Positions 1 to 64,000 of a stretch of 64,000 nucleotides of DNA are shown piece by piece (the first letter of the stretch is position 1; the number at the start of each line of letters is the position of its first letter). The stretch spans positions 62,001-126,000 of the forward strand of contig JAIXWG010000064.1 in NCBI GenBank assembly GCA_027482245.1, given 5' to 3'. The stretch is from Acetobacteraceae bacterium. GTDB taxonomy: Bacteria > Pseudomonadota > Alphaproteobacteria > Acetobacterales > Acetobacteraceae. Under the pieces are notes generated by a model, which did not search any database, was not told the DNA's origin, and saw only the letters and a list, made by a program, of their open reading frames with translations. A program made the position numbers and the translations under genes.

Positions 1-1
1 C

Positions 2-151
2 GGCACCTCGCTCTATCACGCGGACAAGGTGCCGGAGGCGCGGCACCTCGATCACCTCTCGCCCATCGACGACATCCGCGCCACCGGCGCCTATCGCCGC
101 GACGCGGCGTTGCGGCTGCTGCGCGACCTGCTCTGGGATCTCGGCGAATGA
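2..151 (+). CDS. C-terminal fragment of xanthine/CO dehydrogenase family FAD-binding subunit (partial, truncated by window start)
   Basis: Reading frame from base 2 gives GTSLYHADKVPEARHLDHLSPIDDIRATGAYRRDAALRLLRDLLWDLGE*, a typical FAD-subunit C-terminus; stop overlaps next ATG (ATGA). Confidence 0.7.
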   Translation, partial: GTSLYHADKVPEARHLDHLSPIDDIRATGAYRRDAALRLLRDLLWDLGE

Positions 152-2859
152 TCGCCTTCACGCTCAACGGCGCGCCCGCCGCCACCGATGCCGCGCCCTT
201 CGCGCCGCTGTCGGACACGCTGCGGGAGAGGCTCGGCCTGATCGGCACCAAGGTGGGCTGCGAGGCCGGTGATTGCGGCGCTTGCACCGTGCTGCTGGAC
301 GGCGCCCAGGCCTGCGCCTGCCTGGTGCCGACCGCGCAGGCGGAGGGCACCACGATCACGACGATCGAGATGCAGTCAGGCGAGATGGGGGCGCTGCTGG
401 CCCGCCTCCGCGCCGCCTTCCTCGCCCATGGCGCCGCGCAATGCGGGATCTGCACCCCCGGCATGATCATGGCCGCGGCCGACCTGCTGCTGCGGGACGC
501 CAGCCCGGATGCGCAGGCCGTGCGGGACGCCATCGGCGGCGTGCTCTGCCGCTGCACGGGCTACCAGAAGATCGTGGAGGCCGTGCTGGCAGCGGCACAG
601 GGCTTCGCGCCGGTGGAGCAGGAGGCGCCGGCGGGCGAGGCCGTGGGCGCCTCCCTCGCGCGGCTGGATGGCTGGCCCAAGGTGCTCGGCACGGAACGCT
701 ACGGCGCGGATGCGGCGCCGGCGGATGCGCTGTGGCTTCGCGTCGTCCGCTCACCCCACGCCAGCGCGCGCTTCACCCTCGGCGACATCGAGGCCGCGCG
801 CGTGCAGCACGGCCTGCACGCCATCCTGACCGCCGCGGACGTTCCCGGCCTCAACGGTTTCGGCATCATGCCGGCGCTGAAGGACCAGCCCGTGCTGGCC
901 GACGGTTTTGTCAGATATCGCGGCGAGGCGGTCCTCGCGCTGATCGGTGAACGTGCGGCAGTGGAGGCGGTGCGCGACGCGGACCTGCCCATCACCTGGC
1001 AGCCGCTCCCCGCGCTGACCGGCGTGGAGGCCGCGCGGGCCGAGGGCGCGCCGCTGCTGCACGCCCATGCCCCCGGCAATGTGCTGGTGCAGGGCCGCCT
1101 GGCCCGCGGCAATCCCGACGACGCCCATGCCAGCGCCGCCGCCACCGCGGAGGGCGCCTTCACCACCAGCTTCGTCGAGCACGCCTATATCGAGCCCGAG
1201 GCCGGCCACGCCATCCCGCACGCGGATGGCATGGACATCACCGCCTGCACCCAGGCGCCCTACATGGACCGGGAGGAAGTGGCGCGCGTGCTCGGCACGC
1301 CGGAGGACAGCGTCCGCATCATCCCCTCCGCCTGCGGCGGCGGCTTCGGCGGCAAGCTCGACGTCTCCGTGCAGCCGCTGCTGGCGGTGGCGGCGCGGCT
1401 CGTGAACCGCCCCGTGCGCGTGACCTACAGCCGCACGGAAAGCATGGCGTCCTCGACGAAGCGCCACCCCGCGAAGATGCACGCACGCATGTCCGCCGAC
1501 AGCGACGGCAACTTCCTCGCCTATACACTGGAGGGCGACTTCAACACCGGCGCCTATGCGAGCTGGGGCCCGACGGTGGCGAACCGCGTACCCGTCCATG
1601 CCGCCGGGCCATACCGCGTGCCGCATGTGCGGGCACAGGCCCGCGCCGTGCACACCAACGAACCGCCCTCCGGCGCCTTCCGCGGCTTCGGCGTGCCGCA
1701 GGCCGCGATCGCCACCGAATCGCTCGTCGATGACCTGGCCTTGCAACTCGGGATCGACCGCTGGACGATCCGGCGCCGCAACGCGCTCGGCCGCGGCGAT
1801 GTCACGCATTCCGGCCAGGTGCTGCACGCTTCCGCGGGCCTGCCCGACTGCCTGGATGCGCTGAAGCCCGACTGGGACGCGATGCTGGCGAAGGTGGCCG
1901 CGCATAACGCCGATAACCCGCGCCACCGCCTCGGCGCCGGGATCGCCTGCATGTGGTATGGCTGCGGCAATACCTCCATGTCCAACCCGTCCCGCATGCG
2001 GGCCGTGCTGGCGCGCGACGGGCGGCTCACGCTGTTCAACGGCGCCGTCGATATCGGCCAGGGCAGCACCACCGTCATCGCCCAGATTTTTGCCGACTCG
2101 CTCGGCCTGGCCCTGAACAACCTCACCGTCGTCACAGGCGACACGGGCCTGACGCATGACGCCGGCAAGACCAGCGCATCCCGCCAGACTTTTGTCAGTG
2201 GCCGCGCCGCGATGCACGCGGGGCAGGCACTGCGGGCACAGATCCTGAAGCTGGCCAATGCCGGCGACGATGCGCGCCTCTCGCTGGCCGGCACGGTTCT
2301 CACCGTCACCGACCAGGCTGGCGCGACGCGCGCCATCGACCTCGCCGCCCTGCCTGCCGATCTCGACGCGGAAGGCCGCTACGACCCGCCCACCACCGCG
2401 CTCGATGCCGATGGCCAGGGCATCCCCTACGCCACCTATGGCTTCGCCGCGCAGATCGCGCTGGTGCGCGTGGACACCCAGCTTGGCACCATCAAAGTCG
2501 AGGAGATCGTCGCCGCGCAGGATGTCGGGCGCGCCATCAACCCGGACCTGGTGCTCGGCCAGATCCATGGCGGCATCGCGCAGGGGCTCGGCCTGGCGCT
2601 GATGGAGGAATACATCCCCGGCCGCACGGAGAACCTCCACGACTACCTGATCCCGACCGCGGGCGACGTACCGCCCATACGCGTCCACCTCATCGAGGAT
2701 CCGGAGCCCGAGGGCCCCTATGGCGCCAAGGGCGTCGGCGAGCCCGCCTTGGTGCCGACCGCGCCCGCCATCCTCGGCGCCATCCGCCACGCGACCGGCG
2801 TGCGGATCGACCGCGTGCCCGTCCTGCCGCACCGCCTGTGGGAGGCGCTTCCCCGATGA
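148..2859 (+). CDS. Fused [2Fe-2S] + molybdopterin subunit of xanthine dehydrogenase/aldehyde oxidase family oxidoreductase
   Basis: N-terminal CEAGDCGACTVLLDG and CGICTPGMIM...CRCTGYQKI Fe-S motifs; C-terminal GGGFGGK and YGAKGVGEP Moco-subunit motifs, in one ORF. Confidence 0.9.
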   Translation: MIAFTLNGAPAATDAAPFAPLSDTLRERLGLIGTKVGCEAGDCGACTVLLDGAQACACLVPTAQAEGTTITTIEMQSGEMGALLARLRAAFLAHGAAQCGICTPGMIMAAADLLLRDASPDAQAVRDAIGGVLCRCTGYQKIVEAVLAAAQGFAPVEQEAPAGEAVGASLARLDGWPKVLGTERYGADAAPADALWLRVVRSPHASARFTLGDIEAARVQHGLHAILTAADVPGLNGFGIMPALKDQPVLADGFVRYRGEAVLALIGERAAVEAVRDADLPITWQPLPALTGVEAARAEGAPLLHAHAPGNVLVQGRLARGNPDDAHASAAATAEGAFTTSFVEHAYIEPEAGHAIPHADGMDITACTQAPYMDREEVARVLGTPEDSVRIIPSACGGGFGGKLDVSVQPLLAVAARLVNRPVRVTYSRTESMASSTKRHPAKMHARMSADSDGNFLAYTLEGDFNTGAYASWGPTVANRVPVHAAGPYRVPHVRAQARAVHTNEPPSGAFRGFGVPQAAIATESLVDDLALQLGIDRWTIRRRNALGRGDVTHSGQVLHASAGLPDCLDALKPDWDAMLAKVAAHNADNPRHRLGAGIACMWYGCGNTSMSNPSRMRAVLARDGRLTLFNGAVDIGQGSTTVIAQIFADSLGLALNNLTVVTGDTGLTHDAGKTSASRQTFVSGRAAMHAGQALRAQILKLANAGDDARLSLAGTVLTVTDQAGATRAIDLAALPADLDAEGRYDPPTTALDADGQGIPYATYGFAAQIALVRVDTQLGTIKVEEIVAAQDVGRAINPDLVLGQIHGGIAQGLGLALMEEYIPGRTENLHDYLIPTAGDVPPIRVHLIEDPEPEGPYGAKGVGEPALVPTAPAILGAIRHATGVRIDRVPVLPHRLWEALPR

Positions 2860-4352
2860 GCCAGGACCACGTTTCCGCCGAGGCACGTTCGAAAAAATTC
2901 GGGGCGGCGGAGGATAGCGGCATCATCCGCTGCGATGCCTGCCCCGTGCTGTGCCGCATCCGCCCGGGCCGCGCCGGCGCCTGTTCGCGCTATGCCAACC
3001 AGGATGGCGTGCTGGTCCGCACCGATCCCGCGCTGGCGCTCGCCCATGTCGTCGATGCGGGCGGCGCCGTCGTGCCCTTCGCGGAGGCCGAGTGGGACGG
3101 CAAGCTGCTCGATCCCTCGCGCGCCTTCATCACCGGAATCGGCAGCGGCACGACCTATCCCGACTACAAGCCGGCCCCCTTCATCGTGGGCGCGACGCAT
3201 GCGGGCGTCGATACCGTCACCGTCGTGACGGAGGGCATGTTCAGCTATTGCGGCGTGAAGGTGAAGATCGACACGGACCGCCACCTCGGCCCGGAAACCG
3301 CCGCCGTGCGCGCGAAGGGCGAGCAGGTCGGCCATGTCACCACCGCCGAATACGGCTCGCAGATGCTCTCCCTCGGCGGCGTCCATCACCTCACCGGTGG
3401 CAGCAAGCGCGAAGGCGTCGTGACGTGCGAGACGCTGCTGAAGCTGTGTGAGGGCGAGGCCGTCGAGCTCACCATCGATGGCGGCCACGGCGTCGTCGTC
3501 CAGGCCGGCCAGGCGCCGATCGTGGATGGCGTGGCGGAGCGGCGCATGCGCGTCGGCTGCGGCAGCGCCGCCATCGGCATCTTCGCGCAGCAATGGCAGG
3601 GCCATGTGGATGAGGTGATCGTCGTCGATGATCACATCACCGGCGTGCTGACGGAACACCAGGCCGGCAAGGTGCTGGGCATGCGCGCGGCCGGCATCCG
3701 CGTGCGCGGGCGGCGCTCCACGCCAGGCCGCTACTTCCAGGTGGCGCAGCCCGGCATGGGCTGGGGCGGCACGGACATCACCGATCCGCTCGCGATCATC
3801 GAGGGCATCGACCCGAAGATCGCCTGGCCCGGGCTGCGGCTGCTGATGACGTCCACGACCGGCGAGGATGCGCTCTGGTGCGTGCTGGATGACGACCTCA
3901 AGCCCCGGCCGGCCGAGATGCCCGCCGCCGTGCGCCAGGTGGTGGACCGAATCGGGGAGAATTGCGAACCGTCGCTCTGCACCGTGCTGTTCATGGCGGG
4001 TGCGGGCGGGTCGCTTCGCGCCGGCGTCACGGAGAACCCCGTGCTGCTGACGCGCGCCGTCGCGGCGGGCGAGGTGCGCGTGACCATGGGCGGCGCGCCC
4101 GTCTATCTCTGGCCTGGCGGCGGCATCACCATCATGGCGGATGTGCTGCGCATGCCGCGCGGCAGCTTCGGCCATGTGCCGACGCCGGCCCTCGTCGCGC
4201 CCATCGAGTTCACGCTGCCGCGCGACCTCTATGCGCGGCTCGGCGGGCATATGGGCGATGTGGTGCCGGTGGAGGCGCTGCTGCGCGGGCTGGGGGACGG
4301 GCTGCGCGTCGCGCCCTGGGACGCGGCCAATCCCTGGCCGTTCCAGCGGTAA
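2856..4352 (+). CDS. 6-hydroxynicotinate reductase-like Fe-S protein
   Basis: CDACPVLCRIRPGRAGACSRY Cys-rich N-terminus and overall resemblance to Hnr-type proteins; ATGA overlap with upstream gene. Confidence 0.7.
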   Translation: MSQDHVSAEARSKKFGAAEDSGIIRCDACPVLCRIRPGRAGACSRYANQDGVLVRTDPALALAHVVDAGGAVVPFAEAEWDGKLLDPSRAFITGIGSGTTYPDYKPAPFIVGATHAGVDTVTVVTEGMFSYCGVKVKIDTDRHLGPETAAVRAKGEQVGHVTTAEYGSQMLSLGGVHHLTGGSKREGVVTCETLLKLCEGEAVELTIDGGHGVVVQAGQAPIVDGVAERRMRVGCGSAAIGIFAQQWQGHVDEVIVVDDHITGVLTEHQAGKVLGMRAAGIRVRGRRSTPGRYFQVAQPGMGWGGTDITDPLAIIEGIDPKIAWPGLRLLMTSTTGEDALWCVLDDDLKPRPAEMPAAVRQVVDRIGENCEPSLCTVLFMAGAGGSLRAGVTENPVLLTRAVAAGEVRVTMGGAPVYLWPGGGITIMADVLRMPRGSFGHVPTPALVAPIEFTLPRDLYARLGGHMGDVVPVEALLRGLGDGLRVAPWDAANPWPFQR

Positions 4353-4358
4353 GGGTTC

Positions 4359-5261
4359 TTGTTCCCACAAGGCCCACACGACCCCCACCCCGACCCTCCC
4401 CCGCAAGCGCGGGGGAGGGAGATTCAGGCCGCGCGGCTCGCTGATGGGCGGCTGCACCTCAACCACGGGCCGATCGATGTCGTGCTGCGCGCCTGGGGCC
4501 AGGACGCCGCGCTCGCGGAGCAGGCGGCGCTGACGCGCTTTCCCTCGATCCTGCCAGTCCTGGTCGATGAACTGACTCTGCTGCGCCGGCCCGTCGGCGA
4601 CACGCCGCAGGGCCCCGTCGCACGGCGCATGCACGCGGCCTGCGCGCCCTTCGCCGCGCGCGGCGCCTTCATCACGCCCATGGCGGCGGTGGCGGGCTCC
4701 GTCGCGGATGAGTTGCTGGCGGCGATGCGCGCGGCCGCGCCGGGTCTCACCCGCGCCTTCGTCAACAATGGTGGCGACATTGCCGTCTTCGCTGCACCCG
4801 GCGAGAGCCTCGCCATCGGCCTGGCGCTGGACCCGCGCCTTGCGACCTTCGATGGCGCGCTGCGGCTGCGGGGCGGCGATGGGGTTGGCGGCATCGCGAC
4901 CTCCGGCCGGCATGGCCGGTCCTTCTCGATGGGCATCGCGGATGCCGTCACGGTGCTGGCGCGGGATGCCGCGGCGGCGGATGCGGCGGCGACGCTGATC
5001 GCCAATGCGGTGGACGTGGACAGCCCCGCCGTCACCCGCGCGCCGGCCGATTCCCTCGACCCTGACAGCGATCTCGGCGCGCGGCTGGTCACCACCGCGG
5101 TCGGCGCGCTGACGGAGGCGGAGGTCGCCACCGCCCTCGATGCCGGCGCCGCCACCGCTGGCGCCTTCCTGCGCGACGGCCTGATCATCGCCGCCGCGTT
5201 GCGCCTGGCCGGCCGCAGCCGCATCCTGGGCGCGCCCTTCGCGCTGGAGTCCCCCGCATGA
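4359..5261 (+). CDS. UPF0280 family protein (ApbE-like fold), with repeat-derived N-terminal extension
   Basis: Body (AARLADGRLHLNHGPIDVVLRAWG...AVAGSVADELLAAM...VNNGGDIAVF) is UPF0280-like; only a TTG start is available, upstream of the palindromic repeat. Confidence 0.75.
   Translation: MFPQGPHDPHPDPPPQARGREIQAARLADGRLHLNHGPIDVVLRAWGQDAALAEQAALTRFPSILPVLVDELTLLRRPVGDTPQGPVARRMHAACAPFAARGAFITPMAAVAGSVADELLAAMRAAAPGLTRAFVNNGGDIAVFAAPGESLAIGLALDPRLATFDGALRLRGGDGVGGIATSGRHGRSFSMGIADAVTVLARDAAAADAAATLIANAVDVDSPAVTRAPADSLDPDSDLGARLVTTAVGALTEAEVATALDAGAATAGAFLRDGLIIAAALRLAGRSRILGAPFALESPA
4381..4420 (+). repeat. REP-like palindromic element, copy 1
   Basis: ACCCCCACCCCGACCCTCCCCCGCAAGCGCGGGGGAGGGA; 11-bp perfect stem 4394-4404/4409-4419 with AAGC loop; same motif at 35240 and inverted at 35299. 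Confidence 0.9.
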
Positions 5262-5848
5262 GCCATCCGGAGATCGTCATCCGCAAGACCATGCTGGGCG
5301 TGGAGGAGGTGCGTCATGATGGCGGGCCGGTGCTCGCCACGCCCATCCTGAAGGGCTGGTGCGCCGTTGTGCTGCGCAACCCCTTCGCCGGCCGCTACGA
5401 GCCCGACCTCATGTGGATGATGGAGGCGATGAAGCCCATCGGCCTGATGGTGGCGGAGAAGCTGCTGGCCGCGCTCGGCGGCGATCCCGCGCGGATCGAG
5501 GCCTATGGCAAGGGCGGCATCGTCGGCAGCGCCGGGGAACTGGAGCACGGCGCGCTGTGGCATGTGGCGGGGGGCTATGCGATGCGCGGCCTGCTCGGCC
5601 AGGCGCTGGCCATCGTGCCCTCCATGACCAAGGTCGGACCGATGGGCGCCATGCTCGACCTGCCCATCCACCACCGCAACGCCGCCTATGTCCGCAGCCA
5701 TTTCGACGGCATCTCCTGCGTGGTGCCGGATGCGCCGCGGCCGGAGGAGATCCTGTTTGCGCTGGCGATGACGACCGGCGGCCGGCCCCATGCGCGGGTC
5801 GGCGGGCTGCGGCAGGAGGATATCGCGCAGTGGGACGGGCAGCGCTGA
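5258..5848 (+). CDS. Amino acid synthesis family protein (DUF1185-like)
   Basis: ORF overlaps upstream gene by ATGA; sequence MSHPEIVIRKTMLGVEEVRHDGG... resembles this family and commonly neighbours UPF0280. Confidence 0.7.
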   Translation: MSHPEIVIRKTMLGVEEVRHDGGPVLATPILKGWCAVVLRNPFAGRYEPDLMWMMEAMKPIGLMVAEKLLAALGGDPARIEAYGKGGIVGSAGELEHGALWHVAGGYAMRGLLGQALAIVPSMTKVGPMGAMLDLPIHHRNAAYVRSHFDGISCVVPDAPRPEEILFALAMTTGGRPHARVGGLRQEDIAQWDGQR

Positions 5849-5972
5849 AAGCGCTGGCGCCGGGGCGATCGTTCCTGGTATGTTCGGCGCGATCCTCAGC
5901 CCATCGGCGCCGTCTCCAGCGGGGAAACACCCCCGAAATCGGTGCTAAAAGTGCTAAAAGGGCATAATCCGC

Positions 5973-6704
5973 CTAAGGATTGAGGGCGCCCGGTTCCGCC
6001 GCCAGCAAGGGCGCCAGGCGGGCGGCCCAGGCCTCGGCGCCGGCGTCCTCCGCCAGCAGGTCCTGGCGCACTTCCAGCAGCACGGCAGGGATGCCATTGG
6101 CGTCGCCATGGACGGGGACGGTAAAGTCCTCCTCCGCCTCGATGCGATAGGGCTCGTTGGCCGCCACCACCAGCGCCGGGTCTGCTTGCAGCCCCGCCAC
6201 CAGGCGCTGCCCCAGCGCCTCCGCCCCGGCGAACAGCACCCCCGCATGCCAGGGCCGCGCCACGCCGCGGAAGACCGGGGTGAAGCTGTGCACGCCGACC
6301 AGCATCGCCGGACGTCGTGCGGCGATCTGCGCGGCGACCAGCGCCCGGAAGGGCTCGAAGTACTCGCGCTGGCGGAAGGCGATCTCATCCGCCGTCAGGC
6401 CCGCATTGCCGGGGATGTCGGTATCCTCGCTGCGCAGCAGGATGGAGGAGGGCACGCCGAGCGGCCGGTTGCAGTCGATCACCAGGCGCGAGACGCCGGA
6501 CAGCACCAGCCTTGCGTCGAGCCGCCGCGCCAGCCCCCGCGCCAGCGCGGCCGCGCCGATGTCCCAGGCGATGTGCCGCCGGCGATCGGCCTCGGACAGG
6601 CCGAGGTCGCCATGAAGCGGCGGAATCCAGTTCGACGCATGCTCGCAGACCAGCAGCACGGGGCCGGCGCCGGCCTCGTTCTCCACCCAGGCGACAGGAT
6701 TCAC
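5973..6704 (-). CDS. N-formylglutamate amidohydrolase family protein
   Basis: VNPVAWVENEAGAGPVLLVCEHASNWIP...SRLVIDCNRP...VGVHSFTPVF; GTG start at 6704. Confidence 0.85.
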   Translation of the reverse strand: MNPVAWVENEAGAGPVLLVCEHASNWIPPLHGDLGLSEADRRRHIAWDIGAAALARGLARRLDARLVLSGVSRLVIDCNRPLGVPSSILLRSEDTDIPGNAGLTADEIAFRQREYFEPFRALVAAQIAARRPAMLVGVHSFTPVFRGVARPWHAGVLFAGAEALGQRLVAGLQADPALVVAANEPYRIEAEEDFTVPVHGDANGIPAVLLEVRQDLLAEDAGAEAWAARLAPLLAAEPGALNP

Positions 6705-7507
6705 GCGACCTCGTCGGTGAAGACGCTGAAGCCGGACAGGGTGCAGGGCCCGAAGCTCGTCACCATCGCCACATCGGTGGCGTCCCGCCCGCGCGCCATC
6801 AGGATGCGGCCGATGCGGGGCGTGTTGTTGCGGGCGTCGAAGGTGTGCCAGCTGTCGTCGAGATAGACCTCGAACCACGCGGCGAAGTCCATCGGGCCCC
6901 AGGGCGGCGGCGTGCCCATGTCGCCGAGGAAGCCCGTGCAGTAGCGCGCGGGGATGTTGACCGCGCGGCACAGCGCGACGGCGAGGTGCGCGTAGTCCCG
7001 GCACACGCCGCGCCCGGCCGCATGGGCCTCCGACGCCGACCGAGTGGCATCGGCGTGTTCGTAGCCGAAGGCGATGTGGTTGTGGACGTAGTCGCAGATC
7101 GCCTGCACCCGCGCCCAGCCCGTCGGCCCCTGGCCGAAGAGCGACCAGGCGAGGTTGGAAAGCCGGTCCGTGTCGCAGTAGCGGCTGCCGAGCAGCCAGA
7201 GCAGCATCTCGTCCGGCAGCTGTTCCGGCGGCCACTGCCGCGCGGAGGGCAGCGTGGCCTCCACCAGCCCGCTGTCCTGGATCAGCAGCCTGGTGCTGAT
7301 GGTGATGCGCCCGGCCGGCGCCACGATGCGCGTGCAGAAATTGCCGAAGCTGTCGTGGTAGGTGCGCGACGGCACCGGCGGGTCGAAGCGCATCTCCTGC
7401 GGGCCGATCAGGTCCCCGACGCGGGACGGATGGGCGTGCAGCATCAACGCCATCGGCGTCGGCTGCGGGCAGTCATAGGTGATCTCGCAGCCGGCACTGA
7501 TGCGCAT
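6701..7507 (-). CDS. Transglutaminase-like family protein
   Basis: MRISAGCEITYDCPQPTPMALMLHAHPS...GRGVCRDYAHLAVALCRAVNIPARYCTGFLGD...WHTFDARNN (Cys-His-Asp triad context). Confidence 0.88.
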   Translation of the reverse strand: MRISAGCEITYDCPQPTPMALMLHAHPSRVGDLIGPQEMRFDPPVPSRTYHDSFGNFCTRIVAPAGRITISTRLLIQDSGLVEATLPSARQWPPEQLPDEMLLWLLGSRYCDTDRLSNLAWSLFGQGPTGWARVQAICDYVHNHIAFGYEHADATRSASEAHAAGRGVCRDYAHLAVALCRAVNIPARYCTGFLGDMGTPPPWGPMDFAAWFEVYLDDSWHTFDARNNTPRIGRILMARGRDATDVAMVTSFGPCTLSGFSVFTDEVA

Positions 7508-7599
7508 GGCGGGCACTCCTCGAAAGGCCGATGACACGAAAGGCACGGGACATCGGCCGGCGGAGTGCTGGCCCGCGCGGCGGCGCGGCGAGGCGGGCC

Positions 7600-7869
7600 T
7601 CAGACGGGCTTCTTGAGCGCCCGCATGTTGGCCGCGACCCGGCGCTGGGCCGGGCGCAGCGCGGCGGCGGCCACCACATCGGGCCGCGCGCCCTGCATCA
7701 TGGCCGCGCCGGCGGCGATGGCGCCGTCGGCGAAGGCCTTCTGCTTTTCCGCCACCATGGCGGTCAGGGTGGAGGCCGCCTGCACGGGGTCCGTCGCCAG
7801 CTGCAGGCTGCGGAGGGTGAAGACCCACCCCGCCTGCCAGGCGAACAAGGCGTAGGCGGCCGGCGGCAT
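7600..7869 (-). CDS. Small hypothetical, phasin-like protein
   Basis: 89-aa Ala-rich ORF MPPAAYALFAWQAGWVFTLRSLQLATDPVQAASTL..., coupled to peroxiredoxin gene. Confidence 0.55.
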   Translation of the reverse strand: MPPAAYALFAWQAGWVFTLRSLQLATDPVQAASTLTAMVAEKQKAFADGAIAAGAAMMQGARPDVVAAAALRPAQRRVAANMRALKKPV

Positions 7870-8351
7870 CAGAGGACCGCCAGGATGGCTTCCGCCTTGG
7901 AAACCTCGAAGGCGCCGGCGGCTTCGACGCCGACATGCGTCACCTTGCCGTCCTTCGCCACCAGGGCGAAGCGCTGGCTGCGCACGCCGAGGCCGCGCGC
8001 CGTCAGGTCCAGCTCCAGCCCCAGCGCCTTGGTGAAGACGGCGGAGCCATCGGCCAGCATCACGACCTGGTCGGTGATGCCCTGGTCCTTGCCCCAGGCG
8101 CCCATCACGAAGGCGTCGTTGACGGACATGCAGGCGATGGTGTCCACGCCCTTGGCCTTCAGCGCCTCCGCCTGCGTCACGAAGCCCGGCAGGTGCTTGG
8201 CGGAGCAGGTGGGGGTGAAGGCGCCGGGTACGCCGAACAGGACCACGGTCTTGCCCTTGAACAGCTCCTCGGTGGAGACCTCCTTCGGTCCCTCCGCCGT
8301 CGCCTGCATCAGCTTCACGGCCGGAATGCTGTCGCCAACCTGGATCGTCAT
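7869..8351 (-). CDS. Peroxiredoxin (Prx5-type)
   Basis: MTIQVGDSIPAVKL...GKTVVLFGVPGAFTPTCSAKHLPGF, peroxidatic Cys motif PGAFTPTC. Confidence 0.92.
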   Translation of the reverse strand: MTIQVGDSIPAVKLMQATAEGPKEVSTEELFKGKTVVLFGVPGAFTPTCSAKHLPGFVTQAEALKAKGVDTIACMSVNDAFVMGAWGKDQGITDQVVMLADGSAVFTKALGLELDLTARGLGVRSQRFALVAKDGKVTHVGVEAAGAFEVSKAEAILAVL

Positions 8352-8508
8352 GTGGAATCTCCCTCTGTAACCCCTGACATACGGCGGATCGGGGGGGCGC
8401 GTCCATGCGCGGCCGGCATGCGTGCCGGCGATGGAACCGGGCGATTCAACCCGCTTCCGTGAAGCACGGCGCGGCGGCGCCTGCTTGCGGCCCGGCAGGG
8501 GTGCCGCC

Positions 8509-9132
8509 ATGTTCTGCGAAGCCATGGCACGCCGAGCCCCCCGCACCCCTTCCCGGCCCAGCCCGTCCCTGATGGGGGATGGCTACCTCGCGGGCCAGCT
8601 CCTGGTCGCGATGCCGACCATGGAGGATCCCCGCTTCGCCCGCACGGTCATCTGCCTCTGCGCCCATTCGGCGGAGGGGGCGATGGGCATCGTGCTGAAC
8701 AAGCCGCTGGAGGGGCTGTCCTTCGACGACCTGCTCGGCCAGCTGGGCCTCGACCCCGTGCCGCCGCAGCGCCGCATCCGCCTGGTCTCCGGCGGCCCGG
8801 TGGAGGGCGGCCGCGGCTTCGTGCTGCACACCGCGGATTGGGAGACGGAGGGCAGCCTGCGGGTGAGCGAGGAGGTGGCGCTGACCGCCAGCGTGGACAT
8901 CCTCAAGGCCATCGCCGGCGGTGGCGGGCCGAAGGAGGGGTTCCTGGCGCTCGGCTATGCCGGCTGGGGCCCCGGCCAGCTGGAGGCCGAGATCCAGCAG
9001 AATGCCTGGCTCAACGTGCCGGCGGATGAATCGCTGCTGTTCGGCGAGAACGCCGGCGACCTCTGGCGCCAGGCGCTGGGCAAGCTGCACGTGGACCCCG
9101 CGGCGTTGTCCGGCTTTGCCGGACATGCCTGA
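8509..9132 (+). CDS. yqgE: YqgE/AlgH family protein
   Basis: [43 protein letters not shown]...[14 protein letters not shown]. Confidence 0.9.
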
Positions 9133-9209
9133 CGGCATGCCCTCAGGCGCCGGGCGCCGGCTCCGCCGGCTTGGCTCGCCGGACTGCCGGCGGGCCGCAT
9201 TCGCGGCCT

Positions 9210-9240
9210 CGGCCCGCTGAAGGGCGCGGGCCGGTTTTTT
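9210..9240 (+). terminator. Rho-independent terminator after yqgE
   Basis: CGGCCCGC-tgaagggc-GCGGGCCG followed by gTTTTTT. Confidence 0.75.
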
Positions 9241-9373
9241 CTTGTTCTCAGACAGCGAGCGCGGCCTTCGGCCGCTTGCCTTCGCGCCCTGCGCTGACGG
9301 CCTGGGCGCGGGCCGCTGGGTTTGATCCTCGCGGAGCTTGCCGCCTACCCCTGCCCCGGCGCATCTCTCTTCC

Positions 9374-11203
9374 ATGGCCACCGCCCCCCGGATTCGCCTG
9401 CTGCCGGAGACCACCGCCAACCGCATCGCGGCGGGCGAGGTGGTGGAGCGGCCGGCTGCGGCGGTGAAGGAGCTGGTGGAGAACGCGCTGGATGCCGGCG
9501 CCACCCGCATCGCCGTGACGCTGGAGGAAGGCGGCATCGGCCGCATCCTGGTCGAGGATGACGGCGGCGGCATGGGCCCGGATGACCTGGAACTGGCGGT
9601 GGAGCGCCACGCCACCTCCAAGCTACCGGAGGAAGCGGCGCTGTTCCGCATCGCGACGCTGGGTTTCCGGGGGGAGGCCCTGCCCTCCATCGGCGCCGTG
9701 GCGCGGCTGACGCTGACGTCGCGCAACGGCAGCGGGGCGGCGCACGCCATCACGGTGGAGGGCGGGCGCAAATCCGCCGTCGCCCCCGCCGCCGGCCCGC
9801 CGGGCACGCGCGTCGAGGTCCGGGATTTGTTCTACGCCACCCCGGCGCGGCGGGAGTTCCTCAAATCCCCCCGCAGCGAGGCCGAGGCCGCGGTCGCCGC
9901 GGTGGAGCGCCTCGCCATGGCCTGGCCGCGCGTCGGCTTCCGCGTCACCGTCGATGGCCGCCAGGCGCTGAACCTGGCGCCGGCGGATCGCGCGGGGCGC
10001 ATCGCGGCGCTGCTCGGCGCCGATTTCGCCGCCGCCGCGGTGGCGGTGGAGGCGACGCGGGACGGCATCACGCTCTCCGGCCTGGCCAGCCTGCCAACCC
10101 ATCACCGCGCGACCGGGGAGGCGCAGCACCTCGTCGTTAACAACCGCCCGGTGCGCGACCCGCAGCTGAAGACCGCGCTGCGCGTCGCCTACCGGGACCT
10201 GGTGCCGGCGCGGCGCTTCCCGGTGGCGGCGCTGTTCCTGGAGGTGCCGCCGGAAGCGGTGGACGTGAACGTCCACCCCATGAAGACGGAGCTGCGCTTC
10301 CGCGACAGCGATGGCGTCCGCGGGCTGATGATCTCCGCGCTGCGCCGCGCGCTGGCGGTGGGCGCGCAGGGCGCGGCGCCGGACGGGCTGGCGGGGGGGT
10401 TCGAGGTGCAGCCCGTCGCCGTGCCCTCCTACGACCCGGTGCCAATCCCTGCCCCGACCGGCGGCTTCGCGCCCCCCGGTTTCGCAGAGGCGCCGGTGCC
10501 GGTCTTCCCGGGCTGGCGCCCGCCGCCCGGGCCCGTGGCGCGGCCTGCGCGTCCGCCCTCCCTCCCGCTCGGCTTCGCGCCCCCGCCGCCGCCGGCACCC
10601 CTGCCGGATTTTCCCGAGGACGGGCCGCTCGGCCGGCCACTGGCGCAGATCCTCGACACCTACGTCCTGGCGGAGGCACCCGATGGGTCGCTGGTGCTGG
10701 TGGACCAGCACGCGGCGCATGAACGGCTGACGCATGAGGCGCTGCGCGCGCAGCTGGTGGAAGGCGGCGTGCGCGCCCAGCCGCTGCTGCTGCCCGCCGT
10801 GGTCGAGCTGCCGGCCCGCGACGTGGCGCGGCTGCTGGACCGCGCGGCGGAACTCGGCCGGCTGGGGCTGGAGGTGGAGGGCTTCGGCCCGGGCGCCATC
10901 CTGGTCCGCGCCCTGCCCGCGCTGCTCGGCAACCCCGAACCCGCGCCGCTGCTGCGCGACATCGCGGCCGAACTGGCGGAGATGGATGAGGCGCTGGCGC
11001 TGGAAGCCAGGCTCGATGCCGCGGTGGCCCGGCTGGCCTGCCACGGCTCCATCCGCGCCGGGCGCCGCCTGAAGGGTGCGGAGATGGCGGCGCTGCTCCG
11101 CCAGATGGAGGCGACGCCGCGGGCCGCCACCTGCAGCCATGGCCGGCCCACGGTGCTGCGCCTCGGCAAGGCGGAGCTGGAGAAGCTGTTCGGCCGGCGC
11201 TGA
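9374..11203 (+). CDS. mutL: DNA mismatch repair protein MutL
   Basis: IRLLPETTANRIAAGEVVERPAAAVKELVENALDAGATRI; GFRGEALPSIG; DVNVHPMKTELRF; C-terminal dimerisation domain. Confidence 0.97.
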   Translation: MATAPRIRLLPETTANRIAAGEVVERPAAAVKELVENALDAGATRIAVTLEEGGIGRILVEDDGGGMGPDDLELAVERHATSKLPEEAALFRIATLGFRGEALPSIGAVARLTLTSRNGSGAAHAITVEGGRKSAVAPAAGPPGTRVEVRDLFYATPARREFLKSPRSEAEAAVAAVERLAMAWPRVGFRVTVDGRQALNLAPADRAGRIAALLGADFAAAAVAVEATRDGITLSGLASLPTHHRATGEAQHLVVNNRPVRDPQLKTALRVAYRDLVPARRFPVAALFLEVPPEAVDVNVHPMKTELRFRDSDGVRGLMISALRRALAVGAQGAAPDGLAGGFEVQPVAVPSYDPVPIPAPTGGFAPPGFAEAPVPVFPGWRPPPGPVARPARPPSLPLGFAPPPPPAPLPDFPEDGPLGRPLAQILDTYVLAEAPDGSLVLVDQHAAHERLTHEALRAQLVEGGVRAQPLLLPAVVELPARDVARLLDRAAELGRLGLEVEGFGPGAILVRALPALLGNPEPAPLLRDIAAELAEMDEALALEARLDAAVARLACHGSIRAGRRLKGAEMAALLRQMEATPRAATCSHGRPTVLRLGKAELEKLFGRR

Positions 11204-11287
11204 CGCCCCCGGTGAAAGCGTGGGGAACGACTGGCCGCGGCGCGTGCTTCATGGGCACACTGTCGGAAATGTCCGGACCGCTGGCCC

Positions 11288-11704
11288 ATGCGTCTGATGC
11301 AGCTGATCTACGCCTCCCGCCCCTTCGGCTTCAGCGGCGACACGCTGGACGACATCCTGATGTCGGCGCGGCGCCGCAACCGGGCGGATGGCATCACGGG
11401 CGCGCTGATCTGCCGCAACGACCTGTTCATGCAGATGCTGGAAGGCCCCCGTGCCAAGGTCACCGCCACCTTCGGCCGCATCCTGCGCGATGACCGCCAC
11501 ATCGACGTGACGCTGCTGTGGTGCGGCGACGCGCCGTTCCGCAGCTTCCCCGACTGGGACATGCTGGAGGACCCGGCGCGGTCCTGGATGTGGAACCGCG
11601 ACGAGGTGCGGGCCGGCGCGCCCTCGGCCGCCTCGGCCGAGGAAGCCCGCCGCGTCTTCGCCCGCATCGCCAGCGAACCGCGGGACGGCCAGGCGCCCGG
11701 TTGA
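11288..11704 (+). CDS. BLUF-domain blue-light photoreceptor (stand-alone)
   Basis: MRLMQLIYASRPFGFSGDTLDDILMSARRRNRADGITGALICRNDLFMQMLEGPRAKV: BLUF Tyr, Asn and Gln positions conserved. Confidence 0.9.
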   Translation: MRLMQLIYASRPFGFSGDTLDDILMSARRRNRADGITGALICRNDLFMQMLEGPRAKVTATFGRILRDDRHIDVTLLWCGDAPFRSFPDWDMLEDPARSWMWNRDEVRAGAPSAASAEEARRVFARIASEPRDGQAPG

Positions 11705-11735
11705 CGCGGGCCCTGGCGCACGGCACCCCTGCCCC

Positions 11736-12395
11736 ATGCCCAAGCTGCAAGCCGCCCAGATTCAGGTCACCCCCTTCCAGCAGAACTGCGCCCTGATCTG
11801 GGACGCGGAGAGCAACACCGGCACGGTGATCGACCCGGGCGGCGACGTCCCCCGCATCCTGGCCGCGATCGAGCGCGCGGGCTGCACGGTGGACCGCATC
11901 CTGATCACCCATGGCCACCTGGACCATGCCGGCGGCGCTGCTGGCCTGAAGGCGGCGTTGGAGGCGAAGCAGGGCGCGCCGGTGCCGGTGGAGGGTCCGC
12001 ATCGCGACGATGCTCCCCTGCTGGCCAACATCCCCGCCCAGGGCGCGCAATACGGCGCGCCCGACCTGCAATCTGTGACGCCCGATCGCTGGCTGGAGGA
12101 GGGCGACACCGTTTCCATCGCCGGCCAGGACTTCGATGTCTGGCACTGCCCGGGGCATGCGCCGGGGCATGTGGTCTTCACCTCCACGGCGCTCGGCTTC
12201 GCGCTGGTGGGGGACGTGCTGTTCCGCGGCTCCATCGGGCGCACCGACTTCGCCTATGGCGACCATGAGGCGCTGATCCGCTCCATCGTCACCAAGCTGC
12301 TGCCGCTGGGCGACGAGATGCGCTTCCTCTGCGGCCATGGCCCGGGTTCGACCTTCGGCGAGGAACGGCGGACCAATCCCTTCCTGCCGCGCTGA
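11736..12395 (+). CDS. MBL-fold metallo-hydrolase (glyoxalase II-like)
   Basis: THGHLDHAGG motif; HCPGHAPGHVVF; GDVLFRGSIGRTD. Confidence 0.9.
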   Translation: MPKLQAAQIQVTPFQQNCALIWDAESNTGTVIDPGGDVPRILAAIERAGCTVDRILITHGHLDHAGGAAGLKAALEAKQGAPVPVEGPHRDDAPLLANIPAQGAQYGAPDLQSVTPDRWLEEGDTVSIAGQDFDVWHCPGHAPGHVVFTSTALGFALVGDVLFRGSIGRTDFAYGDHEALIRSIVTKLLPLGDEMRFLCGHGPGSTFGEERRTNPFLPR

Positions 12396-12507
12396 TACCA
12401 ACGACGTCAGTGAGCGACTTGCGGCCGGCGACGCCGGCCGAGGCCGCGGATGCGGCCCGCGGCCAATGCCGCGCAGCGGGCGCCGGCGATTGAGGCACGA
12501 AACAAGA

Positions 12508-12541
12508 ATACCAACGAGTCGCTGAAAGCGGCCGTTGGTAT
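12508..12541. repeat. Inverted repeat ATACCAACG...CGTTGGTAT, with an extra direct copy of ATACCAACGA at 12395
   Basis: Arms at 12508-12516 and 12533-12541; ATACCAACGA also at 12395-12404. Confidence 0.65.
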
Positions 12542-12596
12542 GAATGTCATCGGTTGGCGCTTGCGGGGGCGCGGCCGGCGGGTGTCCCATGCCGCC

Positions 12597-13550
12597 ATGC
12601 GCCCGATCCTCCGCCTCGCCCTGACTGCCCTGCTCCTCGCCACCCCCGCCGCCGCGCAGGATCGCGGCATCCCGGAACGGCTGGCCGCGCTGAACCGCGG
12701 CGCCGCCTGGCAGAAGGCGGGCGAGATCCCGCTGGCCTTCAACACCCACCACCCCCAGGGCATGGCGCGGATCGGCGACCGCTTTTTCCTCTCCTCGGTC
12801 GAGATCATCGCCCGCACCGAACGCTACCCCGAGCCGCGTGAGGGCCTGGACCGCAGCGCCGGCGAGGGCCGCGGGCACCTCTTCGAGGTCGATGCGGAGG
12901 GAAGGCTGCTGCGCTCCATTACCCTTGGCGAGGGCAGCATCTACCACCCCGGCGGCATCGATTTCGACGGCACGCATCTCTGGGTGCCCGTCGCGGAATA
13001 CCGGCCCAACAGCCGGTCCATCATCTACCGCGTCGATCCCGCGACGATGCAGGCGGAGGCCGTCTTCCGCTTCGGCGACCATGTCGGCGGGCTGGTGCGG
13101 GACGTGGCGTCCAACACGCTGCATGGCGTCTCCTGGGGCTCCCGCCGCTTCTACGCCTGGCCGCTGGATGGCAGCGGGCGGCCGACCAACCTGGCGACCT
13201 CGGCGGAGGCGCTGCGGCGCCCGAACCCGTCCCACTACATCGACTACCAGGATTGCCATTCCGTGGGGCCGGGGCTCGCGCTGTGCGGCGGGCTCAACGC
13301 CTATCGCCCGCGCGGCCCGCAGGGGCAGGTCTTCGCGCTGGGGGGCATCGAGCTGGTGGACCTGGCGCGCGGCGCGCCGGTGTTCCAGTTGCCGGTGGAG
13401 CACTGGACCGAGAGCGGCCTGCCGATGACGCAGAACCCCTTCGCGGTGGCGGCGCAGGGCGCGAACGGGCTGCGCTTCTGGTTCGCGCCGGAGGATGAGC
13501 GGACGCGGATCTACGTCTTCGACGCGATGCCCCCGGGGGCACCGCGGTAG
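12597..13550 (+). CDS. Secreted DUF6454-like protein
   Basis: Signal peptide MRPILRLALTALLLATPAAAQ; body NTHHPQGMARIGDRFFLSSVEII...GGIDFDGTHLWVPVAEYRPNS. Confidence 0.7.
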   Translation: MRPILRLALTALLLATPAAAQDRGIPERLAALNRGAAWQKAGEIPLAFNTHHPQGMARIGDRFFLSSVEIIARTERYPEPREGLDRSAGEGRGHLFEVDAEGRLLRSITLGEGSIYHPGGIDFDGTHLWVPVAEYRPNSRSIIYRVDPATMQAEAVFRFGDHVGGLVRDVASNTLHGVSWGSRRFYAWPLDGSGRPTNLATSAEALRRPNPSHYIDYQDCHSVGPGLALCGGLNAYRPRGPQGQVFALGGIELVDLARGAPVFQLPVEHWTESGLPMTQNPFAVAAQGANGLRFWFAPEDERTRIYVFDAMPPGAPR

Positions 13551-13552
13551 CG

Positions 13553-14464
13553 CTACCGCCGCGCCGCCCGCTCGCTCATTACGCAGGCCAGCACCACCAG
13601 CGCCGCCCCCGCCAGCGTGACCAGCGCCGGCGCATGGCCCCAGAACAGGGCGTCGAAGGTGATCGACCAGATCATGCCGGTGTAGCTGATCGGCGCCAGG
13701 CGGGCGGCCGGGGCGTGGCGGAAGGCCTCCGCCACCATTACCGTCGCCGCCGCCACGGCCACCCCCGCGCCGATCATCTGCGCGAGCGCCAGCGCCGTCG
13801 GCGGCTGCCATTCGGCGATGCCGAAGGGCGTCATCACCAGGAAGCCGAGCAGCGCGGGCCAGAACAGCACGCGGCCGATGCCGGGCTCGTTCCGCAGCTG
13901 CCGGTTCAGGAGGAAGACCGCGGCATAGCAGCCGGTGCCGAGCAGGGCGTAGACGTAGCCCATCAGCGGCCCCCGCCCGAGCCCATCCGCGAAGCCCGGC
14001 GCCAGCGCCAGCGCCACGCCGCCGAACCCCACCGCGCACCAGGCCCAGGCGATGGGCGACACCCTTTCCCGCAGCAGGATCGCGGAGGCCAGCAGCACGA
14101 TCAGCGGCGCGGTGAAAAAGACGAGGTAGCCCTCCACCAGCGGCAGGTCGCGGAAGGCGAGGAAGAAGAAGCAGGCGCTGCCCAGCATCACCACCGCCCG
14201 CGCCGCGTTCAGCCGGGGGTTGCGGGTGGACAGGCTGCCCATCAGCGCCGGCGCCAGGCGGCGCAGCAGCACCACCAGCGCCAGCAGCACGACGAAGCGC
14301 ACCGTCAGCACCTGCGCCAGCGGATGGGCGCCCGACAGCAGCTTGCTGTTCGCGTCGAGCACGCCGAACAGCAGGATCGCGCCGAACATCAGCGCGGGAC
14401 CGCGCACGTCATTCCCCCCGGGATCGAAGGCGCCCTTCTGGCCGGGCGCGCGCCGCCTGTCCAT
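13553..14464 (-). CDS. DMT/EamA family transporter
   Basis: About ten hydrophobic segments; MFGAILLFGVLDANSKLLSGAHPLAQVLTVRFV and duplicated EamA halves. Confidence 0.85.
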   Translation of the reverse strand: MDRRRAPGQKGAFDPGGNDVRGPALMFGAILLFGVLDANSKLLSGAHPLAQVLTVRFVVLLALVVLLRRLAPALMGSLSTRNPRLNAARAVVMLGSACFFFLAFRDLPLVEGYLVFFTAPLIVLLASAILLRERVSPIAWAWCAVGFGGVALALAPGFADGLGRGPLMGYVYALLGTGCYAAVFLLNRQLRNEPGIGRVLFWPALLGFLVMTPFGIAEWQPPTALALAQMIGAGVAVAAATVMVAEAFRHAPAARLAPISYTGMIWSITFDALFWGHAPALVTLAGAALVVLACVMSERAARR

Positions 14465-14517
14465 TGCCCCAGCTTCCGGCTTCCCAAGCCCGACCGGACG
14501 GGGCATTAGCCGCGGCG

Positions 14518-15582
14518 ATGACCACCCGCATTGCCTCCACGCTGATGCCGCTGATGCGCGGCATCGATCCCGAACGCGCGCATGACCTGGCGCTGCGCGC
14601 TCTCCGCTTCGGCCTGGCCGGCGCCGACCGGTCGCCGGACGATCCGATCCTGGCGACGGAGGCGCTGGGCCTGCGCTTCCGCAACCCGATCGGCCTCGCC
14701 GCCGGGTTCGACAAATCGGCGGTCGCGATCGGGCCGCTGATGCGGCTCGGCTTCGGCTTCGTGGAGGCAGGCTCGGTCACGCCCAAGCCCCAGTTCGGCA
14801 ACCCGAAGCCAAGGCTGTTCCGCCTGGCGGAGGACCGGGCGGTGATCAACCGCATGGGCATGAACAATGCGGGCATCGCGCCCTTCCTGGCGCGGCTGGC
14901 GCATCTGCCGAGCCCGCGCCCCGCGGTGCTGGGCTGCAACATCGCCATCAACAAGGAAGGTGCCGCGCCGCTGCGGGACTATCCCGCGCTCTACACGGCC
15001 GTCGCCCCCCATGCCGGCTATGTCGCCATCAACGTCTCCTCCCCCAACACGCCGGGGCTGCGCGACCTGCAGGGGGAGCAGCAGCTGCGGGAGATCCTGG
15101 CCGCCGTCGCCGCCGCGCGCGCCGCGGTGGAGGGCCCGCGCCCGCCCATCCTGGTCAAGATCGCGCCCGACCTCTCGGCCGGCGCGGTGGAGCCGATCGT
15201 CGAATCGGCGCTGGCGCATGGGATCGACGGGCTCATCGTCTCCAACACCACCATCGCGCGCCCCGCGCCGCTGCGATCCGCGCTGAAGTCGCAGGCGGGG
15301 GGGCTTTCCGGCCCGCCGCTGCGGGAGGCCTCCACCGCGCTGCTGAAGCGCGTAGCCAAGGTCACGCAGGGACGGCTGACGCTGATCGGCTGCGGCGGCG
15401 TCGGTTCGGGCGCGGAGGCGCTGGAGAAGATCAAGGCCGGCGCCAGCCTGGTCCAGCTCTACGCCGCCTTCGCCTATGACGGCCCGGCGCTGATCCCCCG
15501 CATCAAGCGCGAACTCGCCGCCGCCCTGCGGCGCGAAGGATTTTCCTCGGTTGCCGAGGCGGTGGGTGTGGACGCGCGATGA
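14518..15582 (+). CDS. pyrD: Dihydroorotate dehydrogenase (quinone)
   Basis: NPIGLAAGFDKSAVAIGPLMRLGFGFVEAGSVTPKPQ; VAINVSSPNTPGLRDLQ; LIGCGGVGSGAEALEKIKAGASLVQLY. Confidence 0.97.
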   Translation: MTTRIASTLMPLMRGIDPERAHDLALRALRFGLAGADRSPDDPILATEALGLRFRNPIGLAAGFDKSAVAIGPLMRLGFGFVEAGSVTPKPQFGNPKPRLFRLAEDRAVINRMGMNNAGIAPFLARLAHLPSPRPAVLGCNIAINKEGAAPLRDYPALYTAVAPHAGYVAINVSSPNTPGLRDLQGEQQLREILAAVAAARAAVEGPRPPILVKIAPDLSAGAVEPIVESALAHGIDGLIVSNTTIARPAPLRSALKSQAGGLSGPPLREASTALLKRVAKVTQGRLTLIGCGGVGSGAEALEKIKAGASLVQLYAAFAYDGPALIPRIKRELAAALRREGFSSVAEAVGVDAR

Positions 15583-16442
15583 AGATCCTCGATGGCGTGC
15601 GGACCCTGGCGCCGCGCTATGACGGCTTCATCCTGGACATTTGGGGCGTGGTGCATGACGGGCGCCGCCCCTATCCCGGCGTGGCCGATGCGCTGGCGCG
15701 GCTGACGGCCGAGGGCAAGCGGATCGTCTTCCTGTCCAACGCGCCGCGACGGTCCTTCGTGGTGCAGGACCTGCTGACGGGCATGGGGCTCGACCCCGCG
15801 AGCTGGACGGCCATCGTCACCTCCGGCGAGATCGCCTGGCGGCACCTGGCGCGGCGGGACACGGCGGCCTTCCAGGCGCTGGGGACGCGGGCCATCCATA
15901 TCGGGCCGGAACGCGACCTCTCCGTCGTGCGGGACAGCGGCGTCAGCATCGTGACGGATCTGGCCGAGGCCGATTTCGTGCTGAACACCGGCCCCGACCC
16001 CGATCGCGGCGCGGAGGATCCGCAGGCCTATGCGCCGCAGCTCGCCCCCTGCGCGGCGCGCGGCCTGCCGATGGTCTGCGTGAACCCGGACCGGCACGTG
16101 ATGGTCGGCGACCGGCACATCATCTGCGCCGGCGCGCTGGCCGATCTCTACGTGACGCTCGGCGGGCCCAGGGCGATCGAGATCGGCAAGCCCGATCCCG
16201 CCGTCTATGACCCGGTGATCGAGGCGCTGGGCATCACCGATCGCGCCCGCCTGGTCGCGATCGGCGACAGCCCGCACACGGACCTCGCCGGCGCGCAGGC
16301 CGCGGGGATCGATGCGGTCTGGGCGCTGACGGGCCTCGCCGCCCATGCGCATGGAGACACGCCGGAATCGGATCGGCTCGCTGCCGTCGCGGCGGCGGAG
16401 GGCGTGACGCCGGTGGCGGCGCTGACCGGGTTGCGCTGGTAG
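15579..16442 (+). CDS. TIGR01459-type HAD superfamily hydrolase
   Basis: FILDIWGVVHDGRRPYPGVADAL; KRIVFLSNAPR; ATGA coupling to pyrD. Confidence 0.85.
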   Translation: MKILDGVRTLAPRYDGFILDIWGVVHDGRRPYPGVADALARLTAEGKRIVFLSNAPRRSFVVQDLLTGMGLDPASWTAIVTSGEIAWRHLARRDTAAFQALGTRAIHIGPERDLSVVRDSGVSIVTDLAEADFVLNTGPDPDRGAEDPQAYAPQLAPCAARGLPMVCVNPDRHVMVGDRHIICAGALADLYVTLGGPRAIEIGKPDPAVYDPVIEALGITDRARLVAIGDSPHTDLAGAQAAGIDAVWALTGLAAHAHGDTPESDRLAAVAAAEGVTPVAALTGLRW

Positions 16443-16545
16443 CGCACGGAATGGGCTGCGCTGGTAGCGCACGGGCCGGGTTGCGCTGGTAGCGCACGGG
16501 CCGGGTTGCGCTGGTAGCGCATAGGCCGGGCTGCGCTGGCAGCGC
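16431..16545. repeat. 25-bp tandem repeat, about 4.6 copies, each carrying a TGCGCTggtAGCGCA palindrome
   Basis: Units start at 16431, 16456, 16481, 16506 and 16531 (degenerate partial). Confidence 0.95.
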
Positions 16546-16636
16546 GCTCACTTTCGCGCGCGTCCCGCCCGGCGCGGGGGCGCCCTGCAAAGAAAGTGCC
16601 CTGTGCAGCACGGCGGCGCTGCCTACTCTAGGCCCG

Positions 16637-17866
16637 GTGAACCAGCATGCCCCCTCCCCGCCGCCGATCGCGGCGCCCGGCCTGACGCCCGCCGCGCCCC
16701 CGAAGCCCCGCCCGCCCATCTGGCTGCTGGTCGCCATGATCGCCATCGGGCCCTTCACCATGCAGGTGCTGGTGCCCTCCCTGCCCTCGATGGGCCGGGA
16801 CCTCGGCGCTTCGACCACCGCCGTCCAGCTGACCGTGACGCTGTACCTTCTCTCGGTCGGCGTCGGGCAGCTGATCTACGGCCCGCTGTCCGATCGCTTC
16901 GGGCGGCGGCCGCTGCTGATGGGCGGCCTCGCCCTCTATGCCGTCGCCTCGCTCGGCGCCGCCATGGCGGGGGGGATCGGCGCGCTGGTCGTGGCGCGGG
17001 CCTTCCAGGCCATGGGTGCCTGTGCGGGGGTGGTGCTGGCGCGCGCCGTGATCCGCGACGTCTGGGCGCGGGACGAGGCTGCCTCCGTCCTCGGCTACGT
17101 CACCATGGGCATGACCATCGCGCCGATGCTGGCGCCGCTGCTGGGCAGCTTCCTCGACCAGACGGTGGGCTGGCGCGCCAGCATGTGGGCCTGCCTTCTC
17201 TTCGGCCTGCCGCTGGCCCTGATCAGCTGGAAGCGCCTGCCGGAGACGCTGCCGGCGCCGCAGCCGCTGCCGGGCTTCTTCGCCATCCTCGCGGCCTATC
17301 GCAGCCTCTGGTCCATCCCGGTCTTCCGCGCCTATGCGGCGCTGACGGCCTGCGCCACGGGTGTCTTCTTCGCCTTCCTGGGCGGCGCGCCCTATGTCGT
17401 CGTGCAGGGCATGGGCTACAGCCCGGTGCAGTTCGCCATCGGCTTCGCCGCCATCTCCATCTTCTTCGCCAGCGGCAACTGGCTGGCGGGCGTGCTGTCG
17501 AAGCGCCTCGGCATCCTGAAGATGCTGAGCGTCGGCACGGCGATCACCGTCACGGGCTCCATCGGCGCCGTGGTCGGGCAGCTGGTCTTCCCGCCGCATA
17601 TCCTGGTCTTCTTCGTGCCCATGGCGATGGTCGGCGTCGGCAACGGCATGACGCAGCCCAACGCCATTGCCGGCGCGCTGAGCGCCCGGCCGCAACTCGC
17701 GGGCACGGCCTCCTCCCTCGTCGGCGCCTTGCAGATGGGCTTCGGCGCGCTGATGACCTTCGTGGTGGGGCTGGTCGAATACGGCGCGGGCATCGGCACG
17801 GCGCTGACCATGGCGGCGACGGGGAGTGCCTGCTGGCTGGCGCTGCGGGGCGCGCGGCGGGGGTAG
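16637..17866 (+). CDS. Bcr/CflA-type multidrug efflux MFS transporter
   Basis: MQVLVPSLPSMGRDLGASTTAVQLTVTLYLLSVGVGQLIYGPLSDRFGRRP, 12-TM MFS. Confidence 0.9.
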   Translation: MNQHAPSPPPIAAPGLTPAAPPKPRPPIWLLVAMIAIGPFTMQVLVPSLPSMGRDLGASTTAVQLTVTLYLLSVGVGQLIYGPLSDRFGRRPLLMGGLALYAVASLGAAMAGGIGALVVARAFQAMGACAGVVLARAVIRDVWARDEAASVLGYVTMGMTIAPMLAPLLGSFLDQTVGWRASMWACLLFGLPLALISWKRLPETLPAPQPLPGFFAILAAYRSLWSIPVFRAYAALTACATGVFFAFLGGAPYVVVQGMGYSPVQFAIGFAAISIFFASGNWLAGVLSKRLGILKMLSVGTAITVTGSIGAVVGQLVFPPHILVFFVPMAMVGVGNGMTQPNAIAGALSARPQLAGTASSLVGALQMGFGALMTFVVGLVEYGAGIGTALTMAATGSACWLALRGARRG

Positions 17867-17967
17867 AGCGCCTCACGCAAGCGTTCCCGCCATCGGGCGG
17901 ATTTTCGCCCTTGCGGGCGCGACCAATGCTGCGAACCTTCCCGGCAACGAAACGGGAGGGACTTCGC

Positions 17968-18939
17968 ATGTTCAGGACCGCATGCCGCGGCGTCATCGGC
18001 CTGCTGCTGGCCGCCGGCACCGCCGCGGCGCAGCCCGCCTATCCCACCCGCCCCATCTCCATGGTGGTCGGCTTCGCGCCGGGCGGTCCCGCGGATGTGG
18101 TCGCGCGGCTGATCGCGCCCTCCCTCGGCGCCGATCTCGGCCAGACGGTGGTGGTGGAGAATGCCTCGGGCGCCGGGGGCTCGATCGGCCAGGCGCGCGT
18201 CGCGCAGGCGCGGCCCGATGGCCACACCATCCTGTTCGGCAGCCTGGCCCAGGCCACCATCCCTACCCTCTACCGCCAGCTCAGCTTCGATCCCCTGGCG
18301 TTGGAGGCCGTGGGGCTGGTGAACGAGGTGCCGATGGCGATCATCGCCCGCCCCAACTTCCCCGCCGCCAACCTGGCGGAGATGGTGGCGCTGGTGCGGC
18401 GGGACGGGCGGCGCCTCAACCTCGGCAATGCCGGCGTGGGGTCCACGAGCCATCTCTGCAGCCTGCTGCTGATGGCCTCCATCGGAACCCCGGTGACGCT
18501 GGTGCCCTATCGCGGCAATGCGCTGGTGATGAACGATCTGGTCGGCGGCACGCTCGACATGGGCTGCGACCAGACCACGAACAACGCCGAGCAGATCCGC
18601 GCGGGGTCGATCCGCGCCTATGCCATCAGCACGCCGGAGCGTGCCGCCGCCCTGCCTGGCGTGCCCACCACCGCGGAGGCCGGGCTGCCCGCCATGCGCA
18701 TGTCCGGCTGGAACATGCTGTTCGCGACGGCCAGCACGCCGCGCCCGGTGATCGAACGTCTGAATCGCGCGCTGCATGTCGCGCTGCGGGACGAGACGGT
18801 GATCCGCCGCATGGGCGACCTCGGCAGCGGGCCCGCGAGCGGGGAGCGTACGACGCCGGAGGGGGCGCAGGCCTTCTGGCGGGCGGAGATCGCGCGGTGG
18901 AAGCCGCTGATCGAGGCGGCAGACGGAATGGCCAACTGA
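17968..18939 (+). CDS. Bug/TctC family tripartite tricarboxylate transporter substrate-binding protein
   Basis: Signal peptide; YPTRPISMVVGFAPGGPADVVARLIAPSL...VVVENASGAGGSIGQARVAQARPDGHTILFG; SD gggaggga. Confidence 0.92.
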   Translation: MFRTACRGVIGLLLAAGTAAAQPAYPTRPISMVVGFAPGGPADVVARLIAPSLGADLGQTVVVENASGAGGSIGQARVAQARPDGHTILFGSLAQATIPTLYRQLSFDPLALEAVGLVNEVPMAIIARPNFPAANLAEMVALVRRDGRRLNLGNAGVGSTSHLCSLLLMASIGTPVTLVPYRGNALVMNDLVGGTLDMGCDQTTNNAEQIRAGSIRAYAISTPERAAALPGVPTTAEAGLPAMRMSGWNMLFATASTPRPVIERLNRALHVALRDETVIRRMGDLGSGPASGERTTPEGAQAFWRAEIARWKPLIEAADGMAN

Positions 18940-18946
18940 CGACGGT

Positions 18947-19000
18947 CCAGGGCCGGCTCGGCCCTGGCGGATGGGGTTTGGGGAAGGCAGCGCCTTCCCC
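18947..19000. terminator. Double hairpin between convergent genes (repeat-family member B-A)
   Basis: CCAGGGCC-ggctc-GGCCCTGG (18947-18967) then GGGGAAGGC-agc-GCCTTCCCC (18980-19000). Confidence 0.7.
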
Positions 19001-19005
19001 ACCCG

Positions 19006-19989
19006 CTACCCCTCGAACCGCGCCAGCCTGACCGCCGTATGCCCCCGCATCACGCGCGGGCTCGGCATTACCAGCAGGCAGTCGTCATGGGGCGTGCGGA
19101 TCTCCGCCTCCCCGTCGAGGGCGATCAGCGTGTTGCGGCGGGGGATGACCTCCCCCCCGCGATAGTCGCGCAGGAAGGCGAAGCTGCCGGTCGCGGCGGT
19201 CACGGTCCGCGTCACGCGCGCCACCCGGCCGGGGGCGGGCCAGGAATCGGGGGCGATGGGCGCGCCCTCCTCCGCCATGCCGAGCAGCCGCAGCAGGCGC
19301 GCGGCCGCGACCTCCATCTGTGCCAGGGTCTCCGGCTGCCAATGCGGACCCGCTTCCAGCAGCAGGCCGCGGGCGCCTTCCTGGGCGAAGCGGGGGTGGT
19401 CGATCATGCGCAGCCCCGCCGCGTGGCCGTCATCCCCCACCACCAGCGGCGGCGTGCCGACCAGCCGGCCGAGCGACCGTGCCTCCAGCCCCGTCCCCGC
19501 CAGGAACAGCGGGTCCGACGGCCAGAGCATGGAATGCAGGTCCAGCAGCACATCCGCCTGCCGCACCACCGGCAGCAGCGCCCGCACCCGCTCCAGCTCC
19601 GCGGACCGCCGCCCGCCGGCCAGCGCGCTCGGCGACCAGAGGCGGTTCATGTCCTCATCCACGAAGCGGCTGGCCGTGGGGTCGGCGGGATCGAACAGGT
19701 CGAAGGCGGCGAGGTTGGCGAAGAGGAAGGTCAGGCGCCCGCGCCGCGGCCGCACCCCCTCCCGCAGCCAGCGCGTCGCCAGCAGGGCGCCGGAGATCTC
19801 GTTGCCATGCACCAGCGTGCCGATGAGGAGATGCGGCCCCGGCTCCTGCGCCGCCAGGGTCCAGACCCCGGGGATGCCGGCATTGCCGTCGCGCCAGGGC
19901 GCGATGTCCGGCACGGGCAGGCGCACCGCGAGGTTCGGCAGGTCGATCCGGGGCAGGCCCTGGCTGAGGTCGCCGGTCGCCATGTTCAT
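19006..19989 (-). CDS. Succinylglutamate desuccinylase/aspartoacylase family protein
   Basis: PHLLIGTLVHGNEISGALLATRWL (HGNE zinc motif); DLHSM. Confidence 0.85.
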   Translation of the reverse strand: MNMATGDLSQGLPRIDLPNLAVRLPVPDIAPWRDGNAGIPGVWTLAAQEPGPHLLIGTLVHGNEISGALLATRWLREGVRPRRGRLTFLFANLAAFDLFDPADPTASRFVDEDMNRLWSPSALAGGRRSAELERVRALLPVVRQADVLLDLHSMLWPSDPLFLAGTGLEARSLGRLVGTPPLVVGDDGHAAGLRMIDHPRFAQEGARGLLLEAGPHWQPETLAQMEVAAARLLRLLGMAEEGAPIAPDSWPAPGRVARVTRTVTAATGSFAFLRDYRGGEVIPRRNTLIALDGEAEIRTPHDDCLLVMPSPRVMRGHTAVRLARFEG

Positions 19990-21146
19990 GATGCGAGTCG
20001 ATCACCCAGCCGGTCGATGAAGGCGCAGCAGGCCGCCATCTCGGCCTCCTCGATCCACTCATCGGGCTGGTGGGCCTGCGCCACCTGGCCGGGGCCGCAG
20101 ACGATGCTGTCGATGCCCGCGCGCTGGAACACGCCGGCTTCGGTGCCATAGGGCACCCGCACCGCGCCGCCCCGCGCGCCGCAATCCTGGGCCAGCGGCA
20201 GCAGAGCCGATCCCGCCGGCAATTCGAAGGGGGGCGCGTAGCAGCGCGTGGCGAAGGTGAAGCCGGCATCGGGGGCGGCGGCGCGCAGCCCCGGCAGCAC
20301 CTCCTCCGCCAGCCAGGCCTCCAGCGCGCCGCGCACCAGGCGGCCATCCTCGCCGGGGATGCTGCGGACCTCGAAGACGAATTCCGCGAGGTCCGGGACG
20401 ATGTTGAGGATGGTGCCGGCCTGGAAGGTGCCGGTGTGGATGGTGCTCCAGGGCGGTTCGAAGCCGTCGGCCCGCGCGCCCTCCGCCGCGATCCGCCTTG
20501 CTTCCCGCTTCAGCCAGGCCACGGCTTCCGCCGCCGCTTCCAGCGCGTTGGCGGTGCGGTGGGTCAGGCTGGAATGGCCCGTGCGCCCGGTGACGCGCAC
20601 GTCCCAGGAGGCATAGCCCTTGTGGGCAACGACCGGCGTCATCCCGGTGGGCTCGCCCACCACGCAGAAGGCGGGCGGGGGCGCGGCCTGGCCGAGGCTG
20701 TCCACCAGCAGCGGCGCGCCCGCGAAGGTCGTCTCCTCATCGAAGCTCAGGCACAGATGCACCGGCCGCTTCAGCCCCTTGGCCAGCAGCCCCGGCACGC
20801 TGGCCATGGCGCAGGCCCAGAAGCCCTTCATGTCCACCGATCCGCGCCCGACCAGCCTGCCCTGCTGCTGGCGCAGCGCGAAGGGATCGCCGGTCCAGGC
20901 CTGGCCGGCCACCGGCACGCAATCGCTATGGGCGGAAAGCGCCACGCCCCCCGGCACGGCAGGGCCGAGGATGGCATGCAGCGCGGCCTTGTCCTGCACG
21001 GGGTCGTGGACGAGCCGGCTCTCCACGCCCTGCGCGGCGAGTTCGGCCTGCACGTAGCGCACCAGATCCAGGTTGCTTCGCGCGCTGGTGGTATCGAAGG
21101 CCACCAGCCGTGCCAGAACCTCGACCGCCTGCGGTCCCGCCCCCAT
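19986..21146 (-). CDS. argE: Acetylornithine deacetylase (M20 peptidase family)
   Basis: LSAHSDCVPVAGQAWTGDPFALRQQQGRLVGRGSVDMKGFWACAM; CLSFDEETTFAG; overlaps the next gene by 4 nt. Confidence 0.9.
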   Translation of the reverse strand: MGAGPQAVEVLARLVAFDTTSARSNLDLVRYVQAELAAQGVESRLVHDPVQDKAALHAILGPAVPGGVALSAHSDCVPVAGQAWTGDPFALRQQQGRLVGRGSVDMKGFWACAMASVPGLLAKGLKRPVHLCLSFDEETTFAGAPLLVDSLGQAAPPPAFCVVGEPTGMTPVVAHKGYASWDVRVTGRTGHSSLTHRTANALEAAAEAVAWLKREARRIAAEGARADGFEPPWSTIHTGTFQAGTILNIVPDLAEFVFEVRSIPGEDGRLVRGALEAWLAEEVLPGLRAAAPDAGFTFATRCYAPPFELPAGSALLPLAQDCGARGGAVRVPYGTEAGVFQRAGIDSIVCGPGQVAQAHQPDEWIEEAEMAACCAFIDRLGDRLAS

Positions 21147-21247
21147 CGCACTCCCCCTTGGGAGTGCAGTCTATACGCCCCTCCCCGGGGGACAATCCGG
21201 CCGCAACGGTTCTGAAATCAAGTCCATCTTCTACCAGGGATTGAGGA

Positions 21248-22000
21248 CTACCGTCCCGCGCGGGCCTCCGCCACCAGCCGCTCCAGCGCCGGCAGCTCGA
21301 TCGCGCCGGGCACCAGCGTGTTGCCGATCACCAGCGCGGGCGTGCCTTCGATGCCGAGGCGCTGGGCGAGCGCCAGGTTGCGCTCGATCCGCGCGCCGAT
21401 GGCGGCATCGTCCATGTCGCGGCGCAGCCTGGCCCAGTCGAGCCCCGCGCGTTCGGCCTGCTGGCGCAGCACGGCCTCGGTCGGTTCCGTCCGCAGCGCC
21501 AGCAGCGCGTCGTAGAAGGGCACGTAGCGGCCCTGCCGCTGCGCCGCGAGCAGGGCGCGGGAGGCGAGGACGCTGTTGGGGCCGAGGATCGGCAGGTCCT
21601 TCAGCACCACGCGGATGTTGGGGTCGCGCCGCAGCAGCGCGTCCATGGCGGGCTGCATCTGCTTGCAGTAGCCGCAGCGGGCATCGAAGAACTCGACGAT
21701 CGTCACGTCGCCGCGCGCATTGCCCTTGCTGGGGTCGGCGGCGTCGCGGAACAGGGCCTCCGCATTGTCGGCGATGGCGGCACGCTGCGCCGCGCTGCGG
21801 TCGCGGCGGTCCGCCTCCTCCAGCCCGGCCAGGGCGTCGCGCAGGATGGTCGGATCCTCCCGCAGCGCCTGGCGGAGGATGCCGAGGATTTCCGCGCGCT
21901 GGGCGGCGCTGAAGCCGGGCGGCGCTTCCTGGGCCGGGGCTCCGCCGGCGAGAAAGCAAAGGCCGGCGGCGAGGAGAAGGCGCAGGGGCGATCGGGTCAT
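21248..22000 (-). CDS. DsbA/Com1-like periplasmic thioredoxin-fold protein
   Basis: Signal peptide; TIVEFFDARCGYCKQMQPAMDALLR (CGYC); IEGTPALVIGNTLVPGA cis-Pro motif. Confidence 0.9.
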   Translation of the reverse strand: MTRSPLRLLLAAGLCFLAGGAPAQEAPPGFSAAQRAEILGILRQALREDPTILRDALAGLEEADRRDRSAAQRAAIADNAEALFRDAADPSKGNARGDVTIVEFFDARCGYCKQMQPAMDALLRRDPNIRVVLKDLPILGPNSVLASRALLAAQRQGRYVPFYDALLALRTEPTEAVLRQQAERAGLDWARLRRDMDDAAIGARIERNLALAQRLGIEGTPALVIGNTLVPGAIELPALERLVAEARAGR

Positions 22001-22046
22001 GCCTGTCCTTATCGCGGCAGGGGCCCCGCTGTCACCGACGCGCTCC

Positions 22047-23492
22047 CTAGCGACGGCGTGGCAGGTTCTCCGGCTGCGCGGCGTTGCGGAGGTCGGAGGC
22101 CCTGAGGCGCATCGGGCCGGGCGGCAGCGCGGCCTCCGCCCGCGCGGCCAGGATGCGCGCGGCCGCCGGATCGCCGAGCAGCATCGCCTCCTCCGCCAGG
22201 GACAGATCGGCCAGCGGCATCTCCCCCAGCCTTCCATGGGCGACGGCGCGCTGGCGCCACAGGAAGGCGCTGTCGCGTTCCGTCCGCATCGCCGCATCCA
22301 GCTCCGCCAGCGCCAGGCGCAGCTGGGCGGGCTGGCCGAGTTCCATCAGCACCCTCGCATGGCCCAGCCGGACCAGCCCTTCCTCCGGCGCCAGCCGGGC
22401 CGCGGTGGCGTAGGGCGCCAGCGAATCGGCCAGGCGATGGCCCTCGAACAGGATCTGGCCCTTCAGCTCATGCAGCCAGGGATTGGCCGGCTGCTCCGCG
22501 ATCAGCCCCTCCACCATCTCCACCGCCGGCGCGATGCGGCCGGAGCGGAACTGAGCGATGGCGCGGGCATAGCGGGCGGGGGCGCTCGTGTCGGTCTCGG
22601 GGTAGCGGCGCATCGTCAGCAGCGGCGAATCGATGAAGCCGTCCAGCTTGGCCCGCACCATGGCGAAGGCGGCCTCGAGCTCCGGCGGAAAGGGCGCCTG
22701 CGCGAAGCGGGACCGCGCCAGGTGTTCGCGGATGAACTCCAGCCGGTCGCGGGACAAAGGGTGGGTGCGGAAATAGGGGTCCTGCCGGCCGACGGCGAGC
22801 AGTTCCTGGTCCAGCAGCCGCTCCAGCAGCCTTTCCAGCCCGCGGGACGACCAGCCGAGCCGGTCGAGGTAGTTGACCCCCGCCTGGTCCGCCGCCTGTT
22901 CCTGGCTGCGGGTGAAGGCGTAGAACTCCCCCATCGCGCTGGCCTGGCCGCCCAGCATCCCGGCCGCCAGCGCGCCGCTCTGCCCCGTCGCCGCCGCCGC
23001 AGCCCCGCCGAGGAGCATGGCGCCGATGCTGCGGAGCATGGCGTTGCGCATCTCCTCCGGCACCCGGGCCAGGTGGCCGCCCGCGATATGCCCCGTCTCA
23101 TGCGCCAGCACGCCCACCAGTTCCAGGGCGCTGCTGGACTGCTGGATGAGGCCGGTGTGGATGAACAGCCGGTTGCCGGTACTGACGAAGGCGTTTATGG
23201 CGCGGTTCTGGATCAGCGTGGTCCGAACCAGGCCGGGATCCACCCCCGCGGTGCGAAGCAGGGGATGGGACAGGCGCCGGACCAGGTTTTCGGTCTCGGC
23301 GTCCCGGATGGTGACGATGCGTGACGCCGCCGACTGCGCCGAGGCGGATCCAGGGACGACCAGCGCGGCGAGCAGGGCAAGGACCACCAGCATGACGACC
23401 AGCTTCAGGGCGGCAACCATGGCCGGGAAGACCATGGCGGAAGCTGGTCTGGCGGAAACCGGGGGCCTGGCGATGAAGGAACGTCGCGGCAT
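22047..23492 (-). CDS. M48 family metalloprotease with TPR region (BepA-like); start uncertain, 23435 is an alternative
   Basis: VLAHETGHIAGGHLAR (HExxH); FRTHPLSRDRL; C-terminal helical repeats. Confidence 0.88.
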   Translation of the reverse strand: MPRRSFIARPPVSARPASAMVFPAMVAALKLVVMLVVLALLAALVVPGSASAQSAASRIVTIRDAETENLVRRLSHPLLRTAGVDPGLVRTTLIQNRAINAFVSTGNRLFIHTGLIQQSSSALELVGVLAHETGHIAGGHLARVPEEMRNAMLRSIGAMLLGGAAAAATGQSGALAAGMLGGQASAMGEFYAFTRSQEQAADQAGVNYLDRLGWSSRGLERLLERLLDQELLAVGRQDPYFRTHPLSRDRLEFIREHLARSRFAQAPFPPELEAAFAMVRAKLDGFIDSPLLTMRRYPETDTSAPARYARAIAQFRSGRIAPAVEMVEGLIAEQPANPWLHELKGQILFEGHRLADSLAPYATAARLAPEEGLVRLGHARVLMELGQPAQLRLALAELDAAMRTERDSAFLWRQRAVAHGRLGEMPLADLSLAEEAMLLGDPAAARILAARAEAALPPGPMRLRASDLRNAAQPENLPRRR

Positions 23493-24999
23493 GGCGGGCA
23501 GCCTACCGCGCACGGCCACCGCTTCCCACCCCGCGCGCCCGGCCCTGGCCCTGCTGGCCGGCCTCGCGCTGTCCGGCTGCTCCGCCTTCGCGCCCGACCC
23601 CAATGCGATCCAGCCCGGCCAGCCCGGCTTCGTCCGCGGCTTCCTGGGCGGTGCCGTCGCCGATGACCCGCGCGCCGCGCTGGTGGCGCGCAACACGCTG
23701 TCCGCCGGCGGGTCCGCCGCCGATGCGGCGGTGGCGGCCGGGCTGATGCTCACGGTCACCCAGCCCTCCCGCGCCGCGCTCGGCGGTGGCGGCGCCTGCC
23801 TGCTCTTCGCGCCCCGCCGCGCGGAGGCCGAGGCGATCCTGTTCCTGCCGGGGGCGCGGGACGCGACGCCGCCGGGCGCCGACCGCCCCGCCGCCGTGCC
23901 GATGATGGCCCGCGGCCTCTTCGCGCTGCATGCCCGCGGCGGGTCCCGCCCCTTCGAGGAATTGATCGCCCCCGCCGAACAGGCCGCCCGTTTCGGGGTC
24001 GAGGTGAGCCGCGGCCTGGCGGCCGACCTGGCCGCCGTGGCGGGACCGCTGCTGGCGGACCCCGCGGCCGCCGCCATCTTCGCGGGCCCCGGCGGCCAGC
24101 CGCTGGCGGCAGGTGCCACCATCGTGCAGCCGGACCTCGGCACCACGCTGGCGGCGCTGCGCACCGCGGGCGTGGGCGACCTGCACCAGGGCGCGCTCGC
24201 CCGGCGCGTGGCGGAAGCCTCCATCCCCGCCGGCGGCGGGCTGACGGTGGCGGAGATGCGGGCCGCCGTCCCGAGCATCGCGGCGCCGCTGATCCTGCGG
24301 TCCGGCAATGAGAGCGTGGCCTTCCTGCCGCCGCCGGCCGATGGCGGCCTGGCCGCGGCGGCGGCCTTCACCGCGCTCGGCGCCGGAGCCACGCCGGATG
24401 CGGCGTCGCTGCGCGGCGTCGCCGTGACCCGCGCCTGGCGGGAGCGGGGTGGCGACCCGATGGCGCTGGTGACGGCGGAAGTGCCGGCCGACCAGGGCTG
24501 GCCGGTACTGCCGGCCTCCACCAGCTTGGTGGTGGTGGACCGGGATGGCATGGCGGTGAGCTGCGCCTTCACCATGAACAACCTGTTCGGCACGGGCCGC
24601 GTGGCGCCGACCACCGGCATGCTGCTGGCGGCGGCCCCCAACATCGGTCAGGTCCGGCCCGCGCTGCTGTCCGCCGCCATCGCCTTCAATGCGCCGCTGC
24701 GCAGCTTCCGCGCCGCCACGGCCGGCAGCGGGCAACACGCCGCCCCCATCGCCACCGCCCAGTCGATGGCCGCGGCGCTCCGCTTCAGCCTGCCGCTGGC
24801 CCCGCGCTTCGTCCCGGGCGCGGTGCCCACCCCGGCAGCGGCACAGCCGCAGGCGCCGGACCTCTTCGCCGCCGTACCCAATCCCGGCCGCGGCAACGCG
24901 CTCGCCTGCCCGCGCTACCTGCCGGGCGACCCCACCAGCTGCTTCTCCGAGACCGATCCGCGGGGCACGGGCCTCGCCATCGGCGCCGTGGACCGCTGA
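23473..24999 (+). CDS. Divergent gamma-glutamyltransferase-like lipoprotein; start uncertain, 23491 is an alternative
   Basis: Lipobox LSGC; NTLSAGGSAADAAVAAGLMLTVTQPSRAALGGGG; ASTSLVVVDRDGMAVSCAFTMNNLFGTG. Confidence 0.82.
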   Translation: MKERRGMAGSLPRTATASHPARPALALLAGLALSGCSAFAPDPNAIQPGQPGFVRGFLGGAVADDPRAALVARNTLSAGGSAADAAVAAGLMLTVTQPSRAALGGGGACLLFAPRRAEAEAILFLPGARDATPPGADRPAAVPMMARGLFALHARGGSRPFEELIAPAEQAARFGVEVSRGLAADLAAVAGPLLADPAAAAIFAGPGGQPLAAGATIVQPDLGTTLAALRTAGVGDLHQGALARRVAEASIPAGGGLTVAEMRAAVPSIAAPLILRSGNESVAFLPPPADGGLAAAAAFTALGAGATPDAASLRGVAVTRAWRERGGDPMALVTAEVPADQGWPVLPASTSLVVVDRDGMAVSCAFTMNNLFGTGRVAPTTGMLLAAAPNIGQVRPALLSAAIAFNAPLRSFRAATAGSGQHAAPIATAQSMAAALRFSLPLAPRFVPGAVPTPAAAQPQAPDLFAAVPNPGRGNALACPRYLPGDPTSCFSETDPRGTGLAIGAVDR

Positions 25000-26168
25000 T
25001 GGCGCTGAAGACCGGGCGGGGCGCGGAAGCGCCCCCCTTCATGGTGATGGACGTGATCGCGGCGGCCAATGCGCGCGCCGCGACGCTGCCGCCCGGTGCG
25101 CCCGGGATCCTCCGCATGGAGGTCGGGCAGCCCGGCAGCGGCGCGCCGCGCGGCGCGGCGGAAGCGGCGATCCGGGCGCTGCAGGCGGGCCACCCGATGG
25201 GCTACACGGAGGCCTTCGGCCTCGCCTCTCTCCGCGCCCGCATCGCCGGCCACTACCGTGACAAGTATGGCGTCACCGTCGCGCCGGGGCGCATCGCGGT
25301 GACGGTCGGGGCGTCGGGCGCCTTTCCGCTGGCCTTCCTCGCCGCCTTCGACGTGGGCGACCACGTCGCCATGGCCGCCCCCTTCTACCCGCCCTATGCC
25401 AATATCCTGACGGCGCTCGGCATGGTGCCGCAGCTGCTGCCCTGCGATGCCTCGACCCGCTTCCAGCCGACGCTCGCGATGCTGGAGAAGCTGGACCCGC
25501 TGCCGGCCGGGCTGATCGTCGCCAGCCCCTGCAACCCCGCCGGCACCATGCTGCCGCCGGCGGAACTGGCGGCCATCGCCCGCTGGTGCCACGCCCATGG
25601 CGTGCGGCTGATCTCCGACGAGATCTATCACGGCCTGTCCTATGGCACGGTCGCGGAGAGCACCGCGGCCGCCTTCAGCGACAGCGCCGTGGTGGTGAAC
25701 AGCTTCTCCAAGTACTTCTCCATGACAGGCTGGCGCATCGGCTGGCTGCTGCTGCCGGAAGATTTGATCCGCCCGGTGGAATGCCTGGCGCAGAACCTGT
25801 TCATCAGCGCGCCCCATGTCGCGCAGGTCGCCGCCGAGGCCGCCTTCGACTGCGTCCCGGAACTGGAAGCCAACAAGGCCGGCTACGCCCGCGCGCGCGC
25901 GGCGCTGCTGGAAGGCCTGCCCAGGGCCGGCTTCGACCGCATCGCGGAGGCCGATGGCGCCTTCTACCTGTGGTGCGATGTCGGGCACCTCACCAATGAC
26001 AGCCTCGATTTCTGCGCCCGGATGCTGGAAGGCGCGGGCATCGCGGCATCCTCCGGCGTGGATTTCGACCGGGAGAGGGGCAGCCGCTTCCTGCGCTTCA
26101 GCTATTGCGGACCGGAAGCCGCGATGGTGCAGGCGCCGGCGCGGCTCAAGGCGTGGCTGGGGCGGTAG
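24999..26168 (+). CDS. PLP-dependent class I/II aminotransferase
   Basis: [44 protein letters not shown] (PLP-Lys motif). Confidence 0.92.
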
Positions 26169-26997
26169 CGCCGCCCCAGCGCCACCAGGCGGCGGGCAGG
26201 GCCGCGGCGGCGGCTTCCGCCTCGATGGGTGTTGCGAAGATTCCGAAGCAGGTGGCGCCGCTGCCGCTCATCCGCGCCAGCAGGCAGCCGGGCCGCGCCG
26301 CGATCGCGGCCAGGACATCGGCGATGGGCGGGCAGAGCGTGATTGCGGCGTCCTGCAGGTCGTTGCCGAGCGGCCGCAGCCAATCCGCCAGCGCCGCCGC
26401 ATCGGGCCAGCCATCGGGATAGTCCGCTTCCGCCGAGAAGCCCGGCGCTCGCGCCCTGAAGACCGCGGGCGTGGCCAGCGCCAGGCGCGGATTGGCCAGC
26501 AGCAGGCCGAAGGGCGGCAGCGGCGGCACCGGGTCCAGCACCTCCCCTACGCCCCGCATGCGCATCGGCCGGCTTTCGACGCAGACCGGCACATCGGCGC
26601 CGAGTCCAGCGGCGATGGCGCGCAGCCGCGTGGTGCCGAGCCGCGTGCCCCAGAGCGCATCCAGCACCCGCAGCGCGGCGGCCGCATCGGCCGAACCACC
26701 ACCGATGCCGGACGCGACGGGCAGGTGCTTTTCCAGCGTGATCGCCGCCGCCGGCGCGATGCCGGCCTCGGCCGCCAGGGCGCGGGCCGCGCGCAGCACC
26801 AGGTTGTCAGGTTCCGCCCGCAGCGCCGCCGCCCCGGGCCCGGACAGCGCCAGGGTCAACTCCCCGGCCGGTCCGGCCCGCACCACATCGCCGACGCCCG
26901 CGAAGACCGCCAGGCTGTCCAGCAGGTGGTAGCCATCGGCGCGCCGGCCCGTGACGCGCAGCGTCAGGTTCACCTTGGCAGGGGCGAAGCCGCTCAT
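26146..26997 (-). CDS. ispE: 4-diphosphocytidyl-2-C-methyl-D-erythritol kinase
   Basis: [47 protein letters not shown] (GHMP ATP motif). Confidence 0.95.
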
Positions 26998-27016
26998 GCG
27001 GAAAGGGCGCCCCCGG

Positions 27017-28735
27017 TCAGTCCGTGCGCTGCGCGGTGGAGGCCGGGGGCACCGGCAGCCCGTCCCGCAGCTTCACCTCGATCTTCGCCAGGTCGCCCGG
27101 CTCCGGCTCCAGCCCGAGCGCGCGGCTCCACTGGAAGCGCGCCTCCCGCTCCCGCCCCGCCGCCCAGTAGGCGTCGCCCAGGTGGTCGTTGATGACGCTG
27201 TTGCGCGGCTCCAGCTCCACGGCGCGTTCCAGCCAGCGGATGGCGCCGGGCAGGTCGCCCATCTTGAACAGCGCCCAGCCGAGGCTGTCGACGATGTTGC
27301 CGTCATTCGGGCGAAGCTCGACCGCCCGTTCCAGCATCCGGCGCGCCGCCGGCAGGTCCTTGCCCTGCTCCACCCAGGTATAGGCCAGGTAGTTCATGAC
27401 GTAGGGCTGTTCGGGGGAAAGCTCGAGCGCCTGCTGGAAATCGGCCTCCGCGCGCGGCCAGGCACCGGCGCGTTCATGGGCGATGCCACGGGCATAGAGC
27501 AGCGGCCATTCGGCCGCCGTCGGCGTGCCGACCCGCTCCAGCGCCGCGTCATAGGCGGCGATGGCGTCGGCGAAGCGGTTGCGCGCGCGCAGCAGGTCGC
27601 CAAGCCGCGCCAGGGGCTGCGGGGATGCCGGCAGGTCGGCCGCGATGGCGCGATAGGCGGCCTCTGCCTCCGGCACCCGGTCCAAGCGGTCCAGCAGCGC
27701 GGCGCGGCGCAGCGCGGCGACGCGGGCCAGCGGATCGCCGGCCGGCACCTGTTCCAGCACGGCATAGGCGGTGTCGGGGTGCCGTTCCTCGCCATAGGAT
27801 TCGGCGATCAGCAGCAGGGCGGGGGCAAAGTTGGGGCGGAGGCGCAGCGACAGCCGCGCCAGGATCAGCGCGCCCTCCCCGGCCCCCTGCTGGCGCAGCG
27901 CCGCGGCCAGGGCGAGATGCGCCTCGGCGATGCCCTCCACCGCGGAGGCGACGCCACGCTGGGCGATCACCGCGCGGCGCGCCTGCTCCGTCCCGGCGGC
28001 GATGGCGAAGTCACCGAGGCCGCGGCCCAGCGCCTCCATCAGCCGCAGCGCCTCCGCCTCCCGCCCGCTGCGGGCCAGGATGCCGGCGGCGAGTTGCAGC
28101 AGGCGGAGCGACGGTTCGGGCGTCTCCGACAGCGCGGTGCGGATGGCGCGCTCGGCCTCCCGCGGCCGGCCGGCGACGTCGGCGATCAGCGCCAGGTGCA
28201 GGGCGTGGATGCCGCGCAGCCGCCCGCTTTCGGCCAGCGGGCGGAGCGTGGCCAGCGCCGCGTCGGTCTGGCCCTTGCCCTGCTGCACCCAGGCCAGCAG
28301 CAGGGGCTGCAGGATCTGGGAAGGCCCCTGGCGCGGCAGGGCGCGGACGCGCTGTTCCGCCCGGTCCCAGCGACCGGCCACGGCTTCGGAACCGACCAGC
28401 AGCAGCGCCGCGGCCTGGTTGTCCGGCAGGCGCCGCGCCAGGCGCAGCGCATCCGGCCGCCCATCCAGCAGGGCGGCGGCGAAGGCGCGGTTGATGAGTT
28501 CCGGCTGGTCCGGCTCCCGCCGCAGCGCGTCGAGCAGGTTGTCGGCGGCGGTGCGGGTATCGGTCTCGGATTGCGCGAATCGACCGGCCAGGTAGGTCCC
28601 GAAGACGCCACCGGGCTCGGCGGGCTGGGCATTGGCGGGCGCGGTGGCGGGGACGGGCGTGCCCGCCGCCGCGCAGGCCGAAAGCAGGGCCGCCGCGAGG
28701 AGGACGGCACGGCGGGGGGGCACGAGCCTGATCAT
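27017..28735 (-). CDS. Tetratricopeptide repeat lipoprotein
   Basis: LLSACAAA lipobox; repeated TPR helices, for example [51 protein letters not shown]. Confidence 0.88.
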
Positions 28736-28855
28736 TGGACGCAGCCTAGCCGGGGACACCGGGGTCGCGCCACCATGGCGTGGCGGGGCTGCAACACGTG
28801 GCGCCAGGGCGATGCTGATTTATCACGGTCGAGGGCGGGGCGGGCCGCGACGCCG

Positions 28856-29293
28856 TCAGTACTGCTCGGACCGCCGGCGCGTGACAATGTGGCTGCCGGG
28901 CGGCAGGGCGTGCAGGACGCCCTCCGCCCAATCCGTGATTCGGCGCATCGGGTGGGAGGGCGCCGATGCATCCCCATTCGCAGGCTCGGGCGGTTCCGCC
29001 GCCGGTTCCCGCCCCGAATCGCCGCCGGCAAAGCCCACGAGCCTGCTCGCGGATTCCGCGAGTTCGGCCAGGGGTCCCGCCGCCGCGCGGTCATCCGCCA
29101 GGACGGCCTTCAGGACCGCGCGCGTGGCGGTGACCTCCGCACGCATCTCATCGATGGCGGCGGAGAGCCGTTCGGCAGCCTCGGCGTGGGTGGCATCCAT
29201 CGACATGGGCGACGACATGGGGGACCCCGGACGCGCCAACATCGGCGCGATGGCAGCGGCGGCGACCATGCTCCGAAGGGCGAGTGAATTCAA
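28856..29293 (-). CDS. Hypothetical protein (start uncertain, possibly 29218)
   Basis: ORF in a gap with no competing gene; amphipathic MDATHAEAAERLSAAIDEMRAEVTATRAVLKAVL. Confidence 0.4.
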   Translation of the reverse strand: MNSLALRSMVAAAAIAPMLARPGSPMSSPMSMDATHAEAAERLSAAIDEMRAEVTATRAVLKAVLADDRAAAGPLAELAESASRLVGFAGGDSGREPAAEPPEPANGDASAPSHPMRRITDWAEGVLHALPPGSHIVTRRRSEQY

Positions 29294-29483
29294 CCTGGAA
29301 GTGCATCAAACCGGAGTGACGATCTGATGACGCCGACCGGCCGGTGCAAGACCCGCCGCCCGGAGCCGGCCCGTGGCGCCCAGGGTGCCTGGGACAGATC
29401 GATCGCGCAGCCGCGACCGATGCCGAGTGTTGCCAGAACTGTCCCGATACTTTTCGATACCTCAAGCATTCCAGGAGGTCCTC

Positions 29484-30119
29484 ATGCGTCGCCACCTGAT
29501 TGCCTTGCTTGCCCTGGTTGCCGGGATGATCGGCGCCGGCCAGGCACAGGCACAGAACCGCTTCTGGCTGGTCAATGACACCGGGCGGGTGATCGAGCGT
29601 GCCTATGTCTCCTCCTCCCGCGTGTCGGACTGGGGGCCGGACATCCTGGGCAGTTCCGTGCTGCCGCCGGGCCAGCGGGTCTGGGTGACGCCGAATTTCG
29701 GCGACTGCATCCTGGACTTGCGCGTCACCTACCAGGGCGGCGGTGAGGAAAGCCGGATGCAGGTGAACGCCTGCAACCTGAGCCAGATCGTCTTCGGCCG
29801 CTCCGGGGCGGGCGCGGGGGCGAGCGTCGGCGGCGTGGGCCCCGGCGCGGGCGCCTCCATCGCGGGCAATCCCAGCTTCTACTTCGTCAACGGCACGGGC
29901 CTGACGATCCGGGAGGTCTATGTCTCCCTGTCCACCGACAGCAACTGGGGCGGCGACCGGCTGGGGCAGAACGTGCTGCAGCCCGGCCAGCGCCTCCAGA
30001 TCAGCCTGCCGGCCGGGCGGGTCTGCACGGTGGACATGCGCGTCGTCTATGCGGATGGCCGGGCCAATGAGCGCCGGCGGGTGGAAACCTGCAGCGTGAA
30101 CGACTTTGTCTGGCGCTGA
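29484..30119 (+). CDS. Secreted protein made of two tandem copies of one ~80-aa domain
   Basis: SD aggaggt; signal peptide; NRFWLVNDTGRVIERAYVSSSRVSDWGPDILGSSVLPPGQR versus PSFYFVNGTGLTIREVYVSLSTDSNWGGDRLGQNVLQPGQR. Confidence 0.82.
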   Translation: MRRHLIALLALVAGMIGAGQAQAQNRFWLVNDTGRVIERAYVSSSRVSDWGPDILGSSVLPPGQRVWVTPNFGDCILDLRVTYQGGGEESRMQVNACNLSQIVFGRSGAGAGASVGGVGPGAGASIAGNPSFYFVNGTGLTIREVYVSLSTDSNWGGDRLGQNVLQPGQRLQISLPAGRVCTVDMRVVYADGRANERRRVETCSVNDFVWR

Positions 30120-30163
30120 GCGTCTCGATAGACATTAAAAATCACTCACTTATTTTCTACGGA

Positions 30164-30207
30164 GGTGGCCAGGTCGTCATGCTTGACGGTCCAGCGGCCT
30201 GGCCACC
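30164..30207. other. Nested inverted repeat (possible terminator or structured RNA)
   Basis: GGTGGCCAGG (30164-30173) / CCTGGCCACC (30198-30207), enclosing CGTCA-tgct-TGACG (30176-30189). Confidence 0.6.
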
Positions 30208-30610
30208 CGACCGCGGCGGGGGCGCGGCATCGCGCCGATCAGCGCCCTGCGCCTGATGTGATGCGACGGCACTCCAGCCCTCGCAAAACAAGGGATTCTG
30301 GCGGGTTTCGGCCGGGTGCAGGCCGTTCGCCGGCGATGCGGCACTGGCGGCCGGACCAGGGCGTGGGACCCTGCCGCCGAGATGATCCTTGAGCCAGATC
30401 AATTTAACGGATGTTAATGTGTTACACCGTTTTCGCGGTTGACCCGTTTCATGGACACGAATCAACAGGATCGCGCGTTGAAAGCGCATGTCGGTTCCGT
30501 AAGAAGATAGGCATGCGCGGGGATCAAACCCTTCGCGCGTCACGCGCATGGCGCGTGGCACCGCAACAACGACCCGCGGGCGGGCGTGCCCGCGAATGAA
30601 GGGATGGGGG

Positions 30611-32320
30611 ATGTCTGCATCGCACGCCGCGGCCGGCGGGGCCGCGCGACCAATGTCGCAGGAGGAGCGGAAGGTCATCCTCGCCTCCTCCCTCGGCACC
30701 GTCTTCGAATGGTATGACTTCTACCTCTATGGTTCGCTCGCCGCCGTCATCGGCGCCAAGTTCTTCTCCATGTATGACGAGAGCACGCGCAACATCTTCG
30801 CGCTGCTCGCCTTCGCCGCCGGCTTCCTGGTGCGCCCCTTCGGCGCGCTGGTCTTCGGCCGCCTCGGTGACCTCGTCGGCCGGAAGTACACCTTCCTCGT
30901 CACCATCGTGATCATGGGTGCCTCGACCTTCATCGTCGGCATCCTCCCCACCTCCGACCAGATCGGCATCATCGCGCCGATCGTCCTGATCGTGCTGCGC
31001 ATGCTGCAGGGCCTGGCGCTGGGCGGCGAGTATGGTGGTGCGGCGACCTACGTGGCGGAGCACGCGCCGAACGGGCGCCGCGGCTTCTACACCAGCTTCA
31101 TCCAGATCACCGCGACGGCCGGCCTGTTCCTGTCGCTGATCGTCATCCTCGCCACCCGCTCCATCACCGGCGAAGCCGCCTTCGCGGATTGGGGCTGGCG
31201 CGTGCCGTTCCTGATCTCGATCGTGCTGCTCGGCATCTCCGTCTGGATCCGGATGCAGATGCAGGAAAGCCCCGCCTTCAAGAAGATGAAGGAGGAGGGC
31301 ACGGGCTCCAAGGCGCCGATCGGCGAGGCCTTCGGCCAGTGGAAGAACGCCAAGATCGCGCTCTTCGCCCTGCTCGGCCTGGTCATGGGCCAGGCGGTCG
31401 TCTGGTACACGGGTCAGTTCTACGCGCTGTTCTTCCTCGGCTCCGTGCTGAAGGTGGACGGCTTCACCACCAACATGCTGATCGCCTGGTCGCTGATCCT
31501 GGGCTCCGGCGGCTTCGTGCTGTTCGGCTGGCTGTCCGACAAGATCGGCCGCAAGCCGATCATCCTCGGCGGCTGCCTGATCGCGGCGGTCACCTACTTC
31601 CCGCTCTTCTCGCTGATGAGCGCGGAGGCAAACCCGGCGCTGACGCAGGCCCACCGCACCATCACCACGGTGGTGGAGGTGGACAAGGCCACCTGCTCCT
31701 TCCAGTTCAACCCGACGGGCACGGCGCGCTTCACCCAGCCCTGCGACATCGCCAAGGCGGCGCTGGCGCGGCTGTCCGTGAACTACTCCGTGGAGAACAA
31801 GCCGGGCCAGACCGGCGTGCGGGTCACGATCGGCAACCAGACCGTGACGTCTGACCAGCCGAACTTCGCGGCCGCCCTCGGCACCGCGGTGACGGCGGCG
31901 GGCTACCCGGCGGCGTCGAACCCCACCGTGGTCAAGATGTCCGGTCCCTTCGACATCTTCCGCGAACAGCCGGCGGTGCTGATCTTCATCCTGACGCTGC
32001 TCGTGGTCTACGTGACCATGGTCTATGGCCCAATCGCGGCGGCGCTGGTGGAGCTGTTCCCGACGCGCATCCGCTACACCTCCATGTCGCTGCCCTATCA
32101 CATCGGCAATGGCTGGTTCGGTGGCCTGATGCCGGCGACGGCCTTCGCGATGATCGCGCAGACCGGCGACGTGTATTTCGGCCTCTGGTACCCGGTGGTG
32201 ATCGCGCTCGCGACCGTCGTCATCGGCTTCTTCATGGTGCCGGAGACGAAGGATCGCGACATCTTCGCGACCAATGCCGACGGTTCCGCCAGCGCGGCGG
32301 ATTACCGTTCGGGCCGCTGA
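30611..32320 (+). CDS. MHS-family MFS transporter (metabolite:H+ symporter-like) with a large periplasmic insertion
   Basis: LASSLGTVFEWYDFYLYGSLA; FLVRPFGALVFGRLGDLVGRKY; LALGGEYGGAATYVAEHAP. Confidence 0.92.
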   Translation: MSASHAAAGGAARPMSQEERKVILASSLGTVFEWYDFYLYGSLAAVIGAKFFSMYDESTRNIFALLAFAAGFLVRPFGALVFGRLGDLVGRKYTFLVTIVIMGASTFIVGILPTSDQIGIIAPIVLIVLRMLQGLALGGEYGGAATYVAEHAPNGRRGFYTSFIQITATAGLFLSLIVILATRSITGEAAFADWGWRVPFLISIVLLGISVWIRMQMQESPAFKKMKEEGTGSKAPIGEAFGQWKNAKIALFALLGLVMGQAVVWYTGQFYALFFLGSVLKVDGFTTNMLIAWSLILGSGGFVLFGWLSDKIGRKPIILGGCLIAAVTYFPLFSLMSAEANPALTQAHRTITTVVEVDKATCSFQFNPTGTARFTQPCDIAKAALARLSVNYSVENKPGQTGVRVTIGNQTVTSDQPNFAAALGTAVTAAGYPAASNPTVVKMSGPFDIFREQPAVLIFILTLLVVYVTMVYGPIAAALVELFPTRIRYTSMSLPYHIGNGWFGGLMPATAFAMIAQTGDVYFGLWYPVVIALATVVIGFFMVPETKDRDIFATNADGSASAADYRSGR

Positions 32321-32346
32321 TCCGGGCCGCAGGCCTGGGCTTCCAG

Positions 32347-32380
32347 GGCGCCGGGGGCAATCACCCCCGGCGCCTTTTTT
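32347..32380 (+). terminator. Rho-independent terminator after MHS transporter
   Basis: GGCGCCGGGGG-caatca-CCCCCGGCGCC + TTTTTT: 11-bp perfect stem and T-tract. Confidence 0.93.
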
Positions 32381-32503
32381 CTTGCGCTGCGTCAATGGCC
32401 CCGGCGGCCAGCGCAGGCATGGTTGCGCGGCAGGGCGCCCCGGCGGCACTCTCAGCGCCAAGCAGGACCGGGACCTACCCGGCAGGAATGAGGAAACGGC
32501 ACC

Positions 32504-34408
32504 ATGGATGGCAGCACCGGCACGAGCCGCTACGACGAGGCCTATGGCGCCTGGCGCCGGGATCCCGAGGCTTTCTGGCGTTGCGCGGCGGAAGGCATCG
32601 ACTGGGCCGTGCCGCCGACGCGCATCTTCGACGCCGAGGCCGGCGTCTATGGCCGCTGGTTCCCCGATGCCCGGCTGAACACCTGCTTCAACGCGCTGGA
32701 CCGGCACGTGGGCGGCGGCCGGGGCGATCAGGCCGCCCTGATCTGGGACAGCCCCATCACCGGCAGAGCCGCCCGCTATACCTACGCGGAGCTGCTCGGC
32801 CGCGTGGCGAAGGTCGCGGGCGCGCTGGCGGCGCGCGGCATCGGCGCAGGCGACCGCGTCATCATCTACATGCCGATGGTGCCGGAAGCCGCGATCGCCA
32901 TGCTGGCCTGCGCCAGGCTCGGCGCCATCCATTCCGTCGTCTTCGGCGGCTTCGCGGCGGCGGAGCTGTCGGCGCGCATCGCGGATGCTGAACCCAAGGC
33001 GATCATCTCCGCCTCCTGCGGGCTCGAGCCCGGGCGCATCGTGAAATACAAGCCGCTGCTCGACGCCGCCATCGCGCTGTCGCCGCACAAGCCCGCGCAT
33101 TGCCTGATCCTGCAGCGGCCCGAACACCCCTGCGAGCTGACATCAGGCCGCGACGTCGATTTCCTGGAGGCCGAGGCGGCGGCCGCGCCCGCGCCCTGCA
33201 CGGATGTCGCGGCGACGGACCCGCTCTACATCCTCTACACCTCCGGCACGACCGGGAAGCCCAAGGGCATCGTGCGGGACAATGGCGGGCATGCCGTGGC
33301 CCTGATGAACTCCATGGCGATGCTCTACGGCCTGAAGGCCGGGGACGTGATGTGGACGGCGAGCGATGTCGGCTGGGTCGTCGGCCATTCCTACATCGTC
33401 TATGCGCCGCTGCTCGCGGGCTGCACGACGGTGATGTACGAGGGCAAGCCCGTCGGCACGCCGGATGCAGGAGCGTTCTGGCGCGTCGCTGCCGAGCACC
33501 GCGTGAAGGTGCTGTTCACCGCCCCCACTGCGATCCGCGCCATCCGCAAGGAGGATCCGGAGGGCGCGCTGTCCGCGCGGTACGACCTCTCCGCGCTGGA
33601 AGCCCTGTTCCTGGCCGGGGAGCGCTGCGACCCGCCGACCGCCGAATGGTCCGCGCAACTGCTCGGCAAGCCCGTCATCGACCATTGGTGGCAGACCGAG
33701 ACGGGCTGGAGCATCAGCGGCAATTTCCGCGGGTTCGGCCTCTTCCCGAACCGGCCGGGCTCCGGTGGCAAGCCGGCGCCGGGCTACGACCTCCGCGCGC
33801 TGGACGAGGCGGGGCAGGAGGTGCCGCGCGGGCAGATCGGCACGCTGGCCGTGAAGCTGCCGCTGCCGCCTTCCAACCTGCCGACGCTCTGGCACGCCGA
33901 TGCCCGCTTCCGCGAGGCTTATCTCGAGGCCTTTCCCGGCTACTACAACACCTCCGACGCCGGGATGGTGGATGAGGATGGCTATGTCTGGGTCATGTCC
34001 CGCACCGATGACATCATCAACGTCGCGGGCCATCGCCTGTCCACCGGCGCGATGGAGGAGGTGCTGGCCGCCCATCCCGATGTCGCGGAATGCGCCGTGG
34101 TCGGCGTGAAGGATTCGCTCAAGGGCCAGGCGCCGCTCGGCCTGGTCGTGCTGAAGGCCGGCACGACGAAGCAGGAGGCCGACATCGCGAAGGAGCTGGT
34201 GGCGATGGTGCGCGACCGCATCGGCCCCGTCGCCGCGTTCCGGGAGGCGCGCGTCGTGCAGCGCCTGCCGAAGACGCGGTCGGGCAAGATCCTGCGTGCC
34301 ACCATCCGCAAGATCGCGGATAGCGAGAGCTACACCGTGCCCCCCACCATCGACGATCCGCTGATTCTGGACGAGATCGCGGATGTGCTGAAGCAGGCGG
34401 AGAAATAG
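32504..34408 (+). CDS. prpE: Propionyl-CoA synthetase-like acyl-CoA ligase
   Basis: GIDWAVPPTRIFDAEAGVYGRWFPDARLNTCFNALDRHV; YTSGTTGKPKGIVRDNGGHAVAL; KTRSGKILRATIRKIAD. Confidence 0.88.
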   Translation: MDGSTGTSRYDEAYGAWRRDPEAFWRCAAEGIDWAVPPTRIFDAEAGVYGRWFPDARLNTCFNALDRHVGGGRGDQAALIWDSPITGRAARYTYAELLGRVAKVAGALAARGIGAGDRVIIYMPMVPEAAIAMLACARLGAIHSVVFGGFAAAELSARIADAEPKAIISASCGLEPGRIVKYKPLLDAAIALSPHKPAHCLILQRPEHPCELTSGRDVDFLEAEAAAAPAPCTDVAATDPLYILYTSGTTGKPKGIVRDNGGHAVALMNSMAMLYGLKAGDVMWTASDVGWVVGHSYIVYAPLLAGCTTVMYEGKPVGTPDAGAFWRVAAEHRVKVLFTAPTAIRAIRKEDPEGALSARYDLSALEALFLAGERCDPPTAEWSAQLLGKPVIDHWWQTETGWSISGNFRGFGLFPNRPGSGGKPAPGYDLRALDEAGQEVPRGQIGTLAVKLPLPPSNLPTLWHADARFREAYLEAFPGYYNTSDAGMVDEDGYVWVMSRTDDIINVAGHRLSTGAMEEVLAAHPDVAECAVVGVKDSLKGQAPLGLVVLKAGTTKQEADIAKELVAMVRDRIGPVAAFREARVVQRLPKTRSGKILRATIRKIADSESYTVPPTIDDPLILDEIADVLKQAEK

Positions 34409-34410
34409 CG

Positions 34411-35217
34411 ATGCCGGATGGCTCCACGCCCCTGTTGCTGCGCCAGGACAGCGAGGCCGGCGTCACGCGCCTGACGCTGAACAAGCCGGAGAGCCGCAAC
34501 AGCCTGTCCTTCGCCATGATGGGCGCGGTGCTGGAGCAGCTGGGCGCCATCGCGGCCGATACGGGCGTGCGCGTCGTGGTGCTGGCCGCCGCCGGGCCGG
34601 TCTTCTGTGCGGGCCATGATTTGCGGGAGATCACCGCCCATCGCGCCGATCCCGATGGCGGCCGCGGCTTCTTCGAGGCTGCGATGACGCGCTGCGCCGC
34701 GATGATGCAGGCGATCGTCGCGTTGCCCCAGCCCGTGATCGCGGAGGTCCAGGGCGTCGCCACCGCCGCCGGCTGCCAGCTGGTCGCGACCTGCGACCTG
34801 GCGGTAGCCTCCGATGCCGCCCGCTTCTGCACGCCCGGTGTCGATATCGGGCTGTTCTGCTCGACCCCCGCCGTCGCCCTCTCCCGCGCCGTGGCCGCCA
34901 AGCCGGCGATGGAGATGCTGCTGACCGGGGAGATGATCGGGGCGGAGGAGGCGCGGCGCATCGGCTTGGTGAACCGAGTCGTGCCGGCCGCTGATCTCGC
35001 CGCCACGACGGAATCGCTCGCCGCCCGCATCGCGTCGCGCAGCGCGCATACGGTCCGCATCGGCAAGGCCGCCTTCCACCGCCAGCGCGGGCTTCCACTC
35101 GACGAAGCCTATGCCCATGCTGCCGCGGTGATGACCGAGAACCTGATGGCCGAGGATGCCGCCGAAGGCATCGGCGCCTTCCTCTCCAAGCGCCAGCCCG
35201 TCTGGCGCGATCGATGA
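34411..35217 (+). CDS. Enoyl-CoA hydratase/isomerase family protein
   Basis: VTRLTLNKPESRNSLSFAMM; VFCAGHDLREI; ATCDLAVASDAARFCTPGVDIGLFCSTP. Confidence 0.92.
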   Translation: MPDGSTPLLLRQDSEAGVTRLTLNKPESRNSLSFAMMGAVLEQLGAIAADTGVRVVVLAAAGPVFCAGHDLREITAHRADPDGGRGFFEAAMTRCAAMMQAIVALPQPVIAEVQGVATAAGCQLVATCDLAVASDAARFCTPGVDIGLFCSTPAVALSRAVAAKPAMEMLLTGEMIGAEEARRIGLVNRVVPAADLAATTESLAARIASRSAHTVRIGKAAFHRQRGLPLDEAYAHAAAVMTENLMAEDAAEGIGAFLSKRQPVWRDR

Positions 35218-35239
35218 TGCGCAACAGTGCGCAGGTGAT

Positions 35240-35339
35240 ACCCCCACCCCGACCCTCCCCCGCAAGCGCGGGGCAGGGAGTGCCGATCGCGCAAGCCGCT
35301 CCCTCCCCCGCGCTTGCGGGGGAGGGTCGGGGTGGGGGT
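35240..35339. repeat. Inverted pair of REP-like elements, copies 2 and 3
   Basis: 41-nt arms 35240-35280 and 35299-35339 are reverse complements with one mismatch, separated by 18 nt. Confidence 0.93.
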
Positions 35340-35390
35340 CTGCGCGCCTCCGCCCACCACTGACCAGAGACCCAGGGACCACCGCCCGCC

Positions 35391-37025
35391 ATGCCCGCTG
35401 CCGATTTCGATGCCCTGCCCCGCGTCCCGGCGAACCACCAGCCGCTGACGCCGCTGCTGTTCCTGGAGCGCGCCGCCGCCGTCTTCCCGCGCCACACCGC
35501 CGTGGTGCATGGGGCGGTGCGGCGGAGCTATGCGGAGCTTCGCGCGCGCTGCGTGAAGCTCGCCGATGCGCTGCGTCAGAAGGGGATCGGGCGCGGCGAC
35601 ACCGTGGCCGCGCTGCTGCCGAACATCCCCGAGATGCTGGAATGCCATTACGGCGTGCCGATGACGGGCGGCGTGCTGAACACGCTGAACACGCGGCTCG
35701 ATGCCGGGACCATCGCCTATTGCCTCGACCATGGTGAGGCAAAGATCGTCGTGGTGGACCGCGAATTCGTGCCCCTGCTGCGCCTCGCCCTCACGCAATG
35801 CCAGGCGAAGCCGCTGGTGATCGAGGTCGATGACGCGGAGGCCAGCGAGGCCGCCCGCGCCAACCACCTCGACGGCGCCATCGCCTACGAGGCCTTCATC
35901 GCAGCGGGCGACGAGGCCTTTGCCTGGCCGATGCCCGCCGATGAATGGGACGCCATCAGCCTCAACTACACCTCCGGCACCACGGGCCGGCCGAAGGGCG
36001 TGGTCTACCACCATCGCGGCGCGCAGCTGCTGGCGGTCGGCAACGTGCTCTCCGCCGGCATGGGCAAGCATCCCGTCTACCTCTGGACGCTGCCGATGTT
36101 CCATTGCAACGGCTGGTGCTTCCCCTGGACCGTCACGGCGCAGGCCGGCACCCATGTCTGCCTGCGCGCCGTGCGCGGCAATGCGATGTGGGATCTGATG
36201 TCGAAGGAGGGCGTCACCCATATGTGCGGCGCGCCGATCGTCATGGCGACGCTGCTTGGCACCGCCGAGGCGGAGAAGAAGCCCCTGCCCCACCAGGTGC
36301 AGTTCGTCGTCGCCGGCGCGCCTCCGCCTGCCGCCGTGCTGGCCGCGATGAAGGAAGCGGGCTTCGCCGTCTGCCACGTCTATGGCCTGACCGAATGCTA
36401 CGGCCCCTCCGTCGTGAATGAGTGGAACAGCGACTGGGACGTCCAGCCCGCCGCCGAGCAGGCCGCGCTGATGTCCCGCCAGGGCGTGCGCTACATCGCC
36501 CTTGAAGGGCTCTGCGTCATGGACCCGGAGACGATGGAGCGCGTGCCCGCTGACGGCACCTCCATGGGCGAGGTGATGATGCAGGGCAACGTCGTGATGA
36601 AGGGCTACCTCAAGGACGCGGACGCCACGGCGAAGGCCTTCGCCGGCGGCTGGTTCCACACCGGCGACCTCGCTGTGACGTATCCCGATGGCTACATCCA
36701 GCTGAAGGACCGCTCCAAGGACATCATCATCTCGGGGGGCGAGAACATCTCCTCCATCGAGGTGGAGGATGCCCTCTACAAGCATCCCGCCGTCGCCGTC
36801 GCCGCCGTCGTCGCGCGGCCCGACGAGAAATGGGGCGAGACGCCCTGCGCGTTCATCGAACTCAAGCCCGGCGCCACCGCGACGGCGGAAAACCTGATCG
36901 CCCACTGCAAGACGATCCTCGCGGGCTACAAGGTGCCGCGCCATGTCGTCTTCGCGGAGTTGCCCAAGACCAGCACCGGCAAGATCCAGAAGCACGTGCT
37001 GCGCGCGCAGGCCAGGGAAGGCTGA
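35391..37025 (+). CDS. Acyl-CoA synthetase (AMP-binding)
   Basis: LNYTSGTTGRPKGVVYHHRGAQL; VYGLTECYGPSVV; SGGENISSIEVEDALYKHPAV; PKTSTGKIQKHVLR. Confidence 0.92.
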   Translation: MPAADFDALPRVPANHQPLTPLLFLERAAAVFPRHTAVVHGAVRRSYAELRARCVKLADALRQKGIGRGDTVAALLPNIPEMLECHYGVPMTGGVLNTLNTRLDAGTIAYCLDHGEAKIVVVDREFVPLLRLALTQCQAKPLVIEVDDAEASEAARANHLDGAIAYEAFIAAGDEAFAWPMPADEWDAISLNYTSGTTGRPKGVVYHHRGAQLLAVGNVLSAGMGKHPVYLWTLPMFHCNGWCFPWTVTAQAGTHVCLRAVRGNAMWDLMSKEGVTHMCGAPIVMATLLGTAEAEKKPLPHQVQFVVAGAPPPAAVLAAMKEAGFAVCHVYGLTECYGPSVVNEWNSDWDVQPAAEQAALMSRQGVRYIALEGLCVMDPETMERVPADGTSMGEVMMQGNVVMKGYLKDADATAKAFAGGWFHTGDLAVTYPDGYIQLKDRSKDIIISGGENISSIEVEDALYKHPAVAVAAVVARPDEKWGETPCAFIELKPGATATAENLIAHCKTILAGYKVPRHVVFAELPKTSTGKIQKHVLRAQAREG

Positions 37026-37100
37026 AGCGAAGCGGCTGCGAATCTTTCCTTGCAGCCCCCGCCCGGGCACCCCATCCTCCTGGCTGTCCCGCAACAACCG

Positions 37101-37114
37101 AAAGGAGGTGATCC
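37101..37114 (+). promoter_or_regulatory. Extended Shine-Dalgarno fully complementary to the 16S rRNA 3' tail
   Basis: AAAGGAGGTGATCC is the exact reverse complement of the canonical 16S tail GGATCACCTCCTTT. Confidence 0.8.
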
Positions 37115-37115
37115 A

Positions 37116-37181
37116 GTGTCTCATTGCCCCAAGGCGTCCACCGAGACTGCAGCCTGGATCATCGCCGGCGCCATCGCGTAG
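37116..37181 (+). CDS. Candidate 21-aa micro-ORF/leader peptide VSHCPKASTETAAWIIAGAIA
   Basis: GTG start 7 nt after AGGAGG, stop TAG at 37179-37181, hairpins downstream; not in the ORF track because of its size. Confidence 0.55.
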   Translation: MSHCPKASTETAAWIIAGAIA

Positions 37182-37202
37182 GCGAGTCACCAGACGACCG
37201 CA

Positions 37203-37254
37203 GCCGGTTCGCCGGCAGCAATGGAAGGCCTCGGGGGGCGACCCCCGGGGCCTT
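37203..37254 (+). terminator. UUCG-loop hairpin followed by strong GC hairpin (terminator/attenuator-like)
   Basis: GCCGG-ttcg-CCGGC (37203-37216) and AAGGCCtCGGGGG-gcga-CCCCCGgGGCCTT (37225-37254); no strong T-tract. Confidence 0.6.
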
Positions 37255-37320
37255 CGCTGTTTCGGGAACCCGCGCGCGGCCCGCGCGATCAGGCCGAACC
37301 CTTCCGGATACGACCGGCCG

Positions 37321-38520
37321 ATGTCCTCCCTCTCCGCGCTGAACGCGCTGAACTTCTTCATTGCGGATGTGCGGGACGGGCTCGGCCCCTTCCTCGGCGT
37401 CTTCCTCCAGCAGCATGGCTGGTCCCCGGCTGCGATCGGCATCGCGATGAGCCTGGGCGGCGCCGCGGGAATGGCGGCGACCACGCCGATCGGCCTGCTG
37501 GTGGATGCCACGCACCGCAAGCGGGCGCTGCTGGTGATCGCCGCCCTGCTCATCGTCCTGGCCTGCGCGGTGAACTACTTGGCGCCGGTCTTCGCGGTGA
37601 CGGTCGCGGCGCAGATGATCGCGGGCATCGCCGCGGCGGCCGTCGCACCCTGCATCGCCGCCATCACGCTCGGCCTGGTGCGGCAGCAGGGCTATGCGCG
37701 GCAGCTCGGCCGCAACGAATCCTCCAACCACGCGGGCAATGCCGCAGCCGCGGGACTGGCGGGGCTGCTCGGCTGGTGGTTCGGGCTGGTCGCGGTCTTC
37801 GTGCTGATGGCCGCCATGGCGATCGCCGCCATCGTCGCGGTGCTGCTGATCAACCCACGCGACATCGACCACGCCGCGGCCCGCGGCGCGACGGAGGGTG
37901 CGGCGGCCACGCCCGTACTGCGCACGCTGCTCGGCTCCGCGCCCCTGCGGCTGGTGACCGGGACCGTCATGCTGTTTCACCTGGCCAATGCCGCGATGCT
38001 GCCGCTGCTGGGCCAGGCGATGGTGGCGCGCGGCACGGGGGTGGATGCCGCGGGCTACACGGCGGCGACGGTGATCCTGGCGCAGGCGACGATGATCCCG
38101 ATGGCGCTGCTGGCCGCCGGGCTGGCGGCGCGGCGGGGCTATGGGCTGGTCTTCATCCTGGCGCTGGCCGCGCTGCCGATCCGCGGGCTGATCGCGGGCG
38201 TCGTAGACAATCCGCTGGCGATCATCCCGGTGCAGGTCCTGGATGGCGTGGGCGCCGGGCTGCTGGGCGTCGCGGTGCCCGGGATCGTCGCCCGCATCCT
38301 GGATGGCAGCGGCCACGCCACGGCGGGGCTGGCGGCGGTGATGACGATGCAGGGCATCGGGGCCTCCCTGAGTGCCACGGTCGGCGGCGTGGTCGCGCAG
38401 CAGGCGGGCTATGGCGCCGCCTTCCTGGTGCTGGCGGTCATCGCACTGGCGGCGCTGGCGCTGTGGCTGGCGGGCGGCGCGGTGCTGCGGCCGGCGGCGG
38501 GGCAGCCCGCTATGCCGTGA
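37321..38520 (+). CDS. MFS transporter
   Basis: MSSLSALNALNFFIADVRDGLGPFLGVFLQQHGWSPAAIGIAMSLGGAAGMAATTPIGLLVDATHRKR; multiple TM segments. Confidence 0.88.
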   Translation: MSSLSALNALNFFIADVRDGLGPFLGVFLQQHGWSPAAIGIAMSLGGAAGMAATTPIGLLVDATHRKRALLVIAALLIVLACAVNYLAPVFAVTVAAQMIAGIAAAAVAPCIAAITLGLVRQQGYARQLGRNESSNHAGNAAAAGLAGLLGWWFGLVAVFVLMAAMAIAAIVAVLLINPRDIDHAAARGATEGAAATPVLRTLLGSAPLRLVTGTVMLFHLANAAMLPLLGQAMVARGTGVDAAGYTAATVILAQATMIPMALLAAGLAARRGYGLVFILALAALPIRGLIAGVVDNPLAIIPVQVLDGVGAGLLGVAVPGIVARILDGSGHATAGLAAVMTMQGIGASLSATVGGVVAQQAGYGAAFLVLAVIALAALALWLAGGAVLRPAAGQPAMP

Positions 38521-39226
38521 GGAAGCCGATCCTGTCGCCCTCCAGCACCCCGCAGGTCAGCACGCCCCCGCAATGGGCAGCGGTGTCCAGGTTGATGCGG
38601 TTCTGCCGGATTTCCGGGGCGAGGCGCGCGGTGTGCCCATGCACGATCACGGCGGGGTGCGGCGCCTCGTGATGCAGAAAGGGGCCGCGGATGGTCAGCA
38701 GATCCTCGGCCGTTTGCGCCTGAAGCGCCACGCCCGGGCGGATGCCGGCATGGACGAATAGATAGGGGCCTTCGCGGTGCGACAGCGCCAAGCCGTCCCG
38801 CAGCAGCGCCTGGTGCGCGGCGGGGATCGCGGCCGCCCATGCCGCCGGTCCGGCCTCCGCCGCCGCCCCATAGCTCGCCAGCGTCGCCCGCCCGCCGCAC
38901 CACAGCCAGTCATCCGCTGCCGCGCGGTCGCCGGCCAGGGCATCGCGCATCATCGCCTCATGGTTGCCCATCAGGGTCACGACGGTGGCGCTCGCCGGCC
39001 GGAAGCCCGCGACCAGGTCCAGCACCGCCGCCGGGTCACCGGCCTTGTCCACGTAGTCGCCGAGATGGACCACGACGGCGCGCGCCACGGGCCGCGCCGC
39101 CAGGTCCTGCACGATCATCCCGTGCAGCGTGGCCAGGCGCCCCGCCATCCCATGCACGTCGCCGATGGCATAGACCCGCACGCCGTCATCCAGCCGCGCC
39201 GGCGCCGCCTGCCAGGCAGGGCTCAC
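38510..39226 (-). CDS. Metallophosphoesterase (PPP-type serine/threonine phosphatase-like)
   Basis: VYAIGDVHGMAGRL; VVHLGDYVDKAGDP; LMGNHEAM; VHGHT motifs; GTG start. Confidence 0.88.
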   Translation of the reverse strand: MSPAWQAAPARLDDGVRVYAIGDVHGMAGRLATLHGMIVQDLAARPVARAVVVHLGDYVDKAGDPAAVLDLVAGFRPASATVVTLMGNHEAMMRDALAGDRAAADDWLWCGGRATLASYGAAAEAGPAAWAAAIPAAHQALLRDGLALSHREGPYLFVHAGIRPGVALQAQTAEDLLTIRGPFLHHEAPHPAVIVHGHTARLAPEIRQNRINLDTAAHCGGVLTCGVLEGDRIGFLTA

Positions 39227-39864
39227 ACCGGACGCCCGTAATCGCCCAGCATCGCGGCGGCCTCCGCCAGTTCGGCCTCGGAGAGAAGGACCGGCGCGAT
39301 GCCCGCGGCCCGCAGGGCCAGGTACTGCGCCGAGAGGTTCTCCACCTCCCGCGCCAGCGCCACCGCGCCGGCGAGCGTCGCGCCCAGCGCGACGACGCCG
39401 TGGTTGGCCAGCAGCGTGGCGCGCAGCCCCTCGCCCAGCGCCGCCACGGCCGATTGGGCCAGCGCCTCCGTCCCGAAGGTCGCATGCGTCGCGCAAGGGA
39501 TGCCGCGCCGCCCGCCCTCGCCGGCCAGGGTGATCATGTAGTGGAGGGGCGGAATGGGATGGCGCGCGCAGGACAGGGCCGTCGCCATCGGGCTGTGGGT
39601 GTGCACCACCGCCATCGCGTCCGGCCGAGCCCGATAGATCGCCGCATGCAGCCGCCATTCAGAGGAAGGGCGCTCCGCCCCCGCTACCCGGCCATCCGGC
39701 CCGCAGCGCACGAGGTCATCCGCCGTCATCACGGCATAGGGCAGGCCGGAGGGCGTGATGACGAAGCCATCGCCATCGCGCAGCGACAGGTTGCCCGATT
39801 TCTGCGGCATGAACCCCGCCGCATCCAGCGCCCGCGCGGCCTCGACCAGTGCGGCGGCGCTCAT
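39223..39864 (-). CDS. Class II aldolase/adducin family protein
   Basis: SGNLSLRDGDGFVITPSG; VVHTHSPMATALSC; LLANHGVVALG. Confidence 0.88.
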   Translation of the reverse strand: MSAAALVEAARALDAAGFMPQKSGNLSLRDGDGFVITPSGLPYAVMTADDLVRCGPDGRVAGAERPSSEWRLHAAIYRARPDAMAVVHTHSPMATALSCARHPIPPLHYMITLAGEGGRRGIPCATHATFGTEALAQSAVAALGEGLRATLLANHGVVALGATLAGAVALAREVENLSAQYLALRAAGIAPVLLSEAELAEAAAMLGDYGRPV

Positions 39865-40994
39865 CAATCCGCCTTGGCGCTGGCGTCCGATCGCGTGGCG
39901 CCGACGCGCTGCGCCAGCGCGGCCGCCATGAACTCGTCGATCTCGCCGTCCAGAACCGCGTCGGGGTTGCCCTTCTCCACGCCCGTGCGCAGGTCCTTCA
40001 CCATCTGGTAGGGCTGCAGCACATAGGAGCGGATCTGGTGGCCCCAGCCGATATCGGTCTTGCCGGCCTCGATCCCGGCCGTGATCGCCTCCCGCTTGCG
40101 CAGTTCCAGCTCGTAGAGCCGCGCCTTCAGCATATCCATGGCGATGACGCGGTTGCGGTGCTGGCTGCGGTCCTGGGTGGAGGCCGCAACGATGCCGGTC
40201 GGGATATGGGTGAAGCGCACGCCCGATTCGGTCTTGTTGACGTGCTGGCCGCCGGCGCCGGAAGCGCGGAAGGTGTCGGTCTTGATGTCGGCCGGGTTGA
40301 TCTCGATCTCGATCTTGTCGTCGATCACCGGGTACACGTAGATGCTGGCGAAGCTGGTCTGGCGCCGCGCCGCCGCGTCGAAGGGGCTGATGCGCACCAG
40401 GCGGTGCACGCCCGTCTCCGTCTTCAGCCATCCGAAGGCGTTGGAGCCGGTGACCTGGATGGTGGCGGACTTGATGCCGGCCTGCTCGCCTTCCGACTGC
40501 TCCGTCATCGTCACCTTGTAGCCGCGACGCTCCGCCCAGCGCGTGTACATGCGCAGCAGCATCTCGGCCCAGTCCTGGGCCTCCGTGCCGCCGGCGCCGG
40601 CGTTGACTTCGAGGTAGGCGTCGTTGGGATCGGCCTCGCCGGACAGCAGGCTCTCGATCTCCCGGTGCTTCGCCTCCTCGGCGTAGCCCTTCATGTCGGC
40701 CACCGCGGCATCGGCCATGGCGGCATCGCCCTCGGCCTCCGCCATCTCCACCAGCTCGACCGCATCGGCGACGTCGCGCTCCAGCTTCAGCACGCCCTCG
40801 ATCTGGGCAGCGAGGCGGTTGCGTTCCCGCATCACCGCCTGGGCCTCATCGGCCTTGTTCCAGAGGTCCGGGTCCTCGGAGCGGGCGTTCAGCTCCTCCA
40901 GCCGCCGCACGGCGGCGTCCCAGTCCAGATGGGCGCGGAGCAGCGCGAGGCTGTCCGCGATCTCGGTCTTCAGCTTTTCGGCGTCTGCGCGCAT
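39864..40994 (-). CDS. prfB: Peptide chain release factor 2 (no programmed frameshift evident)
   Basis: SPF anticodon-like motif ([19 protein letters not shown]), [19 protein letters not shown] motif, DRSQHRNR. Confidence 0.96.
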
Positions 40995-41001
40995 GAGCGG
41001 T

Positions 41002-43602
41002 TCAGTAGAGCCCGCCCAGATTGCTGTCGAGGCCAGCCGCCGCCGTCCCCGGCCCGCCAGCCCCCGCCAGAGGGTCGGAAGGCGGCCGCGCGCTGTTCTC
41101 CGTGCCCGGGCGGAAGGCTTCCAGGATGGTCTGGCCGTTATCCAGCTGCAGCCGCACCAGCGCGACGCCCGGCGGCGCGCGGAAGGGAATGGGTGGCGTG
41201 CCCTGGGTGGCGGCCGCGACCACGTCCCGGAAGATCGGCGTGGCCAGCCGCCCGCCCGTGACATCCGCACCGTTCTCGCTCAGCAGCCGCAGCGTCCGCG
41301 GCTCGTCGAAGCCGACCCAGACCGCGACGACGAGGTCCGGCGTGAAGCCGACAAACCAGGCATCCTTGTAGTCGTCCGTCGTGCCGGTCTTGCCGGCGAC
41401 GGGGCGGTTCAGCCCCTCCGCCGCCCGGGTCCCCGTGCCGCGCTGGACCACGCCCTGCAGCAGGCTGGTCATCTGGAAGGCGGTGACCGGGTCCACGATC
41501 TGGCGGCGCGTGTCGGCCAGGCGGGGCGGCTGCCCCGTCGGGTCCGCGTTGCAGCCGCTGCATTCGCGCGCATCGGTGCGCCACACCAGGCGGCCATGGC
41601 GGTCCTGCACGCTGTCGATCAGCGTCGGGATCACCTGCCGGCCGCCATTGACGAAGCTGGCATAGCCCGCGGCCTGGCGGAGCACCGTCGTCTCCCCGGC
41701 GCCGAGCGACATGGCCAGCACGCGCGGCATGTTGGGGATGACGCCGAAGCGGTTGGCGACATCGGCGACCGCCGGCATGCCCACCTGCTGGGCCAGGCGG
41801 ATGGTCACCAGGTTGAGGCTGCGCTCCAGCGCGCTGCGCATGGTCACCCAGCCCTGGGCCGCGCCGCCGCCATAGTTGCCCGGCCGCCACATGCCCTGCG
41901 GCGTCATGATCTCGACCGGCGCGTCCAGCAGCAGCTGGTTGGGCGGGATCCCCGCCTCCAGCCCCGCCAGGTAGACATAGGGCTTGAAGGACGAACCCGG
42001 CTGCCGCATCGCCTGCGACGCCCGGTTGAACCAGGACCGCTCGAAGGAAAAGCCGCCCACCATCGCCAGCACGCGGCCGGTATTGGGGTCGAGCGCCACG
42101 ACCGCGCCCTCCACCTCCGGCAGCTGGCGCAGCATCAGGCGTTCGGGGCGGGCGGGGTTGCGGCCCTGCGCGGCGACGGCGGGCAACGTTTCCACCATCA
42201 CCACATCGCCGGGGTTCAGCGCTTCCTGCATGCGGCGGAGCGGCGGCGCCATGCGGCCATCCCGCACCGCCCGAGCCCAGGTCGCGATATCCTCCAGGTA
42301 CATGGCGCCGGTGCGGGGCTGCGGCGCCGTACGCGCGTCCGGCCGCTCCAGCCAGGCCAGGCGAGCCTCGCGCTCCCTCACCTCCAGCACCACGGCCAGG
42401 CGCCAGCCCGGCTGGATGCCAGGCGGCCGCGCCACGGCCTGCAGCGCCGGCAGCCATTCCGTCGCATTGGCGGAAATCCGCGCCACGGGCCCGCGCCAGC
42501 CACCGCGGCGGCGTTCATAGTCGAGGAGCCCCGTGCGCAGCGCCTTCTCGGCCTCCGCCTGCAGGTTCGGGTCGAGCGAGGTGCGGACCACGAGGCCGCC
42601 CATCGTCGTCTGGTCCACGCCGAAGCGGGTGATCAGCTCCCGCCGCACCTCCTCGGTGAAGTGCTGGCCGACCGCCACCATGTCCGGCCGCCGCGTCGGG
42701 CGGGGGATCAGGGGCTCGGCACGGGCGCGCGTCGCCTCATCCCGCGTGATGGCGCCATCCTCGGCCATGCGCTCCAGCACCCAGTCGCGGCGGGCCTTGG
42801 CGGCTTCGGGGAAGCGGATCGGGTTGTAGTTGTTGGGCGCCTTGGGCAGCGCGGCCAGGAAGGCGACCTCCGCCAGCGACAGCTCATCCAGCGACTTGTT
42901 GAAGTAGTTCTGCGCCGCCGCCGCCACACCATAGGCCTGCTGGCCCAGGAAGATCTCGTTCAGGTAGATCTCGAGGATGCGGGACTTCGGCATCGCCTGC
43001 TCGATGCGCAGCGCCAGGATCGCCTCCCGCACCTTGCGCGTCAGCGACCGCTCCGCCCCCACCAGCATGTTCTTGGCGACCTGCTGGGTGATGGTGGAGG
43101 CACCGGCCAGGCGCCGGCCGCTGCCGATCGCTTCGACATTCGTCAGCACGGTGCGGGCGATGCCGATGGGATCGACGCCCTGGTGCGTCCAGAAGCGCTG
43201 GTCCTCCGCCGAGACGAAGGCCTGCTGCAGGCGCTGGGGGATCGCCTCGATCGGGATGAAGACCCGGCGTTCCTGCGCCAGCTCCGCCATCAGGCGGCTG
43301 TCCGCGGCATAGATGCGCGACATCTGCGGCGGCTGGTAATCCGCCAGCCAGCGATAATCCGGCAACTCCGCCACGGCATTGCGGTACAGCGACCAGGCCG
43401 CCCCCGCCCCCGCCAAGCCAGCCGCGACGACCAGCACGATGGCGGTCTTCATCAGGAAGCCGACCGTGCCGACGAACCAGCGACGCTTGCGCCGCGGCGG
43501 CTTGGCCGGCGGCGGCGCCTCGGGTTCCGGAGCGGCAGCAGGCCTCCCGCCCACCATGGGGCCTTCGGCGCGAAGATCAGGGGTATCCATGCGGCGCTCC
43601 AT
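41002..43602 (-). CDS. mrcA: Penicillin-binding protein 1A (bifunctional transglycosylase/transpeptidase)
   Basis: [67 protein letters not shown]. Start could be 43590. Confidence 0.95.
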
Positions 43603-43733
43603 ACACCACCCCGGCCAAAGGGGCACATGCGCAACGCACCAGATGGGCATGCACCGCCGTCACGGCCAGTTGTGCAGCGCAGGATACGGGCGAAGGCGTT
43701 GGCGGCGAGTGTAGGCGGGGGGTGCTGGTTGCC

Positions 43734-43955
43734 CGGGGAAAAGGCTCCGCCCCTTCCCCGATACCCCTTCCCGCCAAGGGCCAGCGGGCCCTTGGGAACC
43801 CATGAGATTGGTTGGTGAAGGGAGGGGCACGGCGCGACCGCTTGTTCGGCACGCCCACCATGCCCCTCCCTTCACCAACCAACACCTCGCGGTCCAGGGG
43901 CCCGAGGCCCCTGGCGCGGGAGAGGTCCGGAGAGGGGCGCGCAGCCCCTCTCCGG
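43734..43955. repeat. Composite symmetric multi-hairpin element (five hairpins)
   Basis: Hairpins 43734-43760, 43774-43795, 43808-43829/43861-43882 (22-bp perfect arms), 43894-43914 and 43927-43955. Confidence 0.9.
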
Positions 43956-43974
43956 GGCCACTCGCGCCACCCCG

Positions 43975-45159
43975 CTACCCCGCCGCCAGCGCCTCCGCCG
44001 TCCCTGCGCGGGCCAGCCAGCCATGGATGGCGCGGCCGAGGGCGCGGGCGACCTTGGCGCGGTGGTCGGGGCGGCGGAGGGCGGCTTCGTCGGCGGGGTG
44101 GCTGAGGAAGCCCATTTCCACCAGGACGGAGGGGATTTCCGGCGCCTTCAGCACCACGAAGCCGGCCTGGCGGTGGGTGTTGGGCAGCAGGGGCACGTCC
44201 TCCCCCAGTTCATCCACCACCAGGCTGGCCATGCGGGCGCTGCCGGCGCGGGTTTCCGCGCGCATGAGGGAGAGGAGGATCGCCTGCACTTCCGGCGAGA
44301 CGGAGGGCAGGCGGAGGCCGCCGGCGCGGTCGGCCAGGTTCTCCCGCCGGGCCAGCGCGCCGGCCAGGGCGTCCGAGTTGTCGCCCAGGGTATAGACGGA
44401 GGCGCCGCGGGCGCCTGGCGCGCTGTCCGCGTGCAGGGAGACGAAGAGGGTGGCCTGGCGGCGGCGCGCGAATTCGACGCGGTCGCCGAGTGGCACGAAG
44501 CGGTCGTTGCTGCGCGTCATGGCGACGCGGCAGCGCCCGCCGGCCTCCAGCACCTTCTTCAGCTCCTCGGCCGCGGCCAGGACGATGCGCTTTTCCAGCG
44601 TGCCCTGCGTGCCGATGGTGCCCGGGTCGCGCCCGCCATGGCCGGGGTCCACGACGACGAGGGGCAGCGGCCCGGCGCGGGCCGGGCTGCGGGTGGCGCC
44701 CCCGCCGGGCTGGGACCGCCCGAGGTTGGAGGCGGTGGCGGTGGCGCTTTCCGCCAGGGGCCGTCCAGCGGCGGCCAGGCGGGCGAAGCTGGCGGCTGTC
44801 GTCGGTTCCAGCTCGATGACCAGGCGGCCGCGATTCTCGTTCACGCGCCGCAGCGCCGCGGGGCGCAGCAGGTCGAGGCGAAGCTGGCCGCGTTCGGCGA
44901 CGCCGCGGCGGATGGGCCCGGCGGCGGCCAGGCTGGCCGGCCCGCGCCAGGGCGACCCTGGCGTGGTCAGCACCAGGCGATTCGGGCGGGCGGCGGCGAC
45001 CAGGCGCCAGCGCGTGCCGGCCGGCAGCGTCAGGGTGAGGCGCGCGCCGTCCCCCGCCGGTTCCAGCGTGGCATCGGTCACGGCGGCCTCGGCCGGCCTT
45101 GGCGGCGGCAGGGCGGCGAAGGCGAGCGCGAGGCTCGCCAAGGCACGGCGACCCAGCAT
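43975..45159 (-). CDS. amiC: N-acetylmuramoyl-L-alanine amidase
   Basis: Signal peptide; AMIN-like N-terminus; VVVDPGHGGRDPGTIGTQGTLEKRIVL; SLHADSAPGARGASVYTL; VLVEMGFLSHPADE. Confidence 0.93.
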   Translation of the reverse strand: MLGRRALASLALAFAALPPPRPAEAAVTDATLEPAGDGARLTLTLPAGTRWRLVAAARPNRLVLTTPGSPWRGPASLAAAGPIRRGVAERGQLRLDLLRPAALRRVNENRGRLVIELEPTTAASFARLAAAGRPLAESATATASNLGRSQPGGGATRSPARAGPLPLVVVDPGHGGRDPGTIGTQGTLEKRIVLAAAEELKKVLEAGGRCRVAMTRSNDRFVPLGDRVEFARRRQATLFVSLHADSAPGARGASVYTLGDNSDALAGALARRENLADRAGGLRLPSVSPEVQAILLSLMRAETRAGSARMASLVVDELGEDVPLLPNTHRQAGFVVLKAPEIPSVLVEMGFLSHPADEAALRRPDHRAKVARALGRAIHGWLARAGTAEALAAG

Positions 45160-46036
45160 GATGTCGGGTAGTCCCCCGCAGGCGCCGGCACCGCCCCCCG
45201 GCGCCGGAACATGGGCATGATGCCATGTCGGACCCGGCACTTGCCAGCATCCGTTGAGAGCGCGCTTCAACCCAGGCGCGCAGCAACGACCGAAGCGGCG
45301 CAGGCCCGCCACTTGTGCGCCGCACACAAATCGGCGATGGGGCGGCGCGGTCACCGCGCCGGCGCCGGCCAGGGCCGGCGGTCCGTCCCTGTTCCGACGG
45401 TGCCTTGTGGCCCCCGGTTGCACCGCCTATGGTGGGATGCCCCGGTGGCGTCAGCCGCCGGCAGGGTCCTTGTGTTCGCGCGGCCGCCCGGCCCGTATCC
45501 CGCCCCGAGATCGAGGCCGGTGATGCGCCAGTGGTGGCCTTAGTCCTGGCATGGTGAGTGGGCGCCGCCCCTTGCCGCGTTTCGCCAGGTGCCGCGGCCC
45601 CCGATCCCGCCGGCGCGGCGCATGCGGCGCATCCTTCCCGTTGGCCGGTCCCTGCACGCAGTCGGGGCGCACGGTCCGACGGGGATGCGTTCCATGCCCA
45701 CGCCGCCCGCCCGATTGCGCCTGCAACCGGCGCCCCCGCCTGGACCTCATGTCCGGGAGACCAGCTCAAGGGGGCTGCCGATTGAAGGGTTTCCGGGGCA
45801 GCGCGAGGCGCGCCCGCCGGGAACGGTCAGCCAGGGGTCTCCCCCGGCCGCACCGATCCCACTGAACCCACAGGGTCGTGCCCCCAGGCCGACCCGCCGA
45901 GAAGAGGACCGGATCGCCGCCGCATGGAAACCCTCCTGCCGCGATTCCGTCGCTTCCCGGGCCCCGCCACCACCTGCCGCCGCTGCCGGCCCCTGGGTGG
46001 AATCCCAGGCCAGCGCGGTGCGGAGTCCCCTCACCC

Positions 46037-49000
46037 ATGACCAAGCGCATGCTGATCGACGCATCCCACCCGGAAGAGACCCGGGTGGTGGTGCTGGACG
46101 GCAACCGGCTCGAAGCCTTCGACATCGAGTCGGCCAACAAGATGCCCCTGAAGGGCAACATCTACCTGGCCCGCGTCGTGCGGGTCGAACCCAGCCTGCA
46201 GGCCGCCTTCGTCGAGTATGGCGGCAACCGGCACGGCTTCCTGGCCTTCGGCGAGATCCATCCCGACTACTACCAGCTTCCCGTCGCCGACCGGCAGCGC
46301 CTGATCGAGATGCAGCAGGCCGAGGCGCGCGAGGAGCAGGAGCGCGAGGACGCCGAGGACGCGGCGCGTGACATCGATGCCGCGCTGAACGGCGCTCTCG
46401 AAGCCGCCGCCGCGGCGGAGATCGAGGCCGGTGCCGCCGAGCCGGAAGCCCCGGCCGAGATCCGGCATGAGGAGGTCTCCGCCCAGGCCGAGCAGCCCGC
46501 CGAGGCTGCCGACGCCCAGGCTAGCGAGACAGGCAGCGAGGCCGGCGCCGGGCAGAGCGCGGAGGCCGCCGAGGCTGCCGCCGACGACGCCTATGCCGCC
46601 GCCGCCGAGAGCGACGCCGCCGAAGCCGCCGCCGACGCGGCCGAGGACGCCGCACGCAGCGATCACGACCGGGGCCAGGACGATCGGGGCCAGGACGATC
46701 GGCGCGAGGACGAGTACGAGAGCGTCGGCAATGCCGATGCGCCCCCGCCGGAGACGGTGGGCGGCACGACCGAGGATGACGCGCGCGAACGCCGCATCCC
46801 GCCCCGCTTCCTGCGCCACTACAAGATCCAGGAAGTCATCAAGCGCCGGCAGATCATGCTGGTGCAGGTGGTGAAGGAGGAGCGCGGCTCGAAGGGCGCG
46901 GCGCTGACCACCTACATCTCGCTGGCCGGCCGCTTCTCCGTGCTGATGCCGAACTCGCCCCGCGGCGGCGGCGTCTCCCGCAAGATCACCTCCGCCGCCG
47001 ACCGCAAGCGGCTGCGGGAGATCATCGACGAGCAGGGCCTGCCCCAGGGCATGTCGCTGATCGTCCGCACCGCCGGCGCGGCGCGGCCTAAGCCCGAGAT
47101 CAAGCGCGACTGCGAATATTTGCTGCGGCTCTGGGACGGCATCCGGGAACGCACCTTCGCCTCCTCCGCCCCCGCCCTGATCTATGAGGAGGCGGACCTC
47201 ATCAAGCGGTCCATCCGCGACGTCTACGGCAAGGACGTCGAGGAAGTGCTGGTGGATGGCGAGGACGCCTACAACGACGCGCGCGAATTCATGCGCATGC
47301 TGATGCCGGCCCATGCCAGCAAGGTGCGGCCGGTGCGGGACGGCGTGCCGCTGTTCGCCCGCCACGGCGTCGATGCGCAGCTGGACGCCATGCACAGCCC
47401 GACCGTGCAGCTGAAGTCCGGCGGCTACATCGTCATCAACCAGACCGAGGCGCTGGTCGCCATCGACGTAAACTCCGGCCGCGCCACCCGCGACCGGCAC
47501 ATCGAGGACACCGCGCTCCGCACCAACCTGGAGGCGGCCGACGAGGTCGCGCGCCAGCTGCGGCTGCGGGACCTGGCGGGCCTCATCGTCATCGACTTCA
47601 TCGACATGGAGTCGAACAAGCATGACGGGATGGTGGAGCGCCGCCTCAAGGAAGCGCTGAAGCAGGACCGCGCGCGCATCCAGGTCGGCCGCATCAGCCA
47701 TTTCGGCCTGCTGGAGATGTCGCGCCAGCGGCTGCGCCCGAGCGTCGTCGAACACGCCTATGTCGCCTGCCCGCATTGCCAGGGCCGCGGCCTGGTCCGC
47801 GGCGTGGAAAGCAGCGGCCTGCAGGTGCTGCGCGCGATCGAGGAGGAAGGCGCCAAGCGCCGCGCCGCCGAGATCGTCGTGCATGTCGCCATGCCGGTGA
47901 TGCTGTGGCTGCTGAACCGGAAGCGCGAACGGCTCGGCCAGATCGAGCAGAAGTACAGCATGTCCGTGCTGGTGCAGCCGGATGACACGCTGATCCCGCC
48001 AGCGCTGCGCATCGAGCGCACCCGCGCGCAGAATCCCGACGCCATCGCCGAACGCCCCTCCGCGCTGCGCATGGACTATGCGCCGGAGCCGGAGGAGCCC
48101 GAGGTCGATACGCTGGAGGAGATCGAGGAGGAGGCCCCGCCCCCGCCGCGCCAGCGTGAGCAGCGCGAGCCTCGCCAGCCCCGCGAAGCGCGGGAGCCGC
48201 GTGAGCCCCGGGGCGATGCCGCCGAGCCGCGCGCGCCGCGCGAGGGGGTGCCGGAGGCCGAGGGTGAATCCTCCGCCGAGGGCCAGCGCCGCCGCCGCCG
48301 CCGCCGCCGCCGTGGCGGTCGCCGCGAGGGCATGGAAGGCCGTCCGGAAGGCACTGCCGATGGCGCCAATGCCGGTGGCGACGAGGAGGGCGAGGAGGAC
48401 GAGGTGAACGCCGAGGCCGCGGCCGAGGCGGAGCCCGCCACCGCCGAGGCCGGATCGCCGGAAGCCGCGTCGCCGGAGGCCGGGATGGCGGAGGCGGGAA
48501 CGCCCGATGCCGATGCCGATGCCGATGCCGCCGCCGCCGCCGAGGAGGAGAGCGCCGCACGCCGCCGCCGCGGCCGCCGCGGTGGCCGCCGCCGGCGCGA
48601 GGGCGAGGAGAGCGTGGGCGAGGAAGCCCCGGTCGCCGCTGCCCCCCCGCCGCGCCGCGCGCCGACGCCGGCCGACCCCTTCGCCGGGCACATGGACGAC
48701 ATCTTCTCCGCCATGGAAGCGGCGGAGGAGGCGGCCGCCCGCGCCGTGACGGCGCGCCGCCAGCCCGCGCCGGCGCCGCAGCCCGAGGCCCCGGCCCCCG
48801 AGGCCGCCGCGCCGGTGGCGGAGGCCCCCAAGGCCGAAGCCCCGGCCATTGAGACGGCGGCCGAGGTCCCGGCCACCGAAGCCCCGGCGCCCGTGGTCGA
48901 AACGGCCTCCGTCGAAGCCAGCGTCACCGTGACCGCGGAAGCCAGCTTCACGGCCGCCGAGCCCGCGCCGGAACCGGCCCCGGCGGCTCCCCCTGCGGCC

Positions 49001-49114
49001 GCTGCCGAGGCGGGGGTGCCGGAGGTGGTCGCCGCCCCGCCCGTCGCCCCCATCGTGCTGGGCGAGGGGACGGAGGTGGACCTGCCGCGCAAGCGCGGCT
49101 GGTGGCGCCGCTGA
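46037..49114 (+). CDS. rne: Ribonuclease E/G family endoribonuclease (RNase E)
   Basis: MTKRMLIDASHPEETRVVVLDGNRLEAFDIES; VAIDVNSGRATRDRHIEDTALRTNLEAADEVARQLRLRDLAGLIVIDFIDM; CPHCQGRG zinc link. Confidence 0.97.
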   Translation: MTKRMLIDASHPEETRVVVLDGNRLEAFDIESANKMPLKGNIYLARVVRVEPSLQAAFVEYGGNRHGFLAFGEIHPDYYQLPVADRQRLIEMQQAEAREEQEREDAEDAARDIDAALNGALEAAAAAEIEAGAAEPEAPAEIRHEEVSAQAEQPAEAADAQASETGSEAGAGQSAEAAEAAADDAYAAAAESDAAEAAADAAEDAARSDHDRGQDDRGQDDRREDEYESVGNADAPPPETVGGTTEDDARERRIPPRFLRHYKIQEVIKRRQIMLVQVVKEERGSKGAALTTYISLAGRFSVLMPNSPRGGGVSRKITSAADRKRLREIIDEQGLPQGMSLIVRTAGAARPKPEIKRDCEYLLRLWDGIRERTFASSAPALIYEEADLIKRSIRDVYGKDVEEVLVDGEDAYNDAREFMRMLMPAHASKVRPVRDGVPLFARHGVDAQLDAMHSPTVQLKSGGYIVINQTEALVAIDVNSGRATRDRHIEDTALRTNLEAADEVARQLRLRDLAGLIVIDFIDMESNKHDGMVERRLKEALKQDRARIQVGRISHFGLLEMSRQRLRPSVVEHAYVACPHCQGRGLVRGVESSGLQVLRAIEEEGAKRRAAEIVVHVAMPVMLWLLNRKRERLGQIEQKYSMSVLVQPDDTLIPPALRIERTRAQNPDAIAERPSALRMDYAPEPEEPEVDTLEEIEEEAPPPPRQREQREPRQPREAREPREPRGDAAEPRAPREGVPEAEGESSAEGQRRRRRRRRRGGRREGMEGRPEGTADGANAGGDEEGEEDEVNAEAAAEAEPATAEAGSPEAASPEAGMAEAGTPDADADADAAAAAEEESAARRRRGRRGGRRRREGEESVGEEAPVAAAPPPRRAPTPADPFAGHMDDIFSAMEAAEEAAARAVTARRQPAPAPQPEAPAPEAAAPVAEAPKAEAPAIETAAEVPATEAPAPVVETASVEASVTVTAEASFTAAEPAPEPAPAAPPAAAAEAGVPEVVAAPPVAPIVLGEGTEVDLPRKRGWWRR

Positions 49115-49141
49115 TCCGCAGCACCGCGCTGCCTGCCTGAT

Positions 49142-49175
49142 CGAAGCCGCCGGGATGACCATCCCGGCGGCTTCG
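49142..49175 (+). terminator. Terminator hairpin after rne
   Basis: CGAAGCCGCCGGGAT-gacc-ATCCCGGCGGCTTCG, 15-bp perfect stem. Confidence 0.85.
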
Positions 49176-49302
49176 TCGTTCATGGCGCCCCGGCGCCGTG
49201 GCGCGGGGCGGCGCATGGCAGCCTCCCCGACCCCCCGGTTGCGGCCGCGCGGGCAACCGGTGATGGTGCGCCCATCCAGCCGGGCGGACCGGCGCAGGGG
49301 GA

Positions 49303-50331
49303 GTGCATCGCGTGGCGCAGCTGACCGTCCTCGAACCCGAGGGCATGTATCCCGACACGGCGCTGGAGCAGGAGATCCTCGGCCCTTCGGTGGAGGTGCT
49401 GCATGGCGGCGCGCCGCATACCGAATCGCTCGACATGCTGCCGGACGAGCTTTGCGCCCGCGTCGATGGCCTGCTGATCTTCCGCCACTGGCTGCGCCCG
49501 CAGCACATCGCGCGCTTCCCGAAGCTCAAGGTCGTGGTGCGCATGGGCGTGGGGTATGACCGGCTGGACCGCGCGGCCTGCGCGGCCCGCGGCATCACCG
49601 TCTGCAACGTGCCGGACTACGGCACGATGGAAGTGGCGGACCACGCCATGTCGCTGGTCCTGGCGCTGACCCGCGGCGTCATCCTGCACCACGACCTGCA
49701 GCGCGAATCGCCGCCGGCCGCCTGGCGCTACGTGGACAGCCCGCTGATCAAGCGGGCGCAGGAACAGGGCTTCGGCATCGTCGGCCTAGGCCGGATCGGC
49801 ACGGCGGTGGCGCTGCGCGCCAAGGCCTTCGGCTTCAAGGTCCGCTTCTTCGACCCCTACCTGCCGAACGGCGTGGACCGGGCACTCGGCATCCAGCGGG
49901 CGCGGACGCTGGAGGAGCTGATGCGGGGCTCCGACATCCTGTCCATCCATGTGCCGGACACGCGCACGACGCGCGGCATGATCGGCGCAAAGGAACTGGC
50001 CTGGCTGCCGCAGGGCGCCGTGGTGGTGAACACCGCGCGCGGCACCAGCCTCGACATCGATGCGGTGGAGGCCGCGCTGCGGTCGAACCACCTGGCCGGC
50101 GCGGGGCTCGACGTGATCCCGGTGGAGCCGCCCGTGGACCCGGTGCCGGGGCTGCTGGCCGCCTATCGCGCGCGGGAGGAATGGCTGAAGGGCCGCGTCG
50201 TCATCACCCCCCACAGCGCCTTCCACACGCCGCATGCCTGGGACGACATCCGCCGGAAAAGCGCCGAGACGATGCGGGACGTCCTGGTTCTCGGCCTTGA
50301 CACGAACGTGATCCGCCCGGACCAGGACTGA
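49303..50331 (+). CDS. C-terminal-binding-protein-like D-2-hydroxyacid dehydrogenase (GTG 49312 also possible)
   Basis: GFGIVGLGRIGTAVALRAKAFGFKVRFFDPY; GAVVVNTARGTSLD; VITPHSAFHT. Confidence 0.88.
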   Translation: MHRVAQLTVLEPEGMYPDTALEQEILGPSVEVLHGGAPHTESLDMLPDELCARVDGLLIFRHWLRPQHIARFPKLKVVVRMGVGYDRLDRAACAARGITVCNVPDYGTMEVADHAMSLVLALTRGVILHHDLQRESPPAAWRYVDSPLIKRAQEQGFGIVGLGRIGTAVALRAKAFGFKVRFFDPYLPNGVDRALGIQRARTLEELMRGSDILSIHVPDTRTTRGMIGAKELAWLPQGAVVVNTARGTSLDIDAVEAALRSNHLAGAGLDVIPVEPPVDPVPGLLAAYRAREEWLKGRVVITPHSAFHTPHAWDDIRRKSAETMRDVLVLGLDTNVIRPDQD

Positions 50332-50469
50332 CCCCGTGCAACCGGTTGTGGTCGCCGGCATAAGACGGCCCCCGGAACCTGCGGCTTTGGGTTGGGCTCG
50401 CGACGCGCAACCAAGCCGCGCATTCCACACGTACTGCGCGAAAGTTTCGGTACCGTTGAAAAAAAGAGA

Positions 50470-50504
50470 TTGACGCAGTGCACATGCTCACACAGTAATG
50501 TGTG
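50470..50504 (+). promoter_or_regulatory. Putative promoter/operator upstream of the PKS/capsule-lipid cluster
   Basis: TTGACG at 50470-50475 and palindrome CACACA-GTAA-TGTGTG at 50489-50504 in a locally A/T-rich gap. Confidence 0.4.
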
Positions 50505-50626
50505 CCGCAGGGAAGCGTCGGTCGCTACATGGTTGACTTCCTTGCCAAGGAGATCAGACGGTTGGCCCGCCATCAGGCAGATTCTATCGGGTGGTGGGCG
50601 TCTCCCTGGCAGGGGAAGCGCTAGGC

Positions 50627-51901
50627 ATGCACGTATTCCTCGACATCTCCAGGTTGCTAAGTGTCGCGCACCGGACCGCCCCATCGGGGATCGACCGGGT
50701 GGAACTGGCCTATGCCCGGCATTGGGCGAGCCTGGCGCCAACGGAATGCACTTTCGTCGCTGAAGTTCCCCTGCTGGGCTTCGCTGCCCTGCCGGCCTCG
50801 CTCGTCCGTGAACTGGTCACGGCGCTGGAGGAAGCGTGGGAGAACGGGGCGCGGATCGCCACCGGTGCCGCCCGCCGTGCCCGCCTCGCCCTGCCCTTCG
50901 GTCGCGGGGCGCTGGTGGAGGCGCTGCGCCGGCCGGGGCCGAAATGCTTCCTGCTGGTGTCGCACCGCGCGCTGGAACGCCCGGCCCGGATCGCCGCGCT
51001 GCGGCGCCAGGGCTGCCACTTCGTGCCGCTGATCCATGACCTGATCCCGCTGCACCACCCGGAATTCGCCCGCGCAGGCCATGCGGAGAAGCATCGCCGC
51101 CGGATCGTGACCACCGCCGCGCTGGCGGACGCCATCATCGTCAACTCCGCCGCCACCGCCGCCGAATTGCTGCCGTGGCTGAGCGCCCGCCCCTCCCCCC
51201 CGCAGGTCGCGGTGGCGCCGCTCGGCGTCACGCCGCCGATGGTGGAAGCGCCGCCGGTCGCGCTGCGTCCCTACTTCGTGGTGCTCGGCACGATCGAGCC
51301 GCGGAAGAACCACCTGCTGCTGCTGAACCTGTGGCGCCAGCTGGCCAGCACCCATGGTGCCGCGGCCCCGCGCCTGGTCGTCGTCGGCCGCCGCGGGTGG
51401 GAGAACGAGAACGTGCTGGACATGCTGGAGCGCTGCAGCGCCCTGGATGGCCTGGTGCGGGAAGCCGGGCCGCTGCCGGACCGCGAAGTGGCATCCCTGC
51501 TGCGCGGCGCCCGCGCCCTGCTGTTCCCCTCCTTTGCCGAGGGCTTCGGCCTGCCGCTGGCGGAGGCCCTGGCGCTCGGCGTCCCCGCCATCGCGTCCGA
51601 CCTGCCGGCCCTGCGCGAAGTGGGTGGCGCGGCGCCGGACTACCTGGACCCGCTGGACGGATCCGCCTGGCGCAGCGCGGTGCTGGACTATGCGCGGTCC
51701 GACAGCGTCGGCCGCCGCGCCCAGTTCGGCCGCCTCGCCACGTGGCGGCCGCCAAGCTGGGAACGCCATTTCATCGAGGTGGATCGCCTGATGGCCCGCC
51801 TCTCCCAGCGCCCGGTGGGCCCGCCTTCCCTGCTGCCGGCCGTCCCGGCGGTGGCGCGGCCGGACTCCGGCGTCGGACGTCGCGATGAAGGCCATCCATG
51901 A
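50627..51901 (+). CDS. Glycosyltransferase family 4-like
   Basis: YFVVLGTIEPRKNHLLLLNLWRQL; LFPSFAEGFGLPLAEALALGVPAIASDLPALREVGG. Confidence 0.9.
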   Translation: MHVFLDISRLLSVAHRTAPSGIDRVELAYARHWASLAPTECTFVAEVPLLGFAALPASLVRELVTALEEAWENGARIATGAARRARLALPFGRGALVEALRRPGPKCFLLVSHRALERPARIAALRRQGCHFVPLIHDLIPLHHPEFARAGHAEKHRRRIVTTAALADAIIVNSAATAAELLPWLSARPSPPQVAVAPLGVTPPMVEAPPVALRPYFVVLGTIEPRKNHLLLLNLWRQLASTHGAAAPRLVVVGRRGWENENVLDMLERCSALDGLVREAGPLPDREVASLLRGARALLFPSFAEGFGLPLAEALALGVPAIASDLPALREVGGAAPDYLDPLDGSAWRSAVLDYARSDSVGRRAQFGRLATWRPPSWERHFIEVDRLMARLSQRPVGPPSLLPAVPAVARPDSGVGRRDEGHP

Positions 51902-51982
51902 CCCCGGGCGCCCCCCCGGCCGGTCCGCCCCTTTCCCGCACGCGGTGCGAGGCCTCGCGCTGACCAGGGTGAGGGCGGCACG

Positions 51983-54900
51983 ATGACGCGCGCCGATCGT
52001 CCAGAACGGACGACACGGCCCGGCACGACACGGCAGGGAATGCGCAGCAGGGCGGGCGAGCGGGCGGCGACGCCGATCGCGATCGTCGGCGCGGCCTGCC
52101 GGCTCCCTGGCGCCGCTAGCCTCGATGCGCTGTGGCCCATGCTGGATGCCGGGACCGACGCCGTCACGTCGCTCCCGCCCGACCGCTTCACGCAGGCTGC
52201 CTTCCTCCACCCGCGGCGGGGCGAGCCCGGCCGGTCCTACACCTTCGCCGCCGGCACCATCGGCGATGCGCGCGGCTTCGATGCCGGCGCCTTCGGCATC
52301 TCCCCGCGGGAGGCGGCGGAGATGGACCCGCAGCAGCGCCTCCTGCTGGAAGTCTCGGCGGAGGCGCTGGAGGATGCGGGCTGGCGCCCCTCCGCCATCG
52401 CGGGCCAGGCGGTCGGCGTCTTCATCGGCGGGTCCGCGACGGATTACGCGGAGCTGCGGCTGCCCGACGCCGCCGGCGCCGACCGCTACTTCATGACGGG
52501 CAACGCGCTGTCGATCCTATCCAACCGGCTGACCAATGTCTTCGACCTGCGCGGCCCCGCGCAGACGATCGACACGGCCTGCTCCTCCTCCCTCGTCGCG
52601 CTGCACGCCGCCTGCGCCGCGCTGGCGGAGGGACGGCTGGAATCGGCCCTGGTCGGGGGCGTGCAGATGCTGCTCTCGCCCTTCGCCTTCGGCGGCTTCT
52701 CGCGCGCCGGCATGCTCTCCCCCTCCGGGCGCTGCCGCGCCTTCGATGCAGCGGCGGATGGCTATGTCCGGGCCGAAGGGGCGGTCGCGCTGCTGCTGAA
52801 GCCACTGGATGCGGCGCTGGCGGCGGGCGATGCGGTGCGCGGCGTCATCCTGGGCAGCGGCGTGAACAGCGCGGGGCGCACCATCGGCCTGTCGCTGCCG
52901 AACCGGGAAGCGCAGGCCATGCTGATCCGCCGCGTCATGGCGGAGGCCGGCGTCACGCCCGACGACCTCGCCTATTTCGAGGCGCATGGCACCGGCACGC
53001 AGGTCGGCGACCCGACGGAAGCCTGGGCCATCGGGCAGGCCGCCGCCGCGGGCCGCGCGAAGGCGCTGCCGATCGGCTCCATCAAGACCAATATCGGGCA
53101 TCTGGAACCGGCCTCCGGCCTCGCGGGCGTGCTGAAGGCGCTGCTGGTCCTGGAACACGGGCGGGTGCCGCCGACGCTGCACCAGGCCAACCCCAACCCG
53201 GTGATCGAATTCGGCCGCCTGAACCTGCGCGTGGTGGCGCAGGCGGAAGCGCTGGAAGCCACGGCGGGGACTCCGGTGGCGGGGGTGAACTCCTTCGGCT
53301 TCGGCGGCACCAACGCGACCGTGCTGCTCGCCGCCGCGCCCCGCCCGGCCGCCATGTCCGCCCGCGGCCGGCCGGGGCCGCTGCCGCCGCTGCTGCTCTC
53401 CGCCCGCTCCGCCGCCGCACTCGGCGCGCTGGCGGCGCGCTGGCAGGACCGGCTGCGGGGGGCGGATGCCGCCAGCGTCGCCGCCCTCGCCCGCGGCACC
53501 GCGCGCCACCGGGACCTGCTGCCGCAGCGGCTGGTGCTGCGGGGCCGGGACGGCGATGCGCTGGCCGAGGCCATCGCCACCTGGCGCGAACGCCCCGATG
53601 CCGCCACCACCGGCGCCACCCCGGGCACCGCGCCGGCCGCCCCGGGTGGCCTCTGCTTCGTCTTCAGCGGCAATGGCGCGCAGCATGCCGGCATGGCGCG
53701 CGGCGCCCTGGCGCAATCCGCCGCCTTCCGGCGCGCCTTCGCGCCCGTCGATGCCGCGCTCGCGCCGCTGCTCGGCTGGTCGCCGCTCGCCATGCTGCGG
53801 GCGGGCGTCACGGCGGAGCAGCTGGCCGCGACCGACATCGCGCAGCCCCTGCTCTTCGCCATCCAGGCCGCGACACTCGGCGTGCTGGCCACGCAGGGCA
53901 TCCGGCCGGACATGGTGCTGGGCCATTCGGTGGGGGAGGTCGCGGCCGCCCATGCGGCCGGGGTGCTCGATTTGCCCGCCGCCGCCCGGCTGGTGGTGGC
54001 GCGCAGCCGGCACCAGCAGCGCATGCGCGGCATCGGCCGCATGGCGGCGCTCGGCGCTTCCGCCGCCGATGCTGCTGCAATGATCGAGGGCCTGGGCGCG
54101 GCGGGCGCGGGGCTGGAGATCGCCGCCTTCAACGCCCCCGCCGCCGTCACCCTGGCCGGCCCGGCGGAGGCACTCGCCGCGCTGCGCTCGGTGGCGGAGG
54201 CGCGGCGGCATTCCTTCATCCCGCTCGACCTCGACTTCGCCTTCCACAGCAGCGCCATGGACCCGGTGCGGGATGCGCTGGTGGCGGACCTGGCCGGCCT
54301 GCCGGCCACGGCCGCCCGCGTGCCCCTGGTCTCCACCGTGACCGGCGAGGCGCTGGAGGGCGGGGAAGCGGACGCCGCCTATTGGTGGCGCAACCTTCGC
54401 CAGCCCGTGCGGTTCGAGGGCGCGGTCCGCAGCGCGCTCGCCCGCGGCGCCCGCCTGTTCGTGGAGATCGGCCCCCACCCCGTCCTGCAATCCTACCTGC
54501 GGGAGACGTTCCGTGCCGCCTCGGCGGAGGCCCTGCCGCTGGCGACGCTGAGCCGGCGCGACGTGGACGGCCTGGACCCCTTCCCCGTCATCGCGGACCG
54601 GCTGGTCGCGGCCGGCGCGGACCCGCGCGGCGGGCCTGCCTTCCGCGGCCCGGCGGAGCGCCGGCTGCCGCTGACGCCCTTCGACCGCAAGCCCGCCTGG
54701 CACGCGCCGACGCCGGAGACGATCCGGCTGGTGGATCCCGACCTGGACCATCCGCTGCTCGGCTTCCGGCGGGGCACGGAGCCGGGGACGTGGTCGCGCC
54801 TGCTCGACACGGACCTGGAGCCCTGGCTGGCCGACCACCGGCTGGGGCCGGATGCGGTGCTGCCGGCCTCCGCCATGCTCGACATGGCCCTGGCCGCCGC

Positions 54901-57900
54901 CCACACCCGCCATCCCGAGGGCCAGGTGCTGGAGGTGGCGGAGTTCCGCATCCTCCGCCCGCTGGCGCTGGAGCCCGGCCGGACGCGGGAGGTGCGCAGC
55001 GCGCTGGACGCGGGCGGCGCCTTCCGCCTCGAAAGCCGCCGCCGCCTGTCCGGTGACGCCTGGACCCTGCATGCGGAAGGCGAGGCCCATGCCGTGACGG
55101 CCTCCGCCCTCGCCCTGCCGGGGCGGGAAAGCCTGGCCACGCCAGCGGTGATCGAGGGCATGGCGATCCGTGCCCAGGCCGCCGCCCTCGGCCTGACCTA
55201 TGGCCCGGCCTTCTCGGCCGTGGAACGGGTGGAAGCGGACCGCGCCGGGGGCCGCGCCCTGGTGCGCCTGGCCCTGCCCGATGCGGCGCCGCCCGATGCC
55301 GGCTTCCTGCTGCATCCGAGCCGCCTGGACGGCGCCCTGCAGGGGCTGTTCGGGCTGCTGGACCCGGCCATGCTGCCGCCGGGCACCGGCTTGGCCCCTG
55401 TGCGCATCGGCCGCCTGGTGACGCGGCCCGGCAGCGTGCCGCCGGTGCTGGCGGAGGTGCAGGTGGTGCGACGCGGCGCGCGCTCCGTCACCGCCCGTGC
55501 CGTGCTGCGGGACGCGGCCGGCCAGGCTGTGGCGCGGGTCGAAGGCGCGGTCTTCCAGTTCTTCACCCAGCCCGGCGCCATGGCCGCCGCCGATCCGGCC
55601 TGGCGCATCGCGCTCGCCCCCGCCGCGGAAGGCCCGCCCCCTGTGCCGGCGCTGGCCCCGGCGCTGGAGGCGGCACGGGCGGCGGCGGCCGGCATGGACC
55701 TCACGGAAGCGTCCCTGCTGCTGGAAGCGCATGTGACCGCCGCGGCGCAGGCGATCTACGCCGCCGATCCCGCCCCGGCGGATGCGGCGCCGGAGGCCTC
55801 GCCCTACCAGGCCTTCCTGCGCCGCGCGCTGGTGGAGGATGGGGCGGCGGAGCCCGTGGCGCGTGGCGGCATCCGCCTGCTGCCCGATGCCGCGCTGCCG
55901 CCGGCGGCGGTGATCTGGCGCTCCGTCCTGGCGGAACAGCCGGGCCTCGCCCTCGACCTCGCCTGGATCGCGGAAGCGGCGGAGCATCTGCCGGAGGCGC
56001 TGCGGGGCCAGCGGCAGAACCCCGTGCCGCCCCCCGCGCAGGGCCTGGCGATGGCGCAGCTGGCGGAAGCCCTGGCCGCCGCGGTCGGCGCCCTGGCAGC
56101 CGCCTGGCCGGAGACGCGGCCGCTCCGCATCCTGGAGGTGGGCACGGCGGGCGGCGTGCTGGCACGGCGTGTCCTGGCGCGGCTGGCGCCGCTCGGCCGG
56201 GCGCTGGTCTATGTCGCGGCCGGAGACAGCCATGTGGCGCTGCCCGAATTGCCGGCCGGGCTGCCGGCGGGCAGCGCCCTGAGTTCGGCGGTGTGGGACC
56301 CGCTGTCGGGCGCCACGCCGCCGCAGGTCGCGGACCTCGTCATCGGCCTGGCGCCGGCCGCCCGCGCGCGGGCGGGCATCGCCATGGCGGCGGCGCTGCG
56401 CCCGGCACTGGCCGAAGGCGGCGCGCTGCTGCTGGCCGAGCCCCTGCCCGGCCGCGTCTGGACCTTCGTCTGCGGCCAGGACCCGGCCTGGTGGAGCGGC
56501 CTGGGCCCGGACCAGGCCGGATCGGGCGGTGGATCGCTGCCCGATGCCGCCCTGTGGTCGGGCCGCCTGTCGGAAGCGGGGTTCCGCGCCGTCGCCGCCG
56601 AACCGCTGGCTTGCACCCCCTGGCCCGCGCTGCTGCTGGCCGCGGAAGCGCCGCCGCCGCCCGCGGCCGCGCCGCCCGCCCCGCCGCGCACGCTGCTGCT
56701 GGCCGATGCGGCCTCCCTCCCCCTGGCGGATGCCCTGGCGGCCCGGTTGCTGCGCCGTGGCGGCAGCGTGGCGCGGCACGAACTCGGCGCCGCGATCGCC
56801 CCCGCCGCGCTGCGCGGCGCCCGCCTGCTGGCCTGCGCCAGCCCCGACGCCGCCGCGCTGCCCGCCACGCTGGCCGCGGTCACGCGCCTCGCCGAAGCCG
56901 CGCAGGGCCAGGCCGGGGAGTTCATCCTGGTGACCAGCGGCGGCCAGCAGCCCGCGGATGGCCGGCACGCGCCGGAAGCCGCCGCGCTGCTCGGGCTGAT
57001 GCGCGTCCTGGCGAATGAGATGGCGGCGCTGCGCCCGCGCCGGATCGACCTCGCCCCGGGCATGGCGCCCGCGGCCGCGGCCCGCCGGTTGGCCGCCGAA
57101 CTCGATTCACCGACCGCGGAGCCGGAGGTGACCCTCGGCCCCGACCAGCGTCTCGTGCCGCGCCTGCAGCCCGTCGCGGCCGCACCGCCCGCCGGTCCCC
57201 TCACCCTCGGCATCGGTCAGCCGGGGCGGCTTGGCACGCTGCGCTGGGAAGCGGCGCCCCCCCGCATGCCGGGACGCGGAGAGGTGGCGATCGCGGTGGA
57301 GGCCGCAGGCCTGAATTTCCGCGACCTGATGTGGGCGCAGGGCCTGCTGCCGGAGGAGGTGCTGGAAGCCGGCTTCGCGGGCCCGACACTCGGCATGGAA
57401 TGCGCCGGCGTGGTCACCGCCGTCGGCCCTGATGTCGCGATCCGTCCCGGCACGCGCGTCTTCGGCTTCGCCCCCGCGGCGCTGGCCGCCCGCACGGTCA
57501 CGCGGGTGGAGGCGATCGCGCCGCTGCCGGATGGGCTGAGCGCGGCCGAGGCGGCGACCATCCCCGTCGCCTTCCTGACCGCGCTGCACGCGCTGGAATC
57601 CTGCGCCGCGCTGCAGGCCGGGGAGACCGTGCTGATCCATGGCGGCGCGGGCGGCGTGGGCCTGGCCGCGCTGCAGGTGGCGCAGCAGATCGGCGCCCGC
57701 GTGGCCATGACGGCCGGCAGCCCCGCCAAGCGCGCCTTCCTGCGCGCGGCGGGGGCGGAGCTGGTGCTGGACAGCCGCGATCCCGGCTTCGCCGATGCGC
57801 TGCGCGCGCAATGGCCCGACGGCGTGGACGTGGTGCTGAATTCCCTGGCCGGGGAGGCAATGGAGCGCAGCCTGGGGCTGGTGAAGCCCTTCGGGCGCTT

Positions 57901-59356
57901 CGTCGAGCTGGGCAAGCGCGACTACGTCGAGAACCGCCGCGCGCCGGTCCGCCCGCTGCGGCGCAATGCCAGCTACTTCGCGGTCGATGTGGACGAATTG
58001 CCGCGGGCCCGTCCGGGCGTCGCGGCACGGCTGCTCGGCCAGGTGCGCGACCGGCTGCAGGATGGCAGCTTCCTTCCCCTGCCCTACGCGACCTTCGGGC
58101 ATGAGGAGGTGGAGGCGGCGTTCCGCACCCTCCAGGCCTCCGCCCATATCGGCAAGCTGGTCATCCGCCCGCCCGCGGCGCTGCCCGAGGCAGCCCGGCC
58201 CTGGGCGCCGCCGGAGGACGCGACCATCGTCGTCGTCGGCGGCACGCGGGGCTTCGGGCTCGCGACCGCCAAGTGGCTGGCCGCCCGCGGCGCCACGCAC
58301 CTCGCACTCATCGGCCGCCATGGCGCCATCGATGCCGGAGGCGAACCGGCAACGGCGCTGCGCGACCTCGCCGCCCTCGGCGCCCGCGCCGCCATCCATG
58401 CCTGCGACGCCACGGACGCCGAGGCGCTGGCCGCGACGCTCGCGAAGATCCGCGCCGGCCACCCGATCGGCGGCGTGGTGCATGCCGCGGCCGTGCTGGA
58501 CGACGGCGCCGCCACGGCCATGGACGCCGCCCGCTTCCAGCGCGTGCTGGCGCCGAAGCTGCTGGTGGCGGAGCATCTGGACCGGCTGACGGCGGAGGAC
58601 CCGCTGACGCTGTTCCTGATGTTCAGCAGCGCCACCACCGCCTTCGGCAATCCCGGCCAGTCCAACTACGTCGCCGCCAATGCGGCGCTCGAAGCCATCG
58701 CACGCCGGCGCCGCGCGGCGGGCCGCCCCGCCCTGGCCGTGGCCTGGGGGCCCATCACCGATGTCGGCATGCTGGCCGCCGATGCCGGCAAGGCCGCGCG
58801 GCTCAACCAGCGGCTCGGCGTCGCCGCCATGACGGCGGCGGAAGCCCTGGCGACGCTGCCGCCGCTGCTGGCCGGGGGCGATGCCGCGCCGCTCGTCGTG
58901 CGCCTCGGCCCGGCGGAGGGGCGCCTCGCCCTGCCGATCATGCGGGAGCCGATGCTGGCCGCGCTGGCCGGCCCCGCATCGGCCGCGCCGCCGCAGGAGG
59001 ACCTGCGCGCGCATCTCGCCAGCCTGCCGCGGCCGGAGGCGGAGGCGCTGGTGCTGCGCCTGGTGACGGAGGAGATCGCCCGCATCCTCCGCCTGCCGCC
59101 GGAAGGCGTCGGGCCGGATGCGGCGGTGACGGCGCTTGGCCTCGACAGCCTTGGCGCCATGGAACTGCGTGGCGGGCTGGAGCAGCGCCTGGGCATCCAG
59201 GTGGCGCTCACGGCACTCAGCGAGGAGTTGACGGTGGGGGCGCTGGCACGGCAGATCGCCGCTGCAGCCTGTGAGACACCGGATGCGGAGGCGACCATCT
59301 CCACCCTGATGGAGGTCTTCGAGCCCGCCGCCGGGGATATTCGCGCCGCGGAATAG
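51983..59356 (+). CDS. Reducing type I polyketide synthase (KS-AT-DH-degenerate MT-ER-KR-ACP), RkpA-like
   Basis: KS DTACSSSLVALHAA, EAHGTGTQVGDP, IKTNIGHLE; AT GHSVGEVAAA, FAFHSS; DH LADHRLGPDAVLP; MT-like ILEVGTAGG; ER LIHGGAGGVGLAALQVA; KR VGGTRGFGLA, NPGQSNYVAANAAL; ACP LGLDSLGAMELR. Confidence 0.96.
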   Translation: MTRADRPERTTRPGTTRQGMRSRAGERAATPIAIVGAACRLPGAASLDALWPMLDAGTDAVTSLPPDRFTQAAFLHPRRGEPGRSYTFAAGTIGDARGFDAGAFGISPREAAEMDPQQRLLLEVSAEALEDAGWRPSAIAGQAVGVFIGGSATDYAELRLPDAAGADRYFMTGNALSILSNRLTNVFDLRGPAQTIDTACSSSLVALHAACAALAEGRLESALVGGVQMLLSPFAFGGFSRAGMLSPSGRCRAFDAAADGYVRAEGAVALLLKPLDAALAAGDAVRGVILGSGVNSAGRTIGLSLPNREAQAMLIRRVMAEAGVTPDDLAYFEAHGTGTQVGDPTEAWAIGQAAAAGRAKALPIGSIKTNIGHLEPASGLAGVLKALLVLEHGRVPPTLHQANPNPVIEFGRLNLRVVAQAEALEATAGTPVAGVNSFGFGGTNATVLLAAAPRPAAMSARGRPGPLPPLLLSARSAAALGALAARWQDRLRGADAASVAALARGTARHRDLLPQRLVLRGRDGDALAEAIATWRERPDAATTGATPGTAPAAPGGLCFVFSGNGAQHAGMARGALAQSAAFRRAFAPVDAALAPLLGWSPLAMLRAGVTAEQLAATDIAQPLLFAIQAATLGVLATQGIRPDMVLGHSVGEVAAAHAAGVLDLPAAARLVVARSRHQQRMRGIGRMAALGASAADAAAMIEGLGAAGAGLEIAAFNAPAAVTLAGPAEALAALRSVAEARRHSFIPLDLDFAFHSSAMDPVRDALVADLAGLPATAARVPLVSTVTGEALEGGEADAAYWWRNLRQPVRFEGAVRSALARGARLFVEIGPHPVLQSYLRETFRAASAEALPLATLSRRDVDGLDPFPVIADRLVAAGADPRGGPAFRGPAERRLPLTPFDRKPAWHAPTPETIRLVDPDLDHPLLGFRRGTEPGTWSRLLDTDLEPWLADHRLGPDAVLPASAMLDMALAAAHTRHPEGQVLEVAEFRILRPLALEPGRTREVRSALDAGGAFRLESRRRLSGDAWTLHAEGEAHAVTASALALPGRESLATPAVIEGMAIRAQAAALGLTYGPAFSAVERVEADRAGGRALVRLALPDAAPPDAGFLLHPSRLDGALQGLFGLLDPAMLPPGTGLAPVRIGRLVTRPGSVPPVLAEVQVVRRGARSVTARAVLRDAAGQAVARVEGAVFQFFTQPGAMAAADPAWRIALAPAAEGPPPVPALAPALEAARAAAAGMDLTEASLLLEAHVTAAAQAIYAADPAPADAAPEASPYQAFLRRALVEDGAAEPVARGGIRLLPDAALPPAAVIWRSVLAEQPGLALDLAWIAEAAEHLPEALRGQRQNPVPPPAQGLAMAQLAEALAAAVGALAAAWPETRPLRILEVGTAGGVLARRVLARLAPLGRALVYVAAGDSHVALPELPAGLPAGSALSSAVWDPLSGATPPQVADLVIGLAPAARARAGIAMAAALRPALAEGGALLLAEPLPGRVWTFVCGQDPAWWSGLGPDQAGSGGGSLPDAALWSGRLSEAGFRAVAAEPLACTPWPALLLAAEAPPPPAAAPPAPPRTLLLADAASLPLADALAARLLRRGGSVARHELGAAIAPAALRGARLLACASPDAAALPATLAAVTRLAEAAQGQAGEFILVTSGGQQPADGRHAPEAAALLGLMRVLANEMAALRPRRIDLAPGMAPAAAARRLAAELDSPTAEPEVTLGPDQRLVPRLQPVAAAPPAGPLTLGIGQPGRLGTLRWEAAPPRMPGRGEVAIAVEAAGLNFRDLMWAQGLLPEEVLEAGFAGPTLGMECAGVVTAVGPDVAIRPGTRVFGFAPAALAARTVTRVEAIAPLPDGLSAAEAATIPVAFLTALHALESCAALQAGETVLIHGGAGGVGLAALQVAQQIGARVAMTAGSPAKRAFLRAAGAELVLDSRDPGFADALRAQWPDGVDVVLNSLAGEAMERSLGLVKPFGRFVELGKRDYVENRRAPVRPLRRNASYFAVDVDELPRARPGVAARLLGQVRDRLQDGSFLPLPYATFGHEEVEAAFRTLQASAHIGKLVIRPPAALPEAARPWAPPEDATIVVVGGTRGFGLATAKWLAARGATHLALIGRHGAIDAGGEPATALRDLAALGARAAIHACDATDAEALAATLAKIRAGHPIGGVVHAAAVLDDGAATAMDAARFQRVLAPKLLVAEHLDRLTAEDPLTLFLMFSSATTAFGNPGQSNYVAANAALEAIARRRRAAGRPALAVAWGPITDVGMLAADAGKAARLNQRLGVAAMTAAEALATLPPLLAGGDAAPLVVRLGPAEGRLALPIMREPMLAALAGPASAAPPQEDLRAHLASLPRPEAEALVLRLVTEEIARILRLPPEGVGPDAAVTALGLDSLGAMELRGGLEQRLGIQVALTALSEELTVGALARQIAAAACETPDAEATISTLMEVFEPAAGDIRAAE

Positions 59357-59476
59357 CGGCGGCGCCACCGGGCCTTGGCCCGGCCGTGCAGCATTGGAGT
59401 TCGGCACCCGACCATGGCAGCAACGCCACAGGCTTCCATCGGCCAGCGATCCACCCGCCAGCAGGGCCGCTAGCCC

Positions 59477-60799
59477 ATGGCGAGGGGACACGGATTCGGC
59501 CTGTCCACCGCCGCGCGCCTCGCGCTCGTCCAGCGCCTGGCCCGGCAGCGGGAGGGGCAGGAGCAGCAGGGCACGGCGGATCTGCGCGGCTTCGGCAGCA
59601 TCCCCAACCTGCGGGACTGGGGCCTGGTGCGGGAGGGGATGAGCGCTCTCGGCATCGAGACGCCCTATTTCCGCACCCATGAAGGCCGCGCGGGCGCGCA
59701 CAGCCTGATCGGGAACCGCGACGTCATCAATTTCGGCTCCTACGACTACCTCGGCCTGAACGGCGACAGGCGGCTGCACAACGCGGCGGCGGGGGCGATG
59801 GCGCGCTACGGCATCTCGGCCTCCGCCTCCCGGCTCGTCTCCGGCGAAAGGCCGGTGCATGGCGCGCTGGAAGCGGCGCTGGCGCGGCACTACGGGGCGG
59901 AAGCGGCGCTGGCCTTCGTCAGCGGGCACGCCACCAACGTCACCGTCATCGGCCACCTGATGGGGCCGCGCGACGTCATCATCCACGACGCCGCCATCCA
60001 CAATTCCTGCGTGGAGGGCGCCAAGCTGTCCGGCGCGCGGCGCATCGCCTTCGCCCATAACGATGCGCGCGCGGCGGAGCGGGAACTGGCATCGGCGCGG
60101 CGCAACGCGGCCCGCGCGCTGATCGTCGTCGAAGGCCACTACTCCATGGATGGGGACGTGCCGGACCTCGCCGCCTTCGTCGCCATGGCGCGCAAGCACG
60201 ATGCCTGGCTGATGGTGGATGACGCGCATGGCCTCGGCGTCCTCGGTGCCACCGGCGCCGGCGCCTTCGAGGCCACGGGCATCGATCCCGCGCAGGTGGA
60301 TATCTGGATGGGCACGCTGTCCAAGACGCTCTGCGCCTGCGGCGGCTACATCACCGGGCGGGCCGAGTTGATCGACTGGATGCGGCACACGGTGCCGGGC
60401 TTCGTCTATTCCGTCGGCCTTTCCCCGCCGCTCGCCGCCTCCGCGCTGGCGGCGCTGGAGGTGATGCAGGCGGAGCCCTGGCGGGTGGCGAAGCTGCAGG
60501 CGAATGCGACGCTGCTGCGCGACCTCTGCCGGGCGCGCGGCTTCGATACCGGCGCCTCCGCCGGCCTCGGCATCGTGCCGATCGTGCTGGGCAGTTCGGT
60601 GCGGGCGGCGCGCGTTTCGGCCGCGCTGCTGGAGCGGGGCGTCAACGCGCTGCCCATCACCTTCCCCGCCGTGCCGGAGAAGGCGGCACGGCTGCGCTTC
60701 TTCCTTTCCGCCGAGCATGAGGAGCGGGATCTGCGCGACGCCGTCGCCGCGCTGGTCGCGGCGAATGACGCGCTGCCGCCCGCCGACCTGACGGGGTGA
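59477..60799 (+). CDS. Alpha-oxoamine synthase (BioF/SPT family), RkpG-like
   Basis: INFGSYDYLGLNGD; YGISASASRLVSGERPVHGALEAALA; VDDAHGLGVLG; MGTLSKTLCACGGYI (PLP-Lys motif). Confidence 0.92.
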   Translation: MARGHGFGLSTAARLALVQRLARQREGQEQQGTADLRGFGSIPNLRDWGLVREGMSALGIETPYFRTHEGRAGAHSLIGNRDVINFGSYDYLGLNGDRRLHNAAAGAMARYGISASASRLVSGERPVHGALEAALARHYGAEAALAFVSGHATNVTVIGHLMGPRDVIIHDAAIHNSCVEGAKLSGARRIAFAHNDARAAERELASARRNAARALIVVEGHYSMDGDVPDLAAFVAMARKHDAWLMVDDAHGLGVLGATGAGAFEATGIDPAQVDIWMGTLSKTLCACGGYITGRAELIDWMRHTVPGFVYSVGLSPPLAASALAALEVMQAEPWRVAKLQANATLLRDLCRARGFDTGASAGLGIVPIVLGSSVRAARVSAALLERGVNALPITFPAVPEKAARLRFFLSAEHEERDLRDAVAALVAANDALPPADLTG

Positions 60800-61929
60800 C
60801 CGAGGCCCGGCCCGTCCGCAGCCGCGCGGAGCAAGCCGCCTTCCACGCCCTGCCCGCCCGGCTCCGCGGCTGGAGCCCGCGCCTGCTGTGGGAGGAGCGG
60901 CGGATCTTCGATCCTGCCACCAACGGCTTCCTCGCGACGCATGACGTCACGCGCTTCGTCGCCTGGCGCGAAGGCCGCGCCGTCGGTCGCATCGCCGCCT
61001 GCGTGCCGCATGCCGCCGGCGCGCCCGCGACCTTCGGCTTCCTGGCGGTGGAGGAGGATGACGCCGCGCTGCTGGCGCTGCTGGAAGCAGCCCGCGGTGT
61101 AGCGCGCGCCCATGGGCGGGACCGGATGCTCGGCCCGCTCTCCTTCACCATCAACCATGAGGTCGGCGCCCAGGCCGGCTTCTTCGACCGCCCGCTTATG
61201 CTGCGCATGCCCCGCACCCCCGCCTGGCTGCCCGCGGCGCTGGAGGGTGCGGGCCTGGTCCCGGCGAAGGACGTGCTGGCCTGCACGGTCGATCTCGCGG
61301 CTGAACGCCACCGCGCGCGCTTCGCGCGGCTGGCCGCCGCCCGCGGCGCCGACATGGCGCGCCTGTCCATCCGCACCCTGCGTCGCGACGACTTCGCGGC
61401 CGAGGTACGGCTCGTCGCCGCCCTCTTCGACGATGCCTGGGCGGAGAACTGGGGCGCGGTGCCGCTCGACCGGGCGGAGGTCGATGCACTCGCCACCCTG
61501 CTGAAGCCGCTGCTGTGGCGGGGCGAGGTCTTCTTCGCGTGCTGGGATGGCGAACCGGTCGGCCTGCTCTCCCTCGTGCCGAACATCGAGCCAGCCCTGC
61601 CTGCAGACGGCGCCCTGGTGCCCTTCGGCTGGGTGCGGCTGGTGGCGGCGCTGGCGGGCCGCATCCCGGCGGGGGCGGACCATGCGCGCATCCCGATGCT
61701 CGGCATCACGCGGGCCTTCAGGCGGCACCCGGCCTCCGCCCTCGCCATGGGCGCGCTGCTGGATGCGGGGTTCGAACTCGCGGCGCGCCGGGGCTGGCAG
61801 CGCATCGAGATCTCCTGGATCCTCGACGACAACGCGGCGATGCTGAACGCCATGGCGCGGCTGCCCGCGCCGGTCACCGGCCGCTGGCGGCTGTTCTGGA
61901 TGCCCGTTCCGTCACCCACCGTTGGTTGA
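60796..61929 (+). CDS. GNAT-superfamily-like protein
   Basis: FVAWREGRAVGRIAACVPHAAGAPATFGFLAVEEDDA; HDRMLGPLSFTINHE-type context; GTGA overlap with the AOS gene. Confidence 0.75.
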   Translation: MTEARPVRSRAEQAAFHALPARLRGWSPRLLWEERRIFDPATNGFLATHDVTRFVAWREGRAVGRIAACVPHAAGAPATFGFLAVEEDDAALLALLEAARGVARAHGRDRMLGPLSFTINHEVGAQAGFFDRPLMLRMPRTPAWLPAALEGAGLVPAKDVLACTVDLAAERHRARFARLAAARGADMARLSIRTLRRDDFAAEVRLVAALFDDAWAENWGAVPLDRAEVDALATLLKPLLWRGEVFFACWDGEPVGLLSLVPNIEPALPADGALVPFGWVRLVAALAGRIPAGADHARIPMLGITRAFRRHPASALAMGALLDAGFELAARRGWQRIEISWILDDNAAMLNAMARLPAPVTGRWRLFWMPVPSPTVG

Positions 61930-61962
61930 AGCGCCGCGACACGGATCGCCCCCGCCACGGCA

Positions 61963-63333
61963 TTGACAGGGACCGCCCCCGTGGTGGCTATGGAACCCAT
62001 GCCACTGTCCGATGCCGCGCCATCGGCCACGATTCGCGGCGGCCTCGCCACGACGGCGGCGCCACCGCGACCCGGGCCGAGGCGCTTCCTGTTTCTCCAG
62101 GGCCCGATCAGCCCCTTCTTCCTGGAAGTCGCCCGCGGCCTCGCCGCCCGCGGCCACGGCATCCACCGCATCAATCTCAGCCTCGGCGACCGGCTGTTCT
62201 GGGGCCGGGTGGAGGGCCAGCCGCCGGCGGTGGACTTCCAGGACCGCCGGGACGCCTGGCCGGCCTTCATCGCCGGCTACCTGGACCGGCACGGCATCAC
62301 GGATGTGCTGCTGCTGGGCGAGCAGCGTGCCTATCACCGCGCCGCCATCGCCGCGGCGGCGGCGCGCGACATCGCCGTGGTGGTGACGGATTTCGGCTAT
62401 TTCCGCCCGGACTGGATCACGCTGGAACGCGATGGCATGGGGGGCGACAGCCGCTTCCCGCGCGACCCCGCCCTGATCCGCGCCATGGCGCCGTCATTCC
62501 CCCCGGCGGACCTGACGGAGCGCCTGCGGGACGATTTTGGCCGCCAGGCCAGTTGGGACGTGATCTACCACCTGGCCAACCTCGCCCCCTGGCCGTTCCG
62601 GCACTACCAGTCCCACCAGCTTCACCACCCGCTGGTCACCTATTGGGGCGTCGCGCGGCGCCTGCTGCGGCGCGGCGCGGAACGGGCGGAAGGCGCCAGG
62701 GCGCTGGCCGCCATCGGGGACAATCCCTTCTGGCTCTTCGCCATGCAGATGGAGACCGATTTCTCCGTCCGCGCCTATTCGCGCTACCCGGACCTCGACA
62801 CCCCCATCGCGGAGACGCTGCGATCCTTCGCCGCGCATGCGCCGGCCGGGGGCCATCTCCTGGTGAAGGTCCATCCCCTCGACCCCTGCATGAAGCGCTG
62901 GGGCGACCGGATCAGCCGAATGGCGGAGGCAGCCAACCTCTCCGGCCGCGTCCACGTGGCCCATAACGGCAATCTGGACGACATGGTGCGGGGGATGCGG
63001 GGTCTCGTCACCATCAACAGCACGGTGGGCCTGAAGGCGGTCGTCTTCGGCAAGCCGGTCAAGGCGCTTGGCACCGCGGTGTGGGACCTGCCAGGGCTCG
63101 CCCACCAGGGGACGCTCGACAGCTTCTGGACCGAGGGCGCGCCGCCCGATCCCGCCTTCCGCGCCGACTTCCTTTCGGTGCTGCAGGCGACGACGCAGCT
63201 GCGCGGCGTCTTCTACGCCGCGGAGGGCCGGGCCATCGCCGTCGCCGCCACGACGGAAGCGCTGCACGCCGACCGCATCGGGGCCTTCCTGCCGCCGGCT
63301 ATTCCGGCCGCGGTGGTGCAGGCTCCGGGCTGA
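61963..63333 (+). CDS. Capsular polysaccharide biosynthesis/export protein (KpsS/RkpJ-like)
   Basis: FLFLQGPISPFFLEVARGLAARGHGIHRINLSLGDRLFW; DFGYFRPDWITLERDGMGG; HLLVKVHPLDPCMKRW; LVTINSTVGLKAVVFGKPV. Confidence 0.88.
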   Translation: MTGTAPVVAMEPMPLSDAAPSATIRGGLATTAAPPRPGPRRFLFLQGPISPFFLEVARGLAARGHGIHRINLSLGDRLFWGRVEGQPPAVDFQDRRDAWPAFIAGYLDRHGITDVLLLGEQRAYHRAAIAAAAARDIAVVVTDFGYFRPDWITLERDGMGGDSRFPRDPALIRAMAPSFPPADLTERLRDDFGRQASWDVIYHLANLAPWPFRHYQSHQLHHPLVTYWGVARRLLRRGAERAEGARALAAIGDNPFWLFAMQMETDFSVRAYSRYPDLDTPIAETLRSFAAHAPAGGHLLVKVHPLDPCMKRWGDRISRMAEAANLSGRVHVAHNGNLDDMVRGMRGLVTINSTVGLKAVVFGKPVKALGTAVWDLPGLAHQGTLDSFWTEGAPPDPAFRADFLSVLQATTQLRGVFYAAEGRAIAVAATTEALHADRIGAFLPPAIPAAVVQAPG

Positions 63334-64000
63334 CGCGGAAGCGCATCAGCCGCACCGCGGGGTCACCGAGCCAGGCTGGCAGCAGGCCGAGCAGCCGCAT
63401 GCCCAGCGCCATCGGCCAGGGAAAGCCGAGCCGCGGGACGCCGAGCAGCAGGGCGCGGTGCACCTTGGCCGCCGCCGCCTCCGTCTCCAGCAGGAAGGGC
63501 CGGGCGCCGTGGAAGCGGTCCCCCATGGCACTGCGGAAGAAGCCCGGGGTCACCACCGTCACCCGGATGCCGTGGGCGCGTTCCGCCGCCCTCAGCCCAT
63601 CGCCCCAGACGATCAGCCCCGCCTTGCTGGCGCAATAGGCCGGGAAGTCCGGCAGGCCGCGGAAGCCCGCGATGCTGGCCACCAGCGCCACCTGGCCCGC
63701 CCCCCGCGCCCGCATGCCTGGCAGCAGCGGGGAAACGAGGTTGATGGCGCCGACCAGGTTCACCATCACCTGCCGCGCCGCCGCCGCCCCATCCTCCGGC
63801 GTTCCATCCGGCGCCCGGCCGGCGGAGGTGCCGGCATTGGCGATGACGAGGTCGACGGGCCCGGCGGCCTCGAAAACTGCCAGGGCCGTGGCGACCGCGG
63901 CGGCATCCGTGACGTCGATCGCGACGGCCACCGCCACCGCCCCCGCCGCCCGGCAATCCGCCGCCACGCCCTCCAGCGCCGCCGCGCTGCGCGCCAGCAG
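63299..64000 (-). CDS. Short-chain dehydrogenase/reductase, partial (5' end beyond window)
   Basis: DLVIANAGTSAG; VALVASIAGFRGLPDFPAYCASKAGLI (YxxxK); frame open to window end. Confidence 0.88.
   Translation of the reverse strand: MLARSAAALEGVAADCRAAGAVAVAVAIDVTDAAAVATALAVFEAAGPVDLVIANAGTSAGRAPDGTPEDGAAAARQVMVNLVGAINLVSPLLPGMRARGAGQVALVASIAGFRGLPDFPAYCASKAGLIVWGDGLRAAERAHGIRVTVVTPGFFRSAMGDRFHGARPFLLETEAAAAKVHRALLLGVPRLGFPWPMALGMRLLGLLPAWLGDPAVRLMRFRVSPEPAPPRPE

Follow-up and report, generated by a model that had tools for sequence, protein, structure and literature searches.

The first Caulobacter ncRNAs are reportedly to be traced to the work of Landt in 2008. One Caulobacter small RNA, CC2171, gives its name to the Rfam family RF01867, and in Mesorhizobium huakuii the RNA MH_s33 was given as a match to this family, with a sequenced product of 215 nt (PMC5596092). 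In 2014 Schrader reported that most Caulobacter ncRNA regions are untranslated and that two earlier Caulobacter ncRNAs were found to be translated, their names being absent from the text (PMC4117421). In the papers searched, neither a function of CC2171 nor a description of it as coding or ribosome-related was found, and searching the literature with the sequence brought up mainly 16S primers, while a search with the peptide gave no match. We have found that a 64,000-nt stretch of an Acetobacteraceae genome (hereafter the window) carries a member of RF01867, matched by cmscan over model positions 1-159 at 77.4 bits against a gathering score of 75. What was known already is the Rfam name; what is new here is an open reading frame of set length and a range of class-wide relatives scoring far below the gathering threshold. 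The elements of the locus are as follows.

37050-37078, plus strand: promoter-like boxes, TTGCAG (37050-37055), a 17-nt spacer and CATCCT (37073-37078)
37092-37253, plus strand: RF01867 (CC2171) small RNA, cmscan match over the whole model length
37100-37116, plus strand: GAAAGGAGGTGATCCAG, 17-nt complement to the 16S tail
37116-37181, plus strand: micro-ORF of 21 codons, GTG to TAG
37122-37127, plus strand: CATTGC, 5' arm of the closing stem (codons 3-4)
37154-37163, plus strand: CTGGATCATC, 16S-tail-like segment, complementary to GGTGATCCAG at 37107-37116 of the same RNA
37203-37216, plus strand: UUCG-loop hairpin, GCCGG-TTCG-CCGGC
37218-37223, plus strand: GCAATG, 3' arm of the closing stem
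37224-37255, plus strand: terminator-like hairpin (14-bp stem, GCGA loop) with a weak T-rich stretch behind it

The original prediction had described an exact 14-nt complement to the 16S tail, a GTG one nucleotide further on, a UUCG hairpin and a strong GC hairpin just ahead of an MFS gene, and all of these are present where it placed them. The 14-mer AAAGGAGGTGATCC occupies 37101-37114 and is followed by A37115 and the GTG (37116-37118); with G37100 and A37115-G37116 the complement is in fact slightly longer, 17 nt. The micro-ORF runs to an in-frame TAG at 37179-37181 (translation VSHCPKASTETAAWIIAGAIA), and the strong hairpin ends 65 nt from the ATG of the MFS gene at 37321. Transcription is predicted from the boxes to start at about 37085, and their placement agrees with that of the promoter-like blocks which, together with a CAACAA-like leader, lie 5' of the Shine-Dalgarno (SD) sequence in relatives, being sharpest in Bradyrhizobium (CCCTT...TATATT) and Rhodobacteraceae (TTTGACA). 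Across the family the layout is one of promoter-like boxes, a leader of about 12 nt, a 16S complement of 14-17 nt, an ORF of 14-26 codons and a strong terminator-like hairpin. In relatives this hairpin is kept, a strong GC hairpin being found within about 130 nt past the stop at nearly every site, while the UUCG loop is not. Because the leader and promoter-like blocks lie 5' and the GC hairpin 3', the whole looks like a monocistronic unit of about 165-200 nt.

The SD match of the window is real and well past chance. AAAGGAGGTGATCC is the sole site in the window at two or fewer mismatches, with 0.15 expected, and the 6.39-Mb genome has a single copy of the 16-mer AAAGGAGGTGATCCAG. A 16S tail was sought in this draft assembly and none was found; the tail GGCTGGATCACCTCCTTTCT was seen in 8 of 24 other motif-positive genomes, and a Sinorhizobium meliloti 39-mer contains the same one (PMC6943124). 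Within the searches used the 14-mer was invariant, and the G preceding it is also kept, most strictly in the window's clade, where the complement is thus 17 nt. When the host family was searched with a longer pattern allowing two mismatches, 61 genomes matched, three more than with the exact motif, and since only one of the added sites (AAATGAGGTGATCCAATGTC) was convincing, in the host family the 14-mer appears to be either perfect or missing along with its gene, as far as a pattern search sees, genes with a strongly altered SD being beyond its reach. A chance motif was ruled out by the mismatch count in the window and by the genome surveys. An rRNA-derived fragment was likewise rejected: its resemblance to the antisense strand of 16S ends after 16-17 nt, the window gave no match to an rRNA family and the element is kept class-wide.

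Of 399 genomes sampled across the phylum, 66 have the pattern AAAGGAGGTGATCCNDTG, consisting of the exact motif and a start codon, while the reversed-pattern control over the same genomes gave none. All 66 belong to the Alphaproteobacteria (66 of 136, against 0 of the 263 genomes sampled from the rest of the phylum, by our own count of the table), nearly always with one copy per genome. In the host family the exact motif occurs in 58 of 120 genomes, one of which has two copies, and a plasmid search gave one partial, unannotated match in Methylobacterium. When RF01867 itself was run on 386 genomes of the class, 85 matched at E <= 0.001 and 14 of these passed the gathering score; thus the Rfam threshold takes in a small part of the family, and the Bradyrhizobium, MSSD and Rhodobacteraceae groups have matching sites that score beneath it. 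On viral contigs, which served as a control, the same 18-mer was met ahead of ordinary phage ORFs of 13 to more than 200 codons, and a perfect SD alone is therefore an ordinary phage device too. The mark of the family is the perfect SD combined with a short ORF and a hairpin, the SD by itself being unspecific.

Perfect SD sites were also seen outside the Alphaproteobacteria. At Planctomycetota-type sites (L043, L044, L046, L053, L089, L116 and L216-L218) the SD is followed by an ORF of 9-19 codons, several of these sites having a terminator-like hairpin, and in the phylum of L046 6 of 200 genomes match, the query genome counted in. Six non-alphaproteobacterial sites (L074, L092, L132, L111, L052 and L216) have in common a GAGGTGG shortly 5' of the stop of the short ORF.

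We compared the micro-ORF across four clades, whose peptides are unrelated (VSHC..., VSRVILERGVGT..., MSSE/MSSD... and VSYTKRCHLAGIAR). In the four clades, 98, 100, 93 and 100% of the sites have their first in-frame stop at codons 12-28, as against 4-67% in the other two frames, and TAA, TAG and TGA are all in use; translation and termination therefore look selected, the latter at a set place. ORF length is fixed at 18 codons in all Rhodobacteraceae and at 14 in all Bradyrhizobium. Synonymous-biased conservation of the codons, which the original prediction had offered as a check, was not what we saw: in independent close pairs the substitutions are even over codon positions 1, 2 and 3 (49, 55 and 38 in the VSHC clade; 18, 25 and 19 in Rhodobacteraceae), and the ratio of nonsynonymous to synonymous change against expectation is 0.90 for VSHC, 1.14 for Rhodobacteraceae and 1.75 for MSSE. 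In these three clades no purifying selection on amino acids was found, in a codon test whose power is limited by 41 independent pairs, short ORFs and four pairs without change in the tested codons. Since there is no synonymous bias and the peptides of the clades differ, the peptide looks free of selection at the sensitivity of this test. The early codons are kept down to the wobble base in relatives, which points to constraint at the RNA level. The spacing of SD, GTG and ORF, proposed earlier as the feature whose loss would count against the element, was found in relatives, the start spacing being part of the search pattern, so that conservation of the start codon lacks independence. At three Azospirillum-type sites (L087, L126, L140) and one of the Geminicoccaceae (L063), the perfect SD and final hairpin accompany an ORF of 57-59 codons with a signal-peptide-like start.

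Two structural features accompany the ORF. In the closing stem, CATTGC (codons 3-4) pairs with GCAATG ahead of the terminator, and both sides of its variable pair have changed in 10 of 39 sequences. Cognate arms beat permuted ones in 300 of 300 trials for VSHC and 299 of 300 for MSSE, with kinship left in, and were not better in Rhodobacteraceae. The second feature is a 16S-tail-like segment able to base-pair with the SD of the same RNA (in the window CTGGATCATC, in Rhodobacteraceae CAYCTCC-like), of which CTGGAT is conserved in alignment A2. Against dinucleotide shuffles the pairing was significant at 16 of 29 Rhodobacteraceae sites, with 1 for the decoy, and at 4 of 17 MSSE, 2 of 4 Bradyrhizobium and 3 of 74 sites of VSHC, the window's clade. 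A general claim of SD mimicry was dropped, as the signal obtained with mononucleotide shuffles shrank with dinucleotide shuffles and stands for Rhodobacteraceae only. Because clade-wide significance was reached there alone, self-sequestration of the SD is supported as a prediction for that one large clade and is suggestive in the others. In Rhodobacteraceae alignment A1 a small hairpin (CTAAGGG-CAAT-CCCTTAG in L095, for example) has the stop codon at its 5' edge and seems to vary along with it.

The reading we favour, at a probability of about one half, is that of a translated, 30S-docking structured RNA of the CC2171 family, in which translation is selected and the peptide is not. The gene would give a transcript of about 165-170 nt from its own promoter to its own terminator, in favour of which the Mesorhizobium member is transcribed as an RNA of 215 nt, and the leader would base-pair over 14-17 nt with the 3' tail of 16S rRNA, loading a 30S subunit at the GTG. 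Ribosomes would then read the short ORF and let go about 40 nt ahead of the terminator, what is selected being translation itself, that is loading, transit and timely release. In a closed fold the internal 16S-tail-like segment would mask the SD, while the open fold would be ribosome-bound, and the folding, stability or base-pairing of the RNA may thereby track the supply of initiating 30S subunits. Sequence evolution supports the invariant SD, the frame-specific stop, the unconstrained peptide, the covarying stem and the conserved hairpin, while the promoter, 30S binding, fold switching and any downstream or cellular effect are what we infer. Among the earlier options, an RNA that binds 30S subunits is favoured by the invariant 14-17-nt complement, the binding being predicted from sequence. 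As a counterpoint, the early stop could be selected merely to guard the downstream structure, and the longer signal-peptide-like ORFs of Azospirillum and Geminicoccaceae also speak against the favoured reading, as do the restriction of clade-wide SD self-sequestration to Rhodobacteraceae and the negative closing-stem result in that clade. A bolder form, in which a class-wide RNA docks on the 30S subunit through its perfect 16S complement and has an ORF of fixed length but no content translated, ribosome occupancy serving to gauge or buffer free initiating subunits, is tentative and rather doubtful as it stands.

An improbable though serious alternative is an untranslated or barely translated small RNA that binds the 16S tail as such, on free 30S subunits or pre-16S, the start codon and early stop being by-products of a strong site; the stop would be selected because the site would otherwise drive ribosomes through the downstream structure. 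The complement exceeds what initiation needs and is invariant over its full length, amino-acid constraint was not found, and the untranslated state of most Caulobacter ncRNA regions noted above points the same way. However, the narrow ORF length, fixed in two clades at 18 and 14 codons, is tighter than protection of a structure needs. The perfect SD, start codon and set length could also belong to a small mRNA making a functional micropeptide at a high rate, with the recurrent VSHC start and mid-peptide W of one clade and the longer Azospirillum ORFs on its side. Yet substitutions are even over codon positions with N/S near expectation, the peptides of the clades are unrelated, and the VSHC and W codons overlap RNA pairing segments, so that this is an unlikely explanation; of the highly translated micropeptide first suggested, translation is supported by the frame-specific stop and the peptide is not.

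It was also considered that the 16S-tail-like segment might act in trans, pairing with the SDs of other mRNAs and gated by its own SD and ribosomes, as the Caulobacter SisA-D small RNAs use anti-SD motifs (PMC12559287). The CAYCTCC segment of Rhodobacteraceae, significant far more often than its decoy, would suit such a role, but the signal is weak in the window's clade, and we hold this to be decidedly unlikely. Least probable by far is a transcription-attenuator leader of the MFS gene, another of the initial suggestions, in spite of the micro-ORF, the hairpins and the start of a gene on the same strand 65 nt further on. In the window the RNA lies between an AMP-binding ligase on its upstream side and the MFS gene on its downstream side, and neighbours are conserved within clades only, the downstream genes varying by lineage and sometimes lying on the opposite strand; an attenuator is rejected because the neighbour genes differ. 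A conserved regulated gene directly downstream is absent across lineages, the clades share no run of regulatory codons, and the window RNA comes with its own promoter-like boxes and terminator-like hairpin. In Rhodobacteraceae a Vut_1 transporter lies upstream at 33 of 35 sites and an RF-1-domain, ArfB-like gene downstream at 28 of 35 (L095 and L115, for example). An ArfB-like ribosome-rescue gene with an RF-1 domain also lies nearby, on the other strand, at the MSSE-type sites L069, L130, L186 and L187, and a link of these neighbours to ribosome rescue is possible. At Bosea and Methylobacterium sites (L045, L048, L068, L118, L124, L188) an RNase R-like gene lies downstream, of which the tested fragment matched a cold-shock domain weakly.

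That a single-copy RNA gene is found in about half of the sampled alphaproteobacteria, free of mismatches to the ribosome's tail and with an ORF that appears to be selected for its length rather than its content, suggests that translation itself is put to regulatory use. Compared with what has been described, the window RNA is closest to RF01867, with which it shares the leader, SD, early codons, closing stem and final hairpin in a full-length match; the CAUUGUC/GACAAUG stem that closes the model before the final hairpin has its counterpart in CATTGC/GCAATG. The difference is that Rfam files CC2171 as a small RNA gene, whereas here there is an ORF of set length. It resembles dual-function small RNAs or small mRNAs such as rnTrpL of S. 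meliloti (PMC10117765) in being a short RNA of the Alphaproteobacteria whose micro-ORF, of about 14-26 codons, is translated, the translation being predicted in our case, but rnTrpL is leaderless and comes from the trp attenuator, while the window RNA has an extreme SD, a unit of its own and an unconserved peptide. With the extended SD-aSD initiation of Staphylococcus aureus (PMC13009471) it has in common a pairing that goes past the core toward the start codon; in S. aureus this steers start choice on ordinary mRNAs, whereas in the window it takes the form of a perfect 14-17-nt complement on a stand-alone RNA.
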